Origin: Streptomyces mirabilis
Lineage (GTDB): Bacteria; Actinomycetota; Actinomycetes; Streptomycetales; Streptomycetaceae
Reading direction: 5' to 3'
Length of the DNA stretch: 64,000 nucleotides
Assembly (NCBI RefSeq): GCF_018310535.1
Contig: NZ_CP074102.1
Location: 4,650,001 to 4,714,000, forward strand
Of the stretch, positions 1-64,000 are shown piece after piece. The notes under the pieces were generated by a model. The model ran no database searches. It was not told the origin of the DNA and saw only the letters and a program-made list of their open reading frames with translations. The position numbers were made by a program, and so were the translations under genes. Position 1 is the stretch's first letter. The number at the start of each line of letters is the position of its first letter.

Positions 1-1
1 C

Positions 2-892
2 GGAGTCAGCGCCGGCGGCGCGCTGTCCTCGCTGCTCGGCGCGTCCGGCGACAGTCCGGCCTACGACTCCTACCTGGAGGAGCTGGGTGCGGCCGACGCG
101 AGCGACGCCATCTTCGCCACCGGTGCCTGGTGCCCGATCACCGACCTCGAACACGCCGACATGGCGTACGAGTGGAACTGGGGCGCCAACCTGCTCAGCA
201 GCGGCTCGGTCGTCGACCAGACCGTCTCCAAGGCGCTGGCCGGCGCGTACGGCGACTATCTCGCCTCCCTGAGGCTGACGGCGAAGGGCTTCGGCACCCT
301 CACGGCGCGCAACCTCGACGAGTACCTGGTCAAGACCCACCTGGAGCCGTCGGCCACCCAGTACCTCGCGGCGCTGTCGGACGCGGACCGCTCGGCCTAC
401 CTGGCCGCGAACTCGTTCATCACGTGGTCCGGCGGCAGGGCGACCTTCTCCTGGGCCGACTTCCTCACCCACGTGGGCGCCCGCAAGAAGGACACCCCGG
501 CGTTCGACGCCTTCGACCTGTCCGCCGGTGAGAACAACGAGTTCGGTACGGGGACCACCGCCAACCGGCACTTCACCCTCTACAGCCTGCGCCACGAAGA
601 GGGTGCCAGTGCGCGTCTCGACAGTGACATCCCCGCGAAGCTCCACCTGATGAACCCGATGCACCACCTCGTGGACAAGGTCAACGGGAACCGGTCGAAG
701 CACTGGTGGATCCGCCTCGGAACCAAGGACAGCGACACCGCGCTCACCGTCGCGAGCAACCTCGCCGCCCGCCTGAAGAACCTCGGCGACGACGTCGACA
801 CCTCGTACTACTGGGACGCCGGCCACGGCGCGGACAACGACCCGGGCGACTTCATCAAGTGGATCGCCACGGTGTCGGGCTACAGGTCCTAG
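2..892 (+). CDS. Tannase-like alpha/beta hydrolase (5' truncated by window edge)
   Basis: The reading frame is open from base 2 to a TAG at 890-892, giving the C-terminal 296 residues of a larger serine hydrolase. The first visible residues are a nucleophile elbow, G-V-S-A-G-G, with the Ser codon at 8-10. It is followed by ALSSLLGASG and a CPITDLEHADMAYEW stretch, which I recognise from bacterial subtype-B tannases and related feruloyl esterases. A plausible catalytic Asp lies in LGTKDSDTAL and His in DAGHGADNDPGDF near the C-terminus. Family members hydrolyse galloyl or hydroxycinnamoyl esters and are often exported, but the N-terminus is outside the window, so a signal peptide cannot be judged. 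The substrate is inferred from family only. Confidence 0.8.
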   Translation, partial: GVSAGGALSSLLGASGDSPAYDSYLEELGAADASDAIFATGAWCPITDLEHADMAYEWNWGANLLSSGSVVDQTVSKALAGAYGDYLASLRLTAKGFGTLTARNLDEYLVKTHLEPSATQYLAALSDADRSAYLAANSFITWSGGRATFSWADFLTHVGARKKDTPAFDAFDLSAGENNEFGTGTTANRHFTLYSLRHEEGASARLDSDIPAKLHLMNPMHHLVDKVNGNRSKHWWIRLGTKDSDTALTVASNLAARLKNLGDDVDTSYYWDAGHGADNDPGDFIKWIATVSGYRS

Positions 893-901
893 CCTGGAGG
901 T

Positions 902-2090
902 ATGGGCGGTGGCCTTGTCTCGCTGTTCCTGGCCGGCGATGTGATGCTCGGCCGGGGAGTCGACCAGATCCTTCCGCACCCCGGCGATCCGAAACTGCGG
1001 GAGTCGTACGTCAAGGATGCCCGCGCCTATGTGGAGCTGGCCGAGGCGGCGAACGGCGTGATTCCCCGGCCGGCCGGCTTCTCCTGGCCCTGGGGCGACG
1101 CGCTGGACGTGCTCGCCGCGGCGGCGCCCGACGCCCGGATCCTCAACCTGGAGACCGCCGTCACGCGCAACGACGAGGCGGCGCCCGGCAAAGAGATCCA
1201 CTACCGGATGCACCCGGCCAATCTGCCCGCCCTGGCCGCCGCCCGTCCGCACGTCTGTGCCCTGGCCAACAACCATGTGCTGGACTACGGCCGCAGCGGG
1301 CTGGAGGAGACCCTCGACGCCCTGGCGGACGCGGGTCTTCGCGCGCCGGGAGCGGGGCGGGACGCCGACGAGGCCCGGCGTCCCGCGACCGTCCCCGTCA
1401 CAGGCGGCCGGCGCGTCCTGGTCTTCTCCGTGGGGATGGCCTCCAGCGGAATACCCCGCGGCTGGGCCGCCACGGCTCGGCGCGGCGGGGTCGACTTCGT
1501 CGCCGAGCCGTCGGACGCCGCCGCGGCCGGAATCGCGACCCGGCTGCGTCCGGCCAAGCGCCCGGGCGACATCGTGGTCGTCTCGGTCCACTGGGGATCC
1601 AACTGGGGCTACCTCGTCCCGCGTGACCAGGTCCGCTTTCGGCCATGCGCTCGTCGACGGTGGCGCGGACGTCGTGCACGGGCACTCCTCGCACCATCCG
1701 CGGCCGTTGGAGTCGTACCGGGGAAAGCTCATCACCCACGGCTGCGGCGATCTGATCAACGACTACGAGGGCATCGGCGGCTACGAGGAGTACCGGGACG
1801 ATCTCCGGTTGCTGTACTTCGTCACCGTGGACCCGGACGACGGCAGGTTCCACGACGTGCGCATCGTCCCGATGCGGTCCCGGCGGATGCGGCTGGAGCG
1901 CGCGACGATGGAGGACTCGCGGTGGACGCGGGACGTTCTGAGCCGGATCAGCCGGGCCTACGGCTCACGCGTCGAACTCAATCCGGACGGCACCCTCACC
2001 GTCCGGCCGGCTCCGGACCGTTCGGACCGGACTTCACTCGGGATTCGAGGACCTCACCTCACCCCGGGAGGCGACCATGATTTTCGCTGA
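902..2090 (+). pseudogene. CapA-family (poly-gamma-glutamate synthesis-like) protein, frameshifted
   Basis: The gene begins at ATG 902, with LFLAGDVMLGRGVDQ and later LNLETAVT, ALANNHVLDYG and VVSVHWGSNW, the usual order of CapA/PgsA metallophosphatase-like motifs. At RDQVRF (codons ending 1639) the frame is lost. Dropping the C at 1640 restores GHALVDGGADVVHGHSSHH and the rest of the family to a TGA at 2088-2090. As given, the first frame runs on in unrelated sequence to 2080. The total of about 395 residues fits the family. This is either a genuine +1 frameshift or a sequencing error. It starts 10 bases after the tannase-like gene and overlaps the next gene by 14 bases, suggesting one transcript. 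Confidence 0.8.
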
Positions 2091-3447
2091 CAGAACCGAC
2101 GCGGGCCGGCGGCTCGCCGCCCGACTGCACCACCTCAAGGGCCAGGACCTCGTGGTCGTGGGACTTCCCCGCGGCGGCGTCCCGGTCGCCGCGCAGGTCG
2201 CCGAGGCCCTCGGCGCCCCGCTCGACGTCTGCCTCGTGCGCAAGCTGGGGGTGCCCTTCCAGCCGGAGCTGGCCATGGGCGCCATCGGCGAGGAAGGCGT
2301 CCGCGTCATCAATGAAGAGGTGCTGCGTGCGACGGGGGTGACGGACCGTGCTCTGGCGGCGGTGGAGGAACACGAGCGCGGTGTCCTGAAGCAGCGGGCC
2401 CGCCACTACCGGGGCGAGCGGGCGCCCGCCCGGTACGAGGGACGGACGGTCCTGGTGGTGGACGACGGGCTGGCGACCGGCTCCACGGCCCTCGCGGCCT
2501 GCCGGATCGCGCGCGCCCGCGGCGCGTCACGGATCGTGCTGGCGGTTCCCGTGGCGCCGCACGACTGGTCGGCCCGCCTCGGAGGCGCGGCGGACGAAGG
2601 AGTCTGTCTGCACACCCCCCGGCTCTTCTATGCGATCGGTCAGTTCTACGCCGACTTCGGGCAGACGAGCGACAAGGAGGTCATCGCCTGCCTGGAGCGG
2701 AGCCGCGCGGCGCACGCCGCGTCCGACGCATCGCCGGCTGAGGGCAGCGCCTCCCCGGAGCACGCTCCCCCTCCCTATGACAGGGAGGTCCGGATACCGG
2801 CCACAGGCGCCGCGCTCGACGGGCGGCTGACGGTACCCCGCGGCGCCCCCGGGATCGTCCTCTTCGCCCACGGCAGCGGCAGCAGCAGGAAGAGCCCACG
2901 CAACCGCTTCGTCGCCACCGGGCTGAACCGCGCCGGTCTCGGCACCCTTCTGTTCGATCTGCTCACCGAGGCCGAGGCGGTGAACCGGGACAACGTGTTC
3001 GACACGGCCCTGCTCGCCCGCCGTCTGATCCAGGCGACCGAATGGCTGCGTGAGCAGCCCGGCACCCAGGACATGGAGTTCGGCTACTTCGGTGCCAGCA
3101 CAGGCGCCGCCGCCGCGCTGTGGGCCGCGGCGGAGCCCACGGCGGACGTCGCGGCAGTCGTCTCCCGCGGGGGCAGGCCGGACCTGGCCGGCGCCAGGCT
3201 GCCGGAGGTGAAGGCTCCGACGCTGCTCATCGTCGGGGGCCGGGACCACGTCGTACTGGACCTCAACCGGCAGGCCGCGGCGCGCCTGAGCTGCGAGCAT
3301 CAGCTGGCCGTCGTCCCCGGCGCCACCCATCTCTTCGAGGAACCCGGCACCCTGGATTCGGCCGCCGAGCTGGCCACGGACTGGTTCAGCAGGCATCTCG
3401 CCTCCGCCGTCCCGAGCGCGGGAGCCCACAGGCGACCCGGGCGTTGA
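2077..3447 (+). CDS. Phosphoribosyltransferase / alpha-beta hydrolase fusion protein
   Basis: A 456-residue two-domain protein. Residues 1-210 are a type I phosphoribosyltransferase: VGLPRGGVPVAAQVAEAL, VRKLGVPFQPELAMGAIG and the PRPP loop VLVVDDGLATGSTA near residue 128. After a short linker, residues 235-440 form a dienelactone-hydrolase-like alpha/beta hydrolase with FAHGSGSSRKSPRN, nucleophile elbow GYFGASTGAAA, acid in LLIVGGRDHVV and His in GATHLFEEPG. Such fusions occur in actinobacteria and proteobacteria, but I know of no established reaction. The ATG at 2077 lies inside the end of the CapA-like gene, indicating translational coupling. Both catalytic sites look intact, so both activities may be retained. 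It ends at a hairpin shared with the convergent operon. Confidence 0.85.
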   Translation: MIFADRTDAGRRLAARLHHLKGQDLVVVGLPRGGVPVAAQVAEALGAPLDVCLVRKLGVPFQPELAMGAIGEEGVRVINEEVLRATGVTDRALAAVEEHERGVLKQRARHYRGERAPARYEGRTVLVVDDGLATGSTALAACRIARARGASRIVLAVPVAPHDWSARLGGAADEGVCLHTPRLFYAIGQFYADFGQTSDKEVIACLERSRAAHAASDASPAEGSASPEHAPPPYDREVRIPATGAALDGRLTVPRGAPGIVLFAHGSGSSRKSPRNRFVATGLNRAGLGTLLFDLLTEAEAVNRDNVFDTALLARRLIQATEWLREQPGTQDMEFGYFGASTGAAAALWAAAEPTADVAAVVSRGGRPDLAGARLPEVKAPTLLIVGGRDHVVLDLNRQAAARLSCEHQLAVVPGATHLFEEPGTLDSAAELATDWFSRHLASAVPSAGAHRRPGR

Positions 3448-3472
3448 TGATCGCGTTGATCATCAACGCGAT
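3441..3472. terminator. Convergent terminator with two alternative hairpins
   Basis: Two perfect 10-bp stems overlap. 3441-3450 pairs with 3460-3469 around a 9-nt loop, and 3450-3459 (ATCGCGTTGA) pairs with 3463-3472 around TCA. Only one can form at a time. It lies between convergent genes ending at 3447 and 3493, so it probably terminates both. No U-tract follows. Confidence 0.6.
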
Positions 3473-3492
3473 GGCCAACGCACCTGGACCGG

Positions 3493-4080
3493 CTACAGAT
3501 TGCCCATCGGCTCGATGTCCACCTTCACCGGTGTGCCCCAGATGCGCAGCACCTCGTAGTCCGTGAACTCGTGGACCAGGCGGTAGGCCATGCCGGGGCG
3601 CGGGGTGCGGCGCTCCGCGGCGAGATACCGCTCCGCCTCGACGCGGTCGCGGCGCGGGGTGCCGCACAGCTGCCACGCCTGGCCCGTCCACACCTCCGGC
3701 AGCCAGCGCTGCTGGGGCTGGGGGCGGTCGGCCCGCACGCCGTACCGGGACATCGTGCGCTCGGGTGCCTCGTCGGCGCCGCTGGGGCGGCCCTGCGGGA
3801 AGGCGTCGTTGACCTCGGTGCGGCGGGCGGTGCGCCGCCGCGTCTCGCAGAGCAGACAGAGGTCGACGGCGCCCTCGTCCACCGGGCCATTGGGGTGCTC
3901 GGCGCAGCGCGTCGTGGGCACCGCCGTCGTCACCGTCTCCTCCAGCAGGTCCAGCGCCCGCTTCAGGTCGGCCTTCACCTCGTGCAGCTTCGCGTCGGGC
4001 GTGTCGGCGTTCAGCGCGTCGCCGTGCTCGCCGAGCACGCGCAGGGCGCGGCCGAGGGCGGTCAGCTGTGCGTGGTTCAC
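3493..4080 (-). CDS. Unknown protein with Cys/His motif, coupled to PTS gene
   Basis: A 195-residue protein that I do not recognise. The GTG start at 4080 is chosen because it overlaps the stop of the upstream PTS gene as GTGA and has a GGGAGGGA sequence about 11 bases upstream. The N-terminal 60 residues look helical (VNHAQLTALGRALRVLGEHG, LHEVKADLKRALDLLEETV). The middle has a possible metal-binding or disulfide cluster, TTRCAEHPNGP then DLCLLCETRRR. The C-terminal half contains WLPEVWTGQAWQLCGTPR and ERYLAAERR. There is no signal peptide or membrane segment. Its place as last gene of the MurNAc operon suggests co-expression, but the family gives no functional clue. Confidence 0.75.
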   Translation of the reverse strand: MNHAQLTALGRALRVLGEHGDALNADTPDAKLHEVKADLKRALDLLEETVTTAVPTTRCAEHPNGPVDEGAVDLCLLCETRRRTARRTEVNDAFPQGRPSGADEAPERTMSRYGVRADRPQPQQRWLPEVWTGQAWQLCGTPRRDRVEAERYLAAERRTPRPGMAYRLVHEFTDYEVLRIWGTPVKVDIEPMGNL

Positions 4081-5561
4081 GGTGGTGGATTCCCTCCCGG
4101 GTCGGTGTCCTGCCCCTCCTTCGAAGAATCGCACACGCCACTGACAGCGCCTCCGCCCCCGACGGCCCCCACACCTCCGACCGTCCTCCCGAGGCCGAAG
4201 AAGTACGTCGCCGCGAACCCCACCGCGTACCCGGTGAGCAGCCCGCCCGCGTAGATCGCCGCCGTCAGGGCCAGTCCGCCCGTGCCCTTGAGCAGGGGGA
4301 ACAGCGCCCAGCCCGAGGGGCCGATCGCCGTGGAGCCGATCTTGTCGCCGAGCATCGAGAAGAAGCCGACGAACGCGCCGCCCGCCGCCCCGCCCGCGCA
4401 GGCGGTGACGAAGGGGCGGCCGAGGGGGAGCGAGACGCCGTAGATCAGGGGTTCGCCGACGCCCAGGAGGCCCGCGGGCAGCGCCGACCTGATCGTCGTA
4501 CGGAGGGACTGGTCGTGGTGGAGGCGGACGTAGACCGCGAGTGCCGCGCCGACCTGCCCGGCGCCCGCCATCGCCAGGACGGGGAGCAGGACCGTGTAGC
4601 CCTGCTGCTGGATGAGGGTGGTGTGGAGCGGGATCAGGGCCTGGTGCAGGCCCAGCATCACCAGGGGGAGGAACAGGCCGCCCAGGACCAGGCCCGCGAA
4701 GACGCCCGTGTGGTCGAGGAGCCAGTTCGCGCCGGTCCCGATGGCCGTCGACAGCTCGCCCGCCGTGTACATCAGGGCGTAGAGCGTCACCAGGCCGGTG
4801 ATCAGGACGGTGAGGGTGGGGGTGACGAGGACGTCGAGGGCTTCGGGGACCCAGCGGCGGCACCACTTCTCCACGTACGTTCCCAGGAGCGCGGCGGCCA
4901 GTGCGCCGAGTACCCCGCCCTGGCCCGGTGCCAGGGTCATGCCGAAGGCCGTCACCTTCGCGACCCCCGCGTACACGACGATCGCCGCCACCGCCCCGCC
5001 CAGGACCGGGGTGCCGCCGAACTCCTTCGCCGTGTTGTGGCCGACGAAGACCGCGATCAGGGCCATGAAGCCGGAGGCGATCGCGGCGAGGGCGGGGGTG
5101 AGGGAGGGGAGCCACCCCAGATTGACCAGCAGGCCGCCCAGGCCCGCGATGACTCCGCAGCCGATCAGGGCGGGGATCAGGGGGACGAAGATGTTCGCGA
5201 TCCGGCGGAGGAGGAGTTTGAGAGGGGTGGCGTTGCGCTGTTGCCGGGCCGCCTTCCACTGGGCGCCGCGTGCGGCCAGCACGTCGGCCGTGCTGGTGAC
5301 GAGCGCCTCGAACTCGGGGGTCACCCGCGCGACCGTGCCCGGTCCCAGGACGATCTGGTAGCTGTCGTCGTCCGCGACCACGCCGAGTACGGCGGGCAGG
5401 GACCTGAGAGCGTCCTCGCGTACGAGCGTCCGGTCCCGCAGGCCCAGGCGCAGGCGGGTCATGCAGTGGGCGACGGAGGTGATGTTCGCGGCGCCGCCGA
5501 CCAGGGGGAGGATCGCGGCGGCCGTGGCGGCATGAGGGGTGAGGTCGTTCGTTGTGCGCAC
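4077..5561 (-). CDS. PTS EIIBC permease, probably MurNAc-type (MurP-like)
   Basis: A 494-residue phosphotransferase permease. Residues 1-95 are an EIIB domain with the phosphorylated Cys in ITSVAHCMTRLRLGLRD. Residues 120-480 are a glucose/sucrose-superfamily EIIC domain with about ten membrane segments, starting NIFVPLIPALIGCGVIAGLGG and including GEPLIYGVSLPLGRPF. There is no EIIA domain, so a separate EIIA must supply phosphate. The GTG at 5561 lies 16 bases after murQ. EIIBC next to a MurNAc-6-P etherase and an RpiR regulator matches the E. coli murRQP logic, so MurNAc is the likely substrate. Sequence alone would also permit a beta-glucoside or trehalose transporter. Confidence 0.82.
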   Translation of the reverse strand: MRTTNDLTPHAATAAAILPLVGGAANITSVAHCMTRLRLGLRDRTLVREDALRSLPAVLGVVADDDSYQIVLGPGTVARVTPEFEALVTSTADVLAARGAQWKAARQQRNATPLKLLLRRIANIFVPLIPALIGCGVIAGLGGLLVNLGWLPSLTPALAAIASGFMALIAVFVGHNTAKEFGGTPVLGGAVAAIVVYAGVAKVTAFGMTLAPGQGGVLGALAAALLGTYVEKWCRRWVPEALDVLVTPTLTVLITGLVTLYALMYTAGELSTAIGTGANWLLDHTGVFAGLVLGGLFLPLVMLGLHQALIPLHTTLIQQQGYTVLLPVLAMAGAGQVGAALAVYVRLHHDQSLRTTIRSALPAGLLGVGEPLIYGVSLPLGRPFVTACAGGAAGGAFVGFFSMLGDKIGSTAIGPSGWALFPLLKGTGGLALTAAIYAGGLLTGYAVGFAATYFFGLGRTVGGVGAVGGGGAVSGVCDSSKEGQDTDPGGNPPP

Positions 5562-5577
5562 TCCACGAGGGTGCTCG

Positions 5578-6528
5578 TCAGCCCGTCGATGCCGCGAGCG
5601 CCGCGCGCAGATGGCCGTCGCTCTCCTCCAGAAGGCGGGCCGCGGTGGGCCCGTCCACGCCGCCGAGGATGGTGAGGATGGCGTTCTTCACCTCGCCGTC
5701 GGTGGCCGTGAGGGCCTGTTCGATCTCCTCGTCCGAGGCGCCGGTCGCGAGGGCGACGATACGGCGGGAGCGGGCCCGCAGCTTCTCGTTCGAGGCGCGG
5801 ACGTCGACCATCAGGTTCCCGTACGTCTTGCCGAGACGGATCATCGTGATCGTCGAGAGCATGTTCAGGACGAGTTTCTGTGCCGTGCCCGCCTTGAGAC
5901 GGGTGGAGCCGGTCAGCAGCTCGGGCCCGACGACGATCTCGATGCCGTGTTCGGACGCGGCGGCCAGCGCGCTGCGCGCGTTGCAGGACAGGCCGATCGT
6001 CAACGCGCCGCGCGCGCGGGCGTGTTCGACCGCGCCGACGGCGTACGGGGTGCGGCCGGAGGCGGAGACGCCGACCACCGTGTCGTCGGGGGTCAGGGAG
6101 AGCTCCTTCAGGTCCGCCTCGGCCAGCTCCTTGGAGTCCTCGGCGCCCTCGACCGAGGTGACCATGGCGCTCGGGCCGCCCGCGATCAGGCCCACGACCT
6201 CGGACGGGTCGGTGTTGAAGGTGGGCGGGCACTCGGAGGCGTCCAGCACCCCGAGGCGGCCCGCGGTGCCCGCGCCCGCGTAGATCAGCCGGCCGCCGCG
6301 GGACATGCGCTCGGCGACGGCGTCGATCGCGGCGGCGATACGGGGCAGCTGGGTCGCGACGGACGTCGGCACGGTCGCGTCCTCGGCGTTCATGATCTTC
6401 GCGATCTCCAGCGTCGACAGCCGGTCGATCTCGGACAGCTCGGGACGGAACGCCTCAGTGGTCAACGTCTCCAACTCGGCCCGCAGGGAGTGGTAGTTGG
6501 AGGAGGCGTCGGCGGTGGAAAAGGTCAT
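5578..6528 (-). CDS. murQ: N-acetylmuramic acid 6-phosphate etherase
   Basis: A 316-residue SIS-domain enzyme that cleaves the lactyl ether of MurNAc-6-phosphate to give GlcNAc-6-phosphate and D-lactate in cytosolic wall recycling. Diagnostic stretches are NYHSLRAELETLTTEAF, AEDATVPTSV, GRLIYAGAGTAGRLGVLDAS, ECPPTFNTDP, VVGVSASGRTPYA and LKAGTAQKLVLNMLST. The C-terminal segment LEESDGHLRAAL is the usual end. I chose ATG 6528 (MTFSTADASS) over an upstream in-frame ATG at 6603, because family homology starts there and GGAAAGAG lies about 10 bases upstream. The longer version would run into the dispersed repeat at 6575. It is followed 16 bases later by the PTS permease. Confidence 0.95.
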   Translation of the reverse strand: MTFSTADASSNYHSLRAELETLTTEAFRPELSEIDRLSTLEIAKIMNAEDATVPTSVATQLPRIAAAIDAVAERMSRGGRLIYAGAGTAGRLGVLDASECPPTFNTDPSEVVGLIAGGPSAMVTSVEGAEDSKELAEADLKELSLTPDDTVVGVSASGRTPYAVGAVEHARARGALTIGLSCNARSALAAASEHGIEIVVGPELLTGSTRLKAGTAQKLVLNMLSTITMIRLGKTYGNLMVDVRASNEKLRARSRRIVALATGASDEEIEQALTATDGEVKNAILTILGGVDGPTAARLLEESDGHLRAALAASTG

Positions 6529-6568
6529 GACGAACGGCTCTTTCCAGTGCTGGGTGGTGAAGGCGCGC

Positions 6569-6601
6569 CCCTTAGGGGCGCGGGGAACTGCGCGACCAGC
6601 C
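6569..6601. repeat. Dispersed intergenic repeat, module C
   Basis: Contains GGGGCGCGGGGAACTGCGCG followed by ACCAGCC, preceded by a complementary GCGCCCCTT arm that makes a hairpin. Near-identical copies are at 11589, 11679, 28752 and 49323, with inverted copies at 20852 and 43581. It lies in the 145-bp gap between the regulator and murQ. Confidence 0.8.
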
Positions 6602-6673
6602 ACAACGGGCCCGCAGCGTTACGACTACATCCAGTCTCGGTCACTGCATCCAGCCACGGCTTCCCGCGGAGCG

Positions 6674-7597
6674 TCAGCGCATACGGCCGCGAGGGCTGTG
6701 GCGGTGCGCCAGCGCCTCGTACGACGCGGACAACGCCGGCGCCGCCGTCTCGTACGTCCGCTGGGCGACCCCCACGAACAGACAGTCCACCACCAGCAAC
6801 TGGCTGGTGCGCGACGACATCGCCGCGGGACGCAGCTCGCTCTCGCGGGCCGTGGACGTGGTGAGTATGTGGTCGGCGTACTGCGTGACGGGCCCGTCCG
6901 GGCGGCCGGTGATCGCGACCGTCGTCGCCCCGCGTTCGAAGGCGACCCGCAGCGGCTCGATGATGTCGCCCGTCGAGCCGGAGTGGGTGATCGCTATCGC
7001 CACGTCCTTGGCCCGCAGCTGCACCGCGTTGGTGACGGCGAGGTGCGGATCGCTGTGCGGGTGGGCTATGAGTCCGATGCGCAGCAGCTTCTGGGCCAGG
7101 TCCTGGGCGACGAGCCCGGAGGCGCCGACGCCGTAGATGTCGATCCGGCGGGCGGCGGCGAGCGCGGTGACGGCCGCGCCGAGCTGGACCGTGTCGAGCC
7201 CCGCCGCGGTGTCGGCGAGGGTCTGCTGCTCGTCGTAGGCGAGTTTCGCGACGACGTCCGCGATGGGGTCGTCGACCGCGATGTCCGCGGTGACGGCGGG
7301 GGCGCGGCCCGACTGCTGCTGGGCGGCGAGGCCGGCGAGCGCGAGGCGCAGGTCGCGGTAGCCGGGGTAGCCCAGCAGGCGGGCGGTGCGCACGACCGTG
7401 GCCTCGCTGGTGCCGGTGAGCTCGGCGAGGCCGGTGACCGTGAGGGCCGCGCAGCCGGCCGGGTCGCCGGCGACGGCCTCGGCGACCCGTTGCATGGAGC
7501 GGGTCATCGACGGGGCGAGCGTCCGCACCTTGGCCGCGAGGGCGGCGGGAGCGGGCGGAGCCTCACCGGCGAAAATTTCCTTCACGTCTTGGGTCAC
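6674..7597 (-). CDS. RpiR/MurR-family transcriptional regulator
   Basis: A 307-residue repressor-type protein. An N-terminal RpiR helix-turn-helix spans about residues 20-95 (SMTRSMQRVAEAVAGDP, LTGTSEATVVRTARLLGYPGYRDL). A SIS sugar-phosphate binding domain spans about residues 115-250 (IDIYGVGASGLVAQDLAQKL, VAIAITHSGSTGDIIEPL, TTVAITGRPDGPV). The GTG at 7597 (VTQDVKEIFAG) is preferred because the extra upstream frame looks non-coding and would cover the putative operator. It heads the murQ-PTS genes on the same strand, so MurNAc-6-phosphate or a related sugar phosphate is the likely effector. Confidence 0.88.
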   Translation of the reverse strand: MTQDVKEIFAGEAPPAPAALAAKVRTLAPSMTRSMQRVAEAVAGDPAGCAALTVTGLAELTGTSEATVVRTARLLGYPGYRDLRLALAGLAAQQQSGRAPAVTADIAVDDPIADVVAKLAYDEQQTLADTAAGLDTVQLGAAVTALAAARRIDIYGVGASGLVAQDLAQKLLRIGLIAHPHSDPHLAVTNAVQLRAKDVAIAITHSGSTGDIIEPLRVAFERGATTVAITGRPDGPVTQYADHILTTSTARESELRPAAMSSRTSQLLVVDCLFVGVAQRTYETAAPALSASYEALAHRHSPRGRMR

Positions 7598-7599
7598 TT

Positions 7600-7615
7600 G
7601 TGAAAGATATTTTCT
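7600..7615. promoter_or_regulatory. Putative RpiR operator
   Basis: The near-palindrome TGAAAGATATTTTC has GAAA and TTTC half-sites separated by five bases, only 3 bases upstream of the regulator's GTG. It is strikingly AT-rich against the background. This is the form expected for RpiR-family autoregulation. It could also control the divergent gene at 7653. Inferred from position and symmetry. Confidence 0.5.
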
Positions 7616-7652
7616 GCTGGGGTATGCGGTCAAGGGTGCGCACAATGGGTGC

Positions 7653-8048
7653 ATGGACCCCATCAGCCGTCCCGTCAGCCCCTTGGAGCAGGCGTTGCAC
7701 GCGGCCCGCGCCCTCGTTCTCGCCGATCTCGTCGCGGGCGAGGTCGCCGAGGCGGATGTCGTCTCGCTCGTCGAGGACTCGGTGGTGCAGCGCCGATGGT
7801 GGGTCGAACAGTGGCCGGAGGGCGTCGGCTATGTGGCCGGGCTCGTCGCCCAGGACGTCCAGGACGCGTTGCTGGAGCGGTACGGACGGTGGCCGCTGTG
7901 TCCGGTCTGCGGCTCGGGCGACCCGCACGCCCTCGACGTCGAGCCGGAGCTCGGGCCCGACCCGCACTGGGTCTGCCACAAGGCGGGCGTGAAGGTCGCG
8001 TCCGTGGGGTGCCTGGGGTCGGCGACCGGCGAGATGCCGTCCTCGTGA
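7653..8048 (+). CDS. Conserved unknown protein with zinc-ribbon-like motif
   Basis: A 131-residue protein with an acidic helical N-terminal two thirds (SPLEQALHAARALVLADLV, DSVVQRRWWVEQWPEGVG). The C-terminal segment contains CPVCGSGDPHALD and WVCHKAG, resembling a Cys4 or Cys3-His zinc ribbon. No signal peptide or membrane segment. I do not recognise a named family. It is divergent from the RpiR gene (56 bp apart) and its TGA overlaps the next start as GTGA, so the two are translated together. Confidence 0.8.
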   Translation: MDPISRPVSPLEQALHAARALVLADLVAGEVAEADVVSLVEDSVVQRRWWVEQWPEGVGYVAGLVAQDVQDALLERYGRWPLCPVCGSGDPHALDVEPELGPDPHWVCHKAGVKVASVGCLGSATGEMPSS

Positions 8049-8311
8049 CCGTCTACATCGACCCGCCCACCTGGCCGGGCCACGGGCGGCTCTGGTCCCA
8101 CCTGGTCAGCGACGTCTCGTACGACGAACTACACCTGTTCGCAGCGGACTTGGGCATACCTCCGCGCGCCTTCGAGCGCGATCACTACGACCTTCCCTCC
8201 CACCGGTACGCGGACGCCGTGCGCGCCGGGGCGGTGGAGGTCAGCAGCCGCGAGGTGGTGCGGCTGCTGTACGGGGCGGGGCTGCGCCGGCGCAAGTACG
8301 CCGGCCGATAG
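8045..8311 (+). CDS. DUF4031 domain protein
   Basis: An 88-residue protein whose whole length matches what I know of DUF4031: VYIDPPTWPGHGRLWSHLVS, DELHLFAADLGIPPRAF, DHYDLPSHRYADAVRAGA and VSSREVVRLLYGAGLR. The function is unknown. The GTG at 8045 is fixed by the GTGA overlap with the previous stop. Confidence 0.88.
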   Translation: MTVYIDPPTWPGHGRLWSHLVSDVSYDELHLFAADLGIPPRAFERDHYDLPSHRYADAVRAGAVEVSSREVVRLLYGAGLRRRKYAGR

Positions 8312-8323
8312 GAGGACCGGTCG

Positions 8324-8339
8324 GCCCACCCCGGTGGGC
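8324..8339. terminator. Hairpin between convergent genes
   Basis: GCCCACC at 8324-8330 pairs with GGTGGGC at 8333-8339, between genes ending at 8311 (+) and 8345 (-). There is no U-tract, so this is a weak candidate for a bidirectional terminator. Confidence 0.45.
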
Positions 8340-8344
8340 GGAGG

Positions 8345-9448
8345 TCAGTCCGTACGGGCGTACACCCGCAGCGACGGATCCAGCGCGCGCAACTCGTACG
8401 CGTACTCCTCCGCGTCCTCGCTCACCCGAGTGAACCCGGCGCGCGCGATGACCCGCTGGGAGGGAGCGTTGGTCCGCTCTATGGCCGCGAAGAGGATGTC
8501 GAGCTCGTCGCGGGCGAGGGCCCAGGCGGAGAGGGTGCGCAGGGCCTCGGTCGCATAGCCGTGGCCGCGCGCGTTCTCGGCGAGGTCGTAGCCGACTTCC
8601 GCGCGGCCGTCCTCGTCGGGGGCGCCGTGGAAGCCCATCGCGCCGACCGCCCGGCCGTCCTCGCTCCGTACGAGCACGAACATGCCCCACTCCGGGCGGT
8701 GCATCCCGCTCTCGTAGGCCTTCATGACCATCCCGGCGGCGTCCCGCGTGCCGTCGAAGGGGCCGCCCTCGATCCACTCGAAGCCGCCGGTGCCACCGGC
8801 GCGCAGATCGGCGGCGGCCGCCGGGGTGACTCCTTGGAGCGCGAGCCGTTCGGCCTCGATCACCAGGTTGTTGCTCCAGCGCCACTCGGTGAGCGGGGCG
8901 CGGCCGGGCAGCTCGCCACGGCCGGTCGCCCACAGGAGCGTGAGCCATGGGTCGGACCTCGGCCTGACGTGCGGAAAGATCCGGGAGAGTACGTCCGCGC
9001 AGAGCTCGGCCGACGGCTCGTAGGCGATCCCGAGACCCTGCGCGATGTCATGCGTGTGCAGCAGCACCTCGGTGACACCCATCGCGGCGAAGCCCTCGCG
9101 GTTCGCGCTGCGGAACGGATACGGGTGGAAGGCGCGCACCTCGCGCGGCGCCGTGCGCACGGCGGCGGCGAGCAGGGCGCCGGTCGTCTCGATCACGTCG
9201 ACGACGCCCGCGTTGTCGGTGCCGTCGTCCAGGACGATCCCGAAAGGCACGTACGCCGTGGTGGCCCGCCCCGCCAACTGCCCCGCGTACGCGAGGAGAT
9301 CGTCCGCGATGTGCTCGGCGGTCTTTCGGCAACTCCACTCGAGGCGGCCCGCCCCGACCGTGTCCCAGTCCCGCCCGGCCACCGCCCGCAACAGCGCGAC
9401 GGCGCCCGCGACGGCTTCCTCCACCTGGTCCCCACCCATGGATCGCAT
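8345..9448 (-). CDS. DinB/MDMPI-like domain fused to GNAT acetyltransferase
   Basis: A 367-residue fusion. Residues 1-190 resemble the mycothiol-dependent maleylpyruvate isomerase/DinB fold, with CRKTAEHIADDLLAYAGQL near residue 40 and GVTEVLLHTHDIAQGLGI near residue 125, which carry the histidines expected of the metal site. Residues 200-360 are a GNAT N-acetyltransferase: NNLVIEAERLALQGVTP, GRAEVGYDLAENARGHGYAT (acetyl-CoA loop) and AIERTNAPSQRVIARAGF. The start is uncertain between ATG 9448 and ATG 9439. A detoxification or modification role linked to mycothiol chemistry is inference only. Confidence 0.82.
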   Translation of the reverse strand: MRSMGGDQVEEAVAGAVALLRAVAGRDWDTVGAGRLEWSCRKTAEHIADDLLAYAGQLAGRATTAYVPFGIVLDDGTDNAGVVDVIETTGALLAAAVRTAPREVRAFHPYPFRSANREGFAAMGVTEVLLHTHDIAQGLGIAYEPSAELCADVLSRIFPHVRPRSDPWLTLLWATGRGELPGRAPLTEWRWSNNLVIEAERLALQGVTPAAAADLRAGGTGGFEWIEGGPFDGTRDAAGMVMKAYESGMHRPEWGMFVLVRSEDGRAVGAMGFHGAPDEDGRAEVGYDLAENARGHGYATEALRTLSAWALARDELDILFAAIERTNAPSQRVIARAGFTRVSEDAEEYAYELRALDPSLRVYARTD

Positions 9449-9468
9449 GCGGCTGAGGATAGGCGCGG

Positions 9469-10731
9469 TCAGACGTCGTTACGTACTCGATTGTTGGTCC
9501 TGTCGGCCTTTTCGGCCCTCTTGTTCATGGACACCACCACACGGGAGGCCCGGGTACGGCGCTGGAGGCGCAGCGAGACCGCGGCCACCCCCATGCCCGT
9601 CACCGTCATGGCCGCGCCCGCCCAGGCCGTCGCCGCGTAGCCGAGACCCGCGTCGATGACCGTGCCGCCGACCCAGGGGCCGCCGGTGTTGCCGAGGTTG
9701 AAGGCGGCCGTGGTGGTGGCACCGGCCAGGGTGGGGGCGGCCCCGGCGACGTTGAAGAGCCGGGCATTGAGTGCCGGGGCGGTGAAGAAGCAGGTGACGC
9801 CGAGGAGGAAGGAAAGAGCCACGGCCGCGATCGCGTACTGCCCGAGGAGCGCGAGCGCCACGAGGACGGTGGTCGAGGCCGCGGTACCGGAGAGGAGCAC
9901 CCCGAAGAGGTGCGCGTCGGCGACCCGCCCGCCGATCGTCGTACCGATCAGCGCCCCGACCCCGAAGAGCGCGAGCACGCTCGGCACCCAGCCGTCGTCG
10001 AGCCCTGCGACATCCGTGAGCAGCGGCGAGAGATAGCTGAACGTGCAGAAGACCCCGCCCGCGGCGAGCATCACGACAGCGACGGTGAGCCGGACCTGCG
10101 GGTCACGGTAGATGGTGACTTCCCGCCTGAGCTGCGGCTTCTCGTCGGGGAGCGGGATGCGCGGGATGAGGGTGACGACCCCGACCAGGGCGATCGCGGA
10201 GGCCGCGCCGACGGCCCAGAACGCGGACCGCCAGCCGAGATGCTCGCCGAGGAAGGCACCGGCCGGGACCCCGAGCACGTTCGCGATCGACAGCCCGCCG
10301 ATCATCACCGCGAGCGCGCGGGCCCGGGACGTCACCGGGACCATCGCGATCGCCACCGCCGCGCCCACCGCCCAGAAGCCCGCACAGGCGAGGGCGCTGA
10401 CGATCCTGGAGGCGAAGAGCACGGCGTACGTCGGCGCGAGCGCGCCGGCGATCTGGCCGAACCCGAAGACGGCGATGAGCGAGACGAGGGTGGTACGGCG
10501 GGGGAGGCGGAGGGTGGCCACGGCGAGCAGCGGCGCCCCGACGACCATGCCTATGGCGAACGCCGATATGAGCAGACCCGCCTGCGGAATCGTGACACCC
10601 ATGTCGTCGGCGATGGGCGGCAGGAGCCCCGAGAGCATGAACTCGCTGGTCCCGAGGGCGAAGACGGAGAGGGCGAGGATGTAGACGGCGAGGGGCATGC
10701 GGGGGCCGGACGGCGGACTGGGGCGGGTCAC
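9469..10731 (-). CDS. MFS exporter, chloramphenicol-resistance (Cmx/CmlR)-like
   Basis: A 420-residue, 12-helix major facilitator transporter of the DHA1 drug:proton antiporter type. The N-terminus MPLAVYILALSVFALGTSEF and LLPPIADDMGVTIPQAG match the Cmx/CmlR group. The loop LRLPRRTT and a large, hydrophobic C-terminal half follow. The GTG at 10731 is chosen because it overlaps the HD-protein stop as GTGA. The 32 extra residues upstream are Pro/Arg-rich out-of-frame sequence. Chloramphenicol as the natural substrate is not established. Confidence 0.85.
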   Translation of the reverse strand: MTRPSPPSGPRMPLAVYILALSVFALGTSEFMLSGLLPPIADDMGVTIPQAGLLISAFAIGMVVGAPLLAVATLRLPRRTTLVSLIAVFGFGQIAGALAPTYAVLFASRIVSALACAGFWAVGAAVAIAMVPVTSRARALAVMIGGLSIANVLGVPAGAFLGEHLGWRSAFWAVGAASAIALVGVVTLIPRIPLPDEKPQLRREVTIYRDPQVRLTVAVVMLAAGGVFCTFSYLSPLLTDVAGLDDGWVPSVLALFGVGALIGTTIGGRVADAHLFGVLLSGTAASTTVLVALALLGQYAIAAVALSFLLGVTCFFTAPALNARLFNVAGAAPTLAGATTTAAFNLGNTGGPWVGGTVIDAGLGYAATAWAGAAMTVTGMGVAAVSLRLQRRTRASRVVVSMNKRAEKADRTNNRVRNDV

Positions 10732-11411
10732 TTGGCTGCCTTCCGGGGTGGGTTGGGTGAGTCCGGGGTGGCTTCGGTGAGGTGGGCGAGCTCGCGCCGG
10801 ATGTTCTCCCGGGCCCGCTCCTCCCACTCCTGTGTTCCGTACGGCGTTCTGAACAGCCTCGGCAGGTCGAGGAGTTGACGCAGTACGGCCGCCCGGCCCG
10901 CCCGGAACGCCTCGTCCGGGACGAAGGCGTACTCCTCGCGGACGGCGGCGGTGTAGGCGGCGTAGGTGTCCGGGGGCGAGGCGAGGATCGCCAGGTCGGC
11001 GTCGCAGAGGGCCTGGCCGTTGCGGTCGTCGTCGCTCGGGGCGTGGGTGACGGTGAGCCGGACAAGACGCCCGACCTCGGCCGTCTTCTCCTCCCTTACC
11101 CCGGCCTCGGGGAGGGCGCGTTCGGCGAGGCGGGCGGAGCGTTCCTCGTTCTCGGAGCGGTCGGGGAGGTAGACGGCGTCGTGGAACCAGGCGGCGAGGC
11201 GGACGAGGGCGGGGTCGTCCGCGTACTCCTCCAGTACGTCGATGTGGTCGAGGACCGCGGTGAGGTGCGCGACGGTGTGGTAGCGGCGCTGTGGCTCCTG
11301 CCAGCGGGTGAGGAGGTTGTCCGCGTATGGGGCCGGGTCGGGGCCGCCGGGGGAGCGGGCGCCGTCGAGGGCATGGGACCAGCGGGTGCGCAGCGCGTCG
11401 AGGTCGGGCAT
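10728..11411 (-). CDS. HD-domain phosphohydrolase (COG4339-like)
   Basis: A 227-residue predicted metal-dependent phosphohydrolase. Metal ligands are visible in RRYHTVAHLTAVL (His), LAAWFHDAVYLPD (HD pair) and ALCDADLAILA (Asp), with EERSARLAERAL between. The pattern matches small HD proteins annotated as predicted metal-dependent hydrolases. The substrate is unknown. It is the first gene of a two-gene unit with the MFS exporter, coupled by a GTGA overlap. Confidence 0.85.
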   Translation of the reverse strand: MPDLDALRTRWSHALDGARSPGGPDPAPYADNLLTRWQEPQRRYHTVAHLTAVLDHIDVLEEYADDPALVRLAAWFHDAVYLPDRSENEERSARLAERALPEAGVREEKTAEVGRLVRLTVTHAPSDDDRNGQALCDADLAILASPPDTYAAYTAAVREEYAFVPDEAFRAGRAAVLRQLLDLPRLFRTPYGTQEWEERARENIRRELAHLTEATPDSPNPPRKAAK

Positions 11412-11866
11412 GCGTCGATTCTCCCGCTTGCGTTCCTTGGGTCCTAGCGCGGAGGGCAGCCCTCCCTCGCCCCCGCCGCCCCTACCCGTCCCATCCCCGG
11501 GGGCTCCGCCCCCGGACCCCCTTATCGGCCTGAACGGCCTCGTCCTCGAACGCCGGACGGGCTGGAGGATGCGGACCCGGGGCTTTCAGGGGCGCGGGGA
11601 ACTGCGCGCCCAGCCCCCACCGTCCGCAGCCAAAGCACACCCCCCCCGGGCGGGACATCGGGGCGGAGCCCCGTCCTGGGGGCGCGGGGAACTGCGCGAT
11701 CAGCCCTCGCCCGCCCGCAGGCGAACGAATCCGGGTGGACGGGGATTCGGGGCGGAGCCCCGATGGTGTGCCCCGGTAAAGGGCGAGGCCTTCTCGCGGT
11801 GGTCGGTGGGCGCGGCGTACGCTGGGATTGGACTAGACCTGTAGCCGCCCCAGAGGAAGAGGCCCC
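11412..11866. repeat. Intergenic repeat cluster, modules A, B and two C copies
   Basis: This 455-bp gap is largely repeat. Module A (11466-11521) is a CCCCGCCGCCCCTACCCGTC-type sequence ending in a GGGGGCTCCGCCCCC hairpin. Module B (about 11524-11563) contains CGTCCTCGAACGCCGGACGG. Module C follows at 11589 and 11679, separated by GGGGCGGAGCCCCG hairpins. The same order A-B-C recurs at 49201. Only about 80 bp before cutC remain for a promoter. I see no gene here. Confidence 0.8.
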
Positions 11867-12571
11867 ATGAGCGAGCGCAAGCGTGCAGTTCTGGAGGTGA
11901 TCGCCCTCGGCGTGGAGGACGCGGTCGCCGCCCAGGCCGGAGGCGCCGACCGGCTGGAGTTGGTCACCGACATGGCCGCCGACGGGCTCACCCCGGCGGT
12001 GGAGACCTTCGTCGGGATCCGCGCCGCCGTCGACATCTCGCTGCGCGTGATGCTGAGGCGGGCGGACGGCTTCGCGGCGGGCGGCGCCGAGGGCGTCGAC
12101 GCGCTCGTACGTCTCGCGGGGGAGATGCGGGCCGCCGGAGCGGACGAGTTCGTGCTCGGGTTCCTCGACGAGCACGGCGGCCCCGACCTGTCCGCCGTGG
12201 AGCGGATCGTCGCCGAACTGGACGGCTGCCCCTGGACGTTCCACCGTGCGATCGACCGCGCCGCCGACCGCGACTCCCTGCGCAAGCAGCTCGCGGACCT
12301 GCCGGGCCTGGACGCGTACCTCACGGCGGGTTCCCCGGACGGCGTGGACGACGGGTTCCCGACCCTCCTCGCCGAGGCCACCCGCCGCACCGAACCCGGT
12401 TACGAGCCCCGGATCATGGTGGGCGGCGGGCTGCGTCTCGATCACGTTCCTCGGCTGAGGGTCGCGGGGATCGACGCCTTCCACATCGGCGGGGCGGCTC
12501 GGCCCGGCGGGTGGAGCGGCCCGGTGACGGTGGCGGCCGTGCGGGAGTGGCGGCAGGCCCTGGACGCGTAG
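11867..12571 (+). CDS. cutC: CutC family protein
   Basis: A 234-residue TIM-barrel protein of the CutC family. Matching stretches are LEVIALGVEDAVAAQAGGAD, RLELVTDMAADGLTP, EFVLGFLDEHGGPD, CPWTFHRAIDRAADR and PRIMVGGGLRLDHVPRL. CutC was first described as copper homeostasis protein, though its direct role in copper handling is disputed. Start ATG 11867 has GAGGAAGAGG just upstream. It stands alone, convergent with the HelD-type helicase gene. Confidence 0.9.
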   Translation: MSERKRAVLEVIALGVEDAVAAQAGGADRLELVTDMAADGLTPAVETFVGIRAAVDISLRVMLRRADGFAAGGAEGVDALVRLAGEMRAAGADEFVLGFLDEHGGPDLSAVERIVAELDGCPWTFHRAIDRAADRDSLRKQLADLPGLDAYLTAGSPDGVDDGFPTLLAEATRRTEPGYEPRIMVGGGLRLDHVPRLRVAGIDAFHIGGAARPGGWSGPVTVAAVREWRQALDA

Positions 12572-12597
12572 CGGCCCGCGGCGGCATGAACAACCCG

Positions 12598-12613
12598 GCC
12601 GCATGCGTGCGGC
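12598..12613. terminator. Weak hairpin between cutC and helicase gene
   Basis: GCCGCA (12598-12603) pairs with TGCGGC (12608-12613) around TGCG, between convergent genes. A short stem without U-tract, so only a possible terminator. Confidence 0.35.
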
Positions 12614-12649
12614 GCCGCCGTCGAAGGGCCCGCCCGGCTGGGCCAGGTC

Positions 12650-14692
12650 CTACCCCAGTTGCTGCGGCAGTGGAGCCGCGTGGGTGACGGTCAGGCCCGA
12701 GACCGCTCGGGTCAGGGCCACGTACAGGCGGCGCAGGCCGGTCCGCTCGTCCGGTTCGCCGTCGACCACGGCCTGCGGCTCGTCCAGGACCACGTAGTCG
12801 TACTCCAGGCCCTTGGCGAGGGAGGCGGGGACGAGGGTGAGTCGGGTCTGTGCCGTCGTCTCCTCGCCGGGGCCCAGGTAGGTCAGGCCCGCCCCCGTCA
12901 GCGCCTCGGTCAGCGCCGGGATCCGGGCGTCGGCGGCGATGAGGCCGATCGAGCCCTCGTTGCGCAGCAGCTCCTCGCAGGCGCCGATGACCTGCTCGTC
13001 GGCGGTCGTCGGGCGCACCTCGAAGAAACCGGGGTTCTCACGGACCGACGCCACCGGGGTCAGGCCCGGCGCGATGTGCGGCAGCAGTCGGGAGGCGTAG
13101 GTGATGACGTCGGTGGGGACGCGGAAACCGGCGGTCAGCTCCTCGATCACCGCTTCCCCCTTGCCGAGGTGGGCGAGCGCCTCGTCCCAACTCCGCGTCG
13201 CCCAGGGGGTCGTGCCCTGGGCGAGATCACCGAGCACGGTCGCCGAACCCGTCGTGCAGCGCCGCCCCACCGCCCGGTACTGCATCGGCGACAGATCCTG
13301 CGCCTCGTCGAGCACGACATGTCCGAGGGAGTGGGTGCGCTGGACGAGATCGGTGGCCTCGTCGATCAGCACGGCGTCGGCGGGCGACCACTTGGCCGAC
13401 TTCACCGACCGCACCGGCTTCGGCCAGAGGATCTCCTTCTGCTCGTCCTCGTCGAGGAGCCCCTCCGCGTGGACGGCGAGGAAGTCGGCGTCGGTGAGCA
13501 GCCGCAGCACCAGTTTGGCGGGGTCGACCGGCGGCCAGATCGCCTTGACGGCCGCCTTCACCGAGGTGTTGCGGGCCACGGCGTCCTGCACTCGGTCGTC
13601 CGGTGCCTCGCCCGAGCGCTCCATCTGGACCAGCACGGCGTGCGCGATCCGCTGCGGAAGGGCCTCGCGGGCGGCGCCGTAGCGGATGTCGCGGTCCAGC
13701 AACTCCACGACGATCGCCTCGAGTTCGTACGCCGGGACGCGCCAGCGCCGCGAGCCGCGCACGACCACGACGCCCTCGGTCGGGAGCGTCACATGCGAGC
13801 GGACGGCCCGGCGCAGCACCTCGGCCATCCGGGCGTCGCCCTTGACGACGGCGGCGGTCGCGTCGTCCGTCCCGCGTACCTCCACATGTGCGACGAGGTC
13901 GTCGACCGTCGCCTGCTTGACCTCGAGCTCGCCCAGCGCGGGCAGCACCTGCTCGATGTAGTGCAGGAAGGACTTGTTCGGCCCGATGACCAGGGTGCCG
14001 GTGCGGGCCAGCCGCTCCCGGTGGGCGTAGAGGAGGTAGGCGACGCGGTGCAGGCCGACGGCCGTCTTTCCGGTGCCGGGGCCGCCCTGCACGCAGACGG
14101 AGCCCGTAAGACCCGACCGTACGATCTCGTCCTGCTCCGGTTGGATGGTCGCCACGATGTCCCGCATCGGGCCGACGCGCGGGCGCTCGATCTCCTGCTG
14201 GAGCAGCTTGCTGGTCGCCGCGGCCTCGGAGGGGTCGGACAGGTGCTCGTCCTCGTACGCCGTGAGGTCGCCGCCGGTGTACCCGAAGCGGCGGCGCAGC
14301 CCGACGTCCATCGGGTCCTTCTTCGAGGCCCGGTAGAACGGCTGCGACACCGGAGCACGCCAGTCGATGACCATCGGGTCGCCATCGGCGTCGTGCACAT
14401 GCCGGCGCCCGATGTAGAAACGCTCGCCCTCCGCGCCCTCCGCCTTGTCGGCGCCGGGTGCGTGCAGATAGTCGAGGCGGCCGAAGAACAGCGGGGTGTG
14501 GCTGAGGTCGGCGAGGGCCTTGATCCGCTCGTCGATCTGGTGCTGGAGCACCGCGGCGTTCACCCAGTTCGCGGTGACGTCTCTGATGTCGAGGTTCTCC
14601 ACGTCCTCGCGCATCGCGCGCAGTGCCGCGCGGGACTCGCCGAGGTGGGCGCGCTCGCGGGAGAGGGGGTCCTGGGCGGGTGGAGTGGACAA
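12650..14692 (-). CDS. HelD-type RNA polymerase-associated helicase/ATPase
   Basis: A 680-residue UvrD/Rep-like ATPase of the HelD class. The N-terminal 180 residues carry the HelD-specific region (coiled start LSRERAHLGESRAALRAM, FFGRLDY, RFYIGRRHV, VIDWRAPVSQPFYRA). Walker A is VQGGPGTGKTAVGLHRVAYL near residue 225, motif II is HVVLDEAQDLSPMQYRA, motif III is VLGDLAQGTTPW, and the C-terminal RecA lobe has LAKGLEYDYVVLDEP and LRRLYVALTRA. HelD proteins remove stalled RNA polymerase from DNA, and some actinobacterial members give rifamycin tolerance. I see no rifamycin-associated inverted repeat in the upstream 340 bp. It might alternatively be annotated simply as an AAA/UvrD helicase. Confidence 0.85.
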   Translation of the reverse strand: MSTPPAQDPLSRERAHLGESRAALRAMREDVENLDIRDVTANWVNAAVLQHQIDERIKALADLSHTPLFFGRLDYLHAPGADKAEGAEGERFYIGRRHVHDADGDPMVIDWRAPVSQPFYRASKKDPMDVGLRRRFGYTGGDLTAYEDEHLSDPSEAAATSKLLQQEIERPRVGPMRDIVATIQPEQDEIVRSGLTGSVCVQGGPGTGKTAVGLHRVAYLLYAHRERLARTGTLVIGPNKSFLHYIEQVLPALGELEVKQATVDDLVAHVEVRGTDDATAAVVKGDARMAEVLRRAVRSHVTLPTEGVVVVRGSRRWRVPAYELEAIVVELLDRDIRYGAAREALPQRIAHAVLVQMERSGEAPDDRVQDAVARNTSVKAAVKAIWPPVDPAKLVLRLLTDADFLAVHAEGLLDEDEQKEILWPKPVRSVKSAKWSPADAVLIDEATDLVQRTHSLGHVVLDEAQDLSPMQYRAVGRRCTTGSATVLGDLAQGTTPWATRSWDEALAHLGKGEAVIEELTAGFRVPTDVITYASRLLPHIAPGLTPVASVRENPGFFEVRPTTADEQVIGACEELLRNEGSIGLIAADARIPALTEALTGAGLTYLGPGEETTAQTRLTLVPASLAKGLEYDYVVLDEPQAVVDGEPDERTGLRRLYVALTRAVSGLTVTHAAPLPQQLG

Positions 14693-15033
14693 CGTGGTGC
14701 CTCCGGAAGACCTGCTGCGTGTGAGTGGGTACGGCGGTCGAGCCGTTGGATGCCGTCCGGTTTCCGTCCGGGCGGCGGCACTCCGTCGAGGGAGGCGGGC
14801 AAGAGCGGAGATTCTAGGTCAGGGGAGGAGGTCCGGGCCAACCCTTTTCCGCGGCGTCGTTCGCCGCGTCGTTCGCTGCGTCATGCGCGGCATCAGGGAT
14901 GCGACCCCCATATCCCTAGGGGTCGCCGTCCGTCGTGAGGCGTACACGCAGAGGCCCCCAGGTGTACGAGGGGCCGCCGAGGTTCGGTCCATAGGCCGAC
15001 GCCATAAGGGGTCGCGGATTCCATGATGGATAC
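14693..15033. other. Divergent intergenic region with repeats and hairpin
   Basis: About 340 bp between the helicase gene and the small gene at 15034. It contains three imperfect tandem copies of a 12-bp unit like GCGTCGTTCGCC (14852-14886). An 8-bp inverted repeat, GCGACCCC/GGGGTCGC, lies at 14901-14908 and 14919-14926 around an AT-rich 10-nt loop. These could be regulatory. I see no convincing gene. Confidence 0.5.
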
Positions 15034-15228
15034 ATGAGCGCAGCAACCTTCACCCCAGGCCCTTCCCGGCGCGGTCCCGCCGCTCGCGGCGCGACCGCCT
15101 TCTCCGTCGGCCACCACCGCCACCGTGTCGGCGACGCCCTGCGCGCCGTCAAGGTCTACGTGGGCGCGGCGTTCGGCGTGGTGCTCCTCGGCGAGTACGA
15201 GGAGGAGGCGGGCGTACGACGCCGGTGA
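15034..15228 (+). CDS. Small conserved-looking unknown protein (64 aa)
   Basis: ATG 15034 to TGA 15228. The N-terminal half is Pro/Ala/Arg-rich. The C-terminal half VGDALRAVKVYVGAAFGVVL then LGEYEEEAGVRRR looks folded or weakly membrane-associated, with codon positions typical of Streptomyces coding DNA. I know of no function. It lies 41 bp upstream of the GT87-like gene on the same strand. Confidence 0.55.
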   Translation: MSAATFTPGPSRRGPAARGATAFSVGHHRHRVGDALRAVKVYVGAAFGVVLLGEYEEEAGVRRR

Positions 15229-15269
15229 GCCGTTCGCCGGGTTGAACTGTCCCGCACTAGGGTCACTGA

Positions 15270-16478
15270 GTGCTTCAGCGGAACGTGACCGATCGCTCAC
15301 TCAACGAAGTTCTCCCGTTCTCCGTCCCCCGTCTCTCCGTCCTCCGTTTCTCCGGCTCCCGCTTCCCCACGTCGCTTCTTCCCTTCCTTCTGCTTGCCAC
15401 TTCCCTCGCCGCGTTCGCCGCGCTGTGTCTCCTCCGGCGCACCCCCATGGCCGACGCGCTCGTCTACCGGGCCGAGGGTGCGGCCGTCGTCCACGGCACG
15501 GATCTCTACGGGTTCACCGTCACCGAGTGGCAGCTGCCCGCCACGTACCCGCCCTTCGCGGCGGTCCTCTTCGTCCCGCTGGCCTGGCTCCCGCCGACCG
15601 TCCTCAAGGCGGCCTTCGTCGCCGGGAACGTGGCCCTGCTGGCCGTGCTGGTCCGGCTCTCCTGCCGTCTCGCGGGCCTGCCGACACGGCTGCCCGCGCT
15701 CTGCGCCGCCACCGCGCTCGCCCTGTGGCTCGAACCCGTCTTCCAGACCGTGCTCTTCGGCCAGATCAACCTCGCCGTCGCCTGCCTGATCCTCTGGGAC
15801 CTGACACGGCCGCCCGGCGCCCCGGGCAAGGGCATCGCCCTCGGCATCGCGGCCGGGGTGAAACTGACCCCCGCCGTCTTCGTGGCGTATCTGCTGCTCA
15901 GGGGCCGGCGACGGGAAGCGGCCACCGCCCTGGCGGCCTTCGCCGGGACCGTACTCCTGGGAACGCTCGCCCTTCCCGCCGCGAGCGTCGACTTCTGGAC
16001 CCGGCGGCTCTACGAGACCGGCCGCGTCGGCAAGGTGTGGATCGTCGACAACCAGTCGCTCCAGGGGCTGATCGCCCGGATGCTGGGGGACCCGGCACCG
16101 GGTCCACTGTGGGCCGTACCCGCGCTGGCCGTCGCGTCGGCGGGACTGTGGCTGGCCCGCCGCGCGCGCACCGACCGCCAGGGCGTCCTCGTCACCGCCC
16201 TCACGGCCCTGCTGATCTCGCCCATCAGCTGGTCGCACCACTGGGTGTGGTGCGTCCCGCTGATCGCCGTGCTGTACGCCGGACACGGCCCGCGCCCGGC
16301 CGCCGCGACGGCCGCGGTGTTCGCGGCCCGCACCCTCTGGCTGGTCCCGCACCAGGGCGATCTGGACCTCCATCTCCCCTGGTGGCAGCAGCCGTTCGCC
16401 TCGCCGTACCCCCTGCTGGGGTTGGTACTGCTGGTTCAGTTGTCGGCCAGGAGTTCGTCGGCGTCGACGATCCGGTAG
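15270..16478 (+). CDS. GT87 family (DUF2029) membrane glycosyltransferase
   Basis: A 402-residue polytopic protein with about ten membrane segments. It resembles the GT87/DUF2029 mannosyltransferases that use polyprenyl-phosphate sugar donors in actinobacterial envelope glycan synthesis. Recognisable features are the acidic first loop MADALVYRAEGAAVVHGTDL then LYG, PATYPPFAAVLFVPLAWLP, VLFGQINLAVACLILWD, GVKLTPAVFVAYLL and SPISWSHHWVW. The GTG at 15270 is used, though a later start near LLPFLLLATSL is possible. Its last 43 bases overlap the end of the convergent XPB gene. Confidence 0.8.
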   Translation: MLQRNVTDRSLNEVLPFSVPRLSVLRFSGSRFPTSLLPFLLLATSLAAFAALCLLRRTPMADALVYRAEGAAVVHGTDLYGFTVTEWQLPATYPPFAAVLFVPLAWLPPTVLKAAFVAGNVALLAVLVRLSCRLAGLPTRLPALCAATALALWLEPVFQTVLFGQINLAVACLILWDLTRPPGAPGKGIALGIAAGVKLTPAVFVAYLLLRGRRREAATALAAFAGTVLLGTLALPAASVDFWTRRLYETGRVGKVWIVDNQSLQGLIARMLGDPAPGPLWAVPALAVASAGLWLARRARTDRQGVLVTALTALLISPISWSHHWVWCVPLIAVLYAGHGPRPAAATAAVFAARTLWLVPHQGDLDLHLPWWQQPFASPYPLLGLVLLVQLSARSSSASTIR

Positions 16479-18079
16479 GCGTACCCCTGCTCCGCCAGGA
16501 ACCGCTGCCGATGCGCGGCGAAGTCCTGGTCGATGGTGTCGCGGGCGACGACGGAGTAGAAGTGCGCCTGGTGACCGTCGGCCTTCGGGCGCAGCACGCG
16601 GCCAAGGCGCTGGGCCTCCTCCTGGCGCGAGCCGAACGTGCCCGACACCTGGATGGCGACGGTCGCCTCCGGCAGGTCGATGGAGAAGTTGGCGACCTTC
16701 GACACGACGAGCACGCTGATCTCGCCCTCCCGGAAGGCGTCGAACAGCTTCTCCCGCTGCGCGTTGCTGGTCTCGCCCTTGATGACGGGCGCGTTCAAGT
16801 GCTCGCCCAGCTCGTCGAGTTGGTCGATGTACTGGCCGATCACGAGGATCTGCTGCCCCGCGAACTTCCGTACCAGCGCCTCGGTCACCTTCCGCTTGGT
16901 CGCGGTCGTCGCGCAGAAGCGGTACTTCTCCTCGGTCTCGGCGGTCGCGTACGCGAGCCGCTCGGAGTCGGTGAGGTTGACGCGGACCTCGACACAGTCG
17001 GCGGGCGCGATGTACCCCTGCGCCTCGATCTCCTTCCAGGGCGCGTCGAACCGCTTGGGCCCGATGAGCGAGAAGACATCCGACTCGCGCCCGTCCTCGC
17101 GGACCAGGGTCGCGGTCAGGCCCAGCCGCCGCCGCGCCTGGAGATCGGCAGTGAACTTGAAGACGGGCGCGGGCAGCAGGTGCACCTCGTCGTAGACGAT
17201 GAGTCCCCAGTCCCGGGAGTCGAAGAGCTCCAGGTGGGGATAGACGCCCTTCCGCTTGGTCGTCAGCACCTGGTAGGTGGCGATGGTGACCGGGCGGATC
17301 TCCTTCCTCGTGCCGCTGTACTCGCCGATCTCGTCCTCGGTCAGCGAGGTCCGCTTCACCAGCTCGTGCTTCCACTGCCGGGCGGAGACGGTGTTGGTGA
17401 CGAGGATGAGGGTGGTGGCCTTGGCCTGCGCCATGGAGCCGGCGCCGACGAGCGTCTTCCCTGCTCCACAGGGCAGGACGACAACGCCCGACCCGCCGTG
17501 CCAGAAGTTCTCCACGGCCTGCTTCTGGTACGGCCGCAGTGCCCAGCCGTCCTCCGCCAGCTCGATCGGGTGAGCTTCCCCGTCGACGTATCCGGCGAGG
17601 TCCTCGGCCGGCCAGCCCAGTCTCAGCAGCGTCTGCTTGATCTGCCCGCGCTCGGAGGGGTGCACGGCCACGGTGTCCGGGTCGATCCGGTTGCCGACGA
17701 GCGGGATGATCCGCTTCGACCGCAGGATCTCCTCCAGGACGGGCCGGTCGGTGGTGGTCAGGACCAGCCCGTGGGCCGGGTGCTTGCTGAGGGTGAGACG
17801 TCCGTAGCGGTCCATCGTCTCGGCGATGTCGACGAGCAGGGCGTGCGGTACGGGGTAGCGGCTGAACTCGACGAGCGCGTCGACGACCTGCTCGGCGTCG
17901 TGGCCCGCGGCGCGCGCGTTCCACAGGCCGAGCGGTGTCACCCGGTAGGTGTGGATGTGCTCGGGCGCCCGCTCCAGCTCCGCGAACGGCGCGATGGCCC
18001 GACGGCAGGCGTCGGCCTGCTCGTGGTCGACTTCCAGGAGCAGGGTCTTGTCGCTCTGGACGATGAGGGGTCCGTTCAC
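16436..18079 (-). CDS. XPB-type DNA repair helicase
   Basis: A 547-residue SF2 helicase, the bacterial counterpart of eukaryotic XPB/Rad25. The N-terminal region includes PLIVQSDKTLLLEVDH. The Q-motif-like LRPYQKQAVENFW precedes Walker A VVVLPCGAGKTLVG at about residue 215, then DEVH box IVYDEVHLLPA, LTATLVREDGRE (carrying the XPB RED motif), and C-terminal motifs LVVSKVANFSIDLPEA, SRQEEAQRLGRVLRP. The GTG at 18079 is the natural start. It is followed upstream on the same strand by the helicase-associated gene, 75 bp away, suggesting a shared function in repair. Confidence 0.92.
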   Translation of the reverse strand: MNGPLIVQSDKTLLLEVDHEQADACRRAIAPFAELERAPEHIHTYRVTPLGLWNARAAGHDAEQVVDALVEFSRYPVPHALLVDIAETMDRYGRLTLSKHPAHGLVLTTTDRPVLEEILRSKRIIPLVGNRIDPDTVAVHPSERGQIKQTLLRLGWPAEDLAGYVDGEAHPIELAEDGWALRPYQKQAVENFWHGGSGVVVLPCGAGKTLVGAGSMAQAKATTLILVTNTVSARQWKHELVKRTSLTEDEIGEYSGTRKEIRPVTIATYQVLTTKRKGVYPHLELFDSRDWGLIVYDEVHLLPAPVFKFTADLQARRRLGLTATLVREDGRESDVFSLIGPKRFDAPWKEIEAQGYIAPADCVEVRVNLTDSERLAYATAETEEKYRFCATTATKRKVTEALVRKFAGQQILVIGQYIDQLDELGEHLNAPVIKGETSNAQREKLFDAFREGEISVLVVSKVANFSIDLPEATVAIQVSGTFGSRQEEAQRLGRVLRPKADGHQAHFYSVVARDTIDQDFAAHRQRFLAEQGYAYRIVDADELLADN

Positions 18080-18154
18080 ACCCGTCCCTTTCTGCGTGCC
18101 GTCACCCCGCGCGGATGACCGGCCAAACGTCCAGTGTGCCTCAAGGGGCGGTGA

Positions 18155-20743
18155 TCACGGCTGGTCGTCGGCGAGCTCGGCGACCCCGGTCACGCGGTGC
18201 AACGGATAGGTGCGGACCTCGTCCGCGGTGTGGTCGTACGCCGTCACGAAGCCGCCCTCGACCCGGATCGGGGCGATCACGCGCTGGCTGGCGGCGCCCT
18301 CGGCGTTCACGTACCCGATCCACACCGCCTCGCCGGTCATGACGGCGGCCTGCATGGTGGCGAGGGTCTCGGCGGAGCTGGTGCGCGGCAGCTCGCCGTT
18401 GCCCGGCGCCTGTGCCTGCGTGTCCTTGCGCGGGGTCGTGGAGGCCAGGTCACCGGCGCGGATGGCGCGGACCGCGGCACCGAGGAGCGTGGCGTCGGGC
18501 ACCGGCGGGCCCTCCGGGACCGGCACGGGGGCGGAGCGCGGCGGGGTGCGGTGGGCGTGGGCGCGGGTGATCAGCACATCACCCTCGGCGGACTCCGCGG
18601 CGGGCGCGAAGCCCATGGAGCGCAGGCCCTCCAGCAGGGCCGCCGGGTCGGCCTGGGCGGCGAGCACGGTGGGCGCGAGGCGGCGCAGCCGCAGTCCCTG
18701 CGAGCGCTTGTCGGCGAGGATCTCGCTCAGCAGCGCGTCGTCGTCGCAGCGGACGTACGCCGAGGCCGCCCCGATCCGCAGATGGCCGTGCCTGCGCGCC
18801 ACGTCGTCGATCAGATAGGCGAGCGGCTGCGGGACGGGCGTGCGGGAGTGGGCCGCGAGGAAAGCGTGCAGGTCCGAGGCCGACCGGCCCGCGTCCAGGG
18901 CCCGCCGTACCGACCCCGGGGTGAAGCGGTAGACCGTCGCCCCGCCCTTCGACTCGACGTCCGCGAGCACGCCGAGCGTGTCGGCGAGGGGACGCTCCAG
19001 CGGGCCGGGGGCGACGGCGGTCAGGTCCGCCTGGAGGAGGACGTGGTCCAGGGGCTCGGGCAGCAGCGGGGCGAGGAGCCGGGCGGCGTGGGCGGCGGCA
19101 GCGGCCTGCTCGGCGGGGGAGCGCGGGGTTTCGGAGAGGGGGGCTTCGACGGCGGGGCGGTGGTGCTTGTGGGCGGGGAGCTTGTCGCCGGGACCGGACG
19201 GGGCGCGCGCCGCGGTCTCCCGCTCGCTCGCCGCAGGCAGCCCCAGCAGCGCCCGCCCCTGCGCCGAGAGGGCGCCCCGGCCGGTGACTCCCAGCAGCTC
19301 CGACTCGGACAGCGTCCACCGGGCGAGCCGGGCCCGCAGATCCTCGGCCGTGCTCCGGTCCCCGCGCAGCGGACGCTCCCACTGGAGGTGGGCGAGGACC
19401 GACTCCGGGGTGGCGGCGGCGCCCTCGGGCAGGGTGGCGAGGAGGGTGAGGACGCGGTGGCGGACCTCGGGGGCCGCCGAGCGGTCAAGGCCGGGGCCCA
19501 GCGCCGACAACGTACGGTCCTTCGTGTCCCGCCCGCCGATCAGGCCCGCCGTACGGGTCGCGGCCAGCCATGCCGAGGCGAGCATGGCCCACCGTTCGGC
19601 GGCGGGCCTCTCCAGCCACTCGTCATAGGCGGGGGTGGCCGCGTACCGCTCGTCGGCCTCCCCGTCCGAGGCCAGCAGCCCCGCCGCGTAGGCGAGCTCG
19701 ACCCAGAACGCGGCGACCGGCTCCGCGACGTCCAGCGCCACCGCCGTCCGCTTCAGGTCCCGGACGCTGAGCCCACCGGCGCGCAGTACGGCGGGCCCGC
19801 CCTCGTGCCAGTCCTTCAGCAGCTCCTCGACGGTGGCGAGCGCCGTGTACGCCTGGCCCGCCGCCGCACTGTCCACAACCTGTGGACGGTGCGTCCGCGC
19901 GGCCTCGACCGCCGGGGCCACCGGTTCCGTCGCCCGGTGCGCGCGGCCCGCCCGCAGGTGCAGGGCGACCTCCCGGGGCAGTACGACCGTGCCGGGCGCC
20001 GTCGGCAGCAGCAGCCCGCGGTCGATCAGCCAGCGCAGATGGCGTGCCGGCTCGGCGGTCACCTGGCCGTACGGCGGCCCCCACACCAGCCGGGACAGCA
20101 CGTCCACCGCCTCGGCCGGGGCGGTGTCGAGGAGCGCCGACATCCGCGCCCGGTCGGCGAACAGTCCGGTGAGCGAGGCGACGGCGGAGACGGAGTCGTG
20201 GGTGGTCGCCAGCCCGGCCTCGGCCACGATCTCCTGAATACGTCCAGGGGACATCCCGGCCGTGGCCTCGGCGACGGTCGGTCCGAGGCCCGTGGGGGAC
20301 GGGTGCTGGGGGGACGGCGCGAGCAGCTCGCGCGCCGTCCGTACGAGGCGCAGGCGGTCGTCGGGGCCCCACACCAGGGCCTGCTCGCGCAGCGTCCCCA
20401 CAGCGCGCGGGAACGCCGCCGTGACCGCCGGGTCGTTGTCGTCGCCCGCCAGCAGCGCGAGCAGTTCGTCGTACGTCGCCGGGTCCGACGCGACGGCGAG
20501 GGCCTCCGCGGTCTGGAGCGCGAACCGGTCCAGGCGCTCCAGGGCGCGGACCACCGAGGCGCGGGTGCCGGCGCGGGTGGCGAGCTGGGTGAGGTCCGTG
20601 GGGACGGGGGTGATGAGGTCGGGGCGGGTGCGGAGGAGGGCCGACAGGGAGGCGTCGTCCCGGGCGCGGAGGGCTTCCGCGAGGGAGCGCGGAGCGGTGC
20701 CCTGCGGGGCGCGGTCCGGCGTGGGGTGCTCCTCTGTGCTCAT
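18155..20743 (-). CDS. Helicase-associated domain protein with C-terminal WYL-like domain
   Basis: An 862-residue protein that in actinobacteria usually sits beside the XPB helicase and is annotated as a helicase C-terminal or XPB/Ssl2-like N-terminal domain protein. It has no Walker motifs. The N-terminal half is Ala/Leu-rich helical repeats with winged-helix-like segments (LRARDDASLSALLRTRPDLI, LLLPTAPGTVVLPREVALHL). About residues 580-720 resemble the XPB damage-recognition region (HVLLQADLTAVAPGPLERPL, YRFTPGSVRRALDAGR). The last 75 residues look like a WYL ligand-binding domain: AVMTGEAVWIGYVNAEGAAS, RVIAPIRVEGGFVTAYDH. A single-stranded-DNA sensing or scaffold role is inferred. Confidence 0.8.
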   Translation of the reverse strand: MSTEEHPTPDRAPQGTAPRSLAEALRARDDASLSALLRTRPDLITPVPTDLTQLATRAGTRASVVRALERLDRFALQTAEALAVASDPATYDELLALLAGDDNDPAVTAAFPRAVGTLREQALVWGPDDRLRLVRTARELLAPSPQHPSPTGLGPTVAEATAGMSPGRIQEIVAEAGLATTHDSVSAVASLTGLFADRARMSALLDTAPAEAVDVLSRLVWGPPYGQVTAEPARHLRWLIDRGLLLPTAPGTVVLPREVALHLRAGRAHRATEPVAPAVEAARTHRPQVVDSAAAGQAYTALATVEELLKDWHEGGPAVLRAGGLSVRDLKRTAVALDVAEPVAAFWVELAYAAGLLASDGEADERYAATPAYDEWLERPAAERWAMLASAWLAATRTAGLIGGRDTKDRTLSALGPGLDRSAAPEVRHRVLTLLATLPEGAAATPESVLAHLQWERPLRGDRSTAEDLRARLARWTLSESELLGVTGRGALSAQGRALLGLPAASERETAARAPSGPGDKLPAHKHHRPAVEAPLSETPRSPAEQAAAAAHAARLLAPLLPEPLDHVLLQADLTAVAPGPLERPLADTLGVLADVESKGGATVYRFTPGSVRRALDAGRSASDLHAFLAAHSRTPVPQPLAYLIDDVARRHGHLRIGAASAYVRCDDDALLSEILADKRSQGLRLRRLAPTVLAAQADPAALLEGLRSMGFAPAAESAEGDVLITRAHAHRTPPRSAPVPVPEGPPVPDATLLGAAVRAIRAGDLASTTPRKDTQAQAPGNGELPRTSSAETLATMQAAVMTGEAVWIGYVNAEGAASQRVIAPIRVEGGFVTAYDHTADEVRTYPLHRVTGVAELADDQP

Positions 20744-20763
20744 CCGCTCAACGGTAGTGGTTT

Positions 20764-20905
20764 CTCGCCCCCGCCGCCCCTACCCGCCCCATCCCCGGGG
20801 CTACGCCCCGGACCCCGGGTGTGTTGTCCGGCTGACGGCCGGTGGGGGTCGGCCGCGCAGTTCCCCGCGCCCCTGAAGGGGCGCGGCGCGCATCTTCGGC
20901 CCGCC
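20764..20905. repeat. Intergenic repeat, module A plus inverted module C
   Basis: Module A at 20764-20816 matches 11466 and 49201. Module C is inverted at about 20852-20880 (CGCGCAGTTCCCCGCGCCCC). The remainder of the 264-bp gap (20906-21007) presumably holds the promoter of the gene at 21008. Confidence 0.8.
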
Positions 20906-21007
20906 CGGGATGGGGTGGGCGGGGGCGGCGGGGGCGGAGAACTCGGGGTGTACGCGGTACCGTCGTGGCCGCGGGGTTTACAACGTGCGCGCCCCGGAGG
21001 GGACTTC

Positions 21008-22063
21008 GTGGGGATTGAGAGCGACCAGCTCGTATTCGACTATCTGAGCCGCGTCGGAGACCTGGCCCAGCAGCGCCAGCTGCCCTCGGCCACCCGCATG
21101 CGACTCGTCTCGGAGCTGCGCAACGAGATCGACCGACGCCGGGCGAAGGCCCCCGTCGACAGCCCGTCCGCCGTCCGCCGCATCCTCTCCCGCCTCGGCA
21201 CCCCGGACGACATCGTCGCCGCCGCCCGCGAGGGCGCCCCCGAGGCCGGTACGGACACCTGGGCCGCCGTCCCCACCCAGCGCGCCGGCGAGGACGACGA
21301 CCGCCCCAAGGGCCTGCGCCGAGTCGTCCCGAGGCCGCGCCCGGCGGTACCGAAACCCACGCCCCGCCCCACCGAGGCCGACGACGCCCCCTCCCCGCCG
21401 CACCTCGCGAGCACGCACGAACTGGGCGACGGCTCCGCGGATCCGGACTGGTGGCGCAAGGACACCAGCGCGTTCGGGCTGGGGGACAGCGTGCCGGGAT
21501 TCGTCGGTGGCGTGGAGATCCCCGAACTGCTCAAGCCGCCACCGAGGCACGAGGACGGAGACGAGGACGAATCCGACTCCGTGGAGGAAGCGGGGCCGAA
21601 GCCGGCCAAGTCCTCCAAGTCCTCCAAGTTCTCCAGGGCGCCCAAGGCGCCCAGGGCCGAGAAGGCCGCCGCCGTCGAAGAGGCCGATGTCGCCGTCGCG
21701 CCCCGTCGCCGGCTCCCCCGCCCCGGCAACTGGAGCAACCCCCTCCTTCTGCTCGCCGCCGTCCTCCTCGTCGTCGGCGCCGCCCTCGGCAACTGGTTCG
21801 CCCTCGGCCTCGGCTGGCTCATCGCCTGGGCCTCCCGCCGGCTGAGCCCCGTCGAGTCGAAGTGGGCCGTGCTCGGCATGCCGGGGCTCGCCGTGACGGC
21901 GGGCGTCGTCTGGCTGTGGGGCCGTACGGACGGCCGCTGGGGCGACCCCATCGTCAAGGGGCACATGAACGAGGCGGTCGCGCAGACCTGGCCGTGGGTG
22001 GTCAGGGGCGCGGCCGTGGCCTCGGCGCTGTACCTGGTGTGGCGCTCACAGCGACGCCGCTGA
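21008..22063 (+). CDS. HAAS-domain membrane protein
   Basis: A 351-residue protein. The N-terminal 70 residues (YLSRVGDLAQQRQLPSATR, VSELRNEIDRR, ILSRLGTPDDIVAAAR) match the HAAS signalling domain associated with PadR-type regulation and membrane partners. A long Pro/Lys/Ala-rich linker (residues 90-235) contains repeated SSK and APKAP units. The C-terminal 110 residues have three or four membrane segments (NPLLLLAAVLLVVGAALGNW, LAVTAGVVWLWG). The GTG at 21008 has GGAGGGG 6 bases upstream. The role is probably membrane signalling, but no partner lies next to it. Confidence 0.75.
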   Translation: MGIESDQLVFDYLSRVGDLAQQRQLPSATRMRLVSELRNEIDRRRAKAPVDSPSAVRRILSRLGTPDDIVAAAREGAPEAGTDTWAAVPTQRAGEDDDRPKGLRRVVPRPRPAVPKPTPRPTEADDAPSPPHLASTHELGDGSADPDWWRKDTSAFGLGDSVPGFVGGVEIPELLKPPPRHEDGDEDESDSVEEAGPKPAKSSKSSKFSRAPKAPRAEKAAAVEEADVAVAPRRRLPRPGNWSNPLLLLAAVLLVVGAALGNWFALGLGWLIAWASRRLSPVESKWAVLGMPGLAVTAGVVWLWGRTDGRWGDPIVKGHMNEAVAQTWPWVVRGAAVASALYLVWRSQRRR

Positions 22064-22092
22064 CCCGCGCGACCGACCGCCACCGGCCACCA

Positions 22093-22116
22093 CATGGGCA
22101 CGTGGGCACATGGGCA
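22093..22116. repeat. Three 8-bp tandem repeats at gene start
   Basis: CATGGGCA, CGTGGGCA, CATGGGCA stand head to tail immediately before, and into, the start of the HAD gene, creating several candidate ATG/GTG codons. Confidence 0.7.
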
Positions 22117-22790
22117 CAATGGTCCATATGCCTATCGCATCGACGCCCCCCCAAACTCCCCGCCTGCTGACCGTCGGCTTCGACCTCGACATGACCCTGA
22201 TCGACTCCCGCCCCGGCATCCGCGCCTGCTACCAGCAACTTTCGGAGCGCACGGGGACGTACATCGACTGCGACCTGGTCGTCACGAGGCTCGGACCGCC
22301 GCTGGCGGAGGAGCTGGTCAACTGGTTCCCGGCGGACGAGGTGCCCGCGATCGCCGATCTCTACCGCGAGATGTACCCCATGCATGCCATCACCGGCACG
22401 CTCGCGATGCCCGGCGCCCGCGAGGCCGTCGCGGCGGTCCGCGCGGCGGGCGGGCGCGCGGTCGTCGTCACCGCGAAGTGGGAGCCCAACGCCAAGCTGC
22501 ACCTGGACCACCTGGGCATCGACGCCGACGCGGTCGTCGGCAACCTGTGGGCCGAGCAGAAGGCGCAGGCGCTGCGGGAGCACGGCGCGAGCGTGTACGT
22601 CGGCGACCACACCGGCGACGTCCGCGGCGCGCGCACCGCGGACGCGTACTCCGTCGCGGTCGCCACCGGCCCGTGCGACGCGGCGGAGCTGCGTGCGGCG
22701 GGCGCGGATGTCGTGCTGGCCGACCTGACGGAGTTCCCGGCGTGGTTGAGCGACTACCGCGGGGACTACCGGGAGGCCGTACGAGCCTGA
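22110..22790 (+). CDS. HAD-family phosphatase (phosphoglycolate phosphatase-like)
   Basis: Up to 226 residues. Motif I is GFDLDMTLIDSR (nucleophile and acid/base Asp), motif II VVVTAKWEP, and motif III/IV VYVGDHTGDVRGARTAD, all intact. A helical cap between motifs I and II (residues 35-95) makes it a subclass-I, Gph-like phosphatase. The substrate is unknown. Candidate starts are ATG 22110, 22119 and 22128. None has a clear ribosome binding site, and the last (MPIASTPP) is closest to conserved sequence. Its 3' end overlaps the convergent membrane-protein gene by 25 bases. Confidence 0.85.
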   Translation: MGTMVHMPIASTPPQTPRLLTVGFDLDMTLIDSRPGIRACYQQLSERTGTYIDCDLVVTRLGPPLAEELVNWFPADEVPAIADLYREMYPMHAITGTLAMPGAREAVAAVRAAGGRAVVVTAKWEPNAKLHLDHLGIDADAVVGNLWAEQKAQALREHGASVYVGDHTGDVRGARTADAYSVAVATGPCDAAELRAAGADVVLADLTEFPAWLSDYRGDYREAVRA

Positions 22791-23032
22791 ACCGCGCGGG
22801 CCTGACGGCGCCCCGCGGCGACGGACCGGAACACCCCCGCCGCGGCGATCAGGAACCCGACGCCCATGAGCATGCTCAAGCCGAACATGTACGTCGGAAA
22901 AGGCTTTGTATGGAGGAGTAGCGGGGCCACGGTGACGAGTGTGGCCACGGCTCCGACGAAGAACACGATGGCACCGGCACGGATCAGCCGGTCACCGGGC
23001 TCGGCGGAATTCGGTTGGGTTTTGTCACGCAC
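22766..23032 (-). CDS. Small two-helix membrane protein
   Basis: An 88-residue protein with a polar N-terminus (RDKTQPNSAEPGDRLIRAG) and two membrane helices, AIVFFVGAVATLVTVAPLLL and MFGLSMLMGVGFLIAAAGVF, then a basic tail. I choose GTG 23032 since the first eleven residues of the longer frame look non-coding. A typical small actinobacterial inner-membrane protein of unknown role. Confidence 0.7.
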   Translation of the reverse strand: MRDKTQPNSAEPGDRLIRAGAIVFFVGAVATLVTVAPLLLHTKPFPTYMFGLSMLMGVGFLIAAAGVFRSVAAGRRQARAVQARTASR

Positions 23033-23077
23033 CCGACCAGGGTAGTTCCCAGCGCGAAGGAACAATCCGGCGACGTC

Positions 23078-23105
23078 TTGTCACCGGCCCCGGGACCATT
23101 AGCCT
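23078..23105 (+). promoter_or_regulatory. Putative promoter of cold-shock gene
   Basis: TTGTCA (23078-23083) and TAGCCT (23100-23105) are separated by 16 bases, a good fit to the housekeeping sigma (HrdB) consensus. Transcription would start near 23112, giving a leader of about 125 nt before the GTG at 23240. Predicted by eye. Confidence 0.5.
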
Positions 23106-23147
23106 TGGTACCGGCGGGTCCGACGACCCGCTGTAGTGCTATCCGGG

Positions 23148-23217
23148 GCAGTTTCCGACCGTTGCCCGTGCAACGGTCCGAGTGTGCGCCCGTGCAGTTT
23201 TCAGAGCAGTTTCCGAC
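23148..23217 (+). promoter_or_regulatory. Structured 5' leader of cold-shock gene
   Basis: A perfect 9-bp hairpin (GACCGTTGC at 23157-23165, GCAACGGTC at 23170-23178, loop CCGT) sits within the predicted transcript. The 12-mer GCAGTTTCCGAC occurs at 23148 and again at 23206, flanking it. Long structured leaders are typical of cold-shock mRNAs such as E. coli cspA. Whether this one responds to temperature is inference. Confidence 0.5.
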
Positions 23218-23239
23218 GAGTACGAGGACGAGGACAGAC

Positions 23240-23623
23240 GTGCCTACCGGCAAGGTCAAGTGGTTCAACAGCGAGAAGGGCTTCGGCTTTCTCTCCCGCG
23301 ACGACGGCGGCGACGTCTTCGTTCATTCCTCGGTCCTGCCCGCCGGAGTAGATGTGCTCAAGCCCGGCCAGCGCGTGGAGTTCGGCGTCGTCGCCGGCCA
23401 GCGCGGTGACCAGGCGCTTTCGGTGACCATCCTGGACCCGACCCCCTCCGTCGCGGCCGCTCAGCGCCGTAAGCCGGACGAACTGGCCTCCATCGTGCAG
23501 GATCTGACGACCCTTCTCGAAAACATCACGCCAATGCTGGAGAAGGGCCGCTACCCCGACAAGGCCTCCGGCAAGAAGATCGCGGGCCTCCTGCGAGCGG
23601 TCGCCGACCAACTCGACGTATAG
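23240..23623 (+). CDS. Cold-shock domain protein with C-terminal extension
   Basis: A 127-residue protein. Residues 1-65 are a cold-shock nucleic-acid-binding domain with both RNP motifs, GKVKWFNSEKGFGFLSRDDG and DVFVHSS. Residues 75-127 form a charged helical extension (ELASIVQDLTTLLENITPML, KKIAGLLRAVADQLDV) absent from the classical 67-residue proteins but known in streptomycetes. The GTG at 23240 gives the canonical VPTGKVKWF start. Likely an RNA chaperone. The extension could mediate oligomerisation. Confidence 0.93.
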   Translation: MPTGKVKWFNSEKGFGFLSRDDGGDVFVHSSVLPAGVDVLKPGQRVEFGVVAGQRGDQALSVTILDPTPSVAAAQRRKPDELASIVQDLTTLLENITPMLEKGRYPDKASGKKIAGLLRAVADQLDV

Positions 23624-23660
23624 CCCGCGGGCGGGCGGAGGGAAGCGCCGGAAGCGTAGG

Positions 23661-23694
23661 CGGGCCGAGGGGCGTGATCAGTCCCTCGGGCCCG
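23661..23694. terminator. Hairpin between cold-shock gene and mqnD
   Basis: CGGGCCGAGGG (23661-23671) pairs with CCCTCGG-G-CCCG (23683-23694) with one bulge, in the 91-bp gap between convergent genes. No U-tract. Confidence 0.45.
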
Positions 23695-23714
23695 TCCATG
23701 CCGCCGGCCGGGGA

Positions 23715-24578
23715 TCAGGGGAACGACAGGGCGTCGGGTCCGAGTGCCGGGACCAGCCCTTCGGCGGCGGCGCGGGTGAGCAGGCCCCGGATCGCGGCGT
23801 AGCCGTCCTCTCCGAGGTCGGCGGTGAACTCGTTGACGTACAGGCCGATGTGCTGGTCGGCGACGGCCGGGTCCATCTCCTGGGCGTGTTCGAGCACGTA
23901 GGGGCGGGAGGCCTCCGGGTCGTCCCAGGCGGCGCGGACCGAGGCGCGGGTGGCGTCGGCGAGGCCCTTCAGACGCTCCTCGCCCAGCGCGCGCTTGGCG
24001 ATGATCGCGCCGAGGGGGATGGGCAGTCCGGTCGTGCGCTCCCAGTGCTCGCCCATGTCGGCGAGCTTGTGCAGCCCGTAGTTCTGGTACGTGAAACGGG
24101 CCTCGTGGATGACGAGTCCGGCGTCGACCTTCCCGTCCCGTACCGCCGGCATGATCTCGTGGAAGGGCATGACGACGATCTCGCCGACCCCGCCGGGAAC
24201 GGTGTCCGCGGCCCAGAGGCGGAAGAGCAGGTAGGCGGTCGACCGCTCGCTCGGCACGGCGACCGTGCGCCCGGTGAGGTCCGCGTCCGGCTCACGGGTG
24301 AGGACCAGCGGCCCGCACCCCCGGCCCAGCGCGCCCCCGCACGGCAGCAGCGTGTACTCGTCGAGGACGTACGGCAGGACGGCGTACGACACCTTCAGCA
24401 CGTCGAACTCGCCGCGCTCGGCCATCCCGTTGGTGATGTCGATGTCCGCGAAGGTCACGTCGAGCGCGGGCGCGCCCGGGACGCGGCCGTGGGCCCAGGC
24501 GTCGAAGACGAAGGTGTCGTTCGGGCAGGGCGAGTACGCGATCTGCAGCGTCTTCTCAGGGCTGGTGGTCTGGGTCAT
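23715..24578 (-). CDS. mqnD: 1,4-dihydroxy-6-naphthoate synthase
   Basis: A 287-residue enzyme of the futalosine menaquinone pathway. MqnD converts cyclic dehypoxanthine futalosine to 1,4-dihydroxy-6-naphthoate. It has a periplasmic-binding-protein-like fold with the family signatures AYSPCPNDTFVFDAWAHG near residue 14, DITNGMAERGEFDVLKVSYA, LPCGGALGRGCGPLVL, VPSERSTAYLLFRLW and GLVIHEARFTYQNYGL. ATG 24578 is the family start. It overlaps the end of mqnB by 23 bases. The adjacent mqnB-mqnD order is the one known from S. coelicolor. Confidence 0.93.
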   Translation of the reverse strand: MTQTTSPEKTLQIAYSPCPNDTFVFDAWAHGRVPGAPALDVTFADIDITNGMAERGEFDVLKVSYAVLPYVLDEYTLLPCGGALGRGCGPLVLTREPDADLTGRTVAVPSERSTAYLLFRLWAADTVPGGVGEIVVMPFHEIMPAVRDGKVDAGLVIHEARFTYQNYGLHKLADMGEHWERTTGLPIPLGAIIAKRALGEERLKGLADATRASVRAAWDDPEASRPYVLEHAQEMDPAVADQHIGLYVNEFTADLGEDGYAAIRGLLTRAAAEGLVPALGPDALSFP

Positions 24579-25299
24579 GTGGGTTCCAACTCTCCAGGAC
24601 GGGCGCGAGCTTCCCGAACGCCTCGGTGAGGGCCGCGAGAGCCTCGCCGATGCGCCAGGCGGCGCGGTCGCGCGGGCCGACGGGGTTGGAGACCGCGCGC
24701 ATCTCCAGCACGGGCACACCGTGCGCGGCGGCCGCCTCGGCCACCCCGAAGCCCTCCATGGCCTCGGCGAGGGCGCGCGGGTGGCGGGCCCGCAGCTCGG
24801 CGGCGCGCTCGGCGCTGCCGGTCACGGTGGACACGGTCAGTACGGTTCCGGCACGTCCACCCGTGGCCGACACGACTTCTCGTACGAGTGATTGCGGCGG
24901 ACGGTGGCTGACGGTCCCGAAGCCGAGCTCGGTGACCGGCAGGAACCCGTCCGCGGTCTCGGCGCCCAGATCCGCCACGGTGATCTCGTCGGCGACGACG
25001 AGGGATCCCACCGGGGCCTCAGGCTGAAAACCGCCCCCGATCCCGGTGGAGACGACGAGGTCGTAGGGGGCGCCGTCCAGGGTGGCCGCGGTGAGCGCGC
25101 CCGCGGTGGACGCGGCGGCCGGAGCGGGCCCCACCCCGGCGGCCAGCAGATCGAGGGTCACGCGGGCGGCCGTGTTGTCGCGGGAGGCCGGGGACAGCCG
25201 CTCCAGGGTCGTCCCGGGCAGCCGCAGCGAACGGCCGACGGCAGTGAACGCCCCGGCCACCGCGTCCCTCTCCACGGGAACGGCGGTGGCCACCAGCAC
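24556..25299 (-). CDS. mqnB: Futalosine hydrolase
   Basis: A 247-residue nucleosidase of the MTA/SAH phosphorylase superfamily that removes hypoxanthine from futalosine. Evidence: VLVATAVPVERDAV at the N-terminus, LVVSTGIGGGFQPEAPVGSL, VVADEITVADLGAET, and the substrate-site run EAMEGFGVAEAAAAHGVPVL then EMRAVSNPVGPRDRAAWRIG. The start is not certain: GTG 25299 gives the expected V-L-V-A-T-A beginning, and the frame is open further upstream into the DUF2771 gene. It lies 20 bases after that gene and overlaps mqnD. Confidence 0.92.
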   Translation of the reverse strand: MLVATAVPVERDAVAGAFTAVGRSLRLPGTTLERLSPASRDNTAARVTLDLLAAGVGPAPAAASTAGALTAATLDGAPYDLVVSTGIGGGFQPEAPVGSLVVADEITVADLGAETADGFLPVTELGFGTVSHRPPQSLVREVVSATGGRAGTVLTVSTVTGSAERAAELRARHPRALAEAMEGFGVAEAAAAHGVPVLEMRAVSNPVGPRDRAAWRIGEALAALTEAFGKLAPVLESWNPHDPDHQP

Positions 25300-25319
25300 C
25301 TTCAGCCCAGCGGCAGCGA

Positions 25320-25805
25320 TCAGGCGTCCTTCTTGAACTTGAAGGTCCACAGCCCGGTCACCGTCTTGTCGCCCTCCTTGATGGAGACCAGCGTGGAGTT
25401 GCCGCTCGCGCCGTACTGCGCGTTGAAGAACACGCTGCCCGGGATCGTGCGGTACGTCTTCTTGCTGGAGTCGGTCAGCGGCTGACCGTTCATCAGGATC
25501 GTCCAGCCGTTGTCGGCGATCTTCGGGTCCACACCGAACCGGACGGTCTCGTCGGGGTCGACCTTGATGGACTTGATGTCCGTGCCCTTGAGGCACTTGG
25601 CCAGGTCCGCGGTCTTCACCTCCTTGCCGTCGTTGTAGCAGTCGGTCTCGGAGCTCACGGAGTTCTTGCCGACCGTGATGGTGGCCAGCGGCGTCGGCTT
25701 GTCACAGGCGGACAGGACGAGAAGTCCGGCGGAAACGGCGCCGAGAGCGGCAACGGCGCGACGGCGATGTCCATTGGCGGCTCTGCCGCGGGGCAGGGAG
25801 GTCAT
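25320..25805 (-). CDS. DUF2771 lipoprotein
   Basis: A 161-residue predicted lipoprotein. It has a basic N-terminus (RGRAANGHRRRAV), a hydrophobic stretch AALGAVSAGLLVLSAC and a lipobox L-S-A-C with the lipidated Cys near residue 34. The mature part (ATITVGKNSVSSETDCYNDG, SIKVDPDETVRFGVDPKIAD) matches DUF2771, whose function is unknown. It immediately precedes mqnB on the same strand. A link to menaquinone synthesis is positional only. Confidence 0.85.
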   Translation of the reverse strand: MTSLPRGRAANGHRRRAVAALGAVSAGLLVLSACDKPTPLATITVGKNSVSSETDCYNDGKEVKTADLAKCLKGTDIKSIKVDPDETVRFGVDPKIADNGWTILMNGQPLTDSSKKTYRTIPGSVFFNAQYGASGNSTLVSIKEGDKTVTGLWTFKFKKDA

Positions 25806-25864
25806 GGCCGAAGGCTATCGGGCACGTCCACCGCTCCCCCCACGTGGGGTACGGCGTGCCGCCC

Positions 25865-27295
25865 TCAGGCCACGCGTGACCGCACCGGGCCCCCGCGCCG
25901 CGCCGCACCGAGCAGCCCCCGCACGGTGGTCAGCCATCCGACGGCGACGATCGCGGCGGCCACGGACAGACCGAGCGTGCCGTTGAGGGGCAGCACGATG
26001 CCGATCGCGCCGCCGAACACCCAGGCGACCTGCAACAGCGTCTCCGAGCGCGCGAACGCCGACGTACGGACGAGTTCCGGCACGTCCCGCTGGATCAGTG
26101 CGTCCAGGGAGAGCTTGGCCAGCGCCTGCGAGAACCCCGCGACAGCCGTCAGACAGGCCACCAGGAAGGCCCCGAAGAATATGGCGGCGGTGATCGCGGC
26201 CCCCAGCACACCCGCGACGACCGTCACGATGATGATCTCCGGGGCGCGCGATTTCAGCCAGGCCCCGACCGCCGTGCCGAGCGCGTTGCCCGCGCCCGCC
26301 GAGACGCCCACTATCCCGAGCGAGACGGCCGCGCTCTCGCCGGTGAGCGGGTGCTCGCGGAGCAGGAAGGCGAGGAAGAAGATCAGGAAGCCGGAGAGGC
26401 AGCGCAGGGCGGCGTTGGCGCCGAGGGCGTGGGTGACGGCCGTACCGACGGTGCGCAGCCCCGGCCGCCGCAGCTTGTCCTTGATGAGCTGCGGTCCATG
26501 CAGATGCTCCTCGTCCGCGACCAGCAGCGCCCGGTCCTCGCCCTTGGCGGAGTCGACCTTGGGCGGCAGCGTGAACGACAGGAACGTCCCCGCGATGAAG
26601 ATGACGAAGGCGCCGTAGAGCGGATAGCGCGGGCCGAGGGCCTGCAACCCCGCCCCGATCGGCGCGGCGACACCGGTGGCCAGGAGTCCGCCCAGGGTGA
26701 CCCGGGAGTTCGCCTTCACCAGGGAGAACCGAGGTGGCAGCAGCCGTGGCACCACGGCGCTTCGTACGACCCCGTACGACCTGGACGCGACCAGCACGCC
26801 CAGCGCGGCGGGATACAGCTCCAGGCTGCCGGTCACGACCGCGCCCGACAGCAGCAGCGCGAGCATGGCCCGCGCGAACATCGCGCCCGCCATCGCGGCC
26901 CGGCGGCCGTGCGGGAGACGGTCCAGGAGCGGGCCGATCACCGGGGCGAGGACGGTGAAGGGCGCCATGGTGATGGCGAGGTAGAGGGCGACGCGCCCGC
27001 GCGCCTCGTCGGTGGGCACCGAGAAGAAGACGGTGGAGGCGAGGGCGACGGTGATCATGACATCGCCGGCGCCGTTCACCGCGTGCAGCTCGATCAGTTT
27101 CCCGAGGCCGGATTCGCCCGCCCCGTGCGCGTGCGTCGCCTTGCGGATCCCGCGCGCCGTTCCGGTCACCGGGAAGTGCAGGGCACGGCCCACCGCGCGG
27201 ACGGAACCGGTCATCCGGCCCGATCCGCCATTTCTGGTGCCCCCCTTGGCAGCGCCGACACCGGCGGCTCCTTGGGGCGACCTTGCGGCTGCCAC
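25865..27295 (-). CDS. MFS-type membrane transporter
   Basis: Up to 476 residues with about 12 membrane segments. The loop PVIGPLLDRLPHGRRAAM corresponds to the conserved MFS loop 2-3. A long central cytoplasmic region (VDSAKGEDRALLVADEEHLH) separates the two halves, and LIQRDVPELVRTSAFARSET precedes helix 10. The substrate is unknown. GTG 27295 is the longest credible start, and ATG 27214 (MTGSVRAVGR) is equally possible. It lies 59 bp beyond the DUF2771 gene on the same strand. Confidence 0.72.
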   Translation of the reverse strand: MAAARSPQGAAGVGAAKGGTRNGGSGRMTGSVRAVGRALHFPVTGTARGIRKATHAHGAGESGLGKLIELHAVNGAGDVMITVALASTVFFSVPTDEARGRVALYLAITMAPFTVLAPVIGPLLDRLPHGRRAAMAGAMFARAMLALLLSGAVVTGSLELYPAALGVLVASRSYGVVRSAVVPRLLPPRFSLVKANSRVTLGGLLATGVAAPIGAGLQALGPRYPLYGAFVIFIAGTFLSFTLPPKVDSAKGEDRALLVADEEHLHGPQLIKDKLRRPGLRTVGTAVTHALGANAALRCLSGFLIFFLAFLLREHPLTGESAAVSLGIVGVSAGAGNALGTAVGAWLKSRAPEIIIVTVVAGVLGAAITAAIFFGAFLVACLTAVAGFSQALAKLSLDALIQRDVPELVRTSAFARSETLLQVAWVFGGAIGIVLPLNGTLGLSVAAAIVAVGWLTTVRGLLGAARRGGPVRSRVA

Positions 27296-27771
27296 TCCGC
27301 AATAGTGCCCCGAGAAGTGCGTACGTAGTGTGGTTACCGCGCGTATGGCGGCCGAGTGGGCTGGTGACGGGCCGCACGCGGGTCGCGTGTCGGGGTGCCG
27401 AACCGGACCGGGGCGGGGGCGAGGAGCGTTTTCCGGCCGACCGGGACGGTTGTGCGAGGTTCTTTTCGATCCGTACGAGAGGGGGTGTGGGGTGGGAAAA
27501 CACTGCCTCGGAGCGGTCCGGAAACCCGGCGCGGAGTGCGGAAGAGCCCCGCCGGTGTGGGCCCAGGGCTCAGGAGAAGGTAGCGTGCGTAGCGCGCCTG
27601 CGGCGGTTGTTCTCGGCCGCGCGCCTCTCGGTCATCCCGCAGAATGGATGACGTAGGTGCGCCCGAGTGCGATCGGGCGTGGACGTCGACGCGGCCCACC
27701 GGTCCGCTCCGTCCGCACTCCCGCCGAGGAATGGCGCACCCGTGAGACGGCGTAGGAGAGAAGCGATACCT
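27296..27771. other. Divergent intergenic region, no gene seen
   Basis: A gap of 476 bp between divergent genes, of lower GC than its surroundings in places. It should contain the promoters of the MFS gene and the DUF3027 gene. I find no convincing open frame, RNA gene or member of the dispersed repeat family. Confidence 0.5.
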
Positions 27772-28698
27772 GTGAGCGCAGCGACAACGCGAAGCCGCAC
27801 CCCCGACCGCCTGTGCGCCGAGGCCGTCGACCTCGCGCGCACCGCCGCCGAGGAGGCCGCCGCCCCCGGCGTCGTCGGCGAGCACGTGGGACTGGTCTCC
27901 GAGGGGGACCGCGTTGTCACGCACTACTTCGAGTGCAAGGAGTTCGGGTACCGCGGCTGGCGCTGGGCCGTGACCGTCGCCCGTGCCTCCCGCGCGAAGG
28001 TCGTCACCCTCGACGAGACGGTGCTGCTGCCCGGCCCCGACTCCCTGCTCGCCCCCGAGTGGGTGCCGTGGAGCGAGCGGCTGCGCCCCGGGGACATGGG
28101 CCCGGGCGACCTGCTGCCCACCGACGCCGAGGATCTCCGTCTCGAGCCCGGTTTCTCCGGGGAGGACGAGCCCGCGCCGAACTCCGCGGTCTCCCAGGAC
28201 ATGGCGGAACTGGTCGAGGCGGAGGACGCCGAGGTCACCGTCGGCACCCCCGCGCACCTGCCGGTCGCCCCGCGCCGCGGCTCGATCGCGGCCGTCGCGG
28301 AGGAACTCGGCCTGCGCCGGGCCCGTGTCCTGTCCCGGTACGGCCTGCATGTCGCGGCCGACCGCTGGGAGGAGTCGTACGGCCCCAAGACGGCGATGGC
28401 CCAGGCCGCCCCCGCGTCCTGCGTCAGCTGCGGCTTCCTGAACCCCATCGGGGGCTCGCTCGGGCAGGCGTTCGGTGTCTGCGCGAACGAGTTCTCTCCG
28501 GCGGACGGGCGTGTCGTCTCCCTCTCGTACGGCTGTGGCGGCCACTCCGAGGCCGCGGTCATGCCCAAACCTCCCCGCCCGGCCCCTCCGGTCATCGACG
28601 AGACCCAGGTCGACCCCTTCCCCCTCCGCCCCTCCCCGGACTCCGGTTCGGTCTCCCTCACCCCCGACGAAACCACAGCGGAACTGGGCCACTCGTAA
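27772..28698 (+). CDS. DUF3027 domain protein
   Basis: A 308-residue actinobacterial protein matching DUF3027: LCAEAVDLARTAAEEAA, HYFECKEFGYRGWRWAVTVA, TLDETVLLPGPDSLLAPEWV, PWSERLRPGDMGPGDLLP and SRYGLHVAADRWEESYGP. Near the C-terminus CVSCGFLNPIGGSLGQAFGV then CANE and YGCGGHSEA give a Cys cluster that could bind a metal. GTG 27772 is preferred because GGAGAG lies upstream and the longer frame is Arg/Pro-rich. The function is unknown. Confidence 0.85.
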   Translation: MSAATTRSRTPDRLCAEAVDLARTAAEEAAAPGVVGEHVGLVSEGDRVVTHYFECKEFGYRGWRWAVTVARASRAKVVTLDETVLLPGPDSLLAPEWVPWSERLRPGDMGPGDLLPTDAEDLRLEPGFSGEDEPAPNSAVSQDMAELVEAEDAEVTVGTPAHLPVAPRRGSIAAVAEELGLRRARVLSRYGLHVAADRWEESYGPKTAMAQAAPASCVSCGFLNPIGGSLGQAFGVCANEFSPADGRVVSLSYGCGGHSEAAVMPKPPRPAPPVIDETQVDPFPLRPSPDSGSVSLTPDETTAELGHS

Positions 28699-29031
28699 GT
28701 TCCCTCGTCCTCGAACGCCGGACGGGCTGAAGATGCGCGCAGCGCTTCTCAGGGGCGCGGGGAGCTGCGCGACCAGCCCCCACCGGCCCCGCAGGCAAGG
28801 GATCCGTGGGTGGGTGGGGATCCGGGGCGTAGCCCAGGTTCAGGGGGTCCCGGCAGCCCGCGGTCCGGCGGATCCGGGCAGGCCGGAATTCGGGGCCCGG
28901 CCCCGTCGGGAGAGGGCCGCAGGCCGAGATGCACCGTGGGCCGGGCCGGAACCCCTCCCGCCGCGCGGTACCTTCGTGCCGCGGCCGGGCCCAGCGCTCG
29001 CGATCGCGTGAAGCGAGAGGGAGAGTGAACC
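28699..29031. repeat. Intergenic repeat, modules B and C
   Basis: Module B at 28703-28750 (CCTCGTCCTCGAACGCCGGA) runs straight into module C at 28752-28778, then a degenerate tail to about 28860. The copy begins only a few bases after the DUF3027 stop. The remaining 170 bp precede the GHKL ATPase gene. Confidence 0.8.
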
Positions 29032-32000
29032 GTGAGCAAGTTCGTGCGGCCGGCAGCCGAGGGCGCGGACCCGTTCGGCACGGCCCGCCTGCGCCGCGGC
29101 GTGCAGGACGCCTGGGCCACCAGCCCGGCCCGGTTCCGTGAGGACGCCAACGCCGAGGAGGACCTCGTCCTCGGCGGCTACCGGGACCGGCTCGTCGTCG
29201 AGCTCGCCCAGAACGCCGCCGACGCGGCAGCCCGCGCCGGCGTCCCCGGCCGTCTCCGCCTCACCCTCCGCGACGGAGTACTCCTCGCGGCCAACACCGG
29301 CGCCCCCCTCGACGCGGCCGGCGTCGAATCGCTCGCCACCCTCCGCGCCTCCGCGAAGCGGGACGCGCACGACACCGCCGTCGGCCGCTTCGGCGTCGGC
29401 TTCGCGGCCGTCCTCGCGGTGACCGACGAGCCCGCCGTGGTCGGCCGGCACGGCGGCGTGCGCTGGTCCCTCGCCGAGGCCCGCGAACTGGCGGCGGACA
29501 CCGCCCGCCACAGCCCGGGCCTCGGGGACGAGATCCGTCGGCGCGACGGCCATGTGCCGCTGCTCCGGCTGCCGTTCGCGGCCGAGGGCACCGCCCCGGA
29601 CCCGTACGACACCGTCGTGATCCTCCCGCTGCGCGACCCCGCCGCCGAGGGCCTCGCCGAGCGCCTCCTGCAGAACATCGACGACGCCCTCCTGCTCGCC
29701 CTCCCGGGCCTGGAGGAAGTGATCGTCGAGGTAGGGGAGGGCGGCGAGGACGTACGCACGCTGCGACGCCGCGACGACGAGCACGGCGTCACCATCGAGG
29801 ACTCCCGCCACGGCACCACGCCCTACCGCACCGTCTCCCACCACGGCCCCCTCGACCCCGCGCTCCTCGCCGACCGCCCGGTCGAGGAGCGCCTGCGCCC
29901 GCACTGGTCGGTGACCTGGGCCGTACCGGTGGACGCGGACGGCACGCCCGCGCGGCCCCGCACCAGCCCCGTCGTGCACGCGCCCACGCCCAGCGACGAA
30001 CCCCTCGGCGTGCCGGCCCTCCTCATCGCCTCCCTCCCGCTCGACACCACCCGGCGCCACGCCGCACCCGGCCCGCTCACCGAGTTCCTGGTGGAGCGCG
30101 CCGCGGACGCCTACGCCGAACTCCTCGCCGCCTGGCGCCCGGTGGACACCGGGATCATCGACCTCGTGCCCGGCCCGCTCGGCAAGGGCGAGCTGGACGG
30201 CACCCTGCGCCAGGCGATCCTGGACCGGCTGCCGCGTACCGCCTTCCTGCCGCCCGCCGTCCCTCGGGCCAAGGACCAGGACACCCCGGCGGACTGGCCC
30301 GAGGGCGAGAGCGACGGCGGAACCGGGGCCGCGGGCGGGATCGGTCTCGCGGAGATCGCGGAGAACCCGGACGCCCTCCGGCCGCGCGACGCCGAGGTCG
30401 TCGAGGGCGCCGGTGCCGACACCGTCCGCGTCCTCGCCGAGGTGATCCCCAGCCTGCTGCCCGCCGGACTGGAACGCCGGGTGGAGCTGCGGACGCTGGG
30501 TGTCGCCCGCGTCCCGCTCACCGAGGCCGTGGACCGGCTGGCCGGCCTCGAGAAGGACCCGGGCTGGTGGTGGCGGCTGTACGACAGCCTCGCCGGCGTC
30601 GACCCGGACCGGCTCTCCGGCCTGCCCGTACCGCTCGCCGACGGCCGTACGACCATCGGCCCCCGCCAGATCCTGCTGCCCGACCCCGACGGCGCCCAGC
30701 ACGCCGCCCCCGACACCCTGGCCCGGCTCGGCCTCAAGGTCGCCCACCCGGACGCCGCCCACCCCCTCCTGGAGAAGCTGGGCGCCCTCCCGGCCACCGC
30801 CCGCGCCGTCCTCACCACCCCGCAGGTGCGTGCCGCCGTCGCCGCCTCCCTCGACGACGAGGGGGCGGCCTGGGACCAGGAGACCCCGGACACCGAGGAG
30901 CTGGCGGACCTCGTCCTCGCCCTCGTCCGTGACGCCGCCCTCGAACCCGGCGACGAACCCTGGCTCGGCGCCCTCGCCCTGCCCGACGAGGAGGGCGAAC
31001 TGCTCCCCGCGGGCGAACTCGTGCTGCCCGGCAGCTCCTTCGCGCAGGTCATGCGCGAGGACGAACTCGCCTTCGTCGACGACGAGCTGGCCGACCGCTG
31101 GGGCGAACAGCCGCTCGCGGCCTGTGGCGTGCTCGCCGGCTTCACCCTCGTCCGCGCCACCGACGTCGTTCTCGACCCGGACGAACTGGAGCCCCGCGAC
31201 TCGGACTTCGCCGAACCCGACGACGCGGGTCTGCTGGACGCCGTCGACGTGTGGTGCGAGGACGTCCTCGACCGGCTGCCCGACACGCCGGTGCCGCCGG
31301 TCGCGACGGAGATCGTCGCCGTACGGGACCTGGACCTGGTCGACGACGACCGCTGGCCGCAGGCACTCACCCTGCTCTCCCAGCCGCCCCTGCGGGACGC
31401 GCTCACCCAGCCGGTGCGGATCCTCCTCCCGGACGGCACGCACGAGATCGTCCGGCCGTACACGGCCTGGTGGCTGCGCGGCCACCCCGTCCTCGACGGC
31501 CGCCGCCCGGCCGGTCTGCGGGCGGAGGGCAGCGACCCCCTCCTGCACGGCCTGTACGACGCCGCCGACGCCACCGGTTTCGATGACGAGCAGGTTCTGC
31601 GGGCCCTGGGCGTACGCACCTCCGTGGCCGCCCTCCTGGAGGAGCCCGGCGGCGCCGCCGAACTCCTCGACCGGCTCGCCGACCCCGACCGCGAGGTCTC
31701 CGGAGCGCAACTCCACGCTCTCTACGGGGCCTTGGCCGACCTCGAACCCGAACAGGTGACGCTGCCGGACGAGTTGCGGGCCGTGGTGGACGGCGAGGTG
31801 GTCGTCGTGGACGCCGCCGACGCCGTGGTCGTCGACTCGCCCGACCTGCTGCCCTTCACCGGCGGCATGCCGCTGCTCCCCGTACGGCCCGCGCGCGCCG
31901 CCGATCTCGCCGAGCTGTTCCAGGTGCGGCGGCTGAGCGAGTCGGTGACCGGGGAGGTGACCTCGGAGGGCTCCGAGCACGACGTACCGGAGTCCGTGCG

Positions 32001-32241
32001 GGTCCTGCTGGGTCCCTCGACCCCCACCTCGTACGTCGAACACGAGGAACTCGTCGTCGACGGAACCGAATTGGACTGGCGCCGCACACGCGACGGGGTG
32101 CTGCACGCCGCCACCCTGGAGGGCGTGGCGGCCGGTCTCGCCTGGGCGGCCGGACAGTGGCCGCGCCGCTTCGAGGTCGCGGCCCTGCTGGAGGACCCGT
32201 CCCGCACGGAGGAACTGGCCCGGGACCGCTGGTTCGACTGA
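29032..32241 (+). CDS. Sacsin/Hsp90-like GHKL ATPase, 1069 residues
   Basis: A very large cytosolic protein with an N-terminal GHKL ATP-binding domain like that of sacsin and Hsp90. The N-box is LVVELAQNAADAAARAG near residue 60, followed by VLLAANTGAPLDAAGVESLA (G1 region) and DTAVGRFGVGFAAVLAVTD (lid/G2). The remaining 850 residues are acidic, Leu-rich and lack a recognisable second domain. Actinobacterial homologues are annotated as sacsin N-terminal ATP-binding-like or molecular chaperone Hsp90. GTG 29032 has GAGAGGGAGAG upstream. Chaperone function is by analogy. It is monocistronic, flanked by repeats and the secreted-protein cluster. Confidence 0.85.
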   Translation: MSKFVRPAAEGADPFGTARLRRGVQDAWATSPARFREDANAEEDLVLGGYRDRLVVELAQNAADAAARAGVPGRLRLTLRDGVLLAANTGAPLDAAGVESLATLRASAKRDAHDTAVGRFGVGFAAVLAVTDEPAVVGRHGGVRWSLAEARELAADTARHSPGLGDEIRRRDGHVPLLRLPFAAEGTAPDPYDTVVILPLRDPAAEGLAERLLQNIDDALLLALPGLEEVIVEVGEGGEDVRTLRRRDDEHGVTIEDSRHGTTPYRTVSHHGPLDPALLADRPVEERLRPHWSVTWAVPVDADGTPARPRTSPVVHAPTPSDEPLGVPALLIASLPLDTTRRHAAPGPLTEFLVERAADAYAELLAAWRPVDTGIIDLVPGPLGKGELDGTLRQAILDRLPRTAFLPPAVPRAKDQDTPADWPEGESDGGTGAAGGIGLAEIAENPDALRPRDAEVVEGAGADTVRVLAEVIPSLLPAGLERRVELRTLGVARVPLTEAVDRLAGLEKDPGWWWRLYDSLAGVDPDRLSGLPVPLADGRTTIGPRQILLPDPDGAQHAAPDTLARLGLKVAHPDAAHPLLEKLGALPATARAVLTTPQVRAAVAASLDDEGAAWDQETPDTEELADLVLALVRDAALEPGDEPWLGALALPDEEGELLPAGELVLPGSSFAQVMREDELAFVDDELADRWGEQPLAACGVLAGFTLVRATDVVLDPDELEPRDSDFAEPDDAGLLDAVDVWCEDVLDRLPDTPVPPVATEIVAVRDLDLVDDDRWPQALTLLSQPPLRDALTQPVRILLPDGTHEIVRPYTAWWLRGHPVLDGRRPAGLRAEGSDPLLHGLYDAADATGFDDEQVLRALGVRTSVAALLEEPGGAAELLDRLADPDREVSGAQLHALYGALADLEPEQVTLPDELRAVVDGEVVVVDAADAVVVDSPDLLPFTGGMPLLPVRPARAADLAELFQVRRLSESVTGEVTSEGSEHDVPESVRVLLGPSTPTSYVEHEELVVDGTELDWRRTRDGVLHAATLEGVAAGLAWAAGQWPRRFEVAALLEDPSRTEELARDRWFD

Positions 32242-32379
32242 GACCGGGTACAGGCCCGTCAGAGGGTGCGGGATACGGGCCCGTCGGAGGGCGTGCGCGG
32301 TCGTTCGCGTCCCCTCCGGCGGGCCTGTGTTGTGACCTTCATCATGCCCGCACAAAGGTTCCACCATCCGTACAACCAT

Positions 32380-32504
32380 TCGCTCCCGTCGCGGATCTGA
32401 TCACCCGAGTCAACAGACTCCACGATCACTTGGGCCCCAAGGGAAGACGAGCCGTGAGGAACGACCACTCACCACCGGGGCCCCTTTCTCCACTTGGGGA
32501 TCGC
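32380..32504 (+). promoter_or_regulatory. Duplicated leader, copy 1
   Basis: This leader of the first secreted-protein gene is largely repeated at 33480-33592. Shared elements are GATCTGATCA, the inverted repeat GAGTC-AACA-GACTC, GATCAC-TGGGCCCCA, AGACGAGCCGTGA and GGGGCCCCTTTCTCCACTTG just before the ATG. Conservation of non-coding bases between paralogues points to a shared promoter or operator. Confidence 0.65.
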
Positions 32505-33353
32505 ATGCGCATTCGCGCCACTGTGGCCGCCGTCTCCGGCGCCCTGGCCCTCTCCGCCTTCGTCGTCCCGGCCGCTCAGGCCGCAGACGCCCCGGGCGCC
32601 GCCGCGCTCGCCGGCAGCGTCCGGCCGAACACGGCGAAGTCGCCCACCGACGTCACCCAGGGTGACACCAAGATCTCGAACGTCGTCGTCAACGGCGGCA
32701 AGGCGGTCGTCTTCGGCACGACCACGAAGAAGACCTTCACGGTCACCTTCACGGCCTCCGACAACTCCGGCATCAACATGGCGCTCGCGATCCTGTACCA
32801 CGGCGCGAACATCGACGACTCCGACAACGGTGCCGTGCCGAACGAGAACGGGGGCGAGAAGGCCTCCTGCACCGCGGTCAGCAGCACGACCTCGAACTGC
32901 AAGGAGACCTTCACGATCCAGGCCAATGAGCAGCTGCTCAACGCGCACGCGGGCACCTGGAAGGTCTGGGCGATCGCGCAGGGCAAGGACGCCAACTACG
33001 TCCAGAAGGACAACGCCAAGAGCTTCTACGTCCAGCGCGCCTCCAAGCTGACGGTGAACGCGGCCCCGGAGCCGGTGAAGAAGGGCAAGACCATCACGGT
33101 CACCGGCGCCCTGACCCGCGCCGACTGGCAGACCGGCAAGTACACGGGTTACGTGGGCCAGCCGGTGAAGCTGCAGTTCAAGAAGAAGGGCGCCAGCGCC
33201 TACACCACGGTCAAGACGATCAAGACGACCACGGGTGGCGCGCTGAAGACGACGGTCACGGCGTCCGTCGACGGCACCTTCCGTTACGCCTTCGCGGGCA
33301 CCACGACCACCCCGGCGGTGAACGCGGCGGGCGACTTCATCGACGTGACGTGA
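32505..33353 (+). CDS. Secreted repeat-family protein 1
   Basis: A 282-residue Sec-exported protein: signal peptide MRIRATVAAVSGALALSAFV with an A-Q-A cleavage site near residue 27. The mature N-terminal domain (TKISNVVVNGGKAVVFG, TTTKKTFTVTFTASDNSG) contains two Cys that may form a disulfide. The C-terminal Ig-like domain from about residue 185 includes LTVNAAPEPVKKGKTITVTG, YVGQPVKLQFKKKGASAY and FAGTTTTPAVNAAGDF. Similar streptomycete proteins are often auto-labelled calcium-binding, but I see no EF-hand. It is followed by two paralogues on the same strand, and its stop lies in a GACGT tandem repeat. Confidence 0.8.
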   Translation: MRIRATVAAVSGALALSAFVVPAAQAADAPGAAALAGSVRPNTAKSPTDVTQGDTKISNVVVNGGKAVVFGTTTKKTFTVTFTASDNSGINMALAILYHGANIDDSDNGAVPNENGGEKASCTAVSSTTSNCKETFTIQANEQLLNAHAGTWKVWAIAQGKDANYVQKDNAKSFYVQRASKLTVNAAPEPVKKGKTITVTGALTRADWQTGKYTGYVGQPVKLQFKKKGASAYTTVKTIKTTTGGALKTTVTASVDGTFRYAFAGTTTTPAVNAAGDFIDVT

Positions 33354-33366
33354 CGTGACGTGACGT
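33342..33366. repeat. Five tandem GACGT units covering the stop codon
   Basis: GACGT is repeated five times and includes the last codons and TGA (33351-33353) of the first secreted protein. Paralogues end D-V-K or D-V-R, while this one ends D-V-T within the repeat, consistent with slippage having altered the C-terminus. Confidence 0.75.
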
Positions 33367-33370
33367 GAGC

Positions 33371-33410
33371 GTCCGGCCCCCGCGCCCCGCCCGGGACGTG
33401 GGGGCCGGAC
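33371..33410. terminator. Terminator hairpin after secreted protein 1
   Basis: GTCCGGCCCCC (33371-33381) pairs perfectly with GGGGGCCGGAC (33400-33410), an 11-bp stem with an 18-nt loop, 18 bases after the stop. It separates the transcript from paralogue 2. Confidence 0.65.
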
Positions 33411-33479
33411 CTTCGCGGACGGCGCGGCCGGGTAATGCGCCAACAAAAAGATCAGGACCCGTACAACCATCAGTTTGCG

Positions 33480-33592
33480 CCATTGATCTGATCATCCGAG
33501 TCAACAGACTCAATGATCACCTGGGCCCCATGTGAAGACGAGCCGTGACGAACGGCCAACCGTCGGGGCCCCTTTCTCCACTTGGGGATCGC
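33480..33592 (+). promoter_or_regulatory. Duplicated leader, copy 2
   Basis: Second copy of the leader described at 32380, ending GGGGATCGC directly before ATG 33593. The near-identity extends into the signal-peptide codons of both genes, indicating recent duplication or gene conversion of leader plus 5' end. Confidence 0.65.
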
Positions 33593-34516
33593 ATGCGTAT
33601 TCGCGCCACTGTGGCCGCCGTCTCCGGCGCCCTGGCCCTCTCCGCGTTCGCCGTGTCGGCCGCGCACGCCACCGACTCCGCCGCCTATCGCGCGGACGTC
33701 GCCAAGGTGCAGGAGGCCGCCCACGCCGCCTCCGGCATGACCGCGTTCAGCACCGACGCCGCCACGGACGCCGCCCCGTACACGATGGACGTCACCTTCT
33801 CCAACCTGAAGGTCGGCAGCGCGATCAAGGTCGGCACCACCAACCACGTCGCCGTCCCGGTCACGTACACGCTCACGCACGGCAGCGACGTCGACATCAC
33901 CGCGAGCGACTTCTTCTCCGGCCCCGAAATCTACAAGGGCTCGTATGACTCGCCGGACAACCTCCTCATGGGTGACAACCCGGCGACCTGCACCGTCACC
34001 TCGTCGACCACCGCCAGCTGCAAGGGCAACATCGACATCTACCCGGCCGACGGCGATCTGCTGAACTCCGACGCCGGCACCTGGTCGGCGGGTGCCCTCG
34101 CCGTCGCGTACAACGGGCAGGACCCGAACAGCTCCACCTTCGACCTCACCAAGGTCGGCTACGCCGAGCAGGGCGGCCTGGGCACCACCAAGGTTCAGCG
34201 CTACTCGAAGCTGACGGTCGACGCGACCCCGGAGCCGGTCTACAAGGGCAAGACCCTGACCGCCAAGGGCAAGCTGACCCGCGCCAACTGGGAGACCAAC
34301 ACCTACAAGGGCTTCACCAACCAGCCCGTCAAGCTGCAGTTCCGCAAGGCGGGCACCAGCACGTACACCACGATCAAGACGGTGTACTCGGACTCGTACG
34401 GCAACGTGAAGGCCACCACCACCGCCAACTACGACGGCTACTGGCGCTTCAGCTTCGCGGGCACCACGACCACCCCGGCCGTCTCGGCGACCGGTGACTA
34501 CGTCGACGTGAAGTAG
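33593..34516 (+). CDS. Secreted repeat-family protein 2
   Basis: A 307-residue paralogue of the preceding protein. The signal peptide MRIRATVAAVSGALALSAFA is nearly identical, with cleavage after A-H-A. The mature N-terminal domain has diverged strongly (YTMDVTFSNLKVGSAIKVGT, SDVDITASDFF replaced by GSDVDITASDFFSG), while the C-terminal domain is conserved (LTVDATPEPVYKGKTLTAKG, GFTNQPVKLQFRKAG, FAGTTTTPAVSATGDY). Two Cys are retained in TCTVTSSTTASCKG. The identical leader and signal but divergent core suggest module exchange. Function unknown. Confidence 0.78.
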   Translation: MRIRATVAAVSGALALSAFAVSAAHATDSAAYRADVAKVQEAAHAASGMTAFSTDAATDAAPYTMDVTFSNLKVGSAIKVGTTNHVAVPVTYTLTHGSDVDITASDFFSGPEIYKGSYDSPDNLLMGDNPATCTVTSSTTASCKGNIDIYPADGDLLNSDAGTWSAGALAVAYNGQDPNSSTFDLTKVGYAEQGGLGTTKVQRYSKLTVDATPEPVYKGKTLTAKGKLTRANWETNTYKGFTNQPVKLQFRKAGTSTYTTIKTVYSDSYGNVKATTTANYDGYWRFSFAGTTTTPAVSATGDYVDVK

Positions 34517-34542
34517 TCCCACCCCGTACTAACCAGTCATCA

Positions 34543-34585
34543 CGTGCGGTCCCCGCGCTCCCGCCAGGGGCGCGGGGACCGCACG
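34543..34585. terminator. Strong terminator hairpin after secreted protein 2
   Basis: A perfect 16-bp stem: CGTGCGGTCCCCGCGC (34543-34558) with GCGCGGGGACCGCACG (34570-34585), 11-nt loop. Confidence 0.75.
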
Positions 34586-34620
34586 CGTTCCAGCCGTACA
34601 CATTCCATGGGGGGGAATCC

Positions 34621-35385
34621 ATGCGCAAGCGCACCACCACCGTCGCCCTGCTCGCGTCCTTCGCCGCCGCCGGAGCCGCCCTGGCGCCCGCGGCCTTCGC
34701 GGACGGCAGCCAGGGGGACACGAAGATCACCAAGGTCGTCGTGAACGGCGGCAAGGACGTCGTCATCGGCGCGACGACCGTCAAGAAGTTCACGGTCTCG
34801 GTCACCGCCACCGACAACCAAGGCATCAAGAGCGCCGACATCACCCTCAACGGCCCCGGCTACGGCATCCTCACCACGTCCTCGGTGAAGTGCGTCGCCG
34901 CGAGCGCCACGACGTCGACCTGCTCCACCAGCTTCACCGTCGACCCGCGGGTGTACGACGTCACGAGCGACCAGGCGGGCACCTGGTACGTGGACGCCTG
35001 GGTCGACGCCAGCGGCGACGACTCCAACTTCATCTGGAAGGAGAAGGCGGGCAGCTTCAAGCTCCAGCGCCTCTCCAAGCTGACGGTGAACGCGGCCCCG
35101 GAGCCGGTGAAGAAGGGCAAGACCATCACGGTCACCGGCGCCCTGACGCGCGCGAGCTGGGAGTACGGCAAGTACGTCGGCTACACGGGCCGACCGGTGA
35201 AGCTGCAGTTCAAGAAGAAGGGCGCCAACGCCTACACCACGGTCAAGACGATCACGACCACCAGCGGCGGCGCCCTGAAGACGACGGTCAAGGCGTCCGT
35301 CGACGGCACCTACCGCTACGCCTTCGCCGGCACCACGACCACCCCGGCGGTCAACGCCACCGGTGACTACATCGACGTGCGCTGA
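34621..35385 (+). CDS. Secreted repeat-family protein 3
   Basis: A 254-residue third paralogue. The signal peptide differs (MRKRTTTVALLASFAAAGAA, cleavage near A-F-A). The mature N-terminal part starts TKITKVVVNGGKDVVIG and contains two Cys (SVKCVAASATTSTCSTS). The C-terminal 95 residues closely match protein 1, with LTVNAAPEPVKKGKTITVTG identical. It lacks the duplicated leader. Instead a run of seven G lies 5 bases before ATG 34621 as an unusually G-rich ribosome binding site. Probably an extracellular two-domain beta-sandwich protein. Confidence 0.78.
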   Translation: MRKRTTTVALLASFAAAGAALAPAAFADGSQGDTKITKVVVNGGKDVVIGATTVKKFTVSVTATDNQGIKSADITLNGPGYGILTTSSVKCVAASATTSTCSTSFTVDPRVYDVTSDQAGTWYVDAWVDASGDDSNFIWKEKAGSFKLQRLSKLTVNAAPEPVKKGKTITVTGALTRASWEYGKYVGYTGRPVKLQFKKKGANAYTTVKTITTTSGGALKTTVKASVDGTYRYAFAGTTTTPAVNATGDYIDVR

Positions 35386-35409
35386 CCCGCGCGGGCCGCA
35401 ACACGAAGT

Positions 35410-35449
35410 CCGGGTGCCGCCCTGTTGACGGGCGGCATCCGGCCTTTTC
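35410..35449. terminator. Intrinsic terminator with T-tract
   Basis: A 13-bp stem with one G-U pair (35410-35422 with 35430-35442, loop TGTTGAC) followed by CCTTTTC. It ends the secreted-protein cluster and may also serve the convergent gene at 35472. Confidence 0.8.
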
Positions 35450-35471
35450 TCCTCCCGGTGCGCGCCGACCC

Positions 35472-35702
35472 TCAGTCGGCCAGGACCTCAAGAAAGTACT
35501 CGTGGTGTTCGAGGTCGAGGCCGACTCCCGTAAGGCGCTGCAATTCACTCCTGTGGGGCTTCTCCAGGGGATAGACGTCGGTGAGTTCGGCGGCCGGAAC
35601 TCCCAGCATCGCCGACACGGCGTTCACGTCGACGGTGGACAGATCCGTGACCGAATCCGGAGAGTCCGCGTCTTTCTCGTAGCGGGCGACAACGAACCGC
35701 AT
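35472..35702 (-). CDS. Small unknown protein (76 aa)
   Basis: ATG 35702 has GGAAAGTG 6 bases upstream. The product (MRFVVARYEKDADSPDSVTD, VSAMLGVPAAELTDVYPL, LTGVGLDLEHHEYFLEVLAD) is acidic, soluble and without Cys. I do not recognise the family. It follows the P-type ATPase gene by 32 bp on the same strand, so it may be cotranscribed. Confidence 0.75.
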   Translation of the reverse strand: MRFVVARYEKDADSPDSVTDLSTVDVNAVSAMLGVPAAELTDVYPLEKPHRSELQRLTGVGLDLEHHEYFLEVLAD

Positions 35703-35734
35703 GGCATCACTTTCCGCGTGGTGGGACGGCAAGG

Positions 35735-38134
35735 TTAGGCCGGGAAACGGCGGTCCACCCATTTCCACAGGAACTCCAGGGTGGCCGCCGCCACCACCGA
35801 GATGCCCACCGCGATCCACGGCATCTCCACGCCCACCAGCTTCAGGGCGAAGAAGTGCTGGAGCCACGGCACGATCAGTACGACGAGGAAAGCCAGGCCC
35901 ATCGAGGCCACCAGGGCGACGCGCCACCAGGTGTACGGGCGGGCGATGATCGCCAGCACCCACATCGAGATCAGGAACAGCGTCAGCGTGGCGGCGCTGG
36001 TCTCCGCGTCCAACTCGCCGGGCCCGGTGTAGTGGTGACGGGCCACCAGGTATGTGATGAAGGTGGCGACGGCAGCGACGACGCCCCCGGGGATCGAGTA
36101 CCGCATGACCCGCTGGACGAAGTGCGGTTTCGCCCGCTCCGTGTTGGGGGCGAGCGCGAGGAAGAACGCCGGGATGCCGATGGTCAGGGTGGACAGCAGG
36201 GTCAGGTGCCGGGGCAGGAAGGGGTATTCGACCCGCCAGCACACCACCAGGATGGCCAGCAGCACCGAGTAGACCGTCTTCACCAGGAAGAGGGTCGCGA
36301 CGCGGGTGATGTTGCCGATGACCCGGCGGCCCTCCGCGACCACCGAGGGCAGCGTCGAGAAGCTGTTGTTGAGCAGCACGATCTGGGCCACCGCCCGGGT
36401 CGCCTCCGAGCCCGAGCCCATGGACACGCCGATGTCGGCGTCCTTCAGGGCGAGCACGTCGTTCACGCCGTCGCCCGTCATCGCGACCGTGTGGCCACGT
36501 GACTGGAGCGCGCCCACCATGTCCCGCTTCTGCTGCGGGGTGACCCGTCCGAACACCGTGCCCTTGTCCAGCGACTTCGCCATCTCCTCCTTCTCGTCGG
36601 GAAGGTGGCGCGCGTCCACGACAGTGCCGCTCAGGCCGAGCTTCCCGGCCACCGCGCCGACCGAGACCGCGTTGTCGCCGGAGATGACCTTCGCCTTGAC
36701 GTCCTGTTCGGCGAAGTAGCGCAGGGTGTCCGCCGCGTCCGGGCGCAGCCGCTGCTCCAGGACCACCAGGGCGGTGGGCCGGGCGTCCTCCGTCACCCCG
36801 GGATCGTCGAGGTCCTTCGAGGCCTTGGCGAGCAGCAGCACCCGCAGCCCGTCCTCGTTCAGCCGCGCGGTCTCGGCGAGCGCCGGGTCCCCGTCGGGCA
36901 GCAGCACGTCGGGGGCGCCGAGCAGCCACGTACTCGACTCCCCGTTGCCCTCGCTGAAGGACGCCCCGCTGTACTTGCGGGCCGAGGAGAACGGCAGCGA
37001 CTCGGTGCAGCGCCAGTCCTCGCTGTCCGGGTAGGAGTTGATGATCGCCTGGAGGGAGGCGTTCGGGCGCGGGTCGGACTCGCCGAGCGCCCCGAGGGCC
37101 TTGCGTATGTACGTCTCGTCGGCGCCCTGGATCGGCCGCAGCTCGGTGACGTCCATGCCGCCCTCGGTGAGGGTGCCGGTCTTGTCGAGGCAGACGGTGT
37201 CGATGCGGGCGAGGCCCTCGATGGCGGGAAGTTCCTGCACGAGGCACTGTTTCCGGCCAAGCCGGATGACGCCGATCGCGAAGGCCACGGAGGTGAGCAG
37301 GACCAGGCCCTCGGGGACCATCGGGACGATCCCGCCGACCGTACGGGCGATGGAGTCCTTGAAGCCGTGCTGCTTGACCACGAGCTGGCTGATGACCAGA
37401 CCGATGGCGGTCGGGATCATCATCCACGTCACGTACTTGAGGATCGTGGAGATACCGCTGCGCAGCTCGGAGTGGACCAGCGTGAAGCGGGACGCCTCCT
37501 CGGCGAGCTGTGCCGCGTACGCCTCCCGTCCCACCTTCGTTGCGGTGAACGCACCGCCGCCCGCGACCACGAAGCTGCCCGACATCACCTCGTCGCCGGG
37601 GTGCTTGACCACCGGGTCCGCCTCGCCGGTGAGCAGTGACTCGTCGATCTCCAGACCGTCGGCCTCGACGCACGAGCCGTCCACGACGATCTTGTCCCCG
37701 GGCCCGATCTCGATCACGTCGTCCAGCACGATCTCCGACGTACTGACCTCGCCCGCGACCCCGTCCCTGCGGACCGTCGGTTTCGCCTCGCCGATCACCG
37801 CGAGCGAGTCCAGGGTCTTCTTGGCCCGCCACTCCTGGATGATGCCGATCCCGGTGTTGGCGATGATCACGTACCCGAACAGGCTGTCCTGGAACGGTGC
37901 CACGAACAGCATGATCAACCAGAGCACACCGATGATCGCGTTGAACCGGGTGAAGACGTTGGCGCGGACGATCTCGCCCATGGAGCGGCTGCTGCGTACG
38001 GGGACGTCGTTCACCTCGCCGCGGGCGACCCGTTCGGCCACTTCGGCGGCGGACAGCCCCGGGGCCCGCTTGGGGGCGGGCAGGGGCACGGGGTGAACAG
38101 GGTCGAGTTCGGCGCCCGCGTCGATGTGCGTCAT
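35735..38134 (-). CDS. CtpE-like P-type cation ATPase
   Basis: A 799-residue P-type ATPase. The actuator loop is DESLLTGEADPV, the membrane helix 4 motif is VPEGLVLLTSVAFAIGVIRL, the phosphorylation site is TVCLDKTGTLTEGG, and hinge motifs VISGDNAVSVGAVAG and MTGDGVNDVLALKDADIGVS are all present. There is no N-terminal heavy-metal-binding domain. The P-E-G-L motif and overall layout resemble mycobacterial CtpE, which has been linked to calcium uptake, rather than CopA or KdpB. Calcium or magnesium is thus a guess. It lies beside a secreted family that databases sometimes call calcium-binding. That link is untested. Confidence 0.85.
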   Translation of the reverse strand: MTHIDAGAELDPVHPVPLPAPKRAPGLSAAEVAERVARGEVNDVPVRSSRSMGEIVRANVFTRFNAIIGVLWLIMLFVAPFQDSLFGYVIIANTGIGIIQEWRAKKTLDSLAVIGEAKPTVRRDGVAGEVSTSEIVLDDVIEIGPGDKIVVDGSCVEADGLEIDESLLTGEADPVVKHPGDEVMSGSFVVAGGGAFTATKVGREAYAAQLAEEASRFTLVHSELRSGISTILKYVTWMMIPTAIGLVISQLVVKQHGFKDSIARTVGGIVPMVPEGLVLLTSVAFAIGVIRLGRKQCLVQELPAIEGLARIDTVCLDKTGTLTEGGMDVTELRPIQGADETYIRKALGALGESDPRPNASLQAIINSYPDSEDWRCTESLPFSSARKYSGASFSEGNGESSTWLLGAPDVLLPDGDPALAETARLNEDGLRVLLLAKASKDLDDPGVTEDARPTALVVLEQRLRPDAADTLRYFAEQDVKAKVISGDNAVSVGAVAGKLGLSGTVVDARHLPDEKEEMAKSLDKGTVFGRVTPQQKRDMVGALQSRGHTVAMTGDGVNDVLALKDADIGVSMGSGSEATRAVAQIVLLNNSFSTLPSVVAEGRRVIGNITRVATLFLVKTVYSVLLAILVVCWRVEYPFLPRHLTLLSTLTIGIPAFFLALAPNTERAKPHFVQRVMRYSIPGGVVAAVATFITYLVARHHYTGPGELDAETSAATLTLFLISMWVLAIIARPYTWWRVALVASMGLAFLVVLIVPWLQHFFALKLVGVEMPWIAVGISVVAAATLEFLWKWVDRRFPA

Positions 38135-38267
38135 GCATTCGACGGTACGTGCGGAAATACGGCTTCACCCGCCGAGCGCCCCAAAGATCCGACCAGGGGA
38201 GGACCGGGGCGGCGGTGAGTGATGCCGTGGTTGTAGGGGGAGCTGGTTGCTCCGCAGCAGCGGACGG

Positions 38268-38546
38268 TTACTCCGTCGTGGCGGTGGGCTGCTGCTCCGC
38301 TTCGGTGGCGGCCCTCTTGAGGGCGGCGTCGCGCCCGCGGACGTACCAGATGCCGATCAGGCCGAGGCCCGCGCCGGCCAGGCAGGTCCACACCCACCAC
38401 AGGTGCCCGTGGTCGTCGAACCAGCCGTAGAACGGCAGCTGCACCAGGAAGAGGACGAACCAGAGGATCGTGCCGCCCGTGATGGTGGCGACGACGGGGC
38501 CCTCCAGGGGCTCCGGCGCCTCGTGCTTGGGGGTCCACTTCGCCAT
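38268..38546 (-). CDS. DUF2530 membrane protein
   Basis: A 92-residue protein beginning MAKWTPKHEAPEPLEGPVVA, the usual start of the DUF2530 family. It has two membrane helices, ITGGTILWFVLFLVQLPFYG and WTCLAGAGLGLIGIWYV, and a charged Ala/Glu-rich tail. ATG 38546 is preferred over GTG 38552. Function unknown. It is divergent from the purine-permease gene. Confidence 0.82.
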   Translation of the reverse strand: MAKWTPKHEAPEPLEGPVVATITGGTILWFVLFLVQLPFYGWFDDHGHLWWVWTCLAGAGLGLIGIWYVRGRDAALKRAATEAEQQPTATTE

Positions 38547-38636
38547 GGACACAGCTTACGAGGCCGTCCGCCCCGGCTCCGCCGGACCCGTGCGGCCCCT
38601 TGTATACCAACGGTCTACGCGCGGAGATAGCGATTT

Positions 38637-38747
38637 CAGACTCATATGTTCATACTGAAACGGTCTGAGTCTGGCTCTTTCTGTTCGTACGAAACTCCAA
38701 CAGAAACATCTGAGAAACCTGTTGGTGATCGCGCAGCGGCCAGACTC
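38637..38747 (+). promoter_or_regulatory. AT-rich leader with competing hairpins upstream of purine permease
   Basis: Four perfect stems can be drawn. H1 is 38637-38644 with 38666-38673 (CAGACTCA/TGAGTCTG). P1 is 38667-38675 with 38739-38747 (GAGTCTGGC/GCCAGACTC). H2 is 38678-38685 with 38699-38706 (TTTCTGTT/AACAGAAA). H3 is 38697-38703 with 38719-38725 (CCAACAG/CTGTTGG). H1 excludes P1, and H2 excludes H3, as expected of an RNA switch. It does not contain the J2/3 core of known purine riboswitches. Alternatively these are operators of a DNA-binding regulator. A promoter could not be placed with confidence. Confidence 0.5.
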
Positions 38748-38828
38748 GATCATGTTTCCCCCAGCCCGGCGCCGTCCCCGCCCGGCGCCAGTCCTGGCCC
38801 GCAAGGCCCCGCACGTATGAGGTCACCC

Positions 38829-40280
38829 ATGTCCACCTCGGCCACCACCAAGGCCCCCGCCCCGGACCAGCCCGGGCCCGGCCCCGCGCAAGGCGCCCTG
38901 GACCGCTATTTCAAGATCTCCGAGCGCGGCAGCTCCCTGCCCCGCGAGATCCGCGGCGGTCTCGCCACCTTCTTCGCGATGGCCTACATCATCGTGCTGA
39001 ACCCGATCATCCTGGGCAGCGCGAAGGACATGTACGGGCACCACCTGGACAACGGCCAGCTGGTCACCGCGACCGCCCTGACCGCAGCCTTCACCACGCT
39101 GCTCATGGGCGTCATCGGCAACGTGCCGATCGCGCTGGCGGCGGGCCTCGGCGTGAACACGGTCGTCGCCCTCCAGCTCGCCCCGCGGATGTCCTGGCCG
39201 GACGCCATGGGCATGGTCGTCCTCGCGGGCTTCATCGTGATGCTGCTTGTCGCCACCGGTCTGCGTGAGCGCGTCATGAGCGCCGTGCCGCTGGGCCTGC
39301 GCAAGGGCATCGCGATCGGTATCGGCCTGTTCATCATGCTGATCGGCCTGGTCGACTCCGGCTTCGTCACGCGCATCCCGGACATCGCGCAGACGACCGT
39401 GCCGCTCCAGCTCGGCGCCGACGGCCACCTCAACGGCTGGCCCGTCCTGGTCTTCATCCTCGGCACGCTGTTCACCCTCGCGCTGATGGTGCGCAAGGTG
39501 CCCGGCGCGATCCTGATCTCGATCGTCACGATGACGGTCGTCGCGGTGATCATCAATGCCGTCGCCAAGATCCCGTCCTGGGGTCTGACCACCCCGAAGT
39601 GGCCCGGCAACCCGGTCGCCACCCCGGACTTCGGGCTCGTCGGCAAGGTCAGTCTCTTCGGTGGCTTCGACAAGGTCGGCGTGCTGACCGGCATCCTCTT
39701 CGTGTTCACCGTGCTGCTGTCGACCTTCTTCGACGCGATGGGCACGATCATGGGCATCAGCGACGAGGCCAAGCTGACCGACGCGCAGGGCAACATGCCC
39801 GGCATCAACAAGGTCCTCTTCGTCGACGGCATCGCGGTCGCCGCGGGCGGCGCGACCTCCTCCTCCGCCACCACCTGCTTCGTGGAGTCCACGGCGGGCG
39901 TCGGCGAGGGCGCCCGCACCGGCTTCGCGAACGTCGTCACCGGTGCGCTCTTCGCCGTGGCGCTGTTCCTCACCCCGGTCGCCACGATGGTCCCGTCCCA
40001 GGCCGCCACGCCCGCGCTCATCGCGGTCGGCTTCCTGATCATGTCCCACTCGGTCAAGGAGATCGACTGGGCGGACTACACGATCGCCATGCCCGCCTTC
40101 GTGACCATGGTGATGATGCCGTTCACCTACTCGATCACGAACGGCATCGGCATGGGCTTCATCACCTTCGTGGTACTGCGCCTGGCCGCCGGCCGCGCCC
40201 GGGAGATCCCGGTCGCGATGTACGTCGTCTCGGCGGTGTTCGCCTTTTACTACCTGATGCCGGCCCTGGGCCTGACGTAA
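38829..40280 (+). CDS. NCS2 family purine (guanine/hypoxanthine) permease
   Basis: A 483-residue permease with about 13 membrane segments. Family signatures are EIRGGLATFFAMAYIIVLNP, AALGLGV-like LAAGLGVNTVVALQLAP, the region KVPGAILISIVTMTVVAVII, VLLSTFFDAMGTIMGISDEA and VAAGGATSSSATTCFVESTA, the last marking the AzgA-type guanine/hypoxanthine/adenine subgroup. ATG 38829 with GAGG about 8 bases upstream is preferred, and ATG 38817 is an alternative. It is preceded by the structured leader and ends in a terminator. It probably imports purine bases by proton symport. Confidence 0.9.
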   Translation: MSTSATTKAPAPDQPGPGPAQGALDRYFKISERGSSLPREIRGGLATFFAMAYIIVLNPIILGSAKDMYGHHLDNGQLVTATALTAAFTTLLMGVIGNVPIALAAGLGVNTVVALQLAPRMSWPDAMGMVVLAGFIVMLLVATGLRERVMSAVPLGLRKGIAIGIGLFIMLIGLVDSGFVTRIPDIAQTTVPLQLGADGHLNGWPVLVFILGTLFTLALMVRKVPGAILISIVTMTVVAVIINAVAKIPSWGLTTPKWPGNPVATPDFGLVGKVSLFGGFDKVGVLTGILFVFTVLLSTFFDAMGTIMGISDEAKLTDAQGNMPGINKVLFVDGIAVAAGGATSSSATTCFVESTAGVGEGARTGFANVVTGALFAVALFLTPVATMVPSQAATPALIAVGFLIMSHSVKEIDWADYTIAMPAFVTMVMMPFTYSITNGIGMGFITFVVLRLAAGRAREIPVAMYVVSAVFAFYYLMPALGLT

Positions 40281-40283
40281 GCG

Positions 40284-40317
40284 GCCCCGTGGGGGTCACG
40301 CGAGCGGCCCCACGGGG
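40284..40317. terminator. Bidirectional terminator hairpin
   Basis: CCCCGTGGGG (40285-40294) pairs with CCCCACGGGG (40308-40317), a perfect 10-bp stem between the convergent permease and RHH genes. Confidence 0.65.
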
Positions 40318-40319
40318 GC

Positions 40320-40502
40320 TCACGTGACCCCGTAGAACTTCTCCGTCTCCTCGACCGCGGTCTGGAACCGCTCGTCGAAGTCATCGCGAATGAGCGTCCG
40401 GACGACATAGTCCTGGACGCTCATTCCGCGTTTGGCGGCATGGTGTCGGAGCCGGTCGAGCAGCTCCCCGTCCATCCGCAGGCTGAGCACGCTGGTCCCC
40501 AT
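40320..40502 (-). CDS. Ribbon-helix-helix protein (60 aa)
   Basis: A 60-residue protein whose first 45 residues fit an Arc/MetJ or CopG-type RHH DNA-binding fold: strand TSVLSLRMDGELLDRLRHHA, then AKRGMSVQDYVVRTLIRDD. RHH proteins are often antitoxins, but no toxin gene lies beside it, so a solitary transcription factor is more likely. ATG 40502. Confidence 0.8.
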   Translation of the reverse strand: MGTSVLSLRMDGELLDRLRHHAAKRGMSVQDYVVRTLIRDDFDERFQTAVEETEKFYGVT

Positions 40503-40613
40503 GCAGTCAAGGGTCGCGGGCGCCGGGTGGACGAGGGGTCACTTTCTGGATGCGACTCACTCATATGGGTGACGTAAAGGTTCAGTGGCCCGCGTCACGG
40601 GCACTCCGTGGCT

Positions 40614-40643
40614 CTTTAGCGAGAGTAATGAGTTACCCTAAAG
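40614..40643. promoter_or_regulatory. Putative MarR operator
   Basis: Nested symmetry: outer CTTTAG (40614-40619) and CTAAAG (40638-40643), inner GTAA-TGAG-TTAC (40625-40636). It abuts the MarR ATG at 40646 and is AT-rich. The position suits autorepression of the MarR-MFS unit. Confidence 0.5.
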
Positions 40644-40645
40644 AC

Positions 40646-41083
40646 ATGGCTGACCTCACCCATGGCGACGACGCTGCCGCCGTGAACGCCCTGCGCTCCG
40701 CAGTAATGCGGCTGTCGCGTCGACTCAAGCACCAGCGGGTCGACGAGTCGCTGAGCCCGACCGAGATGTCGGTGCTCGGCACCCTCGCCCGCTGTGGCAC
40801 CGCCACGCCCGGCGAGCTCGCCCGTAAGGAGCATGTGCAGCCACCGTCGATGACCCGCATCGTCGCGTTGCTGGAAGCCAAGGGCCTGGTCAGACTGGAG
40901 CCGCACCCCGAGGACCGGCGCCAGAAGGTCGTCACCCAGACCGACAAGGCCGAGGCGATGCTCGAGGAGAGCCGCCGCAAGCGCAACGCGTTCCTTGCCG
41001 GACTGGTCGAGGCCCTCGACGAGGACGAGTGGGCGAAGGTCCGCGAGGCCGCGCCCGTCCTCGAAAAGCTCGCGCAACTGTGA
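40646..41083 (+). CDS. MarR-family transcriptional regulator
   Basis: A 145-residue regulator with a winged helix: LSPTEMSVLGTLARCGTATP, GELARKEHVQPPSMTRIVAL (recognition helix), EAKGLVRLEPHPEDRRQKVV (wing). ATG 40646 (MADLTHGDDA) is chosen because the palindrome at 40614-40643 then lies upstream. ATG 40628 would place the operator inside the gene. There is no clear ribosome binding site for either. An MFS exporter gene follows 248 bp downstream, the common MarR-efflux pairing. Confidence 0.88.
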   Translation: MADLTHGDDAAAVNALRSAVMRLSRRLKHQRVDESLSPTEMSVLGTLARCGTATPGELARKEHVQPPSMTRIVALLEAKGLVRLEPHPEDRRQKVVTQTDKAEAMLEESRRKRNAFLAGLVEALDEDEWAKVREAAPVLEKLAQL

Positions 41084-41331
41084 CAGGGGCGCACACCCGG
41101 CCCGGGCCCGCACGCGACAGGCGCGGCTTCGGCGCGGGCGCCGCGCGGCGGTCGCAGCCGCGCACGGCACAGCGCCGGATGTGCGCCGGCCACGGTGTCC
41201 CATGCACCGCCAGGGGCACGCCGTGACGGCCGTGCGCACTGCCCCGCACGCTCCGCCGTGCCCGAACCTCACCGTGACAGACGCGGCCGCGCCCGCGTGC
41301 AATGACGTCCCACGCTAGGAGGCGAATCCCT

Positions 41332-42711
41332 TTGAGTACGGGATCCGGAATACCTTCCGCCCCCGGACCAGCCACCCCCGACTCCCCGCCCGCCCCCGAG
41401 AATTCCTCCCGCTCCCCCCGCTCCTCGATGTTCAGCTCGCTGAGGATCAGGAACTACCGGCTGTTCTTCCTCGGCCAGGTCGTCTCCAACACCGGCACCT
41501 GGATGCAGCGCATCGCTCAGGACTGGCTGGTCCTGAGCCTCACCGGCTCCTCCGCCGCGGTCGGCATCACCACCGCGCTGCAGTTCCTGCCGATGCTGCT
41601 CTTCGGGCTGTACGGCGGCGTCCTCGTCGACCGCCTCCCCAAGCGCCCCACCCTGCTGGCCACCCAGACCGCCATGGGCGTCACCGGCCTCGCGCTCGCC
41701 TTCCTGACCCTCTCCGGCCACGTCCAGGTCTGGCACGTCTACCTGGCGGCCTTCGCCGTCGGTCTCGCCACGGTCGTCGACAACCCGGCCCGCCAGTCCT
41801 TCGTCTCCGAGATGGTCGGCCCGGGCCAGCTGCAGAACGCGGTCAGCCTCAACTCCGCCAACTTCCAGTCCGCCCGCCTGGTCGGCCCCGCCGTCGCGGG
41901 CGTCCTGATCACCGGCGTCGGCACGGGCTGGGCGTTCCTCTTCAACGGCCTGTCCTTCGTGGCGCCCATCGTCGGCCTGCTCCTGATGCGCGGCCGCGAC
42001 CTGCACCCGGTCGAGCGGGCGCCGCGCGGCAAGGGCCAGCTCCGCGAAGGCCTGCGCTATGTCGCCGGCCACCCCGAGCTGATCTGGCCGATCGTCCTCG
42101 TCGGCTTCATCGGCACGTTCGGCTTCAACTTCCCGGTCTGGCTCTCGGCGTACGCGGACGACATCTTCCACGCGGGCGCCGGCGGGTACAGCCTCTTCAA
42201 CACGCTGATGGCGGTCGGCTCGGTGGCCGGCGCGCTGCTCGCCGCCCGCCGCGGCACGGCGAGACTGCGCATCCTGATCGCGGCGGCCATGGCCTTCGGC
42301 ATCCTGGAAGTGGTGGCGGCCCTGGCCCCGCCCTTCTGGCTCTTCGCCCTCCTCATGGTCCCGATCGGGATCTTCGGCCTCACCGTCAACGTCACGGCGA
42401 ACACCGCCGTCCAGATGGGCACCGACCCGGCCATGCGCGGCCGGGTGATGGCGCTGTTCATGATGGTCTTCATGGGCGGTACGCCCTTGGGGGCGCCCCT
42501 GGTCGGCTGGGTCACCGACGCCTACGGTCCGCGCGTGGGCTTCGCCCTCGGCGGCCTGGTCTCGGCCGTCGCCGCGACCACCGTCGGCCTGGTCCTGACC
42601 CGTGTCGGCGGGCTGCGTCTGTCCGTGGTCTGGCATCACGGCCACCCGCAGGTCAGCTTCGTACCGAAGGAAGCGGGGGAGCAGAAGGAGCGGCTGGCCG
42701 CGGCGGTGTGA
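41332..42711 (+). CDS. MFS transporter (EntS/DHA3-like)
   Basis: A 459-residue, 12-helix transporter of the MFS_3/EntS type: FSSLRIRNYRLFFLGQVVSN, TWMQRIAQDWLVLSLTGSS, YGGVLVDRLPKRPTLLATQ, DNPARQSFVSEMVGPGQLQN and NVTANTAVQMGTDPAMRGRV are typical. The TTG at 41332 is selected because a near-perfect AGGAGG (41317-41322) stands 9 bases upstream. An ATG-like start further upstream has none. Family members export siderophores or drugs. Control by the adjacent MarR protein is inferred. Confidence 0.87.
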   Translation: MSTGSGIPSAPGPATPDSPPAPENSSRSPRSSMFSSLRIRNYRLFFLGQVVSNTGTWMQRIAQDWLVLSLTGSSAAVGITTALQFLPMLLFGLYGGVLVDRLPKRPTLLATQTAMGVTGLALAFLTLSGHVQVWHVYLAAFAVGLATVVDNPARQSFVSEMVGPGQLQNAVSLNSANFQSARLVGPAVAGVLITGVGTGWAFLFNGLSFVAPIVGLLLMRGRDLHPVERAPRGKGQLREGLRYVAGHPELIWPIVLVGFIGTFGFNFPVWLSAYADDIFHAGAGGYSLFNTLMAVGSVAGALLAARRGTARLRILIAAAMAFGILEVVAALAPPFWLFALLMVPIGIFGLTVNVTANTAVQMGTDPAMRGRVMALFMMVFMGGTPLGAPLVGWVTDAYGPRVGFALGGLVSAVAATTVGLVLTRVGGLRLSVVWHHGHPQVSFVPKEAGEQKERLAAAV

Positions 42712-42818
42712 CGACGGCCGCCGTACGGTTGCCCGGCCGACCGCGGTACGGCGGTCGCTCGGCCGGCGGCACGGCGCGAAGGTGGTCAGGTGATCCATTT
42801 CCTGGAAGGGTGATGGGC

Positions 42819-43391
42819 ATGAGACTCTTTGCGGCCGTGCTGCCACCTCAGGCCGCGGTGCGTGAACTCGGCACGGTGGTCGACGAGTTGCACCGCCTGC
42901 CGGGCGCGGACGGACTGCGCTGGACGGGCCGCCCCGGCTGGCACTTCACCCTCGCCTTCTACGGCGAGGTGGCGGAGGAACTCGTCCAGCCCCTGTCGGA
43001 CCGCCTGGCCCGCGCGGCCCACCGCACCCCCTCCTTCCCTCTCGCCCTCCATGGCGGCGGCCACTTCGGGGGCCGGGCGTTGTGGACCGGGGTGTCGGGG
43101 GACGTTCCCACGATGCGGCTGCTGGCCGACCGGGCGGAGGCGGCGGCGCGGAAGGCGGGCGTCGAGACGGGCGAGCACCGTCGCTACCGCCCGCACCTGA
43201 CGCTGGCCCGCAGCCGGGACACCGCGGACTTCGCCCCGTACGTCGCCGCCCTGGACGCCTTCGCCGGGCGGGACTGGACGGCCCGGGAACTGTGTCTCGT
43301 ACGCAGCAATCTGCCGAGGTCGGGAGTGCGGGGGGAGCAGCCCCGCTACGAGACGGTGGCGCGTTGGCCGCTGGACGGGGCGGGCGGCTGA
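42819..43391 (+). CDS. thpR: RNA 2',3'-cyclic phosphodiesterase (ThpR, 2'-5' RNA ligase family)
   Basis: A 190-residue 2H phosphoesterase with both catalytic HxTx motifs, GWHFTLAFYGEV near residue 43 and YRPHLTLARSRD near residue 125. The N-terminus MRLFAAVLPPQAAVRELG is typical of ThpR. Such proteins hydrolyse 2',3'-cyclic phosphate RNA ends. The ligase reaction is in vitro. ATG 42819 is preferred over 42813 because GGAAGGG (42804-42810) is then 8 bases upstream. Confidence 0.88.
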   Translation: MRLFAAVLPPQAAVRELGTVVDELHRLPGADGLRWTGRPGWHFTLAFYGEVAEELVQPLSDRLARAAHRTPSFPLALHGGGHFGGRALWTGVSGDVPTMRLLADRAEAAARKAGVETGEHRRYRPHLTLARSRDTADFAPYVAALDAFAGRDWTARELCLVRSNLPRSGVRGEQPRYETVARWPLDGAGG

Positions 43392-43425
43392 AGGCGCCCG
43401 GGGACGGCCGGTTAACCTCGATGAC

Positions 43426-43512
43426 GTGAACCCGAAGACCCGAAACCAAATCATGGCCGGTGTGCTCGTGCTGATGTTCGTCGTGGTGGCGCTGGCGGCG
43501 GCGGTCAAGTAG
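43426..43512 (+). CDS. 28-residue single-span membrane peptide
   Basis: GTG 43426 to TAG 43512. The peptide VNPKTRNQIMAGVLVLMFVV then VALAAAVK has a basic N-terminus and one clear membrane helix. Codon third positions are almost all G/C, as in genuine genes here. It is too short for routine gene callers. It lies 34 bp after thpR on the same strand. I believe similar peptides occur in other streptomycetes, but a search is needed. Confidence 0.65.
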   Translation: MNPKTRNQIMAGVLVLMFVVVALAAAVK

Positions 43513-43580
43513 AGCCGACCTGACCGCTCCGCCGGGTCGGCCGGAACACCGCGCAGCTCGTCTGCCCGCGGGCAGGTCGT

Positions 43581-43609
43581 GGCCGGTCGCGCGGTTCCCC
43601 ACGCCCCTT
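43581..43609. repeat. Dispersed repeat, inverted module C
   Basis: GGTCGCGCGGTTCCCCACGC then CCCTT is the inverse of module C. Orientation is towards the aldo/keto reductase gene end, like the other copies close to 3' ends. Confidence 0.7.
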
Positions 43610-43611
43610 GA

Positions 43612-43635
43612 GGGGGCGCCCTGGCGGGCGCCCCC
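43612..43635. terminator. Terminator hairpin after aldo/keto reductase
   Basis: GGGGGCGCCC (43612-43621) pairs perfectly with GGGCGCCCCC (43626-43635), loop TGGC, 10 bases beyond the minus-strand gene's stop at 43645. It may also stop the plus-strand transcript from 43426. Confidence 0.65.
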
Positions 43636-43644
43636 TGGGGAGCG

Positions 43645-44637
43645 CTACCAGGCGAAGGCCTCCGGGGACGGGCCAGGACCCGGGAAGATCTCGTCCAGGC
43701 CGGTCAGCAGCTCGTCCGACAGCTCCAGTTCGACCGCGCGCAGGGCCGAGTCGAGCTGTGCGGCGGTGCGGGGGCCGACGATGGGGCCGGTGACGCCGGG
43801 GCGGGTCAGCAGCCAGGCCAGGGCGGCCTCGCCGGGCTCGATCCCGTGCTTGTCGAGCAGATCCTCGTACGACTGGATCTGCGCGCGGATGGTGGTGTTG
43901 GCGAGGGAGTCGGCGGCCCGGCCGCTCGCCCTGCGTCCGCCCTCGACCTCCTTCTTGATGACGCCGCCGAGCAGTCCGCCCTGCAGCGGCGACCAGGGGA
44001 TGACCCCGAGGCCGTACTCCTGCGCGGCCGGGATGACCTCCATCTCCGCGCGCCGCTCGGCGAGGTTGTAGAGGCACTGCTCGCTGACGAGACCGATGGT
44101 GCCGTGGCGCCGGGCGGCGATCTCGTTGGCCTGGGCGATCTTGTACCCGGGGAAGTTGCTGGACCCCACGTAGAGGATCTTGCCCTGCTGCACCAGCACG
44201 TCGACGGCCTGCCAGATCTCCTCGAAGGGAGTGCGGCGGTCGACGTGGTGGAACTGGTAGACGTCGATGTAGTCGGTCCGCAGCCGCTTGAGGGAGGCGT
44301 CCACGGCCCGTCGGATGTTGAGGGCCGACAGCTTGTCGTGGTTGGGCCAGGCGTCGCCGTCGGCGGCCATGTTCCCGTACACCTTGGTGGCGAGCACGAC
44401 CTTGTCGCGCCGCTCACCGCCCTTCGCGAACCAGTTTCCGATGATCTCTTCCGTACGGCCCTTGTTCTCGCCCCAGCCGTACACGTTCGCGGTGTCGAAG
44501 TAGTTGATCCCTGCGTCCAGCGCCGCGTCCATGATGGCGTGGCTGTCGACTTCGTCGGTCTGCGGACCGAAGTTCATGGTGCCGAGGACGAGTCGGCTGA
44601 CCTTGAGTCCCGTGCGTCCGAGCTGCGTGTACTTCAT
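43645..44637 (-). CDS. Aldo/keto reductase
   Basis: A 330-residue NADPH-dependent oxidoreductase with a TIM barrel. Catalytic tetrad: Asp and Tyr in INYFDTANVYGWGENKGRTE, Lys in KVVLATKVYGNM, His in VYQFHHVDRRTP. Other family elements are VGSSNFPGYKIAQANEIA, QCLYNLAERRAEMEVIPAAQ and GLGVIPWSPLQGGLLGG. It resembles the YghZ/Gpr9-type general aldehyde reductases. Start ATG 44637. Substrate unknown. Confidence 0.92.
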   Translation of the reverse strand: MKYTQLGRTGLKVSRLVLGTMNFGPQTDEVDSHAIMDAALDAGINYFDTANVYGWGENKGRTEEIIGNWFAKGGERRDKVVLATKVYGNMAADGDAWPNHDKLSALNIRRAVDASLKRLRTDYIDVYQFHHVDRRTPFEEIWQAVDVLVQQGKILYVGSSNFPGYKIAQANEIAARRHGTIGLVSEQCLYNLAERRAEMEVIPAAQEYGLGVIPWSPLQGGLLGGVIKKEVEGGRRASGRAADSLANTTIRAQIQSYEDLLDKHGIEPGEAALAWLLTRPGVTGPIVGPRTAAQLDSALRAVELELSDELLTGLDEIFPGPGPSPEAFAW

Positions 44638-44697
44638 GACTCCCTAGCCAACGGGGTGGAGTGCGCTCTAGGCAAGGGAGGCGTGCGGGACGGGGGC

Positions 44698-45276
44698 TCA
44701 GTCGCGGGGGAACTCGTCCGTTTTGAGGGTGAGTCCGAGGGTGGTGGTCAGGTCGACGTCTCCGCCGAAGGAGACCGTCGTCTCCGTGACGTACTCGCCG
44801 TCCTTGGGCTGGGTGTAGACGTGGCACTTGCCGACGTACGGGTCCACGACCAGGAACACGGGGACTTCGGCGGTGGCGTACGCGGTCTTCTTGGGGCCGT
44901 AGTCGTTGGCGGCAGTCCCTTTGGAGATCACCTCGGCGACGAACTCGACGTCCTGGTGGAGCCAGTGGTTCGCCGAGTTCTGCTCCGCCCCGTCGCGCAA
45001 CTTCGCCACGTCCGGGCAGAAGCCGTTCAGGCCGCCGGGGAAGTCGATGCGCACGTCCGAGAAGACCATGGCGTCCATGCCGAACCTCTCGTCCAGGGCG
45101 CGCACGATCCTGCGGATGATCAACCAGTGAATGCTCCGCTGCGGCACCATGTAGACGGCCCCCTCGACGATCTCGGCCCGGTAGCCCTCGGGGACGGACA
45201 GCCGCTCAAAGAGCCTGTCCAAGGCGCTCATGTCGTCGCTGTCGGCCATCTCGATCCTGTCTTCAAGGACGGTCAT
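44698..45276 (-). CDS. Uma2 family (DUF820) endonuclease-fold protein
   Basis: A 192-residue protein with a restriction-endonuclease-like core: RAEIVEGAVYMVPQRSIHWL, CPDVAKLRDG (metal Asp), DVEFVAEVISKGTAANDYGP (E-x-x-S) and KKTAYATAEVPVFLVVDPYV (K and D). Uma2 proteins are numerous in streptomycetes and cyanobacteria, often beside mobile genes, with no settled role. ATG 45276 has GGGGAGG 9 bases upstream. It stands alone here. Confidence 0.87.
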   Translation of the reverse strand: MTVLEDRIEMADSDDMSALDRLFERLSVPEGYRAEIVEGAVYMVPQRSIHWLIIRRIVRALDERFGMDAMVFSDVRIDFPGGLNGFCPDVAKLRDGAEQNSANHWLHQDVEFVAEVISKGTAANDYGPKKTAYATAEVPVFLVVDPYVGKCHVYTQPKDGEYVTETTVSFGGDVDLTTTLGLTLKTDEFPRD

Positions 45277-45365
45277 CGTGGCGTTCCTCCCCGGCCCGCA
45301 ACCGGGTCGAGTGCAGCCGCGCGGTACAACGATACGCACGGTGACCCGGTTACGTGGGGGCATGC

Positions 45366-45386
45366 TTGACCTCAACCTTGGTTGAG
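45366..45386 (+). promoter_or_regulatory. Putative MerR-type operator/promoter
   Basis: A perfect palindrome CTCAACC-TT-GGTTGAG (45371-45386) is joined to TTGACC (45366-45371) as a -35 element. MerR-family sites have this layout, with the palindrome inside an elongated spacer. A fitting -10 near 45391 (CAGGCT) is poor. Located 17 bases before ATG 45403. Confidence 0.5.
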
Positions 45387-45402
45387 ACATCAGGCTGGCG
45401 GC

Positions 45403-45879
45403 ATGACCTCGGCAACCGATCGCACAGATCACGCCAACCACCCCAACTACGCCGACCACAGCGCCATCGGTCTGCTCGTCAGCCGGTTCTTCCGTTCGCT
45501 CGACGTGCGGGAGATCGACGAGGAGTGGGCACGGGAGTACTTCACGGAAGACGTGCGGGAGCGGACGCCCATCGGTGACAACGAAGGGCGCAACGCCGTG
45601 CTGCGGCACACCGTCGAGGCGCTCGGGCGCTTCGCTCGTACGCAGCACATCGCCACCGACGTGATGAGTGAGGTGGCGGAGGGCGGGGCGGTGGCCGCCG
45701 TCTCCTGGAACGCGTTGATGACTCACGTTCACCACGACGGCACCCTCTTCACCGTGGGCGGTCACTGCCGGGCCGAGGTTCGGCGTACCCCCGACGGCTG
45801 GCGCTTCCGCGACACGGCCATAGAGGTGATCTGGACCCGGGGAAAGCCGCCGGCCGGTGTCGGCGGTCAGGCCGAGTAG
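45403..45879 (+). CDS. SnoaL/NTF2-like protein
   Basis: A 158-residue protein of the SnoaL-like nuclear-transport-factor-2 fold. Evidence: IGLLVSRFFRSLDVREIDEE at the N-terminal helix, WAREYFTEDVRERTPIGDNE, GRFARTQHIATDVMSEVAEG, GGHCRAEVRRTPDGWRFRDT then AIEVIWTRG at the end. These alpha-beta cones may be enzymes or ligand-binding proteins. The substrate cannot be told. Expression is likely inducible if the MerR-type site is functional. Its final 13 bases overlap the convergent SGNH-hydrolase gene. Confidence 0.8.
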   Translation: MTSATDRTDHANHPNYADHSAIGLLVSRFFRSLDVREIDEEWAREYFTEDVRERTPIGDNEGRNAVLRHTVEALGRFARTQHIATDVMSEVAEGGAVAAVSWNALMTHVHHDGTLFTVGGHCRAEVRRTPDGWRFRDTAIEVIWTRGKPPAGVGGQAE

Positions 45880-46541
45880 GGCTCGCCCAGGTCCCAGGCC
45901 TGGTACATCGCCTCCGCGAAGGCCTCCGCGATCTTGTGCTCGCCGGTCGCGTTGGGATGCGTGCCGTCGTACGTGTCGTGGCGGAAGTCGTAGCCGGGGG
46001 GCGGGGAGGCGAGGAGGACGGGGGAGCGGGGTTCGTCCAGGTCGGCCACCGCCTTCGCCAGGAGTTCGTTGAAGGCGGCGACCTCGGCGGCGAAGGGCGC
46101 GTCGGACTCCGCGCGGACGTTCGGTATCACCGGGAGGAGGACCAGGTGGATGCGCGGGTTCGCCGCACGGGCCTCGGCGACGAAGGCGCGGGCGTTCGCC
46201 GCCGTCTGTACGGCGTTCGTGTAGAAGCCCAGGTCGATCAGGCCGAGGGAGACCAGGAGCACGTCCGCGCGCTGGGTGCGGACCGCCTCACCGATCAGGG
46301 GCACCATGTGCTGCCAGCCCTCGCCCCAGCCCGCGAGGTGGGCGCGCGGGAAGTCCGGGTCCGCGTACTCGTGCGAGTCGGCGGACTCCGTCGCCTTGTC
46401 GTACAGCGTCTCGCGCGGGCCGACGATCCGGAACGGGCCCCCGTACGTCGCGCGCAGGTGCTGCCACATTCGGTAACGCCATGTGTGTTCGCCCGCGCTT
46501 CCGATCGTCATGGAGTCGCCGACGGGCATGAACCTGAGCAT
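45867..46541 (-). CDS. SGNH/GDSL-type hydrolase
   Basis: A 224-residue esterase-type protein with block I MLRFMPVGDSMTIGSAGEHT (nucleophile Ser of GDS), a block II/III region VLLVSLGLIDLGFYTN and block V DTYDGTHPNATGEHKIAEAF carrying Asp and His. No signal peptide, so cytosolic, unlike many streptomycete GDSL lipases. The Asn of block III appears replaced (LGLIDLG rather than G-x-N-D), which is unusual. ATG 46541 is the assumed start, with only a weak ribosome binding site. Confidence 0.82.
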   Translation of the reverse strand: MLRFMPVGDSMTIGSAGEHTWRYRMWQHLRATYGGPFRIVGPRETLYDKATESADSHEYADPDFPRAHLAGWGEGWQHMVPLIGEAVRTQRADVLLVSLGLIDLGFYTNAVQTAANARAFVAEARAANPRIHLVLLPVIPNVRAESDAPFAAEVAAFNELLAKAVADLDEPRSPVLLASPPPGYDFRHDTYDGTHPNATGEHKIAEAFAEAMYQAWDLGEPYSA

Positions 46542-46679
46542 CCGCTCATCATGGATGATCGGGCGGGCGATCAGTAAGGGCCGTGTGGGGTGTGAGGTGT
46601 GAGGATGGACACGCCGGCGGCCGCGGCTCCCCGCGGGCGCACCCGGGTCCCGGCGGCGCCGGGATGGCAGGCTTGGGCC

Positions 46680-47666
46680 ATGCGCCGATCGTCCTCGTTC
46701 CTCGCCGGAGCCGCCTCCGCCGCTGCCGTTCTCGCCCTCGCGCTGCCGGCGCCGGCCCTTGCCGCCGACGGGGACGGGGGGTTCACGATCAAGGATCCCC
46801 GGATCGCCGAGTCGAGCGGGCTCGCCGCCTCGCATCTCCACCCCGGCATCTACTGGACCCACAACGACAGCGACGACGGTCCGTACCTCTACGCCGTCGA
46901 CAGCAGGACCGGCGAGACCGTCGCCACCATCACCATGAAGGGGGTGGGCGCGCCGCGTGACGTCGAGGCCATCTCCCTCGGGCCCGACGGCGACCTCTAC
47001 GTCGGCGACATCGGCGACAACCTCGGCGGCAAGTGGTCCTACGTGTGGATCTACAAGCTGCCCGAGCCGAAGGTGCTCAAGGACCAGACGATCCGGGCCA
47101 CGCAGTACGTCGTGAAGTACGCGGACGGCCCCCGCAACGCCGAAGCGCTGATGGTCCACCCGAAGACCGGACGGGTCTACATCGCCGACAAGAACGAGGA
47201 CGGCGGCCACCTGTACGAGGGTCCGGCCCGGCTCTCCACGTCGGGCACCAACATCTTCCGGCCCGTCGCCACCATCGACCTCTGGGTCACCGACGGCGCC
47301 TTCTCGCCCGACGGCGAACAGCTCGTCGTGCGCGGGTACTTCGGCGGGATCGCGTACGCCTGGAACGACGGGAAGCCCAAGCGCCAGGGGCGGTTGAACG
47401 TGCCGCTCCAGCGGCAGGGGGAGTCGGTCACGTACACCCCCGACGGGGCCAAGCTCATGTACGGCAGCGAGGGCAAGGACAGCCCGGTCCAGCCCGGTTC
47501 GGTTCCCGGGGGCGATTCCGGCTCCAAGTCGCCTTCGGAGGGCGGGGGATCGGCGTCGGCCGGCGGGAGCGGCGGCGGCATGAGCTCCGGTGCCAAGGGG
47601 GCGCTCGCCGTCGCCGCGGTTCTGGCGGCGGGGTTCGGGCTGCGGAGGTTGTTGCGCAAGTCGTAG
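46680..47666 (+). CDS. Secreted, membrane-anchored beta-propeller-like protein
   Basis: A 328-residue exported protein. Signal peptide (MRRSSSFLAGAASAAAVLAL, cleavage near A-L-A-A). The mature domain has repeated beta blades such as ESSGLAASHLHPGIYWTHND, DVEAISLGPDGDLYVGDIGD, NAEALMVHPKTGRVYIADKN and VTDGAFSPDGEQLVVRGYFG, resembling secreted WD40/phytase-like propellers. A Gly/Ser linker then leads to a C-terminal helix GALAVAAVLAAGFGLRRLLR and a basic end, like a membrane or cell-wall anchor. The substrate is unknown. It is immediately followed, in the same frame, by a CBM2 remnant. Confidence 0.8.
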   Translation: MRRSSSFLAGAASAAAVLALALPAPALAADGDGGFTIKDPRIAESSGLAASHLHPGIYWTHNDSDDGPYLYAVDSRTGETVATITMKGVGAPRDVEAISLGPDGDLYVGDIGDNLGGKWSYVWIYKLPEPKVLKDQTIRATQYVVKYADGPRNAEALMVHPKTGRVYIADKNEDGGHLYEGPARLSTSGTNIFRPVATIDLWVTDGAFSPDGEQLVVRGYFGGIAYAWNDGKPKRQGRLNVPLQRQGESVTYTPDGAKLMYGSEGKDSPVQPGSVPGGDSGSKSPSEGGGSASAGGSGGGMSSGAKGALAVAAVLAAGFGLRRLLRKS

Positions 47667-47684
47667 TCGCCCCATGGATCGCTG

Positions 47685-47945
47685 GGCAGTGGCTTCGACG
47701 GCGACGTGAAGGTGACCAACACGGGGACGGTCGCTCTCAAGTCCTGGAAGGTGAGCTGGACTTGGTGCGGGGCGCAGCAGGTCGCCACCATGTGGAACGC
47801 GAGCTACACGCAGAGCGGGGCGAGCGTCACCGCGTCGAACGCCGATCACAACGGGGCCGTCGCGGTGGGCGGTTCGGTGAGCTTGGGGTTCGGGGGAGCG
47901 CCGGGGGGTGGGGCCATGCCGACGGTGACGTGCACGGCGACGTGA
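47685..47945 (+). pseudogene. Remnant of a CBM2 cellulose/chitin-binding module
   Basis: In-frame sequence GSGFDGDVKVTNTGTVALKS, then WKVSWTWCGAQQVATMWNAS, YTQSGASVTASNADHNGAVA and PTVTCTAT before a stop at 47945 is the body of a family 2 carbohydrate-binding module. The first strand, its Cys and any catalytic domain are missing. No ribosome binding site or sensible start is present. The module is in the same frame as the preceding propeller gene, after its TAG at 47664, so either that gene once carried it or a separate CBM2 enzyme gene has been deleted. Confidence 0.75.
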
Positions 47946-47948
47946 GAA

Positions 47949-47986
47949 GGGGGCGCCCGGCGCGCATGTCCGCGCCGGGCGCCCCC
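47949..47986. terminator. Strong terminator hairpin before serC end
   Basis: A perfect 16-bp stem: GGGGGCGCCCGGCGCG (47949-47964) with CGCGCCGGGCGCCCCC (47971-47986), 6-nt loop, between convergent units. Confidence 0.75.
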
Positions 47987-48004
47987 TCTGCGTACGAGTG
48001 AGGA

Positions 48005-49400
<1,396 letters not shown>

Positions 49401-49417
49401 CGGGGCGAGGGAGTGGG

Positions 49418-50638
49418 TCAGGGGGTCGGGGTCAGGTGTACCGGGAGTTCGTGCAGGTCGTTCTGGGTTACCACCGGCTTGTTGCGGAGTTCTGAGGAGG
49501 GGATCGCCAGGTCCAGGGACGGGAAACGGGCGTACAGGGCCGGGAGGGCGACCGCCGCCTCCAGGCGGGAGAGGGCGGCGCCGGGGCAGACGTGCGGGCC
49601 GTGGCCGAAGGAGATGTGACGGTTCTTCGTGGTGCGGGCGATGTCGAAGTCGCCCGCGCTCGGACCGTGCGCGTTCTCGTCGCGGCCGATCGCGCCGTAC
49701 GAGACGATCAGGGCGTCGCCCGCGGGGATCACCTTGTCCCCGACGGGTACGTCCTCCGTCGCGAAGCGGATCAGGACGTGCGAGGTCGGAGTCGAGTAGC
49801 GGAGGGTTTCCTCCACGACCGCCGACCAGTCCGCCTCGCCGGAGAGGACGAGGGCGCGCTGCTCGGGGTGGGCGGAGAGGTTGACCACCGCGTTGACGAT
49901 CAGGGAGATCGTCGTCTCATGGCCCGCCGCGACCATCAGCTGGAGGGTGGAGACGATCTCCTCGTCGGTGAGATGGTCGCCGTCCTCGGAGGCCAGGATC
50001 AGGGCCGAGGTCAGATCGTCACCGGGCTCCGCCCGCTTCGCGGCGACCGTCGCCGCCATGATCCCGGCCAACTCCGTCAGCGTGGCGATGACCTCCGCGG
50101 GCGGGGTCTGCGTCGAGAAGAACTTCTCGAAGAGTTCCTTGAGGCGGGGGAGCCGGGACTCCTCGATGCCCATGAGGTCGGCGACGACGTACATGGGGAG
50201 GGGGTAGGCGAAGTCGGCCTTCAGGTCGACGACCCCGTCCGGGCCCGGCGCCAGGGAGTCCAGCAGACCCTCCGTCAGTTTCGTGATGCGCTCCCGCATC
50301 TGCTCCACCCGGCGCGGTGTGAGCGCCTGCGCGACCAGCGTGCGCATCCGGCGGTGGTCCGCGCCGTCCACCGTGAGCATGGAGCGGCCGGGGTTGGCGA
50401 GCCCGATCAGCGGCCAGTCGGGGGCTATCTCGCCGCGCTGCCAGGCACCCCAGACGTTGATGTCCTTGACCAGCCGGGGGTCGGTGAGCAGGGCGCGTGC
50501 CTCGGCGTGGTGGGTGACGGCCCAGACCGGGACGCCGCCGGGCAGTTCGACGGCGGCGAGCGGTCCCGCCTCCCTGAGCCGAGCGCTCTCGCCGTCCAGG
50601 TCGGACACGAACGGGTCCAGGACGATACGACTGGTCAT
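49418..50638 (-). CDS. Cytochrome P450, conservon-associated
   Basis: A 406-residue P450 with all canonical elements: I-helix LMVAAGHETTISLIVNAV, K-helix E-x-x-R in VVEETLRYSTPTS, and heme ligand Cys in FGHGPHVCPGAALSRLEAAV. Upstream regions TDPRLVKDINVWGAWQRGEI and SMLTVDGADHRRMRTLVAQA are like the CYP154/CYP107 group. ATG 50638 overlaps the stop of the upstream P450 as ATGA, so both P450s are coupled. It is the last gene of the conservon. Substrate unknown. Electron partner is not encoded here. Confidence 0.92.
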   Translation of the reverse strand: MTSRIVLDPFVSDLDGESARLREAGPLAAVELPGGVPVWAVTHHAEARALLTDPRLVKDINVWGAWQRGEIAPDWPLIGLANPGRSMLTVDGADHRRMRTLVAQALTPRRVEQMRERITKLTEGLLDSLAPGPDGVVDLKADFAYPLPMYVVADLMGIEESRLPRLKELFEKFFSTQTPPAEVIATLTELAGIMAATVAAKRAEPGDDLTSALILASEDGDHLTDEEIVSTLQLMVAAGHETTISLIVNAVVNLSAHPEQRALVLSGEADWSAVVEETLRYSTPTSHVLIRFATEDVPVGDKVIPAGDALIVSYGAIGRDENAHGPSAGDFDIARTTKNRHISFGHGPHVCPGAALSRLEAAVALPALYARFPSLDLAIPSSELRNKPVVTQNDLHELPVHLTPTP

Positions 50639-51858
50639 GCGGGGGTGCCTCCCAGGGCCGGGGTCGGGGTGAAGCGCACGGGCAGTTCGGTCAGGCCCCG
50701 CAGCCACGGTGAGGGGCGCCGGGCCAGGGTGTCGGCCGGGACCGCCAGGTCGATGTCCGGCAGGCGGTCCATTACGACCTCGATCCCCGTCCGCGCGATG
50801 ACCTCCGCGACCTCCTGCGCCGGGAACGGGCAGCGGTGCTCCCCGTGGCCGAAGGAGAAGTGGGCGTTGTTGCCGCCGGTGAGGGCGGAGCCGTCGGTGC
50901 GGACCTGCGGGTCGGAGTTGGCGCCCTGGAGGCCGAGGAGGAGGAGATCGCCCGCGCGGACGCGGTGGCCGCCGAGCTGGGTGTCGCGGGAGGCCCAGCG
51001 GCCGGCCACGTTCTGGGTGGGGGTGTCCTCCCAGAGGACCTCGTTCATGGCCTCGGCGACGCTGTTGCGACCGCCGAAGAGGGAGGCGGCGAAGCGTTCG
51101 TCGGTCAGCATCAGGCGCAGCGAGTTGCCGATCCAGTCCGCGGTCGGCTGGTGGCCGGCGGCCATCATGACCATCAGGTCCTGGATGATCTCCTCGTCCG
51201 AGAAGCCGGCCGTGTTCGCGAGCATGCGGGACACGACGTCGTTCGCGGGCGCGGCCTTCCGGTCGGCGATCAACCGGGCCATGGAACCGGCCAGGTGCTG
51301 CTGTCCGGCCAGCGCGTCCTCACGGCCGTTGATCATGTCGTTGAGGGCGGTGACGAGGCCGGGTCCCTGTTCCTCGGCGAAGCCGTAGAGCGTGGCGAGG
51401 ACGCGGACGGGCAGCAGGGCGGCGTAGTCCCCGATGAGGTCCGTCTCGCCCTTGGCGCACGCCGCGTCGATGAGTTCGTCGGCGAACTTCTCGGCCTGGG
51501 CACGCAGTTCGAAGGGGTCGACGGCTTCGAGGGCGTCGCTGATCATCGCGGCGCGCTCGCGGTGGCGTTCGCCGACGGTGTAGAGGATCGAGGGCTGCTT
51601 GCGGCCGATCATCGGCAGCAGTGGCCAGTCGTCGGGGATGCGGTCCCACTGGTTCCACAGCTCGGAGTCGCGGCTGAACAGCACGGGGTCGCCGGTGACC
51701 TGGTGCAGTTCGCGGTAGCCGAGCACCAGCCACGCCGGGATGTCGCCGTCCAGGACGACGGGAGTCACGGAACCGTGGTCGCGCCGCATCTCCCGGTACA
51801 GCTCGGCGGGTTCGGTCTGGAACCGGGGCCCGCTGAGGGGCACGGGGGCGGGGGTCAC
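50635..51858 (-). CDS. Atypical cytochrome P450 lacking the ExxR motif (CYP157-like)
   Basis: A 407-residue P450. The heme-binding Cys is present (FSFGHGEHRCPFPAQEVAEV), but the K-helix reads AMNEVLWEDTPTQN: the Arg of E-x-x-R is Trp. The I-helix also deviates, AAGHQPTADWIG instead of A-G-x-E-T. The CYP157 family of streptomycete conservons is known to lack ExxR in this way, so this is a family trait rather than an error. GTG 51858 overlaps the CvnD stop as GTGA. It probably works with the neighbouring orthodox P450, or is non-catalytic. Confidence 0.9.
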   Translation of the reverse strand: MTPAPVPLSGPRFQTEPAELYREMRRDHGSVTPVVLDGDIPAWLVLGYRELHQVTGDPVLFSRDSELWNQWDRIPDDWPLLPMIGRKQPSILYTVGERHRERAAMISDALEAVDPFELRAQAEKFADELIDAACAKGETDLIGDYAALLPVRVLATLYGFAEEQGPGLVTALNDMINGREDALAGQQHLAGSMARLIADRKAAPANDVVSRMLANTAGFSDEEIIQDLMVMMAAGHQPTADWIGNSLRLMLTDERFAASLFGGRNSVAEAMNEVLWEDTPTQNVAGRWASRDTQLGGHRVRAGDLLLLGLQGANSDPQVRTDGSALTGGNNAHFSFGHGEHRCPFPAQEVAEVIARTGIEVVMDRLPDIDLAVPADTLARRPSPWLRGLTELPVRFTPTPALGGTPA

Positions 51859-52499
51859 AGGGCCAACTCCGGGGATTTGAGGGCGCTTTCGGTGGCGTAC
51901 AAAGTCTTCAGGTGCTCCACCAGCGTGATCAGCACCCGTTTGCTGGACTCCCGCGAACGCGCGTCGCAGTCGAGCAGCGGGACCTGCGGATCGAGGTCGA
52001 GGGCCTCGCGGATCTGGGCGGGGGTGTGCGCGGAGCCGCCGAAGTCGTTGCAGGCCACGATGAACGGCGTCCCGTGGTGCTCCAGCCGGTCGATCGCGTA
52101 CCAGGAGTCGTCGATGCGCCGGGTGTCGACGAGGACGACGGCGCCGAGCGTGCCCGAGAACAGCCGGTCCCACAGGAACCAGAATCGCTCCTGGCCCGGC
52201 GCGCCGAACAGGTACAGCACATTGCGGGCGTCCAGCGTGATGCGCCCGAAGTCGAAGGCGACCGTGGTCGCGGATTTGTCGCGCACCTCGCTGATGTCGT
52301 CGACCGCCGCGCCGGCCTGCGTCATCGTCTCCTCGGTGTTGAGGGGACGTATCTCGCTCACGGAGCGGACCAGGGTGGTCTTGCCGACGCCGAAGCCGCC
52401 CACGACGACGATCTTCAGACCGTTGTCGGCCTGTGCCCCCAGGGGCGCAGGGGCGTCGGCCCCCTGGGACGTACGGGCATCAGAGGTTACGGAGTCCAA
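51855..52499 (-). CDS. cvnD: Conservon GTP-binding protein CvnD
   Basis: A 214-residue small GTPase-like protein. P-loop VVVGGFGVGKTTLVRSVSEI near residue 35, G2-region Thr in LNTEETMTQAG, G3-like LYLFGAPGQERFWFLWDRLF, and FIVACNDFGG in place of N-K-x-D. CvnD proteins are MglA-like GTPases that interact with CvnB roadblock proteins. Its start at 52499 overlaps cvnC by 20 bases. Confidence 0.92.
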   Translation of the reverse strand: MDSVTSDARTSQGADAPAPLGAQADNGLKIVVVGGFGVGKTTLVRSVSEIRPLNTEETMTQAGAAVDDISEVRDKSATTVAFDFGRITLDARNVLYLFGAPGQERFWFLWDRLFSGTLGAVVLVDTRRIDDSWYAIDRLEHHGTPFIVACNDFGGSAHTPAQIREALDLDPQVPLLDCDARSRESSKRVLITLVEHLKTLYATESALKSPELAL

Positions 52500-52827
52500 C
52501 GAGCACCTGCTCCAGGATGTCGGGATCGGGAAGAGCGGCCTTCTGGGGGTGGCGGGCGCTGACGCGGCCCGCGGCGAGCAGGTCGGAGAGCAGGATGCGG
52601 GTGATGGACACCGGCAGCTTCAGCACGGCGGCGATCTCCACGACCGCCGTCGGCCGCTCGCACAACCGCAGGATCGCCGCGTGTTCCGACTGCATGCCCA
52701 CCACCGGATCGCACTCGGCGACCACGAGTGTCACCAGGTCGAACGGGGTGTCGGGCGCGGACCGGCTGCGCCCTCCGGTGAGGGTGTAGAGCCGGTCGGG
52801 CGCGTCGTCCCTGCCCGGACGGCTCAT
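52480..52827 (-). CDS. cvnC: Conservon DUF742 protein CvnC
   Basis: A 115-residue DUF742 protein: RLYTLTGGRSRSAPDTPFDL, HAAILRLCERPTAVVEIAAV and KLPVSITRILLSDLLAAGRV, the last suggestive of a winged helix. It sits between cvnB and cvnD in the standard order. ATG 52827 overlaps the cvnB stop by 4 bases. Its role in the complex is not known. Confidence 0.92.
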   Translation of the reverse strand: MSRPGRDDAPDRLYTLTGGRSRSAPDTPFDLVTLVVAECDPVVGMQSEHAAILRLCERPTAVVEIAAVLKLPVSITRILLSDLLAAGRVSARHPQKAALPDPDILEQVLVGLRNL

Positions 52828-53231
52828 GACGTCCGGGGCTGCGCGCTCAGGTGTTCGCCGAGTTGTTCCACGAGCTCGCTCATGTTGTGCCCGACCAGAC
52901 CGGCGTCCGCGTCCTCGGCGGTGACCACGGCGAGGTGGGCGCCGTCGCCCGCCTCCACGATGAACAGGACCCCGCCGTAGAACTCAGTCATGGCCGAGCG
53001 CACGCCCCCGGTGCCGTCGCCGAACTCCACGGACGCCCCGTGGGACAGCGACTGGATGCCGGCGGCGATCGCGGCGAGCTGGTCGGCGCGGTCGACGGTG
53101 AGCTCCGGCGTGCGGCACAGCTTCAGGCCGTCCCGGGAGAGCACGAGCGCGTGCCGGGCGCCCGGGGTGCGCTCGAGGAGGCCCTCGATGAGCCAGGAGA
53201 GCTTCTCGTCGGCGGTGGTGGTGCCGGTCAT
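52824..53231 (-). CDS. cvnB: Conservon roadblock/LC7 protein CvnB
   Basis: A 135-residue roadblock/LC7 protein, MglB-like: LSWLIEGLLERTPGARHALV, LSRDGLKLCRTPELTVDRAD, QLAAIAAGIQSLSHGASVEF, GVLFIVEAGDGAHLAVVTAE. Roadblock proteins act as GTPase regulators for CvnD-type partners. ATG 53231 overlaps the cvnA stop by 4 bases. Confidence 0.93.
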   Translation of the reverse strand: MTGTTTADEKLSWLIEGLLERTPGARHALVLSRDGLKLCRTPELTVDRADQLAAIAAGIQSLSHGASVEFGDGTGGVRSAMTEFYGGVLFIVEAGDGAHLAVVTAEDADAGLVGHNMSELVEQLGEHLSAQPRTS

Positions 53232-54985
53232 GAAGTGGTGTCGCCTTCCGGATGCGAGGGGGTGTGCGAGGGGGCGTGCGAGGGATGCGCGGGGGCGGAC
53301 TCCCGTACGGCTTCTTCGCCGCGTACGGCGTTCGCGGATTCGTCCTGTACGGATTCGGCCCGTACGGCGTCGTCCTCGGGCACCGTTCCCTGGACCGCCG
53401 CCTGGTCCGGCGCGGTGCCCCGGACGGCCTGGCGGAAGCTGCTGAAGCGGGCGGCGGTGGCCTTGGAGTCGGTCGTACGGGGCTCCGGGTCGGCCTGGTT
53501 CGTGAGGTGGGCGCGGCTGCGCTCGGCGTGCGCGAGGGTCCGGCCGCGGCGGCGCTTGGGGAGGCCGCCGGTCGCGGGAGTGCCGGTCGTGGGGGTGCCG
53601 TTCGGCGGGGTGTCGGTGTCGCGCCGGGGCGACTCGTGGGTGGGGACCGGGTCCGGGTCGAGGTCCTCGGGGGCGCGGGCGGCGGCGTACGACGCCTGGG
53701 GGTGCGGCTCGGCGAGGGAGCTGTCCTCGGCGGGCGGGGTCGCCGCGGCGGGCTTGACCTGGGGTTCCGTCGCCGCCGGGGCGGCCGGGGCCGGCACTGA
53801 GGGCAGGCTCAGGATGTCCTGGGGGATGAGCACCAGGACGCCCGTGCCGCCGCGCGCGGAGGGCCGGAAGGACACCTTCAGGCCGTGCTTGCGGGCGAGC
53901 CGGCCGACCACCGCGAGGCCGAGCCGGGTGCCGGTGAGGCCGCCAAGGTCGGCGGCGTTCTCGGCGTCCGCGGAGACGGCGCGTTCGGCGCGGCGCAGCT
54001 GGACGTCGCCCATGACGAGGCCGCTGTCCTCGACGGAGACGATGACACCGGCCGGGACCTCCTCGACGTAGACGTGGACCTCGGCGGTCGGCGGCGAGAA
54101 GTTCGCGGCGTTGTCGAGGAGTTCGGCGAGCGCGTGCATCACGCCCTCGGCGGCGTGCCCGGCGACGGCGGCGTCGCTCGCGGAGTGGACGCGCACCCGC
54201 TGGTAGCCGCCGATGCGGCCCATGGCGCCGCGCAGGATCGACTCCATGACGATGGGACGCGCCCAGCGGCGGCCGGAGCGGGCGCCCGCGAGGACGGCGA
54301 CGGAGTCGGCGAGGCGGCCCGCCTGCGCGGTGCGGTGGTCGAGGTGGAGGAGGTCGGCGAGGACCTCCTCGTCGGAGTGCTTCTCCTCCATGGCGCGCAG
54401 GTCGGCGAGCATGCCGGTGGACAGGGCCTGCATCCGCCCGGCCGCGTTGGCGGTGGCCGAGATCGCGGCCGCCCGGTCACTGTTGGCACGCCGCATGCGC
54501 TCGGTCAGCCGGGCGTTCTCCTCGGAGAGTTCGGCGAACCGCCGCTGCTCCTCGGCGATCTCGGTGGCGAGGCGGTGCCGCTCCTCCTCGAACCCCTGCG
54601 CGAGCAGGGCGCGTTCGCGGGCGTCGGCGTCGGCCAGGCGCGCGCGGTCGCGGGCGGACTCCTCCGCGAGCCGGGACCGCTCCTGGTTGAACTCCTCGGC
54701 CATGCGGGCCCGTTCCTGCAGGAGCCGTCCGGCGTCCTGGGTCACGGCGTCGAGGCGGCGGCGCGCGAGCTTGGCGGTCTGCAGGGCGCGCGCGGCGACC
54801 GCGACGGCGACGCACAGGAGCACGGCGGCGGCGCCCGCGCCCCAGGCGAGGGGGACGCGTGCCGAGTCGGGTGCCAGGGAGACGGCGACGACGACCGCGA
54901 CCGCTGCCGCGACGGCGGTGAGCAGGGGCGCGGGGGCTGTCGCGCGGAGGGTGGGTCGTTCGCCGGAGGGGATGGGCGCGGTCAT
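53228..54985 (-). CDS. cvnA: Conservon sensor histidine kinase-like protein CvnA
   Basis: A 585-residue membrane protein. Two N-terminal membrane helices (LLTAVAAAVAVVVAVSLA, GAAAVLLCVAVAVAARAL) have almost no extracellular loop. A long coiled coil rich in Arg/Glu/Leu follows (residues 80-200). The dimerisation/phosphoacceptor-like His is in LLHLDHRTAQAGRLADSVAV. The ATPase domain has N-box AELLDNAANFSPPTAEVHVY, a degenerate G1 VSVEDSGLVMGDV and G2 GTRLGLAVVGRLARKHGL. The C-terminal 170 residues are Pro/Ala/Thr-rich and disordered. ATG 54985 with GAGGAC upstream. First gene of the conservon. Confidence 0.92.
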   Translation of the reverse strand: MTAPIPSGERPTLRATAPAPLLTAVAAAVAVVVAVSLAPDSARVPLAWGAGAAAVLLCVAVAVAARALQTAKLARRRLDAVTQDAGRLLQERARMAEEFNQERSRLAEESARDRARLADADARERALLAQGFEEERHRLATEIAEEQRRFAELSEENARLTERMRRANSDRAAAISATANAAGRMQALSTGMLADLRAMEEKHSDEEVLADLLHLDHRTAQAGRLADSVAVLAGARSGRRWARPIVMESILRGAMGRIGGYQRVRVHSASDAAVAGHAAEGVMHALAELLDNAANFSPPTAEVHVYVEEVPAGVIVSVEDSGLVMGDVQLRRAERAVSADAENAADLGGLTGTRLGLAVVGRLARKHGLKVSFRPSARGGTGVLVLIPQDILSLPSVPAPAAPAATEPQVKPAAATPPAEDSSLAEPHPQASYAAARAPEDLDPDPVPTHESPRRDTDTPPNGTPTTGTPATGGLPKRRRGRTLAHAERSRAHLTNQADPEPRTTDSKATAARFSSFRQAVRGTAPDQAAVQGTVPEDDAVRAESVQDESANAVRGEEAVRESAPAHPSHAPSHTPSHPEGDTTS

Positions 54986-55002
54986 GAATCGTGTCCTCGG
55001 TC

Positions 55003-55057
55003 GTGTCCTGGGCGAAGTTCCTGGGGCGAGGTTCCTGGGGGGAGGTTCCTGGGCGAG
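55003..55057. repeat. Four 14-bp tandem repeats upstream of cvnA
   Basis: Units GTGTCCTGGGCGAA, GTTCCTGGGGCGAG, GTTCCTGGGGGGAG and GTTCCTGGGCGAG run head to tail, ending 17 bases before the cvnA ATG. They lie in the probable 5' leader or promoter of the conservon. Confidence 0.75.
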
Positions 55058-55146
55058 AGCCGACACCGGTTGCTCAATTTGCCGTCACTATATGAGAGTT
55101 CGTGATCGCATTGGGAAGGTTCTGGATCCGAGCTCATAATCCGCCG

Positions 55147-55224
55147 GTGATCGTTCTGTGATCGCGATGGCGATCGGTCGGTGATCGGTCAGTGATCCGC
55201 CGACGATCGGCCGGTGATCGATGC
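55147..55224. repeat. Seven-unit, 11-bp phased tandem array
   Basis: Units begin at 55147, 55158, 55170, 55181, 55192, 55203 and 55214, consensus GTGATCGGTCG, with GATC conserved in every unit at the same place. Spacing is 11 bp except one of 12. The array lies between the divergent conservon and FAD oxidoreductase gene, 47 bases before the latter's ATG. A further GTGATCG occurs at 55102. Looks like an iterated regulator site. Confidence 0.75.
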
Positions 55225-55270
55225 GTCACGGTTACGAACCGTTGTCGGTGCGCGGGGTCATCCTGGAGAC

Positions 55271-58200
55271 ATGACGGATCTTGGCGCGAAGGACGGCACG
55301 AACGGCGCGGCGGACCCGCCCGACGTGGACGGGCTGCGGGCCGCCCTCGCGGCGGAGATGCGCGGCGAGGTCGCCTTCGACGTGACCGCGCGGGCGCTGA
55401 CCACCATGGACGCGTCCAACTACCGCAGGGTCCCGCTCGGAGTGGTCCGCCCGCGCGACGCCGACGACGTGGCGGCCGCCCTGTCCGTGTGCCGGGCCCA
55501 CGGGGTGCCGGTCGTGCCGCGCGGCGGCGGCACGTCGATCGCGGGACAGGCGACCGGCACCGGAGTCGTCCTCGACCTCACCCGCCACATGAACCGGATC
55601 GTCGCGCTCGACCCCGAGGCGCGCACGGCCGTCGTCCAGCCCGGTGTCGTCCTCGACCGTCTCCAGGAGGCCGCGGCCCCGCACGGCCTGCGCTTCGGAC
55701 CCGACCCCTCCACCCACAGCCGATGCACCCTCGGCGGCATGATCGGGAACAACTCGTGCGGCTCGCACTCGGTGGCCTGGGGCACGACGGCGGACAGCGT
55801 GCGCGAACTGTCGGTGGTCAAGGGGGACGGCTCCCTCGTACGGCTGGGACAGAACTGGCAGGGCGCCCCGGACGGCCTCCGGGCACTGGTCGAGGGCGAG
55901 CTGGCCCGCCTGCGCACGGGCTTCCCGGAGCTGCCCCGCCGTATCTCCGGCTACGCGCTCGACGCGCTGCTCCCCGAGAAGGGCGCCGACGTCGCCCGCT
56001 CCTTCTGCGGCTCCGAGGGCACGCTCGGGGTGGTCACGGAGGCGGTCGTACGACTGGTCGAGACACCGCGCTCGCGGGCGCTGGCCGTGCTTGCCTACGC
56101 GGACGAGAGCGCGGCGGCTCAGGCGGCGGCCGGGCTGCTGCCGCTGGGGCCGCTCACCGTGGAGGGGATGGCCGCGGACCTCGTACCGCCGGACGCGGGG
56201 CTGCCGCGCGGCGGCGCGTGGCTGTTCGTGGAGACGGGCGGCGCGGACCCGGCGGAGGCACGCGCGCGTGCGGACGCGATCGTCCGGGCCGCCGACGTCC
56301 TGGACTCCCTCGTGGTCACCGACCCGGCCGGGCAGCGCGTCCTGTGGCGGCTGCGCGAGGACGCGAGCGGCACGGCGACCCGGATGCCGGACGGGAGCGA
56401 GGCATGGCCGGGCTGGGAGGACTGCGCGGTGCCGCCGGCCCGGCTCGGCACGTATCTGCGCGACTTCCGGCACCTGCTGAGCGCCTACGACCTGCGCGGC
56501 ACCCCGTACGGGCACTTCGGCGACGGCTGCATCCACGTCCGCATCGACTTCGACCTGCTGACCAGTGAGGGCATCGGCCGCTTCCGCCGCTTCTCCGAGG
56601 AACTGGCCGAACTGGTGGTCTCCCACGGGGGCTCCCTCTCGGGCGAGCACGGGGACGGGCAGGCACGGGCCGAACTGCTGCCCAGGATGTACGGCACGGA
56701 GCTGGTCGGCCTCTTCGAGCGGGCCAAGGACCTCTGGGACCCGGACGACCTGCTCAACCCCGGGATGCTGGTGCGCCCGAACCGGCTGGACGAGAACCTG
56801 CGGTTCGCGGTGCTGCCGCGCGAGCCGGTGGACGTGGCGTTCGGATATCCGGCGGACGGCGGAGACTTCTCGGCCGCGGTGCGCAGATGCGTGGGGGTCG
56901 CCAAGTGCCGTACGACGGCCGCCGACGCAGGCGTCATGTGCCCGTCGTTCCGGGCGACGGGCGAGGAGGAGCACTCCACGCGGGGACGGGCCCGGCTGCT
57001 GCACGAGATGCTCGCCGGCGAGGTGGTCACCGACGGCTGGCGCTCGACCGAGGTCCGGGACGCGCTCGACCTGTGCCTGTCCTGCAAGGGCTGCCGGTCC
57101 GACTGCCCGGTGGGCGTCGACATGGCCACGTACAAGGCGGAGTTCCTGCACCACCACTACGAAGGCAGGAGGCGCCCCGCCGCGCACTACACGATGGGCC
57201 GGCTGCCGGTGTGGCTGCGCCTGGCCGACCGCACGAGAACGGCGCCGCTGCTCAACTACCTCGCGTCCGTAAGGCCGTTCGCGGCGCTCGCCAAACGGCT
57301 CGGCGGGATCGCACCCGAGCGGGAGATCCCGCGCCTGGCGCCGGAGACGTTCAGCCGGTGGTGGGAGCGGCGGTTCAAGGAGCGGGTGCGGCGGATGATG
57401 CGGGAGGGGGTTTACGGCCCCGAGGCGGAGCTCGACAGGGCCCCGAGGGAGGTGGCGTTCCTCTGGCCGGACACCTTCACCGAGCACCTGTCGCCCTCCG
57501 TGGGGAAGGCGGCCGTACGGGTGCTGGAGGCGGCCGGGGTGGACGTGATGCTCCCGCCGACCGTGGCGATGAGCAAGCGGACGCCGCGGGCCGGGGAGAG
57601 CGTGTCGCTCTCGCACCTCCCCTGGTCGGTGGGCGCCCGGGGCCACGTCTGCTGCGGACTGACGTACGTCTCCACGGGCCAACTCGACCGAGCCCGCGCG
57701 GTGATGCGCCGCACGCTCGACCTGATGGGTGTGTTCCTGGACCCGGACGTCCACCCGCGGCCACCCGCCGTCGTCGTCCTGGAACCGAGCTGCGCCGCCG
57801 CCCTGCGCACGGACCTCCCGGAGCTCCTCCACGACGACCCGCGCGCGGCGCGCCTCGCCTCGGCGGTGCTGACGTTCGCCGAGGCCCTGGAGCGCCTCGC
57901 CCCGGACTGGTCACCCCCGGACCTCGACCGTCCGGTGACCGGCCAGACCCACTGCCACCAGCACGCCGTCCTCGGCGACGCCGCCGACCGCCGGCTGCGC
58001 GAGGCGGCGGGCCTCACCGGCTCCCTCGCGGGCGGCTGCTGCGGACTCGCGGGCAACTTCGGCTTCGAGAAGGGCCATTACGAGGTGTCGAAGACCTGCG
58101 CGGAGGAACAGCTGCTCCCGGCCGCGCGGGCCGCCACGCCCGACACCCTGCTTCTCGCGGACGGTTTCTCCTGCCGCACACAGCTGGAACAGCTGGCGGG

Positions 58201-58309
58201 GCGCAAGGGGCGCCATCTGGCGGAGGCGCTGGCCGAGGCGCTGGACCGAGGGGCGGACCGAGGGGTGGACCGAGGGGTGGACCTGGAGGGCGACCAAGGG
58301 GCGGACTGA
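55271..58309 (+). CDS. FAD-binding and Fe-S fusion oxidoreductase (D-lactate/glycolate dehydrogenase-like)
   Basis: A 1012-residue fusion of GlcD-like and GlcF-like halves. Residues 1-480: FAD domain of the PCMH type (VVPRGGGTSIAGQATGTGVV, FGPDPSTHSRCTLGGMIGNN, SCGSHSVAWGT) with C-terminal cap STAR-like GEHGDGQARAELLPRMYG. Residues 540-640: Fe-S region with CVGVAKCRTTAADAGVMCPS and a complete second motif CLSCKGCRSDCPVGVDMATY. The C-terminal CCG domain has GHVCCGLTY and GSLAGGCCGLAGNFG. It probably feeds electrons from D-lactate or a 2-hydroxy acid to menaquinone. ATG 55271 follows GGAG. The C-terminal end repeats the unit D-R-G three to four times. Confidence 0.9.
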   Translation: MTDLGAKDGTNGAADPPDVDGLRAALAAEMRGEVAFDVTARALTTMDASNYRRVPLGVVRPRDADDVAAALSVCRAHGVPVVPRGGGTSIAGQATGTGVVLDLTRHMNRIVALDPEARTAVVQPGVVLDRLQEAAAPHGLRFGPDPSTHSRCTLGGMIGNNSCGSHSVAWGTTADSVRELSVVKGDGSLVRLGQNWQGAPDGLRALVEGELARLRTGFPELPRRISGYALDALLPEKGADVARSFCGSEGTLGVVTEAVVRLVETPRSRALAVLAYADESAAAQAAAGLLPLGPLTVEGMAADLVPPDAGLPRGGAWLFVETGGADPAEARARADAIVRAADVLDSLVVTDPAGQRVLWRLREDASGTATRMPDGSEAWPGWEDCAVPPARLGTYLRDFRHLLSAYDLRGTPYGHFGDGCIHVRIDFDLLTSEGIGRFRRFSEELAELVVSHGGSLSGEHGDGQARAELLPRMYGTELVGLFERAKDLWDPDDLLNPGMLVRPNRLDENLRFAVLPREPVDVAFGYPADGGDFSAAVRRCVGVAKCRTTAADAGVMCPSFRATGEEEHSTRGRARLLHEMLAGEVVTDGWRSTEVRDALDLCLSCKGCRSDCPVGVDMATYKAEFLHHHYEGRRRPAAHYTMGRLPVWLRLADRTRTAPLLNYLASVRPFAALAKRLGGIAPEREIPRLAPETFSRWWERRFKERVRRMMREGVYGPEAELDRAPREVAFLWPDTFTEHLSPSVGKAAVRVLEAAGVDVMLPPTVAMSKRTPRAGESVSLSHLPWSVGARGHVCCGLTYVSTGQLDRARAVMRRTLDLMGVFLDPDVHPRPPAVVVLEPSCAAALRTDLPELLHDDPRAARLASAVLTFAEALERLAPDWSPPDLDRPVTGQTHCHQHAVLGDAADRRLREAAGLTGSLAGGCCGLAGNFGFEKGHYEVSKTCAEEQLLPAARAATPDTLLLADGFSCRTQLEQLAGRKGRHLAEALAEALDRGADRGVDRGVDLEGDQGAD

Positions 58310-58329
58310 CGGCGTGGATAAGCAATACC

Positions 58330-58357
58330 CAGGTTTTTTAGGCAACTCTCAGGTTTC
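58330..58357 (+). promoter_or_regulatory. Direct repeats 20 bp apart, possible regulator site
   Basis: CAGGTTT occurs at 58330 and 58350, exactly two helical turns apart, in an AT-rich segment between the oxidoreductase and the 43-aa peptide gene. This spacing is typical of OmpR-type response-regulator sites. No -10/-35 pair could be placed with confidence. Confidence 0.35.
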
Positions 58358-58551
58358 ATAAGGGGATTCACAGTCGTCATGTGCCGCATTTTGCTGTGCC
58401 TCGGGGCGCGGGGCGTGTAGGTTCCTTCATGTCGGGCAGCAGGGAAAACCGAGGTGACGACCAGGGATTCCCGCCCGTTTCCGTAGAGAATTCTCGCACC
58501 ATCGCACTATTGCGCTCGCTATTGCGTAGCCAGAAACCTCAAGGAGTTGGC

Positions 58552-58683
58552 ATGAGCTTCAAGAAGCTTGCCCCCCTGCCCCCCAAGCCCAAGTCGAAGC
58601 AGCTCCCGCCCCCGCCGGCGCCGAAGCCGCGCAAGAAGGCGCACAAGCCGCTCCCCAAGCCGTTCCCCAACGACGAACGCTGA
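58552..58683 (+). CDS. 43-residue proline/lysine-rich peptide
   Basis: ATG 58552 has AAGGAG (58541-58546) five bases upstream, and a 14-bp intrinsic terminator begins 12 bases after the stop, so it is an independent gene. The product MSFKKLAPLPPKPKSKQLPP, PPAPKPRKKAHKPLPKPFPN, DER is about one third Pro and one quarter Lys/Arg, with no Cys or membrane segment. It resembles proline-rich cationic peptides in composition only. The neighbouring gene downstream encodes an ABC exporter, but the terminator separates them. Function not known: secreted peptide, nucleic-acid binder or RiPP precursor are possibilities. Confidence 0.75.
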   Translation: MSFKKLAPLPPKPKSKQLPPPPAPKPRKKAHKPLPKPFPNDER

Positions 58684-58695
58684 TCGGGCGGTAGC

Positions 58696-58731
58696 AGAGA
58701 GGCCGACGGTGCGCCGTCGGCCTCTCTCTTT
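58696..58731 (+). terminator. Intrinsic terminator after peptide gene
   Basis: A perfect 14-bp stem (AGAGAGGCCGACGG at 58696-58709, CCGTCGGCCTCTCT at 58714-58727, loop TGCG) followed by CTTTT. The best intrinsic terminator in the window. Confidence 0.9.
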
Positions 58732-58808
58732 TGGTGGGGCTGCCATAAACGATTCCGGCGGCGAACGGAAATTCCACGGCACGGCCTGCAATTTAATCGA
58801 GGAGGGCC

Positions 58809-61013
58809 ATGACCCGGCAAAGGCAGAATCAGGAGTACGAGGAATACGCGGACGCGGACGACGAGTACGAGGACGAACTCGACCACGACACGCCGACCAT
58901 CCCCGCCCGTACCGCCTTCCGGCGTTTCTGGCCGCTGACCAAGGGGCTGCGGAGCTGGCTGCTGGCCATCTGGCTGTGCACGGTGCTCGCCGCACTCGCC
59001 GAAACCGCCGCGATCCTCCTCTTCAGCGATCTGACCGACCACGCCCTGCAACAGGGCTCACTGGCCGCGTTCTGGGCCCCGGCCGCCGAATGGCTGGCCG
59101 TCGCCGTGCTCGGCGCCGCCGTCGCCTACGCGGGCAACTCCCTCGCCACCTGGGTCACCGAGCGCTTCGTGATGCGGCTGCGCGAGCACGTCTTCGACCA
59201 CGTACAGCAGTTGCCGCCGCACTTCTTCCAACGCCACCGCCAGGGCGACCTGTTGTCCCGGCTGACCAGCGACGTCGATTCGATCGAGACGATGGTCGTG
59301 TCCGGGCTCGTGGGCGCGGCGTCGGCGGCGTTCAGCGCGCTGTTCTACGCGGCGGCCGCCTTCTGGCTGCGCTGGGACCTGGCCGCGGCGACCTTCGTGC
59401 TCGCACCCCTGTTCTGGCTGGCCGCCCGCCGCTTCTCCGGCTCCATCAAGTCCGTCTCGCGCGACGGCCGGGTCGCCGACGGCGCGATCACCTCCGTCGT
59501 CGAGGAGTCCCTCGGCAACATCGTCCTCACCCAGGCGTACGACCGCCGCGACGCCGAGCGGCGGCGGCTGAACCAGGAGGCGAACGCCTGGTTCAGGGCC
59601 TCCGTGCGCTCCGGGCGCCTCAACGAGCTGTACGAGCAGCTCGTCCAGGTCATCGAGACGATCTGCGTGCTCGCGGTCATCGGCCTCGGCGTGTGGGAGA
59701 TCTCCGGCGGCCGGATGACCCTCGGCCAGCTGCTCGCCTTCGCCGCGTTCCTCGGCTACCTCTACCCGCCCGTGCGCGGCCTGGCCCAGCTCGGTCTCAC
59801 CATCGCCGCCGCCACCGCCGGGGCCGAACGGCTGATCGAGATTCTCGATGTGCGGCCCGCGGTCGCCGACCCGACGAGCTCGGCCGAGAGCCGGCTCGGC
59901 CGCCCCGACGGCGCCGTGGAGGTCCGCGACGCCACCTTCCGCTACCCCGGCGCGGAGAGCGACGCCCTGCGCGGTCTGTCCTTCACGGTCAGCCCCGGCG
60001 AGCTGGTGATCGTCACCGGCCCGAGCGGCGCGGGCAAGTCCACCGTGTCCAAGCTCCTCCTGCGCTTCTACGACCCGGACGCCGGCTCGGTCCTCCTCGA
60101 CGGCGTCCCGGTGGGCGACTTCCCACTGGCCCGGCTGCGCGAGTACGTCACGCTGCTGCCACAGGAGACCCTCGTCCTGCACGACACCGTCCGCGCCAAC
60201 ATCGGCTGCGGGCGCCCCGGCGCGAGCGACGAGGCGCTCGTGGAGGCCGCGCGCGCCGCCGACGCGCACGACTTCATCATGAAGCTGCCGGACGGATACG
60301 ACACCAAGATCGACCCCAACTCGGCCCGCCTCTCCGGCGGCCAGCTCCAACGGCTCGCCATCGCCCGCGCCATCCTGCGCGACGCCCCGGTCCTCGTCCT
60401 CGACGAGCCGACGACCGGCCTGGACGCGATGGCAGCGCGCCGCGTGATCAAGCCACTGCGGCGTCTGATGCAGGGCCGTACGACGATCATGATCACCCAC
60501 GACCTCAACCTGGCGCCCGACGCCGACCGGATCCTCGTCGTCGACCGCGGCCGTGTGGTCGAAACCGGCCGCCACGACGAACTCCTGGCCCGCGGCGGCG
60601 CGTACGCCCGTCTGCACGGATCGCAGAACAACGCGCTGATGGACACCGGTGAGCTGCGGCTGCCGCTGTTCACGGAGGCGGAGGTTACGGTGGGCGGCGC
60701 GGTGCCGGTGGGGATGTCGACCGGCATGCCGACGGGGATGCCGACGGGGATGGCTGTGGGGGCGCCGACCGGGGTGCCTGCGGGGGTGCCGGTGGATTAC
60801 GCGGGGGGCTTCGTGGCAGAAGCGGTTCCGCAGTACGCGTACTACGGAGCCGCAGGGCAGTACGGGGCCGAGGGAGCCTGGTACCCCGGCGCGTTTCCCG
60901 ACCCCCTCCCTGACCCTCTCCCCGACCCCGATCCACTGCGGGACCCCCTTGACGGCTATCTGCCCGACGGTCGGCCCCTCTTCCGCGACGAGGCACCCTG
61001 GACAGGCGCATAA
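58809..61013 (+). CDS. ABC exporter with fused membrane and ATPase domains
   Basis: A 734-residue half-transporter. After an acidic N-terminal tail (YEEYADADDEYEDELDHD), six membrane helices (residues 45-330) with the coupling-type sequence FFQRHRQGDLLSRLTSDVDS. The ATPase domain (385-600) has Walker A VIVTGPSGAGKSTVSKLLLR, Q-loop LLPQETLVL, signature LSGGQLQRLAIARAI, Walker B VLVLDEPTTGLDAMA and H-loop MITHDLN. The last 120 residues are low-complexity, with G-M-P-T and D-P-L-P repeats and many Tyr. No peptidase domain. Such proteins export lipids, drugs or peptides. The gene follows the 43-aa peptide gene but has its own start region. Confidence 0.9.
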   Translation: MTRQRQNQEYEEYADADDEYEDELDHDTPTIPARTAFRRFWPLTKGLRSWLLAIWLCTVLAALAETAAILLFSDLTDHALQQGSLAAFWAPAAEWLAVAVLGAAVAYAGNSLATWVTERFVMRLREHVFDHVQQLPPHFFQRHRQGDLLSRLTSDVDSIETMVVSGLVGAASAAFSALFYAAAAFWLRWDLAAATFVLAPLFWLAARRFSGSIKSVSRDGRVADGAITSVVEESLGNIVLTQAYDRRDAERRRLNQEANAWFRASVRSGRLNELYEQLVQVIETICVLAVIGLGVWEISGGRMTLGQLLAFAAFLGYLYPPVRGLAQLGLTIAAATAGAERLIEILDVRPAVADPTSSAESRLGRPDGAVEVRDATFRYPGAESDALRGLSFTVSPGELVIVTGPSGAGKSTVSKLLLRFYDPDAGSVLLDGVPVGDFPLARLREYVTLLPQETLVLHDTVRANIGCGRPGASDEALVEAARAADAHDFIMKLPDGYDTKIDPNSARLSGGQLQRLAIARAILRDAPVLVLDEPTTGLDAMAARRVIKPLRRLMQGRTTIMITHDLNLAPDADRILVVDRGRVVETGRHDELLARGGAYARLHGSQNNALMDTGELRLPLFTEAEVTVGGAVPVGMSTGMPTGMPTGMAVGAPTGVPAGVPVDYAGGFVAEAVPQYAYYGAAGQYGAEGAWYPGAFPDPLPDPLPDPDPLRDPLDGYLPDGRPLFRDEAPWTGA

Positions 61014-61034
61014 GGGGTTCACGTGCCTGACTTA

Positions 61035-61085
61035 GTCCATTACTGTGGACCGAGAAGTGCACCTTGATGCACGACTCTTGAGTCG
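61035..61085 (+). promoter_or_regulatory. Three successive inverted repeats before EamA gene
   Basis: GTCCA/TGGAC (61035-61050), GTGCA/TGCAC (61057-61072) and CGACTC-TT-GAGTCG (61072-61085) stand in a row in the 89-bp gap. Together they could be regulator sites or a folded leader. Confidence 0.4.
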
Positions 61086-61102
61086 AGCCCCTGGAAGGCC
61101 CC

Positions 61103-62131
61103 GTGAACACCCCCAGCGCCGCCCCGTCCTCCCCGGCGGGTCCGTCCTCCCCGGCCTCGGCCGCCCCGGCGATGGCGCCCGCGCCCACCCCGGGCGAGGG
61201 CACCCCGAACCGGTGGGGTGCCCTCGGCCCCGTGGGACTGGTCCTGGCCGGAGGCATCTCGGTGCAGTTCGGCGGCGCGCTGGCGGTCACCCTCATCCCG
61301 CGCGCGGGCGCGCTCGGGGTCGTCACCCTGCGCCTCCTGGTGGCCGCGATCGTGCTGATGGCCGTCTGCCGGCCCAAGGTGCGCGGGCACTCACGGGCGG
61401 ACTGGGGCACGGTCGTGATCTTCGGTCTCACCATGGCCGGGATGAACGGCCTCTTCTACCAGTCGGTCGCCCGTATCCCGCTGGGCCCCGCCGTCACCCT
61501 CGAGGTCCTCGGCCCGCTCGTCCTCTCGGTCCTCACCTCCCGCCGCGCCCTGAACCTCCTCTGGGCGGGCCTCGCCCTCGGCGGTGTCTTCCTGCTCGGC
61601 GGCGGAGGCTTCGGCTCCCTCGACCCGGTCGGCGTCGCCTTCGCCCTGTCCGCGGGCGCGATGTGGGCGGCGTACATCGTCTTCAGCGCGCGTACGGGCC
61701 GACGCTTCCCCCAGGCGGACGGGCTCGCGCTCGCCATGGTGGTCGCGGCGGTGGCGTTCCTGCCGCTGGGGATCGCCGAGTCCGGGACCCGGCTGATCAA
61801 CCCGACGACCGTGGCTCTGGGCGGCGCGGTCGCCGTGATGTCCTCCGTGCTGCCGTACACCCTCGAACTGCTCGCGTTGCGCCGCCTGCCCGCCGCCACC
61901 TTCGCCATCCTGATGAGCCTGGAGCCCGCCGTCGCCGCGACCGCCGGCTTCCTCGTCCTGGACCAGGCCCTCTCCACCACCGAGGCCCTCGCGATCGCCC
62001 TGGTCATCGCCGCGAGCATGGGGGCGGTACGGACGCAGGTGGGGCGGGGCAGGGCGAAGAACGTCGGGTCGGTCGGTTCCGTCCGTTCAGCCGACTCGGC
62101 CCGGTCCGTCGACTCGGTCGAGGGGGCGTAG
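61103..62131 (+). CDS. EamA/RhtA-type (DMT) exporter
   Basis: A 342-residue protein with ten membrane helices in two EamA repeats, after a 35-residue Pro/Ala-rich tail. Matching stretches: GLVLAGGISVQFGGALAVTL, MNGLFYQSVARIPLGPAVTL, EVLGPLVLSVLTSRR and YTLELLALRRLPAATFAILM then SLEPAVAATAGFLVL, typical of RhtA-like threonine/homoserine exporters. The C-terminal tail has repeated S-V/S-R units. GTG 61103. It overlaps the convergent TetR gene by 45 bases. Confidence 0.88.
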   Translation: MNTPSAAPSSPAGPSSPASAAPAMAPAPTPGEGTPNRWGALGPVGLVLAGGISVQFGGALAVTLIPRAGALGVVTLRLLVAAIVLMAVCRPKVRGHSRADWGTVVIFGLTMAGMNGLFYQSVARIPLGPAVTLEVLGPLVLSVLTSRRALNLLWAGLALGGVFLLGGGGFGSLDPVGVAFALSAGAMWAAYIVFSARTGRRFPQADGLALAMVVAAVAFLPLGIAESGTRLINPTTVALGGAVAVMSSVLPYTLELLALRRLPAATFAILMSLEPAVAATAGFLVLDQALSTTEALAIALVIAASMGAVRTQVGRGRAKNVGSVGSVRSADSARSVDSVEGA

Positions 62132-62698
62132 CAGCCGGAGGATCATCTCCACCGTCCGCTCGACGGGGCGGGCGCGTGCCGTGGCGCCGAACAGCAGCGT
62201 GCGGGTCAGGACGGCGCCCAGCAGCATGTCGAACACGTCGTCAGGGTCCACGGTGGGGTCGACGGTCCCGGGTGGCGCGGCGCGCAGGATGTCCAGGAAG
62301 TGCGGTCGCGCCGACATGCGCACGTACACCTCCGGAGGGCCGGTCCGGTCCGACGTCTGGTGGTGCGCGAGCAGGCCGGCGGCGGCCGCGCGGGCCGCGG
62401 GTGTGCTGAAGGCCGCCAAGTAGGCACGGATGAACCGGCGTAGATCGCGCGGGAGATCCCCCGTCGGCCGCACGCTCAGCGGGCTGAGCCCGGGGAACGT
62501 GGCCTCCTCGATCAGCTCGATCCGGGACGGCCAGCGGCGGTAGATCGCGGAGGCGTGCACGCCGGAGTGTTCGGCGACCGCCTGGATCGTCGTCGCGTCG
62601 AAGCCGCGCTGGACGAGCAGTTCGCGCGCCGCCGCGAGGGCCCGTTCGTTGATGCTCGTGTCCCGGGGACGACCGGGGCGGCGGCGCGGCTCTGTCAT
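62087..62698 (-). CDS. TetR-family regulator
   Basis: A 203-residue regulator. The N-terminal helix-turn-helix (INERALAAARELLVQRGFDA, TTIQAVAEHSGVHASAIYRR, WPSRIELIEEA) is clear. The C-terminal ligand domain is like the TetR_C_11 group (FIRAYLAAFSTPAARAAAAG). ATG 62698 (MTEPRRRPGRPRD) is chosen over 62707 and 62737. It is divergent from the SnoaL-like gene at 62829, whose operon it may control. Confidence 0.87.
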   Translation of the reverse strand: MTEPRRRPGRPRDTSINERALAAARELLVQRGFDATTIQAVAEHSGVHASAIYRRWPSRIELIEEATFPGLSPLSVRPTGDLPRDLRRFIRAYLAAFSTPAARAAAAGLLAHHQTSDRTGPPEVYVRMSARPHFLDILRAAPPGTVDPTVDPDDVFDMLLGAVLTRTLLFGATARARPVERTVEMILRLLRPLDRVDGPGRVG

Positions 62699-62828
62699 GG
62701 CGGACATCGTAATGACCGGCCGTTCACGGCAGGCCATTATAGGAGGGCCTCTTCTGTAAATGTCGTTGCGTCGCTACAGTCCGAGTGGGGATCCGGGCAG
62801 GGATCCGCGTGGGGAAGGGCTGTGACGG

Positions 62829-63346
62829 ATGACCGAGACCGAAGAGCTGCGCGCCACCGCCGAGTTACTGGCGGCCAAGGTCCACGCCCCGGAGGACCAG
62901 GTCGAGATCATGCAGCTCGTCGCCCAGTACGGGCCCGCCGTCGACAGCGGATCCGGCGAGGCCGCGGCGGACCTCTGGGCCGAGGACGGCGTCTTCGACG
63001 CGGTCCCGCACCTGCGGATGGAGGGCCGGAAGGGCGTCCTCGGATGGTCCACGGCGCCGGTCACCAGAGCGTGATCCACAACGGCTGCGGCCACGTCCTG
63101 ACCGTGCCGCACATCGTCGTCGACGGCGACCGGGCCACCGGCCGCGGCCACGCGCTGCACCTCCGCTGGGACGCCGACGCCGGCCGCTTCTGGGTGTTCC
63201 AGGTCTCCGCGAACACCTGGCGTTGGGTGCGCACTCCGCAGGGCTGGCGCATCGCCGAGCGGATCAACGCCAACCTCGACGCAACCGAGGGACCTCGCGC
63301 GATGCTCGCGCAGCCCGCAGACCGGGTCCACCAGGAGGCGGAGTGA
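62829..63346 (+). pseudogene. SnoaL-like protein gene, frameshifted
   Basis: ATG 62829 starts TEELRATAELLAAKV, EIMQLVAQYGPAVDSGSGEA, ADLWAEDGVFDAVPH, a typical SnoaL_4 N-terminus, but stops at 63074. Restoring one base after 63043 joins GVLG to MVHGAGHQSVIHNGCGHVL, TVPHIVVDGDRATGRGHALH and ANTWRWVRTPQGWRIAERIN, ending at 63346. The combined 172 residues match the family length. Either a real -1 frameshift or a sequencing error. The stop overlaps the next start as GTGA. Confidence 0.8.
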
Positions 63347-63429
63347 GGATCGGACTGATCGGGCCGGGCCGGATGGGCCGCCCGATGGCGTCTTCCGCTC
63401 CCTGTAGTCCGCGCGGGGCGCCTTCCTGA
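63343..63429 (+). pseudogene. N-terminal stub of a 3-hydroxyisobutyrate dehydrogenase-like gene
   Basis: GTG 63343, coupled by GTGA to the preceding gene, begins VRIGLIGPGRMGRPMA, the NAD(P)-binding G-x-G-x-x-G start of 3-hydroxyisobutyrate/6-phosphogluconate-type dehydrogenases. After about 16 residues homology is lost in SSAPCSPRGAPS and a stop at 63429. A deletion seems to have removed the other ~270 codons, with the junction near 63390. Confidence 0.75.
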
Positions 63430-63477
63430 AGCCCGCGCGGGACATCTGCTTGTGGTCGGCGCAGCACATCAATTAAT

Positions 63478-63491
63478 GCAAGCATGCTTGC
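63478..63491. promoter_or_regulatory. Perfect 14-bp palindrome, putative operator
   Basis: GCAAGCATGCTTGC is fully symmetrical, flanked by AT-rich AATTAAT and TTGTTT. It lies 113 bases before the TIGR03084-like gene. Likely the site of a TetR- or MarR-type regulator, perhaps the TetR protein at 62087. Confidence 0.55.
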
Positions 63492-63603
63492 TTGTTTCTG
63501 TGCCCGCTGCCATGCTCCAGAGCGCACCGCGAAAGACTCCGCACGCCCGCCGCGCATCGCCGCGCGCCGCCGCACACCGTCGTGCCCCGAGGGGAGCTCC
63601 ATC

Positions 63604-64000
63604 GTGTCCGACCCGTCGTCAGTGATCGACGATCTGCATCGGGAGAGCGAAGAACTCGACCTGCTGGTCAGGGACTTGGCGGAGGGCCGCTGGGCACTCG
63701 CCACTCCCGCCGCCGGCTGGACCGTCGCTCACCAGATCGCCCACCTGGCCTGGACGGACCGTTCCGCCCTGCTCGCCGTGACGGACGCCGAGGCCTTCGC
63801 CAAGGAGGTCGAGAAGGCGATGGCCTCGCCCGGCGGATTCGTGGACGAGGGCGCGGAGGAAGGGGCGCTGCTGCCGCCCGCGACACTGCTCGCCGACTGG
63901 CGGTCGGGACGAAAGGCGCTGGAGGAGGCCCTTCGGGCGGCCCCCACAGGCATCCGATTTCCCTGGTACGGCCCGCCCATGTCGGTCGCCTCCATGGCCA
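63604..64000 (+). CDS. TIGR03084-like metal-binding protein (3' truncated by window edge)
   Basis: GTG 63604 (after GGGAGC) opens a frame of 132 codons that continues beyond the window. The sequence VIDDLHRESEELDLLVRDLA, GWTVAHQIAHLAWTDRSALL and ATLLADWRSGRKALEEALRA, PWYGPPMSVASMA fits the TIGR03084 branch of the DinB/MDMPI superfamily, with the metal histidines expected in AHQIAHLAW. Homologues often precede acyl-CoA or terpene-utilisation (AtuA) genes. Whether that holds here lies outside the window. Confidence 0.82.
   Translation, partial: MSDPSSVIDDLHRESEELDLLVRDLAEGRWALATPAAGWTVAHQIAHLAWTDRSALLAVTDAEAFAKEVEKAMASPGGFVDEGAEEGALLPPATLLADWRSGRKALEEALRAAPTGIRFPWYGPPMSVASMA

Follow-up and report, generated by a model that had tools for sequence, protein, structure and literature searches.

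The window analyzed here, a 64-kb stretch of a 9.1-Mb contig from a Streptomyces-type genome, carries on its forward strand a gene for an NCS2-type permease (38829..40280; PF00860, E = 2.8e-30). No NCBIfam name matched the protein, so its substrate is one that we infer. A likely ribosome-binding site can be recognized in the sequence ahead of the gene (GAGG, 38819..38822, forward strand), and an in-frame alternative start lies at 38817. The permease is flanked by a divergent 92-aa ORF upstream, with its start at 38546, and a MarR-family gene downstream. The palindrome TCACTCATATGGGTGA (40557–40572) adjoins the start of the MarR gene, similar palindromes occur in nine relatives, and it is likely to be the operator of the MarR gene itself.

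Upstream of the permease we found a conserved 88-bp element (38613..38700, forward strand), of which the earlier-noted stretch (38637–38747) covers only a part. The element precedes the permease in all 30 orthologous loci, which were taken from 56 genomes with a match, and its length is nearly constant, with 36 or 37 bases followed by 51–53 in 29 of the 30; the exception, L007, has an 11-nt duplication and was left out of the 29-sequence alignment (A1). Among other loci, L039 was dropped as the window itself, and L040, L120 and L127 because the anchor was absent from the slice searched. A sequence-only model (R1), which matches the element in the window, also matched within the genus in 227 of 246 genomes and within the order in 356 of 391. 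All 80 named loci nearest to the permease are from Streptomyces, and each carries TTCATACTGAA ahead of that gene with no more than one mismatch. One further 30-of-30 count of the element adds no new evidence because its genomes were chosen among earlier matches. In the window's own genome R1 gave a single match at E values up to 10, with 150 of the 1610 candidates from a first look scored, and a second copy there was accordingly rejected. The permease start codon lies 51 to ~210 bases from the conserved core across loci. At one locus (L149, genome G132) the promoter element is kept and the permease gene is missing from the locus (no tblastn match), and the sequence soon after the element resembles the last codons of the permease.

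To judge from its sequence, the upstream half of the element looks like DNA in its behavior, forming a promoter with a control site. The near-palindrome TCTACGCGCGGAGA (38614..38627) is a putative operator of a purine/nucleoside regulon; of the 305 unique leaders at this permease, 282 carry it when up to two mismatches are allowed, and 23 do not. It begins 35 bases (188 leaders), 36 bases (93) or 37 bases (one) before the near-invariant TTCATACT (38649..38656, forward strand), the predicted −10 region, in which CATACT occupies 38651–38656. Columns of TTCATACT are 99–100% conserved in the 282 leaders with the dyad and 100% conserved in the 23 without it, values favored by the selection of loci, which were anchored on that core. 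By sequence, TAGCGA (38628..38633, forward strand) is a weak −35 candidate, and TTGGCG stands 18–19 nt before CATACT in 11 of the 23 dyad-less leaders. On the near-invariance of TTCATACT and the spacing of TTGGCG we read the region as a promoter from which transcription begins near 38662; the start predicted from the −10 region (38661..38663, forward strand) coincides with the beginning of the helix P1 described below. A sigma-70 consensus scan found no promoter, so both the promoter and the start near 38662 are offered as predictions. A 544-aa ORF from 38646 spans the predicted promoter. A small upstream ORF with its ATG at 38646 was considered and rejected; the ATG precedes TTCATAC in 129 of the 305 unique leaders. 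In another locus (L128), a tandem duplication around TTCATACTGA gives two −10-like copies 17 bases apart.

The dyad recurs elsewhere in the genome beside genes of purine and nucleoside salvage. Eight places in the window's own genome differ from TCTACGCGCGNAGAT at no more than one position, and six of them, including the site at the permease itself, adjoin salvage-type genes: the purine nucleoside phosphorylase gene pnp (TIGR01698), deoC (TIGR00126), an adenosine deaminase gene (NF006847), an ABC-importer ATPase gene that follows a gene for a BMP-type lipoprotein (PF02608), and purQ (NF002957), before which the site lies at ~330 bp. The form that recurs at these five kinds of gene is CTACGCGNGTAG, and the importer presumably takes up nucleosides. 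The other two sites are near an oppC-like gene and near a gene for an unnamed secreted protein. When two mismatches were allowed, the own genome yielded 29 and 30 matches, and a reversed control yielded 13 and 11. Across three other genomes, 15 of 19 dyad sites adjoin the same genes, one is at oppC and three adjoin no gene for any of the 12 proteins compared; across twelve further genomes, 22 of the 23 loci examined adjoin the same genes and the remaining one is at oppC. In eleven of these twelve, a span of 47 kb contains three or four perfect palindromes, and in G525 a span of 20 kb contains two; the reversed control pattern matched as often or more in three of the twelve. Nine of the twelve had been chosen because their permease is without the dyad, and these nine nevertheless keep the regulon sites. 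The recurrence of the dyad at salvage genes makes it most likely that the permease belongs to a purine/nucleoside regulon. The CTACGCG dyad adjoins the oppC-like ABC permease gene in three genomes (L273, L318 and L405), and this gene is possibly a further member. The earlier note had offered paired operators as an alternative to RNA, an idea that was half right, since the regulon-type dyad at 38614–38627 lies just outside the stretch to which it referred.

A DeoR-family gene (PF00455, PF08220) was found 1.8–3.2 kb from a palindrome in all 16 genomes, and its position near pnp makes the encoded protein our candidate regulator of the dyad. No named NCBIfam regulator scored above its cut-off for this protein, which reached 73 bits against the E. 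coli DeoR model (cut-off, 244).

In the window's clade, the downstream half of the element looks like folded RNA. The segment 38662–38752 folds at −34.8 kcal/mol (z = −3.37), its first bases lying within a 14-pair helix, P1, whose 5′ arm (38662..38676, with a bulge at 38666) and 3′ arm (38738..38751) are defined by the fold and by counts in a clade alignment, A3; a longer RNA, 38613–38831, gave z = −1.90. A3, which also defines a mini-hairpin, P2 (UUC-GUAC-GAA, 38684..38693), comprises 24 sequences, L132 having been left out as misaligned in alignment A2 and L389 because the start codon interrupts it. The arms of a third helix, P3 (38697..38703 and 38719..38725), carry compensatory changes; all these features are on the forward strand. 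Together P1, P2 and P3 keep 91.8% of A3 cells paired, a value that falls to 24–43% when the partner is slid, and five pairs are changed on both sides, in 12 cells, which none of 500 shuffles equaled. Further pair types, at 12 versus 11.0 in shuffles (123 of 500), were not above shuffles. Compensation is clearest in P3, where pair 42–61 is A-U in 16 sequences, G-C in six and G-U in one, and weaker in P1, where most variation is from U-A to U-G or from U-G to C-G; P2 is nearly invariant and therefore uninformative for covariation. P1 pair 13–82 is lacking in nine of the 24 sequences and P3 pair 40–63 in eight. The apical loop of P3 is often GGGGGAA in relatives such as L004, L072 and L239 despite changes in the stem; the window's loop is without it. 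Between P1 and the start codon there is a GC-rich inverted repeat, ggcgcc...ggcgcc (38768–38794), without a T-run.

Among 249 unique leaders, 60 have a P3-like stem of 8 bp or longer, versus 7–11 after shuffling. In swap tests with 69 lineage representatives, the first transcribed bases paired better with the segment that follows them in their own leader than with the corresponding segment of other species; uncorrected values for the P1 arm were p = 0.0014 against 46–76, p = 0.0016 and 0.0236 against 46–106, and p = 0.0278 against 46–120, and control swaps (76–120, 120–180, 110–140, upstream and direct-repeat) gave p = 0.17–0.77. P2 gave p = 0.049 and 0.037, also uncorrected, and P3 p = 0.25 across all lineages. 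A further model, R2, was run on 180 loci, excluding L001–L151 and L252–L271, and 14 scored at least 69 bits: seven members of the model, five sequences identical to members and two new ones, L167 and L176, the latter with three P1 pairs broken. With A3 and L132, the new matches bring the three-way-junction leader to ~27 distinct leaders.

An RNA reading of the element for the whole genus was rejected: RNAalifold on the 29 sequences gave −0.85 kcal/mol and four pairs, none changed on both sides. When 104 unique ungapped leaders were set against 60 simulations of a tree-based null, one coupling, at offsets 40–44, exceeded all 60, and it is not Watson–Crick; the next, at offsets 16–20, had E = 0.05, was paired in 57% and joins positions four bases apart. 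Fold z fell below −2 in 14 of 89 leaders for offsets 13–75 and in 12 for 13–103, compared with 15 and 13 for coding controls and seven for upstream DNA. Across the genus, the leaders do not exceed coding controls in structure. Conserved, covarying structure, on which the earlier note had staked its RNA, is thus seen in the window's clade (A3, 0 of 500 shuffles) and not seen genus-wide by RNAalifold, the tree-based null and fold z.

We propose, with a probability of roughly 0.65, that this region controls a permease of a purine/nucleoside-salvage regulon and carries in addition a clade-specific folded leader. A dimeric transcription factor, for which the DeoR-family protein is the best candidate, would bind the dyad at 38614–38627, which overlaps the −35 position or lies just ahead of it, and RNA polymerase would use TTCATACT as its −10 region and begin transcription near 38662. 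The leading part of the transcript would then, in the window's clade, fold into a three-way junction in which P1 closes P2 and P3; this junction would protect the 5′ end and may modulate mRNA stability or translation. The computed results on which we build are that the element is conserved, that the dyad recurs beside salvage genes, and that P3 and, more weakly, P1 show compensation. From them we infer the regulator, its effector and the sign of its action, the transcript start and the role of the leader.

The stems that first drew attention to the leader are present as described. The sequence gagtctg (38667–38673) is perfectly complementary to cagactc at both 38637–38643 and 38741–38747, and aacag (38699–38703) to ctgtt at both 38681–38685 and 38719–38723; the full perfect helices measure 7 bp (38637–38643/38667–38673), 9 bp (38667–38675/38739–38747), 7 bp (38679–38685/38699–38705) and 7 bp (38697–38703/38719–38725). 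The stretch is also AT-rich, as had been said, at 46–50% GC versus ~70% in its surroundings. The statement that such pairing is unlikely by chance was borne out by 2000 dinucleotide shuffles of 38637–38747, of which seven had at least two separate alternative-pairing zones, six had as many two-partner 7-mers and 34 had a perfect helix of at least 9 bp, but 71 of 1727 sliding 111-nt windows across the 64 kb also reached two such zones. From these counts the stems are real and unusual for their composition, but not unique within the window.

A flip-flop RNA switch in this leader is possible. A purine-responsive switch of this kind, confined to the window's clade and sensing a metabolite through the junction or through exchange of P1 with 38637–38643, is in our judgment rather unlikely to be the explanation. 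It is favored by the strong fold (z = −3.37), by the compensated junction in A3 and by a gene whose product is a permease of a purine-type family, and the conservation of the alternative arms bears on it in both directions. In a first count, in which P1 was free over 25 positions and P3 over five and the alternatives were fixed, P1 kept at least six of seven pairs in all 23 clade members, the arm at 38637..38643 did so in 12 of 23, and the arm at 38681..38685 kept five of five pairs in five of 23 (both arms on the forward strand). When the count was repeated with equal freedom, the P1 arm had a partner in upstream DNA in 18 of 23 members, in the outer-helix region in all 23, and in three control regions in nine, two and three of 23. 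The upstream partner is thus present more often than by chance, and on this repeat we regard the arm at 38637–38643 as partly kept, in 18 of 23 when position is free and in 12 of 23 at the exact place. Only the predicted start near 38662 places this arm outside the RNA, a point against the switch. Of the switch proposed in the earlier note, the outer helix and one hairpin are conserved with compensation in the clade, and the arm at 38681–38685, complete in five of 23, is poorly conserved. The junction, moreover, is absent from most of the genus, with 14 of 180 loci reaching 69 bits. The layout of an attenuator, also suggested, was not supported: a scan of 38547–38860 for terminators of the T-run type found no site. 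That the core of a purine riboswitch is not visible here was correct: Rfam gave no match in the 64-kb window at the gathering score, none to the purine riboswitch in 38590–38850 at E values up to 10, and, at low thresholds, nothing noteworthy either in the leader or in seven related loci.

P1, P2 and P3 could be a new, clade-restricted purine- or nucleoside-sensing RNA that works on the permease gene alongside the regulon's transcription factor, giving two layers of control by related signals, which we consider unlikely. Quite unlikely, too, is a reading in which the downstream core TTCGTANGAA and its neighbors (38671–38700) serve as another DNA site for protein binding, with the RNA stems of secondary importance. 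In 104 unique leaders the 41 bases that follow TTCATACTGAA are constant in length, and CTGRC, TTCGT..GAA and CCAA are nearly fixed within them; this stretch could be a second protein site, an RNA–protein contact or an unpaired RNA core. The constant length, the non-Watson–Crick character of the strongest coupling and a direct dyad in the window, TTCGTACGAA, suit the DNA site, whereas P3 compensation and the P1 swap test favor RNA in part of the leader. Regulation of the permease through its leader by the neighboring MarR-family gene is very improbable, as synteny is what speaks for it and that gene is adjoined by its separate palindrome, TCACTCATATGGGTGA.

The regulon reading, if true, accounts for the best-conserved portion of the region that controls the permease, and gives purine/nucleoside salvage in Streptomyces a candidate regulator and an operator that can be tested. 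A search of open-licence papers found no operator or leader of this kind described; text searches with CTACGCGCGTAG returned unrelated matches, those with TTCATACTGAA none related by title among the matches listed, and SCO3915 had no match. The portions of PMC3224704 and PMC4848846 covered give no binding site. The junction leader offers a small case in which to ask what makes some lineages, and not others, retain RNA folding next to an operator.

Nucleoside and purine salvage is governed by transcription-factor regulons in other bacteria, such as those of DeoR and PunR in E. coli and NupR in B. thuringiensis. The regulon proposed here resembles them in that one palindromic site serves phosphorylase, aldolase, deaminase and transporter genes, and differs in its operator sequence and in that the Streptomyces regulator is only a candidate (73 versus 244 bits). 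Like a purine riboswitch (aptamer, Rfam RF00167), the leader would form a three-way junction before a purine-type transporter gene, but it differs in having no covariance-model match at any threshold used, in having nearly no P2 and in its restriction to a single clade. Stems in 5′ leaders can also stabilize bacterial mRNA; P1 is unlike these in being long-range and closing a junction, and like them in that the predicted 5′ end lies within its 14-pair helix.
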